Shown here in pieces: positions 1 to 32,571 of a stretch of 32,571 bases of DNA. The notes under the pieces were generated by a model. It searched no databases. It was not told the origin of the DNA and saw only the letters and a list, made by a program, of their open reading frames with translations. The DNA is from Candidatus Aridivita willemsiae (lineage in GTDB: Bacteria; Actinomycetota; CADDZG01; WHSQ01): contig JACCZU010000161.1 in NCBI GenBank assembly GCA_013695835.1, positions 1-32,571 on the forward strand, given 5' to 3'. Numbering within the stretch: the first letter of the stretch is position 1; each line of letters opens with the position of its first letter. A program made the translations under genes and the position numbers.

Positions 1-120
1 GGCGACAACCAGGGGATGGGCGGCGTGCATGAGCAGGGCGCGCGCCCCGCCGATCATGACCGCCGCCTCGCGATGAACGCGCCACGATTCACTGTGGGGG
101 CCGAAGAAGCCGGGATCCAT
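1..120 (-). CDS. MpaB/DUF2236 family protein, N-terminal 40 residues (runs off the left edge)
   Basis: The minus strand from the ATG at 120 reads 40 codons to the window edge without a stop. The N-terminus MDPGFFGPHSESWRVHRE followed by a Gly/Ala-rich helix and an AHPLVVA segment is the usual opening of the MpaB / DUF2236 (oxygenase MpaB, latex-clearing-protein-like) family, whose members are thought to bind haem through conserved histidines; the H of AHP is in the expected place. A GTG lies two codons upstream in frame and could also start translation. Only the first tenth or so of a normal-length protein is visible, so the substrate cannot be judged. The family call is from recognition of the N-terminal pattern, not from an alignment. 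Confidence 0.6.
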   Translation of the reverse strand, partial: MDPGFFGPHSESWRVHREAAVMIGGARALLMHAAHPLVVA

Positions 121-196
121 GCTCACCCATTATGGGGGTGTGGCCGGACGATCAGTTCCAGTCACACCGAGCCAGAGCTCGAGAAGTTCGGAGACT

Positions 197-225
197 TTGA
201 CTCCCTCGCTTTGACACCATAGGGT
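197..225 (+). promoter_or_regulatory. Sigma-70-type promoter for the M6-like gene
   Basis: TTGACT at 197-202, a 17-nt spacer and TAGGGT at 220-225 form a plausible -35/-10 pair about 35-50 nt upstream of the first plus-strand reading frame. A second TTGACA at 211-216 has no good -10 partner. Position and spacing support it; there is no expression evidence. Confidence 0.4.
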
Positions 226-258
226 TCGATTGACCGTGCGAGACCCGGTGCGAGATCG

Positions 259-1511
259 GTGACTGGGGGGACGATGTCCTGGATCGGCAAGAAGACCGTC
301 GCCTTCTTTCCGGTAGTTCGCCCCCGCATGGACGCTCTGCCACCTGACTGGGCCGCTCAGATCGAACGCAGGGTCTACTTTGACCCCGACTCCAAGGGCG
401 CTGATGTGTCCCTTCGGACTTACATCCACACCACGTCGTACGGACGGGCGGATCTCGAAGGGGTCGTTCTTCCCATCGTCGAAAAGGATCAGATCGACGT
501 CCGCGTCGACGCGCTCTCTGATCGGACCGATTCGCTGCGCGACCAGGGTTTCGACGCTGCGGCGATCGTCATGCTGGGCGGGCCTGGGGCAGGCTCGGCC
601 GATTGTCCAGGATTCTGGGCGCGCTTCGTGATGCTCGAGAAGGTGGGGGTTTGGGCATGGAGTTGACTCATGCCCTCGCCGGCTACGGTGACCTCTACGC
701 CAACCCGAGGGGCCCCGTAACCGATCACCTCGCTGTCTTCGACAACATGGCTTGCGATTGCGGTACCCATCCGTCGGCGTTCACCAAGCGGGCTCTCGGG
801 TGGCTCGACCCAGCGGCTGTTACTCAGCACAAGGGGAGGCGCTCCCTGTACGGTCTGCACACCGTGGGGCTTGTGCAGCCGCCTCCCGAAGGAAGAAGTA
901 CGGCAGTGCAGGTCGGCGACGACGGCAACTCCTTCATGGTCGAGGCGCGGCAGATGGTCGACCCATTCGACGCGGGCATCGCACGCAAAAATGGCAAGGG
1001 TGGCGAGGGTGTGATCGTGTACGAGGTGGAGACGCCGGACATCAATCGCGACGCGAGTTGCGTTTCTCCGCTGATACACCTGAAAACGCCGGCCGCGCTC
1101 GCGCCGGGCACTACATTCGCGTCGGGCACCGGACTCATCGTGCAGGTGATCAGCGCGCTCCCCGGCGGATACTCCGTCATCATCGATGACACGACACTGC
1201 CGTGGACCAGTGTCTCCGAGGGCGCAAGCACCCCCGGCGCCCCGGTCTCAGCCGTCGTCACCGGCGAGGATCGCGTTGCACTGTTCCTTGCCGATCCCAA
1301 TGGCGGGATCTACACAACCTCGGGCAGCGCCGCCGCCGGCTGGGAGCCGTGGTCGAGTGTCTCAGAGGGCGCAAGCACCCCCGGCGCCCCGGTCTCAGCC
1401 GTCGTCACCGACGAGGACCGCGTCCCGCTGTTCCTTGCCGATCCCAACGGCGGGATCTATACAACCACGAAGTTCCAGCTCCATCAGGGCGACTTTGATT
1501 CCGGGAGCTAG
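259..1511 (+). pseudogene. M6-like (HExxH) metalloprotease, frameshifted at the active-site motif
   Basis: Two overlapping plus frames together make one protein. The first (GTG 259 or ATG 274 to the TGA at 664-666) carries an SLRTYIHTTSYGRADLEG-type segment and ends VGVWAWS-stop. The second frame, open to TAG at 1509-1511, continues with ELTHALAGYGDLY, a HPSAFTKRALGWLDP segment and two C-terminal repeats. In M6-like peptidases the text should read WA-HELTH; here the join falls exactly at 650-665, where one base appears lost and the first zinc-binding His of HExxH is replaced by Met in the downstream frame. No signal peptide is seen at the N-terminus, so the 5' end may also be incomplete. The C-terminal repeats look like a carbohydrate-binding or propeller-type module. 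A real mutation, a sequencing error or, less likely, programmed frameshifting could explain it. Confidence 0.6.
1203..1470 (+). repeat. Two tandem 147-bp (49-codon) repeats in the protease C-terminus
   Basis: Units begin at 1203 and 1350 and are almost identical for about 115 bases (protein text W-x-SVSEGASTPGAPVSAVVT-xED-RV-x-LFLADPNGGIYTT). The spacing of 147 keeps the reading frame. The aromatic start and the LFLADPNGGIYT core resemble blades of lectin-like beta-propellers (tectonin/PLL or DUF346 type). Only two blades are present, fewer than a closed propeller needs, so the module may be truncated or oligomerise. The near-identity at DNA level suggests a recent duplication. Confidence 0.7.
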
Positions 1512-1525
1512 GGAGAAGGCGGGAG

Positions 1526-2179
1526 CTAGGGGGGAGGCGGGAGCTTGATCGTGTCGCCTATCCGGATGTCTCCGGCCTGCCGGATGCCGTTGGCCCTCTT
1601 GATCAGCTTGACGAGCGAAGGGTCGCCGTAATAGTTGGCGGCGATGAGGTTGAGGCTGTCACCGCTTTGCACGGTGTACGTCTCGGCGACCTCCGTGGAG
1701 GAGTCCCCCCCGCCCGAGCCACCGCCACCCGAGGCCCCCGCGGCCGTGTCGCCCGCTTGGGTGCCGGTCCCAGCGGCCTTGTCTCCAGCGTCTTCCTTGG
1801 CGCCGCCCGCTGAGTTCTGGTTCGCTTCAGTCACTGCCTTTCCATCCGCCGCGGGCTCGCCGCCGCCTTGGCTCTCGGCTTGGGCGACCTCGCTGCCCGA
1901 ACTCTCGGTTGAGGCGGCCGCTGCCGGGTCATCGATGGTGCGCTCGAGGGCCGCGATCCTGTCCTGCGCAGCGGCCAGCTCGGTCTCGAGGCGGTCGACC
2001 TCCCCGACGCTTGCGGTAGGCGGCGCCGTGATGCGGCCGACCACGTAGATGCCTATAAGGAGGATCGCGAGGGCCAGAACCCGCCCCCACATCACCCTCA
2101 GCGACGGCTGGTCGTAGTCCCATTCGTAAGGCGGCGGCCTGCGCTCGGTTTCCTCGGCTTGTCTCAGTGCGCTGCTCAT
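1526..2179 (-). CDS. Membrane-anchored LysM domain protein
   Basis: A 217-residue protein. Residues 1-28 are cytoplasmic and charged, about 30-50 form one transmembrane helix (VLALAILLIGIYVVG), about 57-85 are a short heptad-like coiled coil (DRLETELAAAQDRIAALERTI), about 90-165 are an Ala/Gly/Ser/Glu-rich low-complexity linker, and about 167-214 form a LysM fold starting YTVQSGDSLNLIAANYYGD and ending IRIGDTIKLP. LysM binds peptidoglycan GlcNAc units, so the protein probably links the membrane to the wall; no catalytic domain is visible. GAGGGAG lies 3 nt before the ATG. It sits 78 bp downstream of the M28 peptidase on the same strand and may be cotranscribed. The convergent protease pseudogene ends 14 bp from its stop. 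Confidence 0.85.
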   Translation of the reverse strand: MSSALRQAEETERRPPPYEWDYDQPSLRVMWGRVLALAILLIGIYVVGRITAPPTASVGEVDRLETELAAAQDRIAALERTIDDPAAAASTESSGSEVAQAESQGGGEPAADGKAVTEANQNSAGGAKEDAGDKAAGTGTQAGDTAAGASGGGGSGGGDSSTEVAETYTVQSGDSLNLIAANYYGDPSLVKLIKRANGIRQAGDIRIGDTIKLPPPP

Positions 2180-2257
2180 CGGTCTCCCTCGAAGCTCACT
2201 CCCCGGAGATGCTAGCGGGACTCTAACCCGCCGGAGCGGATCCCCGCCGAGAAAGGG

Positions 2258-3277
2258 TCAGTGGCGGCGCAGGCGGCGGACGAGGTCGCGCCGCAGAGCC
2301 TTGACGAACGCCTTGGCCGCCCTGCCAGAGCGAACGAGATCCCGGGGGACGAGATTGCGCGGGGTGTCGGAGGGGGAGTGGTAGTTCGGTTCGGGTCCCG
2401 AGTACATGAACCCGGCGGGGATGCCGGCACGCTCGAACGGCCCGTTGTCGGAGCAGTCACACAGGGTGGTGTATCGAGCCTTGATGCCGGCGGCCCTCAC
2501 CCGGCGATAGGCGAGCCTCCCGAGCGCACGCGGGCCGATGCCGAAGCTGCCGACGAGAAGCGGCCTCCCGTCGGCGACCATGTCGATGGACAGCATCCCT
2601 GCGAGCTTGCGCCTGCCCCGTGGTCCCAACCGGGCGACGAAGGACTGTGAGCCGACGTGATGGGCGCCGTTGGCCCCGTACTCCTCGGAGCCGAAGGCGA
2701 CCAGTCTGAGGAAGCGAGCCTGCCGCTTGCCTGCCACCAGCCTTGCCGTCTCGAGCAGCACGGCTACCCCTGAGGCGTTGTCGTTGGCGCCTGGCGCGCC
2801 GGGGACGGTGTCCATGTGGGCCCCCACGACGACCGGATAGCGGCTCGCTCCCGGCCACCATGCCACCACGTTCCTCGATGTCGCCCCGTCGACAGGAAAG
2901 GTCCTGATCTTCGTCCTGTACCCGAGGCGCCTGAACCGGGAGGCGACGTAGAGTGCCGCCCTGCGTTCTCCACGGTGGGCTCGGACCCTCGTGCCGATCC
3001 TTCCCGCCAGGTGGCGGACGTGGCGCATTGCCCGCTTTCTCGAGAATGACCGCAACTTCGGGCCCGCCAACCTCGCGGCCGCACCGGCCGAGTGCTCGCT
3101 CCGTTGTGCGCCGGCCACATCGTCGGCCGCCGGCCTCGTCGATGGCGCGCCGTTGTCAGCGTCATGAGCTGCGGCTCGCTGGGCGCCCAGGGACGGGGAG
3201 GCGGAGGTCGGGGCGCACGCAGCGGTAAGCGTTACGACCAATGCGAGGGCCAAGGCCACTCCTCGAGCACGTTTCAC
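2258..3277 (-). CDS. M28 family zinc aminopeptidase, lipoprotein
   Basis: 339 residues from the GTG at 3277. The open frame continues upstream to 3409, but that would overlap the divergent kinase gene. The N-terminus VKRARGVALALALVVT followed by LTAAC is a lipoprotein-type signal (Cys21), so the enzyme is probably anchored outside the membrane. Family M28 residues are visible: His154 and Asp166 (GAHMDTVPG ... GANDNASG), Glu198/Glu199 (FGSEEYG), Asp232 (SIDMVAD) and His300 (YHSPSDTP), which together make a complete two-zinc site. Residues 22-75 are a low-complexity spacer. It probably removes N-terminal residues from external peptides; the substrate is unknown. A TAGTGT box 7 nt before the GTG suggests a leaderless mRNA. 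Confidence 0.88.
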   Translation of the reverse strand: MKRARGVALALALVVTLTAACAPTSASPSLGAQRAAAHDADNGAPSTRPAADDVAGAQRSEHSAGAAARLAGPKLRSFSRKRAMRHVRHLAGRIGTRVRAHRGERRAALYVASRFRRLGYRTKIRTFPVDGATSRNVVAWWPGASRYPVVVGAHMDTVPGAPGANDNASGVAVLLETARLVAGKRQARFLRLVAFGSEEYGANGAHHVGSQSFVARLGPRGRRKLAGMLSIDMVADGRPLLVGSFGIGPRALGRLAYRRVRAAGIKARYTTLCDCSDNGPFERAGIPAGFMYSGPEPNYHSPSDTPRNLVPRDLVRSGRAAKAFVKALRRDLVRRLRRH

Positions 3278-3283
3278 GGCACT

Positions 3284-3290
3284 TACACTA
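3284..3290. promoter_or_regulatory. Shared, nearly palindromic -10 element between divergent genes
   Basis: Only 22 bp separate the divergent start codons at 3277 (minus) and 3300 (plus). The sequence TACACTA reads TAGTGTA on the other strand. It therefore supplies TAGTGT 7 nt before the minus GTG (leaderless spacing) and TACACT 10 nt before the plus ATG (leader of about 4 nt). This matches the published idea that symmetric -10 boxes drive transcription in both directions. Inferred from sequence only. Confidence 0.4.
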
Positions 3291-3299
3291 CAGACGCCG

Positions 3300-4727
3300 A
3301 TGGCAAACGATCGCAGGAAAGACCCCCTCCCGACCGGGCTCGTGCAGCGCAGCGCCAGGCTTGCGGGCCAGACGGGCAAGTCGGCAGCCCGTTTCGTCGG
3401 GACCCGCATGAAGGCCTTCGCATCGCCGGATCGAGCGCAGGAGTACCTCGACGACTTTCACGAGCAGACTGCCGAGCAGCTCGTCGACATGCTCGGCAAC
3501 ATGAAGGGCGCTGCGATGAAGGTCGGGCAACTTGCTTCCTTCTATGAGCTTGCAGGGCCGGACGAAACCATGTCGACATATCGCGAGAAGCTCACGATGC
3601 TTCAGAGCTCGGCCCCCGCGATGGAACCTGAGGCTTCGCGCAAGGTCATCGAGGACGAGTTCGGGCGCCCGGTCGAGGCTGTGTTCGCCGACTTCGAAGA
3701 GGAGCCGGTGGCGGCGGCTTCAATCGGACAGGTGCACAGGGCACGGCTTCTGTCTGGTGAGACGGTGGCCGTCAAGGTGCAGTATCCGGGCGTCGATCAG
3801 GCGATTCGCAGTGATCTCAAAAACCTCTCGGCGATGATGAAGGTGTCGGTCGCGATGGCACCCAATCTCGATCCCAAAGAGGTGGCCAACGAAGTGCGCG
3901 ATCGCGTTCTCGAAGAGCTCGACTATCGCAGAGAGGCGCGCAACCAGCAGCGCTTCTCCGAGCTCTACGAGGGCCATCCCTTCGTGGTCGTCCCCAAGGT
4001 CTTCCCCGAGTACTGCCGGCGGCGGGTCATCACTCAGGAGTTCATCGTGGGCCGGCCCTTTCAGGAGGCCATGGGCTGGTCGCAGGCGAAGAAGGATCAG
4101 CTTGCCGAGATCTTCTTTCGCTTCTTCTACGGGAGCTTCAACCGATTCAACATCTTTTCCGCCGACCCGCATCCCGGCAACTATCTGCTGCTCGAGCGCG
4201 GGAAGGTCGCGTTCCTCGATTACGGCCTGGTGCGAGAGGTCGATGCCCAGTCTCTGCACCTCCTCCACGAGATTGTCTTTGCGTTGATCGACGACGACAG
4301 GGACAGGTGCAGGAGGGCCCTCGAGGGCATAGGCATCCTCAACCCGAGAACTCCCGAGATAGACGCCATCTGGGAGCATCTCAAGACCATCAACATCCTT
4401 GTGCTCGAGAACAAGCCGCTAACGGTCGACCCGACTCTCGTCCAGAGCATGACGGCGGCAGGCGTTGATCCTCGCTCAAGCGCCTTTCAGACGTTGCGCA
4501 AGGTCGGCGTCCCCGGCGTGGTTGTCACTCTCAACCGGATGTCTTTCGGTGTGGTGTCGCTCCTTGGGCGCCTCGAGGCGACGGCTAACTGGCAGGCGAT
4601 GGCGCGCGAGCTGTGGCTTGGTGATCCGTCGGACACCGAACTCGGTAAGCGGGAGGAGCGCTGGCTGGCAAGGTTCCACCCGGAGCTCGCAGAGTCGCTC
4701 GCCATGAGACGCCGCACAGCCTCATAG
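3300..4727 (+). CDS. AarF/ABC1/UbiB family atypical kinase
   Basis: 475 residues. The family's diagnostic pieces are in order: KxGQ motif KVGQ at 74-77, Ala-rich nucleotide loop VAAASIGQVHRA at about 137-148, the ATP-binding lysine in VAVKVQYPG (Lys159), a DPHPGNYLL catalytic-loop equivalent and an FLDYGLV metal-binding Asp. No transmembrane helix is obvious. Homologues (UbiB, COQ8) are ATPases or kinases that help quinone and other lipid metabolism; in actinobacteria, which usually make menaquinone, the exact role is unknown. It is divergent from the M28 lipoprotein gene with 22 bp between starts and has no clear Shine-Dalgarno site. Its 3' end abuts a truncated toxin gene on the other strand, so the final residues could have been altered by the same rearrangement. 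Confidence 0.88.
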   Translation: MANDRRKDPLPTGLVQRSARLAGQTGKSAARFVGTRMKAFASPDRAQEYLDDFHEQTAEQLVDMLGNMKGAAMKVGQLASFYELAGPDETMSTYREKLTMLQSSAPAMEPEASRKVIEDEFGRPVEAVFADFEEEPVAAASIGQVHRARLLSGETVAVKVQYPGVDQAIRSDLKNLSAMMKVSVAMAPNLDPKEVANEVRDRVLEELDYRREARNQQRFSELYEGHPFVVVPKVFPEYCRRRVITQEFIVGRPFQEAMGWSQAKKDQLAEIFFRFFYGSFNRFNIFSADPHPGNYLLLERGKVAFLDYGLVREVDAQSLHLLHEIVFALIDDDRDRCRRALEGIGILNPRTPEIDAIWEHLKTINILVLENKPLTVDPTLVQSMTAAGVDPRSSAFQTLRKVGVPGVVVTLNRMSFGVVSLLGRLEATANWQAMARELWLGDPSDTELGKREERWLARFHPELAESLAMRRRTAS

Positions 4728-4816
4728 GCTAAGCATCTCTTGGCGGCGGCTTTGACATCGTGCAGGTAGACAAGGACGTTCGTGTCGAGGATGGTCTGTG
4801 GCCGCGCTTGGCTCAT
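4728..4816 (-). pseudogene. PIN-domain (VapC-like) toxin, N-terminal stump only
   Basis: From the ATG at 4816 the minus strand reads about 30 residues containing TILDTNVLVYLHD, the typical first strand and first catalytic Asp of PIN-domain ribonucleases. The start overlaps the antitoxin stop (ATGA), as in intact vapBC pairs. Beyond about 4728 the frame runs through the antisense of the kinase gene and shows none of the later PIN acidic residues, so the toxin is cut off after its first strand. Likely a deletion remnant, with no ribonuclease activity expected. Confidence 0.65.
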
Positions 4817-5094
4817 CGCTTCAGGAGCTTGGCCTCACGTTCCGCGTAGAGCTCGACCCGGTTTAGCCTGCCAATACTGGGCCCGTAGTGGTCGACTATC
4901 GCATCGGCGCCTGCGAAGAACTCTTCCAGCGCAGCCCTCCTGGTGTTCTGCACTGCGAGAGGCTCGGTGTCTGAGGCCAGCGCAGCGTCCAAGGCTCTTC
5001 GCACGAGCTCCGCTTCGCTCATCCCGAGCTGAGCCGCTCGCCGTTTGAGGCGTTGGTCTTGCTCGCTGGTGAGGTACAGCTGCTTCCTAACCAT
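4813..5094 (-). CDS. Ribbon-helix-helix antitoxin (VapB/CopG-like)
   Basis: 93 residues from the ATG at 5094. An ATG five codons earlier is inside the purine-rich GGAGGGG that serves as the ribosome binding site, so the later start is preferred. Residues 2-42 (VRKQLYLTSEQDQRLKRRAAQLGMSEAELVRRAL) form a ribbon-helix-helix: a short strand then two helices. The C-terminal half is charged and would wrap the toxin. RHH antitoxins bind their own promoter as dimers and neutralise the partner; here the partner is a stump, so the antitoxin is orphaned and could act only as a repressor or protect against a toxin encoded elsewhere. A palindrome lies upstream. Confidence 0.75.
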   Translation of the reverse strand: MVRKQLYLTSEQDQRLKRRAAQLGMSEAELVRRALDAALASDTEPLAVQNTRRAALEEFFAGADAIVDHYGPSIGRLNRVELYAEREAKLLKR

Positions 5095-5127
5095 TGGGTT
5101 CCCCTCCATGCGCGAGGTGCGCGTCTT

Positions 5128-5143
5128 ACGATATGTACATCGT
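5128..5143. promoter_or_regulatory. Candidate antitoxin operator
   Basis: ACGAT, six bases (ATGTAC), then ATCGT form a perfect inverted repeat with an additional ATGTACAT self-complementary centre, 34 nt upstream of the antitoxin start. It is AT-rich compared with its surroundings. Position and symmetry fit autoregulation by a ribbon-helix-helix dimer. Confidence 0.45.
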
Positions 5144-5202
5144 TTACATTGCGGAGCGGACGCCCCGGTCCTTATCCGGCCCTCGGCTGGATCTCGGGCG
5201 GG

Positions 5203-6903
5203 TCAGCGGGGGGTTGTTACGGCCCCCGTGGAGGCGCTCGACACCGAGGCTGCGTACTTGGCGAACACGCCGGTCTTGTAGCGCGGCGCCGGCGCCGACC
5301 AGTCGGCAAGGCGCTTGTCGATCTCTTCCTGAGAGGACATCACGTTGAGCTCACGCCTGCCGACGTCGAGCTCGATGATGTCGCCGTCCCTCAGGGCGGC
5401 GATGGGCCCCCCGTGGGCCGCTTCGGGCGAGATGTGGCCCACCATGAGACCGCGCGTTGCGCCGCTGAAGCGGCCGTCGGTGATGAGAGCGACCGAGTCC
5501 CCAAGGCCTTCACCCATGAGCGCTGCGGTGACGGCAAGCATCTCGCGCATACCGGGCCCCCCGGCAGGCCCCTCGTAGCGGATCACAACCACCTCGCCGG
5601 CCTCGATGGCGCCGGCCTTGACGGCCTTGAAGCAGGCCTCCTCCGAGTCGAACACGCGCGCAGGACCGCGCTGGTAGTTACGTTCGTGGCCCGCAAGCTT
5701 CACGACGCATCCCTCGGGCGCGAGGTTTCCTCGAAGGATGGCAAGCCCCCCGGTCGGCTTGAAGGGCGTCTCGATCGGAGCTACGACCCGTTGCTGCCTT
5801 TTCTCATCGGCGCCGGCGCCGATGTCGCCGATCGTCCTTCCATCGATCGTCGGCGCATCAACGTGCAGGAGGTCCCCCTTTGCGAGCTCCCTCATGAGAA
5901 GGGGGACGCCGCCGGCCCTGTAGAGGTCGGTCGCGACGAACTCCCCGCCGGGCTTGAGGCTGGCTATCACCGGCGTGCGCCCCGCGATGATGTCGAAGTC
6001 GTCCATCGAAAGCTCGAGCCCGGCCTCTTGCGCGATCGCCAGGAGGTGCAGCACCCCGTTGGTGGAACCACCCGTTGCCGCGATCGAGGTTATGGCGTTC
6101 TCAAGAGCGTTCCTCGTGATGAAGCGAGACGGCCTTGTGTCCTCCTTGACGAGCTTCATCGCCATGCGGCCGGTCTGCTCGGCCGCCGCGCGCTTGCCGG
6201 GCTCGGTCGCAGGGATGCCGCTGAGGCCGGCCGGGCTGATCCCGAGAAAGTCGATGACGGTCGCCATGGTGTTAGCGGTGAACTGGCCCCCGCACGCGCC
6301 GGCGCCGGGACAGGCGACGTTTTCGAGGCCGTGCAGATCCGCGCTCGAGAGCTTGCCTGCGGCGTGGCCCCCCACGGCTTCGAAGACGTCCTGGAGCGTC
6401 ACGTCCTTCCCGCGCCATCGACCGGGGGCGATCGAGCCGTTGTAGAGCACGGCGCCCGGTATGTCGAGACGGCAAAGCGCCATCACTGCGGCGGGGATGG
6501 TTTTGTCGCACCCCACCAGACACACGATCCCGTCGAAGAGGTGCCCGCGCGCGACCAGCTCTATCGAGTCTGCGATTACCTCCCGGCTGATGAGCGACGC
6601 GCGCATGCCCTCTGTGCCCATCGTTACTCCATCGGAGATGGCCACCGTGTTGAACTCCATGGGCGTGCCGCCCCCGGCCCGGATGCCCGCCTTTACCTCT
6701 TTGGCCAGCTCGCGCTGGTTGTAGTTGCACGGCATGGTCTCGATCCATGTCGTGGCGACACCGACGATGGGCTTGGCGAGATCCTCATCGGTGAAGCCGA
6801 TCGCCTTGAGCATCGATCGGTTCGGCGCCCTGTCGGTGCCGTCGGTGAGTGCTGCGCTCTTACGCTTGGCAGGGTCCGAGGGACGTTCGTAAGGGTCGGT
6901 CAT
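5203..6903 (-). CDS. ilvD: Dihydroxy-acid dehydratase
   Basis: 566 residues, full length. It dehydrates 2,3-dihydroxy-isovalerate and 2,3-dihydroxy-3-methylvalerate to the 2-oxo acids, the third common step of valine, isoleucine and leucine synthesis, in the cytoplasm. Cys59 (TMPCNYN), Cys132 (VGCDKTIP) and Cys204 (GAGACGGQ) are the expected iron-sulfur ligands. An [14 protein letters not shown] segment and the C-terminal [11 protein letters not shown] are also family hallmarks, which separates it from unrelated sugar-acid enzymes, though the IlvD/Edd family does include such paralogues. It stands alone on its strand, divergent from the SDR gene with 49 bp between starts. A TAGTGT box six bases before the ATG suggests a leaderless transcript, so no attenuator is present here, in contrast to the ilvB-like gene at the right edge. 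Confidence 0.95.
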
Positions 6904-6909
6904 CGACAG

Positions 6910-6915
6910 ACACTA
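6910..6915 (-). promoter_or_regulatory. -10 box for leaderless ilvD transcript
   Basis: TAGTGT on the minus strand followed by exactly six bases and the ilvD ATG. TANNNT 6-7 nt before the start codon is the known signature of leaderless mRNAs in actinobacteria. No Shine-Dalgarno sequence is present in the six bases. Confidence 0.5.
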
Positions 6916-6940
6916 ACCAACTCAAGGGCGCCCCACGGCA

Positions 6941-6946
6941 TAAGGT
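6941..6946 (+). promoter_or_regulatory. -10 box for leaderless SDR transcript
   Basis: TAAGGT, six bases, then the SDR ATG at 6953: the same spacing as on the ilvD side of this 49-bp divergent region. Inferred from position and consensus only. Confidence 0.45.
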
Positions 6947-6952
6947 CTCGTC

Positions 6953-7720
6953 ATGGGTGCGTTCGACGGGCTTGCCTGCATCGTTACCGGTGGCGGCTCC
7001 GGCATCGGGCTGGCGACCGCCCGCCACCTGGCGGCACGGGGGGCGGACGTGGCGGCCCTCGATCTCCGGCCAGGAGGCGGGCACGAAGGCGTCGTTGCGG
7101 TCGAGGCAGACGTCACCGACCAGGCATCGGTCGACGCCGCCGTTGGGACGGTCACGGAGCGCTTCGGCGGCATCGACATCCTCGTGAACAATGCGGGGAT
7201 CGGCGCTGCCGGGACCGTTGAGGACAATCCCGACGACGAGTGGCGCAGTGTCTTCGACGTCAACGTGCTCGGCATGGTGAGGATGGTGCGCACCGCCCTC
7301 CCGCATCTGAGGAGATCAAAGGCGCCTGCGGTCGTGAACACCTGCTCGATCGCGGCCGTCGCCGGCCTTCCCGAGCGAGCCTGCTACAGCGCAAGCAAGG
7401 GAGCGGTGCTCTCGCTGACCCTTGCGATGGCGGCCGACCTCCTCGACGACGGCGTCAGGGTCAACTGCGTGTGCCCTGGCACCATCGATACGCCGTGGGT
7501 GGGCAGGCTTCTCGAGGCGGCCCCCGATCCGGTCGCCGAGCGCGCCGCGCTCGAAGCGCGCCAGCCGATGGGCCGCCTCGGCACCGCGGAGGAGGTGGCC
7601 GACGCGATTGCCTGGCTCGCGGCCCCCGCGTCCGGCTTCGTGACCGGCATCGCCCTCGCCATAGACGGCGGCCTCGGGGGCCTGCGCGTTCCATCCAAGA
7701 GCCGGGGCGCCGGGCCCTGA
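6953..7720 (+). CDS. Short-chain dehydrogenase/reductase (SDR)
   Basis: 255 residues, classical SDR length. TGGGSGIG at 12-19 is the cofactor-binding Gly motif, NNAG at 79-82 stabilises the central sheet, and Ser132, Tyr145 and Lys149 (YSASK) form the catalytic triad; the C-terminus has the usual GxxxxxDGG. An acidic residue at the end of beta-2 (ALDLRP, Asp37) favours NAD over NADP. The substrate is not readable from sequence; the next gene, overlapping by one base (TGATG), is an FGGY kinase. An SDR plus FGGY pair is common where a polyol is oxidised to a ketose and then phosphorylated, so a sugar-alcohol dehydrogenase is the leading guess. Confidence 0.85.
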   Translation: MGAFDGLACIVTGGGSGIGLATARHLAARGADVAALDLRPGGGHEGVVAVEADVTDQASVDAAVGTVTERFGGIDILVNNAGIGAAGTVEDNPDDEWRSVFDVNVLGMVRMVRTALPHLRRSKAPAVVNTCSIAAVAGLPERACYSASKGAVLSLTLAMAADLLDDGVRVNCVCPGTIDTPWVGRLLEAAPDPVAERAALEARQPMGRLGTAEEVADAIAWLAAPASGFVTGIALAIDGGLGGLRVPSKSRGAGP

Positions 7721-9207
7721 TGACCGAGCTGCTTCTCGGCTTCGACGTCGGCACCTCGAGCTCGAAGGGGTGCCTCGTCCGTCCCGGCGGTGAGGTCGTG
7801 GCGCGTGCCGAGCGCGCCCATGAGGTCACCCGGCCGCATCCGGGATGGGTCGAGTCCGATCCCGAGAAGGTCTGGTGGGACGACTTCGTGGCCATCTGCA
7901 GGGAGCTCCTCGACGGCGCCGACGATGAGGTAGCAGCGGTCGGCTGTAGTGGGATGGGGCCCTGTCTCGTCGCCGCCGGGGCCGACGGACGGCCCCTTCG
8001 CCCAGCAATCCTGTATGGGATCGACTCACGGGCGTCACGCGAGATCATCGAGCTCACCGAGCGTTATGGAGCCGACGCCATCCTGGCGCGCGGCGGCTCG
8101 CCGCTGACGACTCAGGCGGTCGGCCCCAAGCTTCTGTGGCTGAGGCGCAACGAGCCCGAGGTGTGGAGCAAGACCATCTTCTTCTTCACGGTGAGCTCCT
8201 ATCTGGTGCACAGGCTCACGGGTGAGTACGTCCTCGATCATCACTCAGCGAGCCGCTGCGATCCCCTCTACGACATGAGCGCCAACGCCTGGATAGACGA
8301 GTGGTGCGAGGAGGTTGCTCCCGGGCTCGACTGGCCGTCCCTTTTGTGGTCGACCGAGATCGCAGGGAGCGTGACCGGTGAGGCGGCGGCTGCAACCGGG
8401 CTCAAGGCCGGCACACCGGTAACGGCCGGGACCATGGACACCTGGGCGGAGGCGGCTAGCGTCGATGTGCAGGAGCCCGGTGACATGATGCTCATGTACG
8501 GGACGACGATGTTTTTGATCGAGGTCGCAAGCGAGGCGCGCTCGCACCCCAAGCTGTGGAGCACGGTCAGCTTCTCTCCCGGCACTCACAACCTGGCCGG
8601 AGGAATGGCGACCTCGGGAGCCATTGCCCAGTGGTTCCGCAAGATTGCGAGCGACCCCGACTGGCAGGTGCTCGAAGACGAGGCCTCTGCGGCGCCCCCT
8701 GGGGCCAACGGGCTTGTCGTGCTCCCCTACTTCTCGGGCGAGCGCGCGCCGCTCTTCGATCCCAAAGCGCGCGGCGTCATCTTCGGGCTCACCCTCGGGC
8801 ACGGCCGGGGGCATATCTACCGCGCTCTTCTCGAGGGCACCGGTTACGGCGTCAGGCACATGCTCGACACCATGAAGGAGGCGGGCGGAGGGGCAGGCTC
8901 CAGGCTGGTGGCCGTGGGAGGCGGGACCAAAGGGCCGTTGTGGCCGCAGATCGTCTCGGACATCACCGGCCGAGCGCAGCAGCTGCCCACGGAGACCATA
9001 GGGGCGAGCGCGGGGGACGCTTTCCTTGCCGCAGTGGGCAGCGGTGTGGCCCAACCCGATGATCGCTGGAATGCCATCGGGGGCACCGTGACCCCGAACG
9101 CCTCTGCGCGCTCGACCTATGACGAGCTCTATTCGATCTACAGGGACCTCTACACCGACACGCGCGCCCAGGCACACGCGCTTGCGGACTTACAAACGGA
9201 GGAGTGA
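7720..9207 (+). CDS. FGGY family carbohydrate kinase (xylulokinase-like)
   Basis: 495 residues from the ATG at 7720, overlapping the SDR stop by one base; the open frame upstream of this is not coding. The N-terminal phosphate-1 loop LGFDVGTSSSKG (about 6-17), a central GTMDTWAEA with the probable catalytic Asp, an adenosine-binding VGGGTKGPLWPQIVSDITG segment and ETIGASAGDAFLA near the C-terminus match the FGGY family. It phosphorylates a pentulose or similar sugar with ATP in the cytoplasm. Xylulokinase-like is the closest general match, but FGGY specificity is not reliably read by eye. Cotranscription with the SDR is very likely. No transporter or isomerase for the sugar is nearby. Confidence 0.85.
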   Translation: MTELLLGFDVGTSSSKGCLVRPGGEVVARAERAHEVTRPHPGWVESDPEKVWWDDFVAICRELLDGADDEVAAVGCSGMGPCLVAAGADGRPLRPAILYGIDSRASREIIELTERYGADAILARGGSPLTTQAVGPKLLWLRRNEPEVWSKTIFFFTVSSYLVHRLTGEYVLDHHSASRCDPLYDMSANAWIDEWCEEVAPGLDWPSLLWSTEIAGSVTGEAAAATGLKAGTPVTAGTMDTWAEAASVDVQEPGDMMLMYGTTMFLIEVASEARSHPKLWSTVSFSPGTHNLAGGMATSGAIAQWFRKIASDPDWQVLEDEASAAPPGANGLVVLPYFSGERAPLFDPKARGVIFGLTLGHGRGHIYRALLEGTGYGVRHMLDTMKEAGGGAGSRLVAVGGGTKGPLWPQIVSDITGRAQQLPTETIGASAGDAFLAAVGSGVAQPDDRWNAIGGTVTPNASARSTYDELYSIYRDLYTDTRAQAHALADLQTEE

Positions 9208-9335
9208 GGCGAGTCGGCGCTTGATCCCACGGTTGTAATTGTCAAGTCGTCGACCTGGCGGCGGAGGAGATCGGTGACGCGGTCCCGACCTTTCGACTGC
9301 GTGATCACGAGCGGCTCGCTGAATGGTCCAGCTGG

Positions 9336-10673
9336 TTACGTCCGGTCGTGGTCCGGCGCTCGTTGATGGCCAAGGGCCAACACCGCGGCCCCGATCAATC
9401 CTGCGGCCAAAGACGCGAACAAGACCCCGACCTTGGCTTCAGCAACGAGCCGGCCATCATCAAACGCGAGCGACCCCACGAAGAGAGAAACCGTGAAACC
9501 GATGCCTGCGACGATGGACGCTCCCACAACGTGCCGCCATTGCACCCCATCGGGAAGACGTCCAAGTCCCAATCTCACAGACAGCCACGTAGCACCCGAG
9601 ATGCCGACGGTCTTGCCCACAATGAGTCCGGCCACGACCCCAACCGCTACGTTCGAACTCAGGGCATCGCCGATGCTGCCTAGGCTCAAGGCAACGCCGG
9701 CATTCGCAAGGGCGAACAGCGGGATCACCAAGTAGCTCGTCCACGGATGGAGAAGGTGCTCGAGTCGCTCGGCCACCGACACAACCTCATTCGATTGCAA
9801 CTGCACCGCTCTGAGACTCTCTGCATCCGGCTCGACCGCCAATGCACTTGTCTCGTCGAGCACATCTGCGAACCCTCGGGGGTCTGTTGGGCGCGCTGGG
9901 GTGAGCAGTCCCAGAGCAGCCCCCGCGATCGTGGCGTGAGCACCGGACTCGAACGTCGCCACCCAGACCCCAACCCCGATGAGCGCGTAGATAGGGGTCC
10001 AGTAGACCCTCAGCCTGCGAAGAAGGATGACCGCGGTCAGAAGACCAGCCGCAGCGAGCAGCCAGCCGACCTCGATGCCGGCGGAGTAGAACAAAGCGAT
10101 AACCAAGATCACTCCGATGTCATCGACGATCGCGAGGCTCAGGAGAAAGACCTTGAGACCCGAAGGGATCCGATTGGACAACAGCGCCAGCACCGCGACC
10201 GCGAAGGCGATGTCTGTCGCCATCGGGATGCCCCACCCGGCGACTCCAGCGCTGCCTGCGTTGAACATGACGTAAACGAGAGCGGGAGCCATCATCCCCC
10301 CGATCGCGGCGGCTACCGGAATCATCGCTTTCCGCACATCATTCAGCTCTCCCAATACGAGCTCACGCTTGATCTCCAGACCGACCACGAAGAAGAAGAG
10401 CGCCATCAAGCCGTCGTTGATCCAATGCCGAATGTCCTGGGCGAGCTCCAGGCTTCCGAGGGCAAACCGCAGCTCCGTTCGCCATAGTGATTCGTAGGAG
10501 TTGGCGAAGGGCGAGTTCGCCCACACAAGCGCCGCCACAGTCGCACCAAGAAGAACGATCCCACCAGCCGCTTCTGTCCTGAGGAACGTCCGCAGCGGGC
10601 GAGCTATCAGACGGGGCAAGACGCGGTCACTCGACAGCCACGAGTTCCGAAGTGGGGACTTTGGGGGCGACAT
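9336..10673 (-). CDS. nhaA: Na+/H+ antiporter NhaA
   Basis: 445 residues from the ATG at 10673, chosen because CCAGGAG sits just upstream; the open frame reaches 10754 but through the structured leader. It exchanges sodium (or lithium) for protons across the cytoplasmic membrane. There are about eleven or twelve hydrophobic segments. The ion-site aspartates are present: Asp184-Asp185 in AIVDDIGVI (equivalent to E. coli 163/164) and Asp154 in MATDIAFA (E. coli 133); a VGKTVGI segment carries the conserved lysine. The hydrophilic stretch around TDPRGFADVLDE is a typical inserted loop. It is convergent with the FGGY kinase (128 bp gap in which I see no other gene) and downstream of asnB on the same strand. 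Confidence 0.95.
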   Translation of the reverse strand: MSPPKSPLRNSWLSSDRVLPRLIARPLRTFLRTEAAGGIVLLGATVAALVWANSPFANSYESLWRTELRFALGSLELAQDIRHWINDGLMALFFFVVGLEIKRELVLGELNDVRKAMIPVAAAIGGMMAPALVYVMFNAGSAGVAGWGIPMATDIAFAVAVLALLSNRIPSGLKVFLLSLAIVDDIGVILVIALFYSAGIEVGWLLAAAGLLTAVILLRRLRVYWTPIYALIGVGVWVATFESGAHATIAGAALGLLTPARPTDPRGFADVLDETSALAVEPDAESLRAVQLQSNEVVSVAERLEHLLHPWTSYLVIPLFALANAGVALSLGSIGDALSSNVAVGVVAGLIVGKTVGISGATWLSVRLGLGRLPDGVQWRHVVGASIVAGIGFTVSLFVGSLAFDDGRLVAEAKVGVLFASLAAGLIGAAVLALGHQRAPDHDRT

Positions 10674-10785
10674 CACATCTCCTGGTCCGCGCCGATACAA
10701 TCGCCGACCAGGCTTCCCGGCACACCTGACATCAGGATAGACGAGTCGGAGCAATCAGGCTTCGTGCCTCGGAAAGTCGGTGCTC
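10674..10785 (-). promoter_or_regulatory. Structured nhaA leader, candidate cation-responsive riboswitch
   Basis: On the minus strand the nhaA 5' leader can fold in several ways. A perfect 7-bp stem pairs CCTGGTC (10706-10712) with GACCAGG (10681-10687), an 18-nt loop apart, and the second arm contains most of the ribosome binding site. The CCTG of the first arm could instead pair with CAGG at 10725-10728, freeing the site. Further upstream GAGCA (10781-10785) pairs with TGCTC (10749-10753), enclosing a small AGGC/GCCT hairpin (10757-10769). Mutually exclusive stems around the ribosome binding site are the layout of a translational riboswitch. Bacterial nhaA genes are known to be controlled by lithium/sodium-sensing RNA classes, but I cannot match this leader to a named class. 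Confidence 0.45.
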
Positions 10786-10833
10786 ACCCTCCGGCCGGCC
10801 GAGAAGTCACCTTCGCATGAGGCGACGAATCCA

Positions 10834-12351
10834 TTAGGAGAAAGCTGGGCGCTCCGACCAGCGGCCCATGTTGGCGAGCACGGGCTCGGGGTTGTCGTAG
10901 GCGTCGACGAGGAGACGGTGATAGAAGCCCTCCTCGGACGAGCGCAACCCGGCCCCTTTGTGGCGTTGACGGTAGTCCCTGAGCTCGCCGGCGCCGGAGC
11001 TCAACCCGGACACCCCGGCCAGGAGATCCACGGTTCCGCTTCCTTCGTCGAACTGCTCCTTGTCGCGCCACACTATGGCGTGGGGGAGCAGGTCCTCGAA
11101 CGCCTGGCGGAGTATCCACTTCCCTTGCGGGTAGTCCTTGGAGAGCTTGAGCTCGGCGGGGACCTTGCGCCCAAGCTCGACCGCCTCGAGATCGAGGAAG
11201 GGCACCCGGCCCTCGATCGAGTGCGCCATCGTCATGCGATCCACGCGCTGAAGGTTGATGTTGTGCAGAGAGCTAACCGAACGGTACAGCTCTTCTTGGA
11301 GCGTGGCCTCGCTTGGGATGCCCTTGTAATAGTCGTACCCGGCGAAGATCTCGTCCGCCCCTTCGCCCGTGAGCACGACCTTGACATGCTCGGCGGCAAG
11401 CCGGGAGGTGAAATAGCACGGGATGGCTGAGCGAACGAGATCTTGATCGAATGACTCGAGGTAGTAGATGATCTCGGGCAGGCAGGCCGCAACCTCGTCT
11501 GGAGTCATCACATACTCGTGATGGATGGTGTCGAGATGGCCTGCGACCACGCGTGCCGCTTCGAGGTCGTTGCTGCCCTCGACGCCAACCGCGAATGTGT
11601 GCAACTCATCGAGCTGGCTGCGCGCCAGCGCTGCGATGATGCTGCTGTCAAGTCCTCCGGACAGAAACGCCCCGACTGGAACGTCGCTCATGAGGTGTTT
11701 GATCACCACCCGCTCGATGGTTTCGCGAACCATTGCCACATAATCGGCGATGGTGCGGCCCTCGGCGTGCTTGGGCGCCGTCGCGCTCGCAAGCGAGTGG
11801 AAGGACGAGAGCCCACTCGCGGAGTCCCACACGTGGCCGGGTGGGAATTCCCTGACCTGGTCGGCCCGCGGGTCGAATGCCTTCAGCTCGGAGGCAAACA
11901 CGGTCGCATCGCCTAGCCGGCCGAGATAGAGGGGTTTGATGCCGATTGGGTCTCTCGCCACAATCAGTCTGTCCTCATCGGCAATGGCGAAGGAGTACAT
12001 GCCCTCGAGATGCCGTCCCAGGTTCGGCCCGTGCTCCTCGAAGAGGTGAAGGATGGCCTCGTTGTCGCTGCTGGTCGAGAATCCGTGGCACTGGGCAAGC
12101 TCAGGCTGGAGGGCGGGGAAGTTGTAGATCTCTCCGTTGGCCACGACCGCCCGCTTGGAGTCGTTGCTGAAGATGGGTTGCGCCCCACCATGCGGGTCCA
12201 CGATGCTGAGCCTGCGATGCCCAAGCGAAGGTGAACCGCCGGGGGCCGAATAAACGGCCTCGTCGTCCGGACCACGATGCGCCAAAGTGTCGATCATGTC
12301 TTGGACTGCGGCACCGCTTACGTCGCCGAATGCCCCCGCTATGCCGCACAA
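10834..12351 (-). CDS. asnB: Asparagine synthase (glutamine-hydrolysing), AsnB
   Basis: 505 residues from a TTG at 12351; this start is required because the catalytic Cys must be residue 2 (MCGIAG). The N-terminal Ntn glutaminase domain (about 1-185) has HRGPD at 26-30, RRLSIVD and NGEIYN at 72-77. The synthetase domain follows, with the PP-loop SGGLDSS at 231-237 and LTGEGADEIFAGYDYY. It makes asparagine from aspartate, glutamine and ATP in the cytoplasm. Length and motif order are those of bacterial AsnB. It lies behind the nitrilase-family gene with an 82-bp gap that contains a Rho-independent terminator only 33 nt before the start, so its expression may depend on read-through or a promoter inside the gap. 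Confidence 0.93.
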   Translation of the reverse strand: MCGIAGAFGDVSGAAVQDMIDTLAHRGPDDEAVYSAPGGSPSLGHRRLSIVDPHGGAQPIFSNDSKRAVVANGEIYNFPALQPELAQCHGFSTSSDNEAILHLFEEHGPNLGRHLEGMYSFAIADEDRLIVARDPIGIKPLYLGRLGDATVFASELKAFDPRADQVREFPPGHVWDSASGLSSFHSLASATAPKHAEGRTIADYVAMVRETIERVVIKHLMSDVPVGAFLSGGLDSSIIAALARSQLDELHTFAVGVEGSNDLEAARVVAGHLDTIHHEYVMTPDEVAACLPEIIYYLESFDQDLVRSAIPCYFTSRLAAEHVKVVLTGEGADEIFAGYDYYKGIPSEATLQEELYRSVSSLHNINLQRVDRMTMAHSIEGRVPFLDLEAVELGRKVPAELKLSKDYPQGKWILRQAFEDLLPHAIVWRDKEQFDEGSGTVDLLAGVSGLSSGAGELRDYRQRHKGAGLRSSEEGFYHRLLVDAYDNPEPVLANMGRWSERPAFS

Positions 12352-12384
12352 GGTCGAGTCACCTTCTCTTTCTTCTGCCGGATG

Positions 12385-12410
12385 AAAAAACCTGAGGCCA
12401 AGCCTACAGG
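12385..12410 (-). terminator. Rho-independent terminator between the nitrilase gene and asnB
   Basis: On the minus strand CCTG-T-AGGC, a TTG loop and GCCT-C-AGG form an interrupted hairpin immediately followed by six T. It ends 33 nt before the asnB start codon. It can terminate the nitrilase transcript or act as an attenuator of read-through into asnB. Confidence 0.6.
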
Positions 12411-12433
12411 AGGGGTGGGACTGGGCCGTGTGG

Positions 12434-13273
12434 TTAGAGGTCGCCGCCTTCGTAGATGAGGCGCTCGAGCTCCTTGCGAAGCAGGCCGAGGCGCGCCTCC
12501 TTGATGAGGGGGAGCTGCCATCGCTCGCGCCGCACGCGCGTCATGTCGACATCGACTACAAGCAGGTCTTCCTCATACCTCGGAGATTCTGCGACGACCT
12601 CTCCGGAGGGATCAACGACATGCGAGCCGCCCCAGAACGACAGGCCATCTTCGGTCCCCACCCTGTTGGCGAAAACGACGTAGCACTGAAACATCACGGC
12701 GTAGAAGCGCGTTATCTCGCGCCAGTGCCGGTCGAGGTCGGCCATTCCTGGGACCTCGCCCAGGGCGCTGCTTGCCGGTATGATCAAGATCTCGGCGCCG
12801 TCTTGCACACCGACGAAGGGCAGGCTCGGCTGCCAGGCATCGTTGCAGATCAGAAGCGCCATGCGGCCCACGAGGCTGTCGAAGGCCCGCATTGACTGGC
12901 CTGGGCTAAAGTGCTTTCTCTCCTCGAAGACGCCGTAGGTCGGTAGGTAGAGCTTGCGGTGCACCTGTGCAACCCCGCCACCCTCGACGTACGCCGCGCT
13001 GTTGTAGGTCCGTAAGGAGCTGCCCTCGAGGAAGCCGAGCACGCTCGCCATGCCCGAGGTCTCGGCGGCGTAGGTCCGAAAGCGCTGGTCCTCCGGCTCC
13101 ATGTAGACGTGGTGGCCGATGCGCCCGAGCGAATAGCCGGTGAGGCTGAGCTCAGGAAAGACCACAATGGAAGCGCCCCCGGCCCGCGCCTCGAGCGCCA
13201 CCTCGGCGGCCCGGGCGAAGTTCTTGTCGAGCTCGCCGAGGGCAGGGTTGGTCTGAGCTAAAGCGATCTTCAT
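12434..13273 (-). CDS. Carbon-nitrogen hydrolase (nitrilase superfamily)
   Basis: 279 residues. The Glu-Lys-Cys triad is clear: Glu41 (VVFPELSLTGY), Lys107 (VHRKLYLPTYGVFEE) and Cys143 (LLICNDAWQP). The sandwich fold hydrolyses amides or carbamoyl groups, releasing ammonia; the HRKLYLPTYGVFEE text resembles the N-carbamoyl/amidase branch and the glutaminase domains of NAD synthetases rather than true nitrilases. The C-terminal tail is highly charged. It starts 200 bp from the divergent DmdA-like gene, with the GGCAAC operator in that gap, and precedes asnB. A link to ammonia or amide metabolism is plausible; the substrate is not known. Confidence 0.85.
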   Translation of the reverse strand: MKIALAQTNPALGELDKNFARAAEVALEARAGGASIVVFPELSLTGYSLGRIGHHVYMEPEDQRFRTYAAETSGMASVLGFLEGSSLRTYNSAAYVEGGGVAQVHRKLYLPTYGVFEERKHFSPGQSMRAFDSLVGRMALLICNDAWQPSLPFVGVQDGAEILIIPASSALGEVPGMADLDRHWREITRFYAVMFQCYVVFANRVGTEDGLSFWGGSHVVDPSGEVVAESPRYEEDLLVVDVDMTRVRRERWQLPLIKEARLGLLRKELERLIYEGGDL

Positions 13274-13384
13274 TGCGAGGTTCCCGTTAGGTGGGCTAGG
13301 TGGGCTCGTGGACGGCCGACCCGCTCAACTCGGGCGGCGTGGTCATCATACAGACCCCACCGGCGTCCCAAGGGAAGCGAGCTT

Positions 13385-13420
13385 GCTAATATGGCAACCA
13401 TAGTTGCGAATAACGCTACA
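13385..13420. promoter_or_regulatory. Operator A (GGCAAC-N4-GTTGC) before the DmdA-like gene
   Basis: GGCAAC at 13393-13398, four bases, GTTGC at 13403-13407 form an inverted repeat. It is preceded by GCTAATAT and followed, after seven bases, by GCTACA and then a TAGGGA box (13427-13432) that may be the -10. The same order and the same 7-base gap to GCTACA recur at 27072-27107 (operator C) in front of the second iclR. This is the strongest evidence that the two regions bind the same regulator, probably an IclR-family protein. Confidence 0.6.
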
Positions 13421-13473
13421 CAGTGATAGGGATAAAACGCAAGTCCAACCGGCCACAGGCAAGGAGTAAAGCA

Positions 13474-14658
13474 GTGCGAGTTCCATACGACAGCCCCAGG
13501 ATCCACCTCTACACGCGCATCCGGAAGTCTCCGTATTTCTATGCGTCGCGCCGCCACGGTGTGCAGTCCTACTCGGTCTGCAACCGCATGTACCACCCCC
13601 GCCACTACGACGACCCCATCGCCGAGTACTGGAAGCTCGTGAACGACGTCACGCTGTGGGACGTCGGAGTTGAGCGCCAGGTCGAGATCACCGGGCCCGA
13701 TGCCTTCGCCCTCACCAACATGCTGACCCCGCGCGACCTCCACAAATGTGCCGTCGGCCAGTGCAAGTTCGTTCTTAACACCGACGGCGACGGCGGGATC
13801 ATCAACAACCCGGTGCTGCTTCGCCTCGGGGAGAATCATTTCTGGCTGTCCGTCGCCGACGGTGACGTGCTCCTGTGGGCCAAGGCCGTCGCCGCCGTCT
13901 CGGGCCTCAACGTAGACATCAAGGAGCCCGATGTGGCGCCCGTGCAGGTTCAGGGACCGAAGTCCAAGGACACCATGGTCGACCTCTTTGGCGACGGGAT
14001 CCTCGACCTCCGCTACTACTGGATGAGTGAGTTCGAGCTCGATGGGCTCGACGTCGTCGTGTCGCGCACCGGTTACACCGGCGAGGTCGGCTACGAGATT
14101 TACCTCCGCAACGCAAGCCGGGACGCGCTCACGCTGTGGGACAAAGTGCTCGAGGCGGGTCGGCCCCACGGGATCGCGGTGATCGGGCCGTGCCAGATCC
14201 GGCGGGTCGAGGCTGGCATCCTCAGCTACGGCTCGGACATTGCGGTGGACAACAACAAGCTCAACAACTACGGGTTCCTAAACCCCTACGAGGTCGGGCT
14301 CGATTACACGGTGAACCTCGACCAAGAGGCGGACTTCATCGGCAAAGAGGCGCTGAAGCGCATCGCCGCCGAGGGTGTTAGCCGCAAAGTGGTGGGGATC
14401 GAGCTCGAGGGGGATCCAATCATCGGCTACATCGAGGACTATCTCGCAGTGATGGACGACGCCGACGACCTCATCGGCCAGGTCTCGAGCGTCTTCTACT
14501 CGCCCAGGCTCGAGCGAAACATCGGTTATGCGCTGGTTCCGAGTGCGTACGCCGAGCTCGGCTCGAAGCTGAAGGTCAGGTCGGCCAAGGGCGACTACAC
14601 GGCGCTCGTGGTGGAGAAGCCCTTCATTGATCCACGCAAGGAGACGCCCAAGATCTGA
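13474..14658 (+). CDS. GcvT/DmdA-like tetrahydrofolate-dependent demethylase
   Basis: 394 residues from the GTG at 13474, chosen for the AAGGAG 8 nt upstream; the ATG at 13423 lies in the promoter region. The protein belongs to the aminomethyltransferase (GcvT) superfamily. The segments RIRKSPYFYASRRHGVQSYSVCNR, WDVGVERQVEI, LTPRDLHKCAVGQC, AVQVQGPKS-type text and IRRVEAGILSYGSD follow the order seen in DMSP demethylase DmdA. Such enzymes move a methyl group from a methylated onium compound to tetrahydrofolate, giving 5-methyl-THF. Here the neighbours are betaine and sarcosine genes, so glycine betaine, dimethylglycine or a related compound is as likely as DMSP. It stands alone on the plus strand behind operator A and converges on fchA. 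Confidence 0.75.
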   Translation: MRVPYDSPRIHLYTRIRKSPYFYASRRHGVQSYSVCNRMYHPRHYDDPIAEYWKLVNDVTLWDVGVERQVEITGPDAFALTNMLTPRDLHKCAVGQCKFVLNTDGDGGIINNPVLLRLGENHFWLSVADGDVLLWAKAVAAVSGLNVDIKEPDVAPVQVQGPKSKDTMVDLFGDGILDLRYYWMSEFELDGLDVVVSRTGYTGEVGYEIYLRNASRDALTLWDKVLEAGRPHGIAVIGPCQIRRVEAGILSYGSDIAVDNNKLNNYGFLNPYEVGLDYTVNLDQEADFIGKEALKRIAAEGVSRKVVGIELEGDPIIGYIEDYLAVMDDADDLIGQVSSVFYSPRLERNIGYALVPSAYAELGSKLKVRSAKGDYTALVVEKPFIDPRKETPKI

Positions 14659-14671
14659 ACCGCCCGGCGCC

Positions 14672-14723
14672 GGCGGCGGTCACAGGGCCGCCACTCTGCC
14701 TGCGACGGTCACAAGACCGTCGC
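14672..14723. terminator. Inverted repeats between convergent genes (possible bidirectional terminator)
   Basis: Two hairpins lie between the DmdA-like stop (14658) and fchA: GGCGGC (14672-14677) with GCCGCC (14687-14692), and a perfect GCGACGGTC / GACCGTCGC pair with an ACAA loop at 14702-14723 that overlaps the fchA stop codon. No T-run follows either one, so termination is likely but not certain. Confidence 0.4.
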
Positions 14724-15284
14724 GGTCGCCCGCTCGGCGGCGGTGGATGCGGTCGACGCATAGGCTTTGCCCTGCGCGCTGCGCCCGTCATCGTCGCCGG
14801 GGCCGAGGTTGATGGCAACGAGAACCGCAGCGCTGCGAGCCCCCGCCGCCGCGAGCAGAGCCGCAGCGACGGCGTCTCCCCGCAGGTTCGGGTTGCCGTT
14901 CTCGGCAAGCACGGCCGCCATGGGGCCGAGCTCGGCCGCCGCCTCTGCGACTGCAAGCGGCACGTCGGCCGCCGCCGACAACGCGGCGCCGATCAACTCT
15001 GCGCGCCGCTCTGAAGGCAGGTCCTTAAGGGGCCGGTTGGCGGCGAGAACGCGCGTGTACGCCTCTGCATCTGCTTGCGCAAGGGGTGCGGTCCTTGCTC
15101 TCAAGTCCTCGGCCCGCGCCACGAGCTCGGCCGCCCCGTCCATGTGCTCGAGGGAAAGGCGCGCGGCCATCGCGACAAGCGCCGCAGCCATGCTCACAGA
15201 TGCGGCTGTCGCCGCACCTCCGCCCGGCGCAGGCTCCCCGGACGCGATGCGGTCGAGGAAGGCGCCGAGGCTCCCGTCAAGCAA
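14709..15284 (-). CDS. fchA: Methenyltetrahydrofolate cyclohydrolase, FTCD_C/FchA family
   Basis: 191 residues from a TTG at 15284 with AAAGGG 7 nt upstream. The all-helical cyclodeaminase/cyclohydrolase fold is indicated by SGEPAPGGGAATAASVSMAAAL near the N-terminus (the family's folate-binding Gly-rich region), LAQADAEAY and GNPNLRGDAVAAALLAAAGARSA in the second half. Members either remove ammonia from formimino-THF or interconvert 5,10-methenyl-THF and 10-formyl-THF. The position directly after fhs (17-bp gap) favours the cyclohydrolase role as in FchA of acetogens and methylotrophs. It is the last gene of the iclR-sox-fhs operon. Confidence 0.8.
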   Translation of the reverse strand: MLDGSLGAFLDRIASGEPAPGGGAATAASVSMAAALVAMAARLSLEHMDGAAELVARAEDLRARTAPLAQADAEAYTRVLAANRPLKDLPSERRAELIGAALSAAADVPLAVAEAAAELGPMAAVLAENGNPNLRGDAVAAALLAAAGARSAAVLVAINLGPGDDDGRSAQGKAYASTASTAAERATATVL

Positions 15285-15301
15285 GTCCGGGCCCTTTCTC
15301 G

Positions 15302-16999
15302 TCAGTAAAGCCCCACTACCTCACCGTTTTCGTCGATGTCGATCGATTCGGCGGCGGGGTGGGAGCTGAGGCCCGGCATCGTGCGCATGTCGCCCGAGAT
15401 CAGGTACACGAAGCCTGCGCCGGCCGCTGCACGCGCCTCACGCACCGGCAACGTCCATCCCGTTGGCGCTCCCTTTAGGGACGGGTCCGAGGAGATGGAG
15501 AGATGGGTCTTGGCGATACACACAGGGAGACGTCCGAGGCCCATTCGCTCGTAGGCCTCGAGGCCCCTGGCCGCCCCCGTGCTGTAATCGACCGAGCCTG
15601 CCCCGTAGACCTTGGTGCCGACGGTCTCGATCTTGTGCCGCAGGGTTGCCTCGTCCGGGTAAAGCAGCCGAAAGTCGCGCGGCTGCTCGACCGCCTCGGC
15701 GACGGCTTCTGCAAGCTCGACTGCTCCCTTGCCCCCGTCGGTGAAGTGAGTGCATACGGCCGCGCGCGTCCCCATGGTGGCGGCGATCTCCCTGACGGCG
15801 TCGTGCTCGCTTGGGTGGTCGTCGGGAAAGGCATTGATCGCTATGACCGGCTCGACCCCGTGCAGACGAATGTTTTCGATCTGCTTGCGCAAGTTGTCGG
15901 CGCCGGCGTGCACATCATCGGGGCTCTCGGCAAGAAGCCCTTCGGGAAGCGGTCTCCCGGCCGCCACGCGGTGCCGGCCCGAGTGAACCTTGAGGGCGCG
16001 CACCGTGGCAACGAGGACCGCAGCGTCGGGCTGCAGGCCCGATGCACGGCACTTGATGTTGAAGAATCGTTCGGCCCCCATGTCGGCGCCGAAGCCCGCC
16101 TCCGTGATCAAAAAGTCTCCCGTGCCCGAGCCGATGAGGTCCGCAACGATGGAGGAGTTGCCGTGGGCGATGTTTCCGAACGGCCCGGCGTGCACGAGCA
16201 CGGGGGTGTTCTCGATGGTTTGCAGGAGGTTCGGCTTGAGCGCGTCGAGCATGATCACCGTCATTGCGCCCGCTGCTTTGAGCTGCTCGGCTGTAACCGG
16301 CTCGCCGTCCATCGTCGTTCCGACGATGATGCGACCGAGGCGCGCTCGCATGTCGTCGAGTGAGGTTGCAAGGGCAAGGATGGCCATGACCTCGGATGCG
16401 GCGGTGATGTCGAAGCCCGTGGCCCGAGGGTCGCCGTCGGCGCGTCCCCCGAGGCCGGCGACGATGTTTCTCAAGTTCCGATCGTTGACGTCCATGACCC
16501 TGCGCCAGGTGATGCTGTGGGGATCGATGCCGAGATCGTTGCCCTTGTGGATGTGGTTGTCGACCATGGCGGCGAGCAGGTTGTGGGCCGCCGCAACCGC
16601 GTGCATGTCCCCTGTGAGATGGAGGTTCACCTTCTCGAAGGGCACGACCTGGCTGAAGCCGCCGCCCGCAGCCCCGCCCTTGATGCCGAAGGTCGGTCCC
16701 ATCGACGCCTGACGGATGGCGACTGTTGCGCGCTTGCCGATGTGGCTGAAGGCCTGACCAAGGCCGATGGTGGTCGTCGTCTTGCCCTCGCCAAGGGGCG
16801 TTGGAGTGATTGCAGACACGACCACGTAACGGGCGCGCGGCGCCTCGGCCGGCTCGCCGATGGCGTCGAGGGAGATCTTGGCGACGCCGTTGCCGTGCGG
16901 CTCGAGGAAGCGCTCGGCTATCCCCATGTCGCGCGCGACCTCGTTTATCGGTTTGAGCGATGCGACCCGCGCAATCTCAAGACTCGATGGAAGTGCCAT
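15302..16999 (-). CDS. fhs: Formate-tetrahydrofolate ligase
   Basis: 565 residues, the usual length. TPLGEGKT at 67-74 is the nucleotide-binding loop, and GIKGGAAGGGFSQVVP, HLTGDMHAV and SGDMRTMPGL are strongly conserved in the family. It joins formate to THF with ATP, or runs backward to release formate and make ATP from 10-formyl-THF. The ATG follows the soxG stop directly (TAG then ATG, no spacer), so translation is coupled to sarcosine oxidase. In a catabolic operon the formate-releasing, ATP-yielding direction is the more natural reading, with C1 units from demethylation as input. The methylene-THF dehydrogenase that should link the two is not in this window. Confidence 0.95.
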   Translation of the reverse strand: MALPSSLEIARVASLKPINEVARDMGIAERFLEPHGNGVAKISLDAIGEPAEAPRARYVVVSAITPTPLGEGKTTTTIGLGQAFSHIGKRATVAIRQASMGPTFGIKGGAAGGGFSQVVPFEKVNLHLTGDMHAVAAAHNLLAAMVDNHIHKGNDLGIDPHSITWRRVMDVNDRNLRNIVAGLGGRADGDPRATGFDITAASEVMAILALATSLDDMRARLGRIIVGTTMDGEPVTAEQLKAAGAMTVIMLDALKPNLLQTIENTPVLVHAGPFGNIAHGNSSIVADLIGSGTGDFLITEAGFGADMGAERFFNIKCRASGLQPDAAVLVATVRALKVHSGRHRVAAGRPLPEGLLAESPDDVHAGADNLRKQIENIRLHGVEPVIAINAFPDDHPSEHDAVREIAATMGTRAAVCTHFTDGGKGAVELAEAVAEAVEQPRDFRLLYPDEATLRHKIETVGTKVYGAGSVDYSTGAARGLEAYERMGLGRLPVCIAKTHLSISSDPSLKGAPTGWTLPVREARAAAGAGFVYLISGDMRTMPGLSSHPAAESIDIDENGEVVGLY

Positions 17000-17638
17000 C
17001 TAAACCCCTCTCATTTCTGTAGATGTGTAACCGTCCACCTCAATGCCGAACTCGGCGCCCGCATCGAGCAACGCGCCGAACAAATAGCTTCCATATGACC
17101 GCTCGCAGTGCACGAGGTAGGAAGGCACACCACTTCTGTCGTCCCTTACGACGTCGGTGATTACCTTTGCCACCGAGCTGCGAAAGACGGCGCTGTTGGG
17201 CGACACGGCGTTGCCGAGATCGACGGCACAGAGCTTCGAAAGCAGAGGCCGAGCCGCTGCCCCCGTAAGCCGCATAAGTGTCCGTCCGTGGGTCACATCG
17301 AGCGCGCTGACGAGCTCCCGCTCGCCGCTAAGGTCTTCGACGGCGCCGACGAGGGCCCGCCCGCTTCCATGGGGCCCGAACAGCGTCCACTCGTCCGGGC
17401 CAGAACCGGTCACGAGCACCCCATCGGGGTTGGTACCGGCGCGCCCGAACGGGGTGCCGAGCCACCGCCCCACCGCCCCGTCCGGAGCGGCACGGACAAG
17501 GATCTTGGCAAGCGGCATGCAGTCGACGAGTGTCAGCCCGGCGCCGCTCCTGCGGCCGCTCACCTCCCAGCCGTCCACGACACTCGGTGGCTCGGCGGGG
17601 GTGATGGGGCTCCTTGCGATGACGGCGGGCTCAGCCAT
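17000..17638 (-). CDS. soxG: Sarcosine oxidase gamma subunit
   Basis: 212 residues. The gamma subunit of heterotetrameric sarcosine oxidase has a GcvT-like fold without its own cofactor. The text VSGRRSGAGLTLVDCMPLAKILVRA, SGPDEWTLFGP, LDVTHGRTLMRLTG and VHCERSYGSYLFGALLDAGAEFGIEVDGY matches the family in order. The ATG lies 8 nt inside the soxA 3' end, as expected for a coupled subunit, and the stop adjoins fhs. It assembles in the cytoplasm with alpha, beta and delta to oxidise sarcosine to glycine, passing the methyl carbon to THF and making hydrogen peroxide. Confidence 0.88.
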   Translation of the reverse strand: MAEPAVIARSPITPAEPPSVVDGWEVSGRRSGAGLTLVDCMPLAKILVRAAPDGAVGRWLGTPFGRAGTNPDGVLVTGSGPDEWTLFGPHGSGRALVGAVEDLSGERELVSALDVTHGRTLMRLTGAAARPLLSKLCAVDLGNAVSPNSAVFRSSVAKVITDVVRDDRSGVPSYLVHCERSYGSYLFGALLDAGAEFGIEVDGYTSTEMRGV

Positions 17639-20408
17639 GGAGGCGCTCCCCCTTGGGATCGACCTGTGCGAGCTGCGGCGTCACGACCGCTGGGACCCGG
17701 CTCCCGTCGGGAGCCACGATTGAGATGGCCGAGCCAGGCTCGGCCAGGTGGGGGGCGACGAAGCCCATACAGATGGAACGGCCAAGGGTCGGGGACATCC
17801 GGCTCGAGGTGATGCGGCCTACGATGATTCCTGCCTCGACGATCTGGCTGCCCTCGGCGGGCACGGCGGTCCCCTCGAGTGGGCGCAGGCCAACGAGTCG
17901 CAGGAAGTCGTCGCGGCCCTCTTGCCAGCCGAGCTCCGGTTTGCCCGCGAAGTCCTCCTTGTCGAGCTTCACCGCCCAGTCGAGGCCGGCCCCGTAGGCG
18001 CGCGTGAGCCCGTCTGTGTCCTGGCCAACGATGAGGTGTCCCTTCTCAAGCCGGAGGATGCGCTGGGCCTCGACGCCGAAAGGCTTTACGCCGAGATCGG
18101 CGCCTCGCTCCAACAGCGTCTCCCAGACCCCGAGCCCATAAGAAGCTGGAACGTGGATCTCATAGCTCAGCTCACCGGTGAAGCCGATGCGCCACATGAA
18201 CGAGCCGTCGATCCCGGCGATGGATCCCGACCGCACCCGCATGTAGGGAAACTCCTCGGGGCCGAGGGCGACGTCGTCAACGACCAGCGACAGCAGGTCG
18301 CGCGCACGCGGCCCTGCGATGTTGATGCTTGCGAAGTCGGAGGTGACCCTCGCGACGTGGACGCGCCATTCGGGATGCTCGGTCTGCAGCCAGCTCTCGA
18401 TCCACTCCCACACGGTCTCGGCGCCCGACGATGTGGCGGTCATGAGGTAGTGGTCGTCACCAAGCCGTCCGGTGACGCCGTCGTCGAGGACGACGCCATC
18501 CTCGGCGCACATGACCCCGTAGCGGACCGATCCGAGCGCAAGCTTCGACCACTTGTTGATGTAGAGCTGGTTGAGAAGCTTCGGCACGTCGGGCCCCCTG
18601 AGGTCGAATTTCCCGAGCGGGGTGACGTCGATGAGCCCGACGCCCGAGCGCACCGAGCGAACCTCGGCGGCCGGGTCGCCGTAATGATCGGGGCGGATCC
18701 ACTGTCCGGCAACAAGCGGCTTCGCGCCGTGCGCCTCGTGCCACGGCTGCATGGGCGAGTACCTGACCGGCTCGAAGGAGCGCCCTGCAAGGGCGCCGAG
18801 GGTCACGGGGCTGTAGGGGGGCCGCCACACGGTCGTACCCGTCGCCGCGATCGTGGCGCCGGTCGCGGCCGCGACCACGGCTACGGCATTGACGCTCTCG
18901 AGCTTTCCCTGCGCAGGTCCCATCGTGGCCGTCGTGTAGCGCTTGGCAAGCTCTATCGAGTCGTAGCCCTCGGCCACGGCCTCCTCGAGCTCTTTTGACG
19001 AGACGTCCTCGGAGAAGTCGACGAAGCCGTGGGTCCGGGCCTTGAACAGCGCGGGGTGGGCCTCCACCGGCAGGCTCGGTATCTCGGTGGTGGCCGAGAC
19101 CTCGTGAGCGCGGCGCGCGGCGGCCCGCCCGACGGCGCTCCCGTGGTCTATTAGCTGCTCGAGCGAGCCGTCCCCCGCGATGCCCCCGGTTGCAAGCACG
19201 TCGTCGTGACCCCCGCCGGGAAAGAAGCGGGCGGCGCGCTCGTTGTAAACGGGCCTGTCCCCGGCCATGTTGAGCAGCGACGTCGGCGCTGTCCATCCCA
19301 CAGCGGTGACGAGGAGGTCGCACTCGACGGTGGTGCCGTCGGCGCACTCGACCGCGCGCAACGTTCTCCCGCCCTTCGCCCGCACGACGTCTTCGCCGCT
19401 GCGGGCGTCCACGATCTTTAGGACATCGACTCCAGCGTCGGCGAGGTCACAGACGGCCGCGTCTCCGCTCGAGTTGGCGGTGAGGACGACGGCGCGCTCG
19501 CCGGGCTTGACCGCCCACAGATTGATGAGGCGCCGCGCGCCCGTCGACAGCATGACGCCCGGGATGTCGTTGCCTGAGAACACGTAGGGCCTCTCGATGA
19601 GGCCGGGAGCGGCGACGAGGACCCCGGCCCTTGCCTTGATCAAACGCTCGACCACTCCGGGCGCACTCCTTTGCACGACTGCCACCCAGTTCCCGTCGTA
19701 GCGCCCGGTCACGACCGAGTCGGTGAGCACCTCGATGCCGCCGGTAGCTGCGACGGCTCGCCGCAGGTCGCCGAGAGCGGCGAGCTCCGGGGCCGCGCCC
19801 CAGCGCAAGTGCCCTCCAAGCTCGGGCTCCCCCTCGACCAGCATCACCGCAGCGCCCGCAGCCGCGGCGGCAACGGCCGCTGCCATGCCTGCCGGCCCCC
19901 CTCCCGCAACGACGACGTCGGGATGCGCGTAGCGCTTGTCGTAGTAGTCGTGGGCGGCCTCAGGGCTCACGGCGCCGCCAGGGGAGAAGCCGCGGAGCAC
20001 CCTCTCGTAAGCGGGCCAGAGGCGCTTGGGCCGCATGAAGGTCTTGTAATAGAAGCCGGCCGAAAGAAAGGGGGCAAGCGCCCCGTTGGCCGACTTGACG
20101 TCGTAACGCAGCGACGGCCACGCGTTCTGAGGTCGCGCCGACATACCCGGCTCGACCATGCGGTGCGACGCGCGCACGTTTGGCTCGTCGCCAACCTGGA
20201 CGAGGCAGCCCGGGTCAAGGTAGCTCGTGGTCATGACTCCGCGCGGCCTGTGGTACTTGAAAGAGCGGGACATAACCCTCACCCCCGCCGCCGCAAGCGC
20301 AGAGGTGATCGTGTCGCCCCTGTAGGCGGGATAGGTGTCACCGTCCCATGTAAAGGTCAGGCCCCGGCTTCGGTCGATGATCTCGCCGGGCCGGGGGCCG
20401 AGCCGCAT
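17631..20408 (-). CDS. soxA: Sarcosine oxidase alpha subunit
   Basis: 925 residues from the ATG at 20408, which fits the family N-terminus (RLxxxxGxxIDRS...FTWDG). A GTG at 20441 overlapping the soxD stop (GTGA) is the alternative. Residues 1-145 form the N-terminal domain (GDTITSALAAAGVRVMSRSFKYHRPRG), about 163-430 the NAD-binding domain with GGGPAG at 169-174, and about 555-925 a GcvT-like folate domain (WIRPDHYGDP, IDVTPLGKFDLRG, RIGFTGELSYEIHV). The alpha subunit binds NAD and THF and hands the methylene carbon to folate. The long open frame upstream to 20735 is not coding; it overlaps soxD. Confidence 0.92.
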   Translation of the reverse strand: MRLGPRPGEIIDRSRGLTFTWDGDTYPAYRGDTITSALAAAGVRVMSRSFKYHRPRGVMTTSYLDPGCLVQVGDEPNVRASHRMVEPGMSARPQNAWPSLRYDVKSANGALAPFLSAGFYYKTFMRPKRLWPAYERVLRGFSPGGAVSPEAAHDYYDKRYAHPDVVVAGGGPAGMAAAVAAAAAGAAVMLVEGEPELGGHLRWGAAPELAALGDLRRAVAATGGIEVLTDSVVTGRYDGNWVAVVQRSAPGVVERLIKARAGVLVAAPGLIERPYVFSGNDIPGVMLSTGARRLINLWAVKPGERAVVLTANSSGDAAVCDLADAGVDVLKIVDARSGEDVVRAKGGRTLRAVECADGTTVECDLLVTAVGWTAPTSLLNMAGDRPVYNERAARFFPGGGHDDVLATGGIAGDGSLEQLIDHGSAVGRAAARRAHEVSATTEIPSLPVEAHPALFKARTHGFVDFSEDVSSKELEEAVAEGYDSIELAKRYTTATMGPAQGKLESVNAVAVVAAATGATIAATGTTVWRPPYSPVTLGALAGRSFEPVRYSPMQPWHEAHGAKPLVAGQWIRPDHYGDPAAEVRSVRSGVGLIDVTPLGKFDLRGPDVPKLLNQLYINKWSKLALGSVRYGVMCAEDGVVLDDGVTGRLGDDHYLMTATSSGAETVWEWIESWLQTEHPEWRVHVARVTSDFASINIAGPRARDLLSLVVDDVALGPEEFPYMRVRSGSIAGIDGSFMWRIGFTGELSYEIHVPASYGLGVWETLLERGADLGVKPFGVEAQRILRLEKGHLIVGQDTDGLTRAYGAGLDWAVKLDKEDFAGKPELGWQEGRDDFLRLVGLRPLEGTAVPAEGSQIVEAGIIVGRITSSRMSPTLGRSICMGFVAPHLAEPGSAISIVAPDGSRVPAVVTPQLAQVDPKGERLHG

Positions 20409-20437
20409 GTCCACCCCGGTCGCTTGAGCTTTGCGCC

Positions 20438-20707
20438 TCACGGCTGTGGCCCGCCGCGGCCCGGGAGGGTGACCGAAGTGACCTCGTTGGTCACCGTGTC
20501 GCGTTCGACCTTTAGATAACGCCTGCAACCTGCCCTGTGGAACCAGCTCTCCACAGTGGGGCCGGCGGGATTGCTGCGTAGATACAGATAGGAGCGCCAC
20601 TGCTCGGGGTCGACGCCATCCGGGTTCGGCCTCGTGAGGGCTTCGCCCACGTATTGGAACTCCGAGACGTTGCGCTCCCCGCAATGGGGGCACGGGATCA
20701 GGATCAC
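20438..20707 (-). CDS. soxD: Sarcosine oxidase delta subunit
   Basis: 89 residues from a GTG at 20707 with GGAGG upstream. Delta is the small zinc-binding subunit: Cys6 and Cys9 (CPHC) plus His57 and Cys61 (WFHRAGC) supply the ligands. RPxPDxVDPEQWRSYLYLRSNPAGP is the conserved middle. It bridges the alpha and beta subunits. It lies between soxB (46-bp gap) and soxA (30-bp gap), the normal B-D-A-G order. Confidence 0.92.
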   Translation of the reverse strand: MILIPCPHCGERNVSEFQYVGEALTRPNPDGVDPEQWRSYLYLRSNPAGPTVESWFHRAGCRRYLKVERDTVTNEVTSVTLPGRGGPQP

Positions 20708-20752
20708 GCTTCCGGTCCTCCAGCCCCCGGGACATGGGCGGTGGCGGCGTCC

Positions 20753-22030
20753 TCAGTGCCCAACTGCCGCCGCCCCCTTCTCGCCGAGCAGCTCGCCCCG
20801 CATGAACCTGTCGAGGGAGAAGCCCGCGATCAGCTCGGGAGTCTTTCCTTCTGCGATGAGCTGAGCCATGGCCTCACCGGCCACGGGCCCTGCCTTGAAG
20901 CCGTAGGTGCCCCAGCCCACGTCCACGAGAAAGCCCTCGACGGGGGTTTGTCCCATGATTGGGGAGTAGTCGGGGGTCATGTCGCACAGCCCCGCCCACT
21001 GCCGCAGGACCCTCATCTTCGCCAAGGAAGGCATCAGCTCGAGGACGTGACCGGCCAGGCTCTCGATGAAATCGAGCGAGCCCCGCATCGAATAGGAGGG
21101 GAAGGGGTCGACCGCCGAGCCGAACACAAGCTCGCCGCGATCGGTCTGGCTCAGATAGACGTGCAGGCTGCCGGACACGATCACCGGGCCCAGAAACGGT
21201 CTCACGGGCTCAGTGACCGCGGCCTGCAGCGGGGAGGTCGTGATCGGCATTGCCACCCCGGCCATGTCCGAGATCAAGGTCGCCCATCCGGCGGTGGCGT
21301 TGACCACCACGGGGGTCGCCACTTTTCCCCCGCTCGTGGCAACGCCGCGCACGGCGCCCCCAGCGACGTCGATGCCGAGCACCTCGGTGTTCTGGTGGAT
21401 GTGCACTCCGCGGGAATCGGCGGCGCGCGCGTACCCCCAGACCACTGCATCGTGGCGGATGATGCCGCCCGGCGGGTGATAAAGCGCCCCGAGCACCGGA
21501 TAGCGAGCCTCGGACGACGTGTCGAGGTAGGGCACAAGCTCCTTGACCTGGGCGGTCGAGATCACTTCGGAGTCGATGCCCTCGAGCTTGTTGACCTCGG
21601 CGCGCCAGCGCATGGTTCTGAGCGAGCTGTCGTTGTGCGCAAGCGTGAGGTGTCCCCGTTGCGAGAACATCACGTTGAAGTTGAGCTCCGTCGACAGGGA
21701 CTCGTAGAGCTTGAGCGAGCGGTCGTAGAAGCGAACGCCCTCGGGGGTCAGGTAGTTCGAGCGGATGATCGCGGTGTTGCGCCCCGAGCCGCCGCTGCCG
21801 ATGTATCCCTTCTCGAGCACTGCGACGTTCGAGATCCCGTGGCGGGCGGCCAGGTAGTAGGCGGTGGCGAGCCCGTGCACGCCGCCGCCGACCACAACCA
21901 CGTCGTATGCCCTCCTGAGATCGTGGTTGTGCCACGCGCGCGGCCAGCCGTTCCTCGCCACGCCGTGGCGCGCGAGGTCGAAGGCCGAGTAGCGTCCCAT
22001 CCTGCGCGCTCCGTTTTTGACCGGCTTCAT
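20753..22030 (-). CDS. soxB: Sarcosine oxidase beta subunit
   Basis: 425 residues from the ATG at 22030, which overlaps the iclR stop (ATGA). Residues 11-40 (GRYSAFDLARHGVARNGWPRAW) are the typical SoxB leader, GGGVHG at 48-53 is the FAD-binding dinucleotide motif, and GSGGSGRNTAIIRSNYLTPEG follows; the C-terminus has WAGLCDMTPDYSPIMG and GWGTYGFKAGPVAGEAMA. The subunit carries noncovalent FAD and covalent FMN and performs the oxidation of sarcosine, with oxygen as electron acceptor. Its coupling to an IclR gene places the whole operon under that regulator. Confidence 0.93.
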   Translation of the reverse strand: MKPVKNGARRMGRYSAFDLARHGVARNGWPRAWHNHDLRRAYDVVVVGGGVHGLATAYYLAARHGISNVAVLEKGYIGSGGSGRNTAIIRSNYLTPEGVRFYDRSLKLYESLSTELNFNVMFSQRGHLTLAHNDSSLRTMRWRAEVNKLEGIDSEVISTAQVKELVPYLDTSSEARYPVLGALYHPPGGIIRHDAVVWGYARAADSRGVHIHQNTEVLGIDVAGGAVRGVATSGGKVATPVVVNATAGWATLISDMAGVAMPITTSPLQAAVTEPVRPFLGPVIVSGSLHVYLSQTDRGELVFGSAVDPFPSYSMRGSLDFIESLAGHVLELMPSLAKMRVLRQWAGLCDMTPDYSPIMGQTPVEGFLVDVGWGTYGFKAGPVAGEAMAQLIAEGKTPELIAGFSLDRFMRGELLGEKGAAAVGH

Positions 22031-22836
22031 CTCGAGCGGCCGTCCGATGACACTCGGTCGCCGGCGCGCGCCGGCGGCGTGCCGCCGACCTCGGCGGACA
22101 GGCTGTGGGCGCACTCGAGGAGCAGCGGCAGGGCTTCGTCCATCGCCTCGGCGTCGAAGCGTCCGCTTGGCCCCTGCAGACCCACGATTCCAAGGAGCTC
22201 GCCGCGCGCTCCTGCGACGGGGGCAGCGATGGCGCTCAAGTCGGGCTCTCGCTCGCGCGCGGCTTGAGCCCACCCGCGCCGGCGCGTCAGGTCCGCCTCC
22301 TCGGCGATCTCCTTGCGGCCGGTGACGGTCCACTCGGTATAGCGGGGCGGCTCTCCCGGGGGGAGCTTGCCGCCGTAGGCGAGGAACACCTTGCCAACGG
22401 CGGTCGCATGCGCAACGCTTGGGCGTCCCACCCGGGCGATGCTCTGGATCGAGGACTCGCCCTGGACGAAATCCACCGTCATCGCCTCGTCCTCGCCGGG
22501 CGCCGACAGGGTTGCGGTCTCCCCTGTGGTCGTCATGAGCCTCGTCAGATAGACGCGGGCGGCGTCCCTCAGGTCGAAGCGTGCGAGCGCTGCATTGCCG
22601 AGCTGGAGGACGCGCAGACCGAGGCGGTAGCGGCCGGTCTCGGCGGTCTGGCCGACAAACCCCCGCGCCGAGAGCGTTCCGAGGATCCTGGACACGGAGC
22701 TTGGGTTGATCCCCGTGCGCCTAGAGATCTCGTTGGTCCCGAGGTCCCGGTCCGACTCCGCCAACGCTTCGAGGACTGTGAGGGCGCGTTCGACGGAGCC
22801 CACGTGCCGCACGGTGGTGGGGTTGGTCCTCGGCAT
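22027..22836 (-). CDS. IclR family transcriptional regulator (first copy)
   Basis: 269 residues. Residues about 12-75 form the winged helix-turn-helix (VERALTVLEALAES ... NEISRRTGINPSSVSRILGTLSARGFV), and about 85-245 the IclR ligand domain with ARVGRPSVAHATAVGKVFLA and IAAPVAGARGELLGIVGLQGPSGRF. IclR proteins usually repress a neighbouring catabolic operon until a small carboxylate or amine ligand binds. The gene heads the sox operon (ATGA overlap with soxB) and is divergent from the FAD oxidoreductase operon; the 118-bp gap holds a large palindrome (operator B). A TATCAT box eight bases before the ATG suggests a nearly leaderless mRNA. Confidence 0.9.
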   Translation of the reverse strand: MPRTNPTTVRHVGSVERALTVLEALAESDRDLGTNEISRRTGINPSSVSRILGTLSARGFVGQTAETGRYRLGLRVLQLGNAALARFDLRDAARVYLTRLMTTTGETATLSAPGEDEAMTVDFVQGESSIQSIARVGRPSVAHATAVGKVFLAYGGKLPPGEPPRYTEWTVTGRKEIAEEADLTRRRGWAQAAREREPDLSAIAAPVAGARGELLGIVGLQGPSGRFDAEAMDEALPLLLECAHSLSAEVGGTPPARAGDRVSSDGRSR

Positions 22837-22844
22837 AGGGGCGT

Positions 22845-22850
22845 ATGATA
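22845..22850 (-). promoter_or_regulatory. -10 box for the first iclR
   Basis: TATCAT on the minus strand, eight bases before the iclR ATG. The palindrome of operator B covers about -16 to -42 relative to the expected start, so regulator binding would block RNA polymerase. Confidence 0.45.
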
Positions 22851-22853
22851 CAC

Positions 22854-22880
22854 GCTACGGGCAACACCGTTGCCTGTAGC
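22854..22880. promoter_or_regulatory. Operator B, 27-bp palindrome (GGCAAC-N3-GTTGCC with GCTAC/GTAGC flanks)
   Basis: GGCAAC (22860-22865) and GTTGCC (22869-22874) with a 3-base spacer are flanked by GCTAC (22854-22858) and GTAGC (22876-22880), giving 11 paired positions on each side with only 22859/22875 mismatched. It sits between iclR1 (minus) and the FAD oxidoreductase gene (plus). Its GGCAAC core is shared with operators A and C. Confidence 0.65.
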
Positions 22881-22954
22881 GCAATATGAGCCGAGCGTCA
22901 TTGGGCGCTGCCGTGGCCTCGGCGGAGGACCAACGCTAAGGAAAGGAGTGGCGC

Positions 22955-24286
22955 GTGTCGCTTGAGGGCGCCAAGTACGTGGTAATCGGGGCAGGGGTCC
23001 ACGGCCTTTCGACCGCGTGGCACCTCGCCGGGGAGCTCAAGGCGACGGGCGCAGGCGACGGGCGCGACATCGCGGTGATCGACAAGCGCGATATTGCGGC
23101 GGGGGCCTCGGGGATCGCCTGCGGGGTGATCCGCAACAACTACTTCCAGCCCGCCATGCGCGAGCTGATGGCGCATTCCGTTTCGGTGTGGGAGTCGGAC
23201 CCGGCCGCTTTCGCCTATCACCCGGTCGGCTACATGCAAATCTCCCCCGAGGTCATGCACGCCGACGTGGCCCGGATCCACGAGGAGCAGAAGGCAATCG
23301 GCTATCCCTCGACCTTCATCGAGGGGGCGCAGGAGAGCCAGTCCTATATGCAGGACATGTTCTTCGACTGGCAGGCCGGAGGCATTACCAGCATCCTGCA
23401 TGAGCACAGGGGTGGCTACGCAAACAACAGGAAGTCGATGCTCGGGTTGGCCGGCAAGGCGGCCGCCGAGGGGGTCCGGATGCACCTCGGCGCAAAGGTC
23501 ACAGGTCTGCGGCGAGAGGGTGGCGCCGTCACCGCGGTGGAGACCGACTCAGGGACGGTGGCCTGCGACCACGTTGTGATCGCCGTCGGACCATGGATCC
23601 GCGATCTGTGGGCGATGCTCGACCTGCCGAGAACGATCCCGGTCGCTGCACCGGACCGCAGCCACTCCGTCGAGCGCGACATGTGGACCTACTGGGCGCT
23701 GCAGGAAGGCACGCTCGAGGTCGACCCGGGGTCCTTCACCGACAACAGGGGCCACATGCCGCCCGTCGTCCACGTCGACACTGACGCACCGCTCTACGAC
23801 GAGGCTGGCGCGCTCGTGACCGATGAGCTGTGGGGCATCTACTACAAGCCGGACTTCAACTTCGGTGGAGTGCAGGGAGGCGCCGCCCCCTACAGGGTCG
23901 ATCGCCCCACGGACGACGTCGCCGTCGACCCCTACGGGCCCGCAAGCCCCGACTTCGTCGTCGGCCAAGACTTCGCGCGCATGTGGACCGCGGCCCTCGC
24001 CCATTGCCACAAGCGCCTCGCCGGCACTTCGCACCTGTTCTCGAAAGAGCCGTCCGGCGGCATCGGGTGCTTTACCCCCGACAGCTTTCCCGTGTTCGAT
24101 GTCTTTTCCGACAACGCATACGTGATCGCCGACTCCAACCATGGCTACAAGATGCTGGGCGTCGGGGCGCTGGTGGCCAAGGAGCTCCTTGGGGAGAAAC
24201 AAGCCCTTCTCGAGCCCTTCCGGTTCTCCCGCTACGCAACCGGCAACCTCCACCCGGTGAGCCACTCGCCCTTCCCGTGGAGCTGA
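22955..24286 (+). CDS. DAO-family FAD-dependent oxidoreductase, probable methylated-glycine dehydrogenase
   Basis: 443 residues from a GTG at 22955 with AAAGGAG 6 nt upstream. The FAD-binding motif GAGVHG is at 12-17 (YVVIGAGVHGLSTAWHL), and the C-terminal FAD contact is GIGCFTPDSFPVFD ... ADSNHGYKMLGVGALVAKELLG. It is a second SoxB/DAO-like protein, but it has no GcvT domain and is not accompanied by other subunits. Given BHMT two genes downstream, which would produce dimethylglycine, a dimethylglycine (or sarcosine) dehydrogenase is the leading guess. It could work with the DmdA/GcvT-like protein as folate acceptor. The first gene of a three-gene plus operon. Confidence 0.8.
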   Translation: MSLEGAKYVVIGAGVHGLSTAWHLAGELKATGAGDGRDIAVIDKRDIAAGASGIACGVIRNNYFQPAMRELMAHSVSVWESDPAAFAYHPVGYMQISPEVMHADVARIHEEQKAIGYPSTFIEGAQESQSYMQDMFFDWQAGGITSILHEHRGGYANNRKSMLGLAGKAAAEGVRMHLGAKVTGLRREGGAVTAVETDSGTVACDHVVIAVGPWIRDLWAMLDLPRTIPVAAPDRSHSVERDMWTYWALQEGTLEVDPGSFTDNRGHMPPVVHVDTDAPLYDEAGALVTDELWGIYYKPDFNFGGVQGGAAPYRVDRPTDDVAVDPYGPASPDFVVGQDFARMWTAALAHCHKRLAGTSHLFSKEPSGGIGCFTPDSFPVFDVFSDNAYVIADSNHGYKMLGVGALVAKELLGEKQALLEPFRFSRYATGNLHPVSHSPFPWS

Positions 24287-24288
24287 CC

Positions 24289-25137
24289 GTGCCCGATGCA
24301 ACGCTCGAGCTGTCGCAAACGGTTGAGCTTCCAGAGGGCGTCATCGCCTGGGACGTCTACGGCCACGGCCCTCCGGTCGTGCTCGTGCACGGGACTCCGA
24401 CAAGCTCTTATCTGTGGCGGCGCGTGGCCCCCGTGCTCAGTGAGACCTTTTCCGTCTACATCTTCGACCTCTTGGGCTACGGACGATCGAGAGCTCAAGC
24501 GCAGGCCGATGTCTCACTTCCCGTGCAGGGCTCCATCGTGACCGGGCTGCTCGACCACTGGGGCGTTCAGGGCGCCGGGGTGGTGGGTCACGACATCGGA
24601 GGCGCCGCCGTGCTCAGGGCGCACCTGATCGACGGCGTGCCGTTTGCATGCGCCGCGTTGCTCGATGCCGTCGTCACGCGTCCGTGGATCACCGCCACGA
24701 CGCGGCACGTCCAAGCGCATCTCGATGCCTACAAGACGATGCCGGGGCACGTCTACAAACAGATCGTCGCCACCCATTTGCGCACAGCGGTTCACGGCAC
24801 GATCGACGATGCCACCCTCGAGGCCTATTTGTCCCAGTGGACCGGAGCGGACGGGCAGGCGGCTTATCTGCGGAAGGTGGAGCTCTTCGATGAGGACCAC
24901 ACCACCGCCATCGAAGCGCGCCTCGGCGAGGTGAAGGTTCCGGTGCAGGTCATCTGGGGGCAACACGACGCATGGCTCCCGATCGAGGCCGCCGAGCGCG
25001 TCGTGGCTCGGGTACCGACGGCTCGCCTGACGACCGTGCCCGACGCCGGCCACTTCGTAATGGAGGATCAGCCACAAGAAGTCGCGCGGCTGTTGCACGA
25101 GTTCTTCGCGTCCTGCTTGATCGGGGACGCCGCATGA
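24289..25137 (+). CDS. Alpha/beta hydrolase with Asp nucleophile (dehalogenase/epoxide hydrolase-like)
   Basis: 282 residues from a GTG at 24289, two bases after the previous stop. HGTPTSSYLW at 34-43 gives the oxyanion loop, GHDIGG places the nucleophile at Asp102 (Asp rather than Ser, as in haloalkane and fluoroacetate dehalogenases and epoxide hydrolases), and WGQHDAWLP (Asp226) and DAGHFVMEDQP (His254) complete the triad. The residue after the nucleophile is Ile, not the Trp or Arg usual in those enzymes, so the reaction is uncertain. It is cotranscribed with, and overlaps (ATGA), the betaine methyltransferase gene; such an enzyme is not a standard part of betaine breakdown. Confidence 0.8.
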   Translation: MPDATLELSQTVELPEGVIAWDVYGHGPPVVLVHGTPTSSYLWRRVAPVLSETFSVYIFDLLGYGRSRAQAQADVSLPVQGSIVTGLLDHWGVQGAGVVGHDIGGAAVLRAHLIDGVPFACAALLDAVVTRPWITATTRHVQAHLDAYKTMPGHVYKQIVATHLRTAVHGTIDDATLEAYLSQWTGADGQAAYLRKVELFDEDHTTAIEARLGEVKVPVQVIWGQHDAWLPIEAAERVVARVPTARLTTVPDAGHFVMEDQPQEVARLLHEFFASCLIGDAA

Positions 25138-26180
25138 CCGCGCCCGGAGGCAACGGGCTCCTCGAGCGGCTTGCTGCCGGTCCCGTCATCTGTGCGGAGG
25201 GTTATCTGTTTGAGCTCGAGCGGCGCGGGTACGTGCAGGCGGGCGCGTTCGTCCCCGAGGTCGTGCTCCAGCATCCCGAGGAGGTGACTCAGCTACACCG
25301 TGAGTTCGTGCACGCCGGCTCCGACGTTGTGGAGGCGTTTACCTATTACGGGCACAGAGAGAAGCTCAGGACGATCGGCAAGGAGGACATCCTCGAGGAG
25401 CTCAACCGCACGGCCCTATCACTTGCCGGTGAGGTCGCGCGCACGAGCGGCACCCTGCTTGCGGGAAACATCTGCAACACGAACCTGTGGGACCCCGGCG
25501 ACGATGGCAGCCTTCCAGCGGTCCGCACGATGTTCGAGGAACAGGTGGGCTGGGCCGTAGAAGCCGGCGTCGATCTCGTCATCGGGGAGACCTTCAGCTA
25601 TGCCGAGGAGTCTCTGGCCGCCCTCGAGGTCATCAAGTCGGCAGGTCTAGCCTCAGTGATCATGCTCGCCATACACAAGGAGGGGACGCCGCGCGAGGGC
25701 AGGCCGGTCGCAGAGGCGTGCAAACGATTGTCCGATGCGGGGGCCGACGTCGTGGGGCTCAACTGCATAAGGGGCCCCGAGACGATGCTTCCCCTCATCA
25801 AGGCCATCGTCCCGGCCGTTGATTCCTATGTTGCTGCGCTGCCGGTTCCCTACCGAACCACAGAGGCGCAGCCGACCTTTCAGTCGCTGAGGGACCCGGT
25901 GCTCGAGGGTGTGAGGGATCGGCCCTTCCCGACCGCACTCGACCCCTTCACCTGCTCGCGCTACGAGATCGCCGACTTCACCGTCAGAGCGCAGGCGCTC
26001 GGCGTCGGCTATTTCGGAGTTTGCTGCGGCGCGGGGCCCCATCACATCCGAAGCATGGCCGAGGCCCTCGGCCGAACCCCTCCCGCTAGCCGTTACTCGC
26101 CGGACATGGCCAAGCACGCTTTTCTCGGTGCAGACGCCCGTCTGCGCCCCCACAACCTGGTCTTCAGGGAAAGCCTCTAA
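25134..26180 (+). CDS. Betaine-homocysteine S-methyltransferase (BHMT-like)
   Basis: 348 residues from the ATG at 25134. The Pfam S-methyl_trans barrel is clear, with the three zinc cysteines Cys211 (GLNCIRGP) and Cys297-Cys298 (GVCCGAGPHHIRSMAEAL). The last segment closely follows the GxCCGxxPxHIR text of animal BHMT, which favours betaine as methyl donor over S-methylmethionine. The N-terminus AEGYLFELERRGYVQAGAFVPEVVLQHPEEV also fits BHMT. It transfers one methyl group from glycine betaine to homocysteine, giving methionine and dimethylglycine. It ends the plus operon; its stop overlaps the metF stop by two bases on the opposite strand. Confidence 0.85.
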   Translation: MTAPGGNGLLERLAAGPVICAEGYLFELERRGYVQAGAFVPEVVLQHPEEVTQLHREFVHAGSDVVEAFTYYGHREKLRTIGKEDILEELNRTALSLAGEVARTSGTLLAGNICNTNLWDPGDDGSLPAVRTMFEEQVGWAVEAGVDLVIGETFSYAEESLAALEVIKSAGLASVIMLAIHKEGTPREGRPVAEACKRLSDAGADVVGLNCIRGPETMLPLIKAIVPAVDSYVAALPVPYRTTEAQPTFQSLRDPVLEGVRDRPFPTALDPFTCSRYEIADFTVRAQALGVGYFGVCCGAGPHHIRSMAEALGRTPPASRYSPDMAKHAFLGADARLRPHNLVFRESL

Positions 26181-27037
26181 GGGGCGGCCTCGAGCGCCCG
26201 CCGCCTCCACTCTTCCGTGGCCTCGACCTGGTTGAAGGTGTAGAAGTGGTAGCCGGCGATGTCGTCGGCGCCCGTTCGCCGGCTCAGCTCGGCGATGAGG
26301 GGGCCGGGGCTGTAGGCCCTCCGGCCGAGCAGTCCCGCCATCAGGTTCCTGTTCTTTGACACGAAGCGGCTCGAGTCCCCGACGCCGATTCGAAGCGCAA
26401 GACGAATCAGCCGCGCGCGCTCGACGACCCCGGCGATGCCAACGTGGACGGGCAGTGTGACGTCGTGCGCACGGGCGTTTCTGATCCACGCCGCTATCGC
26501 GCCCGCCTCGAAGCACAGCTGCGTGACCGCATAGGTCGCCCAGCGTTGCTTTAGGCGCAGCTCATGCCACAGAGTGGCGTCGTCGACGGTGGGGTGACCC
26601 TCAGGGTAAGAGGCGACTCCCACTTGATCGAAGGTGAAGCCGCCCTCGGCGAAGAAGTTGAGGAGCGACGCTGCTGAAGGAAAGGGCCCGGCCGGCTGCT
26701 TGACGTCGCCGCCGATGACGAAGATGTGTCCGATCCCGAGGCGGGCGAGCCTCGCGCCTATGCGTTGTGCGTGCGCCCGATCGACGACGAGGCGGGCAGA
26801 GAGGTGCGGCGTCACATCGATGCCCGCATCGATCAGGCGCTCGGCGAGGTCGAGGGTGGCCCCGATGCCCCTCCGAGGAGAGCAGGTGATTGCAATGCTT
26901 GCGGGCCGCGTCCGGGCTACCCTTGCTGCGATGCCTTCGACGGGAAAGATCTCAATTGTTGGGCGCGCAAGGAGATGCGGCCGGGCACCGATCGCGCGAT
27001 CGGGCGCGTTTTCAAGCGGGGCGGCAGGCTCCTGCAG
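26177..27037 (-). CDS. metF: Methylenetetrahydrofolate reductase (MetF), apparent CTG start
   Basis: 286 residues if started at the CTG at 27037, eight bases after a strong AGGAGG. Between the preceding in-frame stop (27055) and 26815 there is no ATG, GTG or TTG, and starting at the GTG at 26815 would remove the first strands of the barrel. The upstream part PTIEIFPVEG ... SIAITCSPRRGIGATLDLAERLIDAGIDVTPHLSARLV is clearly MetF-like, as are GIGHIFVIGGD and GVASYPEGHP. MetF interconverts 5,10-methylene-THF and 5-methyl-THF with FAD. In this island it may oxidise 5-methyl-THF made by the DmdA-like enzyme, or supply methyl groups for methionine. It is divergent from iclR2 over operator C. Confidence 0.8.
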   Translation of the reverse strand: MQEPAAPLENAPDRAIGARPHLLARPTIEIFPVEGIAARVARTRPASIAITCSPRRGIGATLDLAERLIDAGIDVTPHLSARLVVDRAHAQRIGARLARLGIGHIFVIGGDVKQPAGPFPSAASLLNFFAEGGFTFDQVGVASYPEGHPTVDDATLWHELRLKQRWATYAVTQLCFEAGAIAAWIRNARAHDVTLPVHVGIAGVVERARLIRLALRIGVGDSSRFVSKNRNLMAGLLGRRAYSPGPLIAELSRRTGADDIAGYHFYTFNQVEATEEWRRRALEAAP

Positions 27038-27071
27038 CGGGATCGTCCTCCTTCAGATTCCTTGTCGTTAT

Positions 27072-27109
27072 GCTAATAGGGCAACTTCGGTTGCCATTGT
27101 TGCTACAAC
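27072..27109. promoter_or_regulatory. Operator C (GGCAAC-N4-GTTGCC plus GTTGCTACAAC) between metF and iclR2
   Basis: GGCAAC (27080-27085), four bases, GTTGCC (27090-27095) form a perfect inverted repeat. It is preceded by GCTAATAG and followed seven bases after GTTGC by GCTACA, the same layout as operator A. A second small palindrome GTTGCTACAAC lies at 27099-27109. The pair covers the expected -35 and spacer of the iclR2 promoter and the metF 5' region, so both genes could be controlled. Confidence 0.65.
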
Positions 27110-27111
27110 TA

Positions 27112-27117
27112 TAGGGT
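27112..27117 (+). promoter_or_regulatory. -10 box for leaderless iclR2 transcript
   Basis: TAGGGT followed by seven bases and the iclR2 ATG at 27125. No ribosome binding site fits in between, so a leaderless mRNA is likely. Confidence 0.5.
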
Positions 27118-27124
27118 AAATACC

Positions 27125-27913
27125 ATGCCTGGGACGACGGGAACAAGTCTTCGGCGGGGAATAGCAGTCCTTTTGGCCCTTGCATCCGACGACGCAAGGG
27201 CAGGGGGACTCGGGGTGACGAGGATCGCCGCGCTCACGGGACATGAAAAGAGCCAGATCTCCCGGACCCTCAAGACCCTGGCGGAGCTCGGGCTCGTTGA
27301 CCGGGACCCCTCGACGCTTGCATACAGGCTGGGGTGGCAGCTGTTCGCCCTTGCCTCACACGCAGGCGATCAGCCCTTGCTTGCGGCCGCCTCACCACTG
27401 CTCGACAGCTTGGTGAGCGGGCTCGGCGAGGGGGCTCACCTGTCCGTCCTCCAGGGGACCGACGTGCTCACCGTGCTTTCGAAGTCCTCGGAGCGAGCCG
27501 TCAGGGCCGTCGGCTGGGTCGGCCACACCGTTCCCGCCTACTGCACGTCGTCGGGACGGGCGCTCCTGCTCGACCATTCGATCGAAGACCTCAAGGTCTT
27601 GTGGCCGGGCCGGCGGTTCGAGCGAGCGGGGCCGAGGTCGCCGAGTCACCTTGCCGAGCTTCACGAACGAATCGAGGTGGCGAGGGCGCTTGGCTACAGC
27701 GTCGCCGACGAAGAGCTCGAGCAGGGACTCGTCGGCGTGGCCGCCCCGGTGAGGGATCTGCGGGGCAGAATTGTGGCGGCCATCGACGTCTCGGCACCGA
27801 AGTTCCGGCTGGCCGACACTCTGGACGACGCCGCACGCAAGGTCAGGGCGGCCGCCGACGAGCTCTCCTACATCGTCGACTGGAACACCGCAAGGGGCGA
27901 AGGCACGGCTTGA
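27125..27913 (+). CDS. IclR family transcriptional regulator (second copy)
   Basis: 262 residues. The N-terminal winged helix (about 8-70: GIAVLLALASDDARAGGLGVTRIAALTGHEKSQISRTLKTLAELGLV) and the ligand domain (AVGWVGHTVPAYCTSSGRALLLDHS, GLVGVAAPVRDLRGRIVAAIDVSAP) mark IclR. It differs clearly from the first copy in the recognition-helix text (HEKSQISRTLKTL versus NPSSVSRILGTL), yet both lie beside the same GGCAAC palindrome; either they share operators or the two boxes at operator C are for different proteins. It is transcribed toward the osmolyte transporter, 180 bp upstream of it. Confidence 0.9.
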   Translation: MPGTTGTSLRRGIAVLLALASDDARAGGLGVTRIAALTGHEKSQISRTLKTLAELGLVDRDPSTLAYRLGWQLFALASHAGDQPLLAAASPLLDSLVSGLGEGAHLSVLQGTDVLTVLSKSSERAVRAVGWVGHTVPAYCTSSGRALLLDHSIEDLKVLWPGRRFERAGPRSPSHLAELHERIEVARALGYSVADEELEQGLVGVAAPVRDLRGRIVAAIDVSAPKFRLADTLDDAARKVRAAADELSYIVDWNTARGEGTA

Positions 27914-28003
27914 ATGCCTTATGAGCAACGCCATGTCCTCTAAGGCAATCATGCGAAGCAGTGGCCCAAAAGGCTCCGGCCGGCCCGAAAGTGCTAGTCT
28001 TGG

Positions 28004-28016
28004 CGTTGCTGCAACG
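28004..28016. promoter_or_regulatory. Operator D (CGTTGC-T-GCAACG) before the transporter operon
   Basis: A perfect 13-bp palindrome. GTTGCTGCAAC here differs by one base from GTTGCTACAAC at 27099-27109. It lies just after a TAGTCT box (27995-28000), so it would overlap the transcription start. It is the same half-site as in operators A-C but in the opposite arrangement. Confidence 0.5.
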
Positions 28017-28067
28017 GCTGGGTTATTGACTACCTCACATGTAGGAGTGGCGGGGGAGGGGTTCTGA

Positions 28068-28094
28068 ATGAAGCTTCGCGCCGGGCGTAACTGA
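28068..28094 (+). CDS. Eight-codon mini-cistron coupled to the permease gene
   Basis: ATG at 28068 follows GGGGGAGGGG, the best ribosome binding site in this stretch, and reads eight residues (MKLRAGRN) to a TGA that overlaps the permease ATG (TGATG). The permease start itself has no good ribosome binding site. This suggests translation enters at the mini-cistron and restarts at the permease. The peptide has no recognisable function. Confidence 0.4.
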   Translation: MKLRAGRN

Positions 28095-28747
28095 TGGATA
28101 TCTTCATCACCTATCTTAGGTTCGCCATTCCGGACCATCTCATCGCGGCTTCCGGAGCACACGCGGCTGCGGTGGGGATCTCGGTTCTGCTGTCCTCGAT
28201 CATCGGCATCACCCTTGGGTGCTTCGCCTATCGGAGACGGCGCCTTGCCGACATCTCACTGGCGGTCGCCGGCACCATCATCACGATTCCATCGTTTGCC
28301 CTGTTTGCCCTTCTGGTCCCGTTTCTGGGATTCGGGTGGCCGCCGACCATCGTCGCACTGACCGCCTACGGCGTGCTCCCCATCCTGCGCAACACGATCA
28401 CCGGCTTGCAGGGCGTCGACTCCGCGGTCACGGACTCGGCTCAGGGAGTGGGGTTGAGCAGCAGGCAACGGTTGTTCCGCATCGAGCTGCCGCTGGCGTC
28501 GCCGGTGATCATCGCCGGCGTTCGGGTGTCCACCCTCATCCTGCTGGGGATCGCCGCCATTGCCGCCATCGTGGCCGGTCCCGGCCTTGGCGAAGACATC
28601 TTTTCCGGCTTGGCCCGCTTGGGAAGCGCCACGGCCCTCTATCTCGTGCTCAGCAGCGTGATGTTCATCGTCATGCTTGCGATCGCTTTCGACATTGCAT
28701 TCCTGCTCTTTAGGAAGTTCGCCATCTCCAAGGGCATCAGACAGTAG
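28094..28747 (+). CDS. Osmolyte (betaine/choline-type) ABC transporter permease, first
   Basis: 217 residues, five or six hydrophobic segments. The ABC permease coupling loop is visible as YGVLPILRNTITGLQGVDSAVTDSAQGVGLSSRQRLFRIELPLASPVIIAGV, with the EAA-type element in OpuCB/ProW style. The protein belongs to the BPD_transp_1 family of glycine betaine/carnitine/choline importers. It pairs with the second permease (29987) to form the membrane channel. It is the first full gene of the importer operon and is likely regulated by operator D. Confidence 0.9.
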   Translation: MDIFITYLRFAIPDHLIAASGAHAAAVGISVLLSSIIGITLGCFAYRRRRLADISLAVAGTIITIPSFALFALLVPFLGFGWPPTIVALTAYGVLPILRNTITGLQGVDSAVTDSAQGVGLSSRQRLFRIELPLASPVIIAGVRVSTLILLGIAAIAAIVAGPGLGEDIFSGLARLGSATALYLVLSSVMFIVMLAIAFDIAFLLFRKFAISKGIRQ

Positions 28748-28784
28748 GACCGATGCCGAGGACTGCGCACCGAGGAGGCCCAAT

Positions 28785-29987
28785 ATGATCACGTTAGAGA
28801 ATCTCACCAAGACCTTCGCAGGTCAGAAAGAGCCCGCCGTTAAGGATCTGTCGATGGAGGTGCCCGAGGGCGAGATCGTCGTGCTCGTTGGTCCGTCCGG
28901 GTGCGGGAAGACCACGACCATGCGTTTGGTGAACCGTTTGATCGAGCCCGACTCCGGCAAGATCTACCTCGAGGGTGAGGACGTCACCTCGGTCGACTCC
29001 GACCAGCTGCGCCGGCGCATCGGCTACGTCATCCAGCAGATAGGCCTGTTTCCGCACATGACGATTGGCGAGAATATTGCAACCGTTCCCCACCTCGTTG
29101 GGTGGGACAACAAGAAGACGTCCGACCGGATCGACGAGCTGCTCAACATGGTGGGTATGGACCCGACCGATTACCGGAATCGTTATCCCAAAGAGCTGTC
29201 CGGAGGGCAGAAGCAACGGATCGGCGTGGCGCGCGCGATGGCCGCCGACCCTTCTGTGATGCTCATGGACGAGCCCTTCGGCGCAGTCGATCCCATCACG
29301 CGCTCGAAACTGCAAAACGAGTTCTTGCGCCTGCAGGAAGGCATCAAGAAGACGATCATTTTCGTCACCCACGACATCGACGAAGCCATCAAGATGGGGG
29401 ACCGGATCGCAATTCTCCGGGACCACTCGACGATCGCCCAATATGACAAGCCGGAGAACATCCTCCTCAATCCGGCAGACGACTTCGTAGCCAGCTTCAT
29501 TGGGACGGGGGCATCGCTGAAGCGCCTCAATCTCGCCAAGCTCGGCGATGTCGAGCTCGTGGACTGGCCGACCGCGAAGCTCGAAGCCGGCGCCGACGAG
29601 GCGCGCGCGGTGCTTGATCGCTCAGACAAAGAGTGGGTCCTGTTGCTCGACGAGCAGAGGCATCCGCAGCGCTGGGTCAACGGCGACCACCTTGCGCAGG
29701 GCAACGGGGCGCTCGAGGACTCCGGCGTCCCTGCAACCTCGACCGCCATCATGGACACCACGCTCTCGAGCGCCCTCGCCGACATGCTCACGTCGGAGAA
29801 CTCCACCGTCATCGTGATCGACTCCGACGGCGCCTATCAAGGTGTCGCAGACCTCCCCACGATCACCAAGGCTACGAAGGCCATGCGCGTCGAGGCGCAC
29901 GGAGGAGAAGGCCACGATGCGATTGAGGAGCATGGAGAGGACAAAGAGGATGCCTCAGCGGGGCGCCTGAAGGACGCTGAGGCGTAG
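28785..29987 (+). CDS. Osmolyte ABC transporter ATP-binding protein with C-terminal CBS region
   Basis: 400 residues from the ATG at 28785, seven bases after AGGAGG; the frame further upstream overlaps the permease. Walker A GPSGCGKTT at 36-44, signature LSGGQKQR at 138-145, Walker B VMLMDEP at 158-164 and H-loop His196 are intact. Residues about 310-375 (STAIMDTTLSSALADMLTSENSTVIVIDSDGAYQGVADLPTITK) resemble one CBS motif, as in OpuCA/ProV, where it senses ionic strength or nucleotides. The last 25 residues are acidic. It energises betaine-type uptake from the cytoplasmic side. Its stop overlaps the next start (TAGTG). Confidence 0.92.
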   Translation: MITLENLTKTFAGQKEPAVKDLSMEVPEGEIVVLVGPSGCGKTTTMRLVNRLIEPDSGKIYLEGEDVTSVDSDQLRRRIGYVIQQIGLFPHMTIGENIATVPHLVGWDNKKTSDRIDELLNMVGMDPTDYRNRYPKELSGGQKQRIGVARAMAADPSVMLMDEPFGAVDPITRSKLQNEFLRLQEGIKKTIIFVTHDIDEAIKMGDRIAILRDHSTIAQYDKPENILLNPADDFVASFIGTGASLKRLNLAKLGDVELVDWPTAKLEAGADEARAVLDRSDKEWVLLLDEQRHPQRWVNGDHLAQGNGALEDSGVPATSTAIMDTTLSSALADMLTSENSTVIVIDSDGAYQGVADLPTITKATKAMRVEAHGGEGHDAIEEHGEDKEDASAGRLKDAEA

Positions 29988-30775
29988 TGGCGAGCCTCCA
30001 GGAGCAGGCGGCAACCCTGCTCGAACCGGCGCCGGGGCGAGGGGCGAGGGCGGCCCGGGCACTGCCACACTATTTGGCGCTTCCCGCCCTGGTGGCGCTG
30101 GTGCTCGCGGCGCTCTACTTCTACGTCAACAGCCAGGAGCTCGACACGATCGAGGCGCGTTCGATCAGCTTTCCAATCATCCAGCAACGCACGCTCGAGC
30201 ACATTGGGATTACTGCGGCCTCCACCATCGCCGTGATCATTATCGCCGTCCCGCTTGGCATCCTGCTGACGCGGCCCCGCGCGAGGTTCATCACGCCCGT
30301 ATTCCTGGCGGTGGCGAACACCGGGCAGGCCACTCCTTCCATCGGCGTGCTTGCCCTCATAGCGATCGTCTGGAGGATCGGTTTCGGGCCCGCAGTCGTC
30401 GGCCTCGTCGCCTATGCGGTGTTGCCCATCCTGCGCAACACGATGGTGGGCCTCGATGGGGTGGACCGGTCCATGATCGAGGCGGGCCGAGGCATGGGCA
30501 TGTCCAAGACGAAGGCCTTGACCGGCATTGAGATTCCACTTGCCGTTCCCGTGATACTGGCCGGGATCCGTACGGCCCTCGTCATCAATGTGGGCACGGC
30601 TGCGCTGGCGTGGTCCATAGACGGCGGGGGGCTCGGCGACATCATCCAAACCGGACTGTCGTTGAATCGAGACGTGGTGGTGATCACCGGAGCCGTGCTG
30701 ACGTCGGCGCTGGCTCTGCTCATCGACTGGTTGGGAGGCATCGTCGAGGATGTGTTGAGGCCCAAGGGATTGTGA
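29987..30775 (+). CDS. Osmolyte ABC transporter permease, second
   Basis: 262 residues from a GTG at 29987 overlapping the ATPase stop. A 28-residue cytoplasmic lead precedes the first helix (ALPALVALVLAALYFYV), then an outside loop (SQELDTIEARSISFPIIQQRTLEHI) and five more helices. The coupling segment VLPILRNTMVGLDGVDRSMIEAGRGMGMSKTKALTGIEIPLAVPVILAGI is the standard OpuCD/YehW type. It is longer than the first permease because of the extra N-terminal helix. It works as a heterodimer with it. Confidence 0.9.
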   Translation: MASLQEQAATLLEPAPGRGARAARALPHYLALPALVALVLAALYFYVNSQELDTIEARSISFPIIQQRTLEHIGITAASTIAVIIIAVPLGILLTRPRARFITPVFLAVANTGQATPSIGVLALIAIVWRIGFGPAVVGLVAYAVLPILRNTMVGLDGVDRSMIEAGRGMGMSKTKALTGIEIPLAVPVILAGIRTALVINVGTAALAWSIDGGGLGDIIQTGLSLNRDVVVITGAVLTSALALLIDWLGGIVEDVLRPKGL

Positions 30776-30824
30776 ATCGATTGCAAGTGCGTGGTGCGGA
30801 ACTCAGAGAGGAAGGGAGCCTGTG

Positions 30825-31793
30825 ATGGTGATCGGGAACATGAGGAAGAGACTGGTAGGAGCGGCGTTGATCGTTGCCTTGCTCGGCGCGGCCTGCGGCA
30901 GCGACGAGGGTGGCGGAACGGCCCCGTCAGGCGGTGCTGGGGAAGCCGATCTCTCCGGGGCCGAATTCACGGTCGGCTCAAAGGAGTTCACCGAGCAGCT
31001 CGTCCTCTCTCAGATCGCCATTCAGGTGCTCGAGGGCGCAGGGGCCACGGTTGAGGACAAGACCAAGCTGCCGGGGAGTGTTCAGGCGCGCAGCGCGCTC
31101 GAGAACGGCCAGATCGACATGTACTGGGAGTACACGGGGACCGGCTGGATCGTCTATCTCAAGCACACCAAACCCATCCTCGATGCCCAGAAGCAGTTCG
31201 ATGCGGTGGCCGAGGAAGACATGCAGAAGAACGGTGTCGCGTGGCTCGACCCTGCGCCCGCCGACAACACCTACGCGATCGCCGCAAGCAACGAGACGAT
31301 CGAACAGGATGGCGCCAAAACGCTCACCGAGCTCACCCAGCTCATCGAGGAGGACCCAAGCGCCGCCTCGCTATGTGTAGGGACCGAGTTCGCGGTGCGC
31401 GACGACGGGTTGCCCGGCCTCGAGCAGCATTACGGCTTCCAGTGGCCGACCGACCAGATCTCGAAGGTCGGAGAAGGCCTCATTTATGAACAGGTCGACA
31501 CGGCGGACACGTGCTCCTACGGAGAGGTCTTTGCCACCGACGGGCGCATCAAAGGGCTTGATCTGACGGTGCTCGAGGACGACAAGCAGTTCTTCGCCAT
31601 CTACAACCCGGCGCTGACGATCAACGAGGACGCCTTCAAGGAGTACGGTCCCGAGCTCGAGCAGATCTTCGAGCCCATTTCCGACAAGCTCACGACCGAG
31701 GAGCTCCAGGCTCTGAACGCCCAGGTCGACGTCGACGGGCTCCCAGAAGAGCAGGTGGCCCAGATGTGGCTGAGCGAGAACGGATTCATCTAG
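30825..31793 (+). CDS. Osmolyte ABC transporter substrate-binding lipoprotein (OpuAC/ProX family)
   Basis: 322 residues from the ATG at 30825 (AGGGAG six bases upstream; a GTG one codon earlier is possible). Residues 1-23 form a signal peptide ending LLGAAC, with Cys24 the lipid-anchored residue, followed by a Gly/Ser/Glu-rich linker. GSKEFTEQLVLSQIAIQVLEGAGATVEDK, LPGSVQARSALENGQIDMYWEYTGTGW and VFATDGRIKGLDLTVLEDDKQFFAIYNPAL are characteristic of the glycine betaine/choline/carnitine binding proteins (PF04069). The aromatic cage cannot be confirmed by eye. It delivers a quaternary ammonium compound to the two permeases. It is the final gene of the operon and is followed by a strong hairpin. 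Confidence 0.92.
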   Translation: MVIGNMRKRLVGAALIVALLGAACGSDEGGGTAPSGGAGEADLSGAEFTVGSKEFTEQLVLSQIAIQVLEGAGATVEDKTKLPGSVQARSALENGQIDMYWEYTGTGWIVYLKHTKPILDAQKQFDAVAEEDMQKNGVAWLDPAPADNTYAIAASNETIEQDGAKTLTELTQLIEEDPSAASLCVGTEFAVRDDGLPGLEQHYGFQWPTDQISKVGEGLIYEQVDTADTCSYGEVFATDGRIKGLDLTVLEDDKQFFAIYNPALTINEDAFKEYGPELEQIFEPISDKLTTEELQALNAQVDVDGLPEEQVAQMWLSENGFI

Positions 31794-31808
31794 GAATCAC
31801 CCAGGCAC

Positions 31809-31839
31809 GGCGGCGGCCCCCGATCGGGGGCTCGCCGCC
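31809..31839 (+). terminator. Strong hairpin after the transporter operon
   Basis: GGCGGCG, then a perfect GCCCCCGATCGGGGGC palindrome, then CGCCGCC form a long GC stem 15 nt after the binding-protein stop. The T-rich tail is weak (TCGTCGTTTG), common in high-GC genomes. Confidence 0.65.
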
Positions 31840-31846
31840 TCGTCGT

Positions 31847-31874
31847 TTGACAGGGTGCGGCGACTGCCTATACT
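31847..31874 (+). promoter_or_regulatory. Strong promoter of the ilvB leader
   Basis: TTGACA (31847-31852), a 16-nt spacer and TATACT (31869-31874) give the best promoter match in the window. The expected start near 31881 leaves about 70 nt before the leader peptide. Confidence 0.65.
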
Positions 31875-31951
31875 TGCGCGCCACGCCCTGCGACGGTGCA
31901 GGGAGTTAGGGTAGACCGAGTCTTGACAAGCCGAACAACCGGAAAGTCATT

Positions 31952-32029
31952 ATGAAGCAAGCGGCAGACATCACCACGAAGAAGGCGACGGAGTCGCTTT
32001 TCCTTCTCAACCTCGTACTTATTCGCTAG
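31952..32029 (+). CDS. Branched-chain amino acid leader peptide
   Basis: A 25-codon frame whose last eleven residues are SLFLLNLVLIR: five Leu, one Val and one Ile in eleven positions, encoded partly by codons uncommon in GC-rich genomes (CTT three times, GTA, ATT). GGAAAG lies 6 nt before the ATG. The stop (32027-32029) falls on the first arm of a large hairpin, and a terminator follows about 40 nt later. This is the layout of a transcription attenuator in which ribosome stalling at Leu/Val/Ile codons prevents termination. The downstream gene looks like ilvB, which fits. Confidence 0.7.
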   Translation: MKQAADITTKKATESLFLLNLVLIR

Positions 32030-32068
32030 CGCGCGCCCTCGGCCCCCCCGGGCCGATCGGTGTGCGCT
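32028..32068 (+). promoter_or_regulatory. Attenuator pause/protector hairpin
   Basis: AGCGCGC (32028-32034) pairs with the T-wobble arm ending at 32068, enclosing a perfect TCGGCCC (32039-32045) / GGGCCGA (32050-32056) stem with a C4 loop. It begins inside the leader stop codon. A ribosome stalled on the Leu/Val/Ile codons just upstream could alter it, and its run of seven C can also pair with the G-run of the terminator, giving an antiterminator. Confidence 0.55.
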
Positions 32069-32069
32069 G

Positions 32070-32096
32070 ACCCTCCGGCATGCGGGGGGTTTTTTT
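32070..32096 (+). terminator. Rho-independent attenuator terminator
   Basis: ACCCTCCG (32070-32077), a GCATG loop and CGGGGGGT (32083-32090) make an 8-bp stem with one G-T pair, followed by a run of seven T (32090-32096). This is the clearest intrinsic terminator in the window and lies between the leader peptide and the downstream genes. Confidence 0.8.
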
Positions 32097-32202
32097 GTTG
32101 CCGGAGAACCAAGGAGGTACCCCCGCACAGGCCCACAACGAGTCCTTCAAGCCATCAAGCCAGTAGAGAGAGAAATCGCCAGAGACACCCTAAGGAGGAA
32201 CG

Positions 32203-32490
32203 ATGAAGCTCCAGATCAACAACGGAAGCCTTGTAGGGACCGCCGAGTGGCAGGCGCCGGGCCGGGTTGCTGTGGACGTCGCGGACGCAGGCGAGCGGCA
32301 CTTTTTCGAGAGCTACTTCAGGGCAGAAGACTCATTCCTGACGGGTGCGGTCGGCGACGCCGAGATGTCTTCAGAGCGCCCGGACTCCTCTCCGGAGGCC
32401 TTCATGCGCGCGGCATTCCGGCTGGCGCGCTACCGCTACACGGGCGCCCTCGGCGGCGCCGATACCCGCGAGGGGGCCGACTATCCATGA
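32203..32490 (+). CDS. Unrecognised 95-residue protein between attenuator and ilvB
   Basis: An AAGGAGG four bases before the ATG makes translation likely. The protein is 95 residues, soluble, without signal or membrane helix. It opens with a strand-like MKLQINNGSLVGTAEWQAPGRVAVDV, has an aromatic HFFESYFRAED segment, and a C-terminal basic helix AFMRAAFRLARYRYTGAL. I do not recognise a family. It sits downstream of the branched-chain attenuator and, through a 20-codon mini-cistron, directly upstream of the ilvB-like start, so it would be expressed with it. A small regulator or accessory protein of the acetolactate synthase pathway is possible, but there is no direct evidence. Confidence 0.7.
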   Translation: MKLQINNGSLVGTAEWQAPGRVAVDVADAGERHFFESYFRAEDSFLTGAVGDAEMSSERPDSSPEAFMRAAFRLARYRYTGALGGADTREGADYP

Positions 32491-32549
32491 AGCAGATCCG
32501 TGTAAGAAAAGGGAGGCCGCCGCGGCCCGCCTCAGGGGGGCGGTCATGA
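32487..32549 (+). CDS. Twenty-codon mini-cistron linking the small protein to ilvB
   Basis: ATG at 32487 overlaps the stop of the 95-residue protein (ATGA), and its own TGA (32547-32549) overlaps the ilvB-like ATG (ATGA). The 20 residues are basic (five Arg and two Lys in the first half and tail). The double overlap suggests a chain of coupled restarts. It may also be non-coding spacer. Confidence 0.35.
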   Translation: MKQIRVRKGRPPRPASGGRS

Positions 32550-32571
32550 AGGTCACCGGCGCTCAGTCGCT
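32546..32571 (+). CDS. ilvB: Acetolactate synthase large subunit, first eight codons (runs off the right edge)
   Basis: The ATG at 32546 follows AGGGGGGCGG and reads MKVTGAQS before the window ends. M-K-x-TGAQ is the common N-terminus of acetolactate synthase large subunits, and the Leu/Val/Ile leader peptide and terminator upstream are what one expects before ilvB. The call depends on these eight residues plus context, so it stays moderate. The enzyme makes acetolactate or acetohydroxybutyrate, the first common step toward valine, leucine and isoleucine, two steps ahead of IlvD encoded at 5203-6903. Confidence 0.6.

Follow-up and report, generated by a model that had tools for sequence, protein, structure and literature searches.

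Organization of the nhaA locus

The window, the whole stretch of 32,571 nucleotides analysed here, carries on its minus strand a gene whose product is NhaA according to its match to TIGR00773 (NCBIfam; 404.8 bits, 3.4e-121). Translation of nhaA starts at an ATG at 10673. The genes asnB (10834-12351) and one for a probable carbon-nitrogen hydrolase (12434-13273) also lie on the minus strand, 5' of nhaA. No asnB was found near nhaA in the related nhaA loci that we fetched, indicating that the neighbourhood is not conserved and that nhaA has its own promoter. The elements of the locus are listed below; positions within the conserved block are counted from the first base of helix P1, at 10721.

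9336..10673, minus strand: nhaA coding sequence, Na+/H+ antiporter of 445 aa, the putatively regulated gene (open reading frame and NCBIfam TIGR00773)
10679..10683, minus strand: Shine-Dalgarno sequence AGGAG of nhaA (sequence)
10681..10687, minus strand: GACCAGG, which pairs with the anti-Shine-Dalgarno strand and overlaps the Shine-Dalgarno sequence (folding and leader alignment)
10702..10726, minus strand: conserved block GGUGU-GCCGGGAAGCCUGGUCGGC-G, proposed aptamer (covariance model and 174 instances)
10703..10706, minus strand: 3' strand of P1, CGGC, its first base shared with the anti-Shine-Dalgarno helix (compensatory changes)
10706..10712, minus strand: anti-Shine-Dalgarno strand CCUGGUC, block positions 10-16 (excess complementarity to the downstream leader)
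10718..10721, minus strand: 5' strand of P1, GCCG (compensatory changes in homologues)
10722, minus strand: U, 5' member of the wobble pair capping P1, its partner being G at 10702 (U.G/C.A covariation)
10726..10727, minus strand: predicted transcription start, at the conserved GG or one base before it (spacing from the -10 box)
10734..10739, minus strand: -10-like hexamer TATCCT, beginning 18 nt before block position 1 (sequence and spacing in homologues)

An earlier note on this DNA described a perfect 7-bp stem over the Shine-Dalgarno sequence of nhaA, an alternative pairing that would free it, and an enclosed stem-loop further upstream. The stem is exact: CCUGGUC (10712-10706) pairs with GACCAGG (10687-10681), which includes the AGG of the Shine-Dalgarno sequence, and the pairing is present in the minimum free-energy structure of the leader. 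The alternative pairing was found as well, GCCG at 10721-10718 with CGGC at 10706-10703, here denoted P1. Folding of the single leader gave a z of -0.54 against shuffled sequences, 53 of 200 shuffles folding equally well, and a longer stretch around the leader gave +0.52. As single-sequence folds stand at the level of chance, the stem is correct but proves nothing alone, and its significance can come only from homologous leaders.

A conserved block of 25 nucleotides in leaders of Actinomycetota

The leaders of NhaA homologues in related genomes contain, immediately 5' of the Shine-Dalgarno sequence, a nearly invariant block of 25 nt with the consensus GGNGY-GCCGGGAAGNCUGGUCGGC-R, inside which the upstream arm of the 7-bp stem falls. 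The core pattern of the block was detected in 114 of 397 sampled Actinomycetota genomes, a reversed control pattern being far rarer. A covariance model built on 103 sequences (R1) gave matches in 69 of 247 genomes, and the covariance-model match at the nhaA leader of the window spans 10700-10727 on the minus strand with 45.2 bits. The resulting collection holds 174 distinct instances of the block with complementary P1 strands.

Among the NhaA loci fetched, the motif occurs only in those labelled Actinomycetota. On the plasmids of PLSDB the block was likewise found in actinobacteria only, carriers including Streptomyces, Rhodococcus, Arthrobacter, Pseudonocardia, Kitasatospora, Nocardia and Mycobacterium; none of the viral contigs searched carries it. 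One genome of 9.5 Mb with Streptomyces-like gene content has nine copies, several within a few kb, which precede NhaA, CPA1 and STAS genes. In the locus of the closest nhaA homologue we also noticed a fluoride riboswitch (53.9 bits; 3280-3344, minus strand) and a match to the Ms_AS-4 sRNA (1004-1085, minus strand).

In 142 of the 174 homologous leaders, a -10-like box of the form TAnnnT begins 17-19 nt ahead of block position 1. This fixed spacing suggests that the RNA should begin with the conserved block, with the transcription start of nhaA expected at about block position -6 or -5 (10727 or 10726). The enclosed stem-loop of the earlier note is seen in the fold, but it lies 5' of TATCCT; because it precedes the predicted start, it is probably promoter DNA outside the nhaA transcript. 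An upstream ORF was also considered and rejected as a conserved peptide: about 30% of the leaders have GAG or GCG in place of the GTG at position -4, and the block varies at the middle base of a codon.

P1 and the wobble pair that caps it

P1 joins block positions 1-4 to positions 16-19 and reads GCCG/CGGC in 169 leaders. Compensatory variants are GUCG/CGAC (four leaders) and GCUG/CAGC (one leader), and the strands are non-complementary in 2 of 176 cases. As P1 varies in just 5 of 174 leaders, its covariation is limited. Just outside P1, positions -1 and 20 form U.G in 82 and C.A in 50 of the 174 leaders, with a mutual information z of 21. In NhaA leaders one or the other pair is present in 71 of 95, compared with 39.6 expected after shuffling, and at least 17 independent co-changes between U.G and C.A map to the NhaA tree. 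U.G and C.A wobble pairs are isosteric. A covariation counter for standard pairs treats this position as unpaired and receives no contribution from it. The exchange of U.G for C.A supports an RNA helix and speaks against a DNA dyad; a DNA palindrome was rejected on the same ground, as the covarying flanks are not complementary. The earlier note had named an alignment of homologous nhaA leaders as a check on its folding; the compensatory changes in P1 (five variants) were seen across the collected leaders, and the U.G/C.A co-changes on the NhaA tree.

ViennaRNA disfavours P1 when no ligand is present, at a median cost of 8 kcal/mol and with a P1 probability below 1% in full leaders, and in short transcripts a competing local hairpin, GCCGGG-AAG-YCUGGU, is favoured over P1. 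P1 as the free-energy minimum is therefore unsupported. Being unfavourable in the nearest-neighbour model, P1 would have to be paid for by a ligand or by tertiary contacts of the invariant loop.

Complementarity of the block to the Shine-Dalgarno region

The part of the block from position 10 to 18 or 19 (NCUGGUCGG) shows more complementarity to the leader 3' of it than expected, with a mean z of -0.99 against dinucleotide shuffles and of -0.08 and +0.12 in the controls. A helix of at least 6 with the downstream leader is found in 51% of leaders versus 22% in the reversed control (p ~1e-15, a value that ignores shared ancestry), and about half of the leaders are without a strong contiguous anti-Shine-Dalgarno helix. 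In five leaders aligned together this helix reaches 11 bp and contains a compensated A-U. The partner sequences are enriched in leaders over coding sequence, CCGACC by 4.4-fold and GACCAG by 5-fold, with GACCCC within the same four- to five-fold range. As the enriched partners pair with block positions 13-18, and as the first base of the 3' strand of P1 belongs also to the anti-Shine-Dalgarno helix, the two helices compete. A pseudoknot in which positions 10-15 alone would pair with the Shine-Dalgarno region on an intact P1 is possible; enrichment of CCGACC, the complement of positions 13-18, favours the helix that competes with P1.

The block precedes the start codon by a median of 35 nt. Terminators are absent, a terminator-like run of T5 occurring in 1 of the 174 leaders, and a transcription terminator as expression platform was rejected for this reason. 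Together, the short distance to the start codon and the absence of terminators make translational control the natural reading.

Genes preceded by the block

The genes behind the block were recorded in a set of 150 instances that had been collected blind to the gene that follows. The next gene encodes NhaA in 73 cases; 21 instances precede a gene for a CPA1 exchanger (PF00999), and 13 precede one for an Mrp-type or MrpA-like subunit (PF00361, MbhD/MbhE). The others are mostly further cation transporters: a CBS/CitM-NhaD group of about 8 (CBS proteins followed by CitM/ArsB-like transporters), Na/Ca exchangers (PF01699) in 4, ABC ATPases in 3, P-type cation ATPases in 2 and H_PPase in 1. An annotated nhaA follows the block on plasmids of Arthrobacter sp. 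D5-1, Glutamicibacter sp. ZJUTW and Streptomyces goshikiensis, with 57-74 nt between the start of the match and the start of the gene, and on a plasmid of Mycobacterium branderi the next gene encodes an ArsB/NhaD transporter. The common theme of these genes is sodium extrusion. Some genes behind the block (STAS, CRP-like, DUF2254) have no obvious link to sodium, which counts against a sodium riboswitch.

DUF2254 membrane proteins follow two blocks (PF10011 shown for one) and could hint at a sodium-related role of this family. CRP-like regulators also follow two blocks (PF13545 and PF00027 shown for one) and are possible regulators of the salt response. On plasmids of Rhodococcus and Pseudonocardia the first gene after the block encodes an alpha/beta hydrolase; nhaA comes next in R. 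rhodochrous, and genes for a potassium channel and for a cation antiporter in R. qingshengii.

A proposed ion-responsive switch and its alternatives

The nhaA leader is very likely a short cis-regulatory RNA, a member of a large family in Actinomycetota. We consider it somewhat more likely than not, judging from the comparative data, that it is a riboswitch turning translation ON in response to a monovalent cation, Na+ being the most likely ligand and Li+ or pH other candidates. In the proposed mechanism the 25-nt block would form the 5' end of the transcript. As long as no ligand is bound, its positions 10-16 or 10-18 would pair around the Shine-Dalgarno sequence and block ribosome binding. 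At high ion concentration the block would fold into P1 (GCCG/CGGC) with a U.G or C.A+ wobble as its cap, and the nearly invariant loop of 11 nt, GGAAGNCUGGU, would wrap the ion. Formation of P1 would withdraw the anti-Shine-Dalgarno strand, so that the antiporter is translated. Mutual exclusion of P1 and the helix over the Shine-Dalgarno sequence would thus serve as the switch; since the targets are exporters, ion-bound P1 should free the Shine-Dalgarno sequence.

General features of riboswitches are present in these leaders: a conserved, structured 5' leader RNA with covariation (few changes in P1, many wobble co-changes), a consistent association with functionally related genes, and an expression platform that overlaps the aptamer, with a strong contiguous helix in about half of the leaders. 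The suggestion of the earlier note that this could be a new class of translational riboswitch finds good support in the conservation, the gene associations, the covariation and the Shine-Dalgarno complementarity, while the ligand and the switching are predicted.

Li+ or pH in place of Na+ seems to us unlikely. NhaA exports Li+ too, and the known nhaA motifs sense Li+ (PMC9646797), but the targets seen here, which include Mrp, CPA1, the Na/Ca exchanger, NhaD-like transporters, a P-type ATPase and a pyrophosphatase, are broader than those of the Li+ switches, which are mostly nhaA. That nearly all targets are proton antiporters and that the capping pair alternates between U.G and C.A would suit a pH sensor; yet the two pairs swap freely, making protonation of C.A improbable as the sensing event. 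A hairpin so small, nearly invariant and strongly constrained in sequence, with a P1 unstable alone, could also be recognised by an RNA-binding protein that represses or activates translation. We regard this as quite improbable, because conservation across the phylum, mobile targets and carriage on plasmids would demand an equally conserved regulator, and no regulator gene lies consistently nearby.

A DNA operator just 3' of the promoter, to which a transcription factor binds, would account for the fixed distance to the -10 box and for the extreme sequence conservation. It is very improbable: exchange of U.G for C.A would be meaningless in a DNA dyad, the block is complementary to the Shine-Dalgarno region, and it lies always on the coding strand at its typical distance from the start codon. 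The chance values of the single-sequence folds would agree with a fortuitous stem in a GC-rich leader, but all comparative evidence contradicts this explanation, which conservation already refutes and to which we assign practically no weight.

To our knowledge, only a few RNAs sense alkali cations. White et al. 2022 predicted that many more await discovery (PMC9337991). We see the case as evenly balanced that the block defines an undescribed riboswitch class spanning the Actinomycetota, with a predicted Na+-sensing aptamer that takes up about the first 25 nt of the mRNA, a hairpin capped by U.G or C.A, control over most families of Na+ extrusion, and up to nine copies per genome. If true, it would explain how Na+ extrusion is controlled in Streptomyces, Rhodococcus, Nocardia, Arthrobacter and mycobacterial relatives, would be one of the smallest known aptamers, and would offer a test case for how RNA chooses Na+ over K+ and Li+.

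Comparison with known RNA classes

The earlier note had raised the possibility of a divergent member of the lithium- and sodium-sensing nhaA motifs, a view that the covariance-model searches did not sustain. Rfam 15 yielded no match for the nhaA leader or for homologous leaders with either gathering or lenient thresholds. RF03057 (nhaA-I) had none at the leader (E<=10), and neither had RF03038 (nhaA-II) nor RF03071 (Na+-I); their best scores in the genome lie elsewhere, at 17.5, 17.8 and 12.6 bits against gathering thresholds of 37, 70.4 and 40.5, respectively. Matches to Scr2736 and leuA-Halobacteria were weak, far below their own cut-offs, and were dismissed. An Rfam search of 20 non-actinobacterial nhaA loci, meant as a positive control, returned no known nhaA motif and so carries no weight in either direction. 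The STAS loci that carry the block gave no Rfam match. In the open-access full-text literature we found no description of the block sequence or of an actinobacterial nhaA riboswitch. The element thus lies outside every catalogued class tested, and appears to work like a translational ion riboswitch.

The dauA motif of Streptomyces (PMC11109978) resembles the present element as a candidate leader RNA that touches the Shine-Dalgarno sequence; it precedes STAS genes, a minor target of the present element. Described as a junction of three stems in 57 leaders of Streptomyces (PMC11109978), it appears to differ from the present element.

The Li+-I, Li+-II and Na+-I classes were described by White et al. 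2022 (PMC9646797, PMC9337991). The Li+-I riboswitch (nhaA-I motif, RF03057; PMC9646797) shares with the present element the nhaA leader and a proposed ion-responsive ON control of an exporter, but its model has 55 positions, whereas the present element has a single 4-bp hairpin and another conserved core. The Li+-II riboswitch (nhaA-II motif, RF03038; PMC9646797) also occupies nhaA leaders and differs in its model of 84 positions, to which there is no similarity. With the Na+-I riboswitch (DUF1646 motif, RF03071; PMC9337991) and its relative Na+-II, the present element shares a broad range of sodium-transport targets. There, the bound ligand keeps an alternative stem from forming and expression is turned on (PMC9337991), as predicted for the present element; the published Na+-I example acts through a terminator (PMC9337991), whereas the platform here is likely the Shine-Dalgarno sequence.
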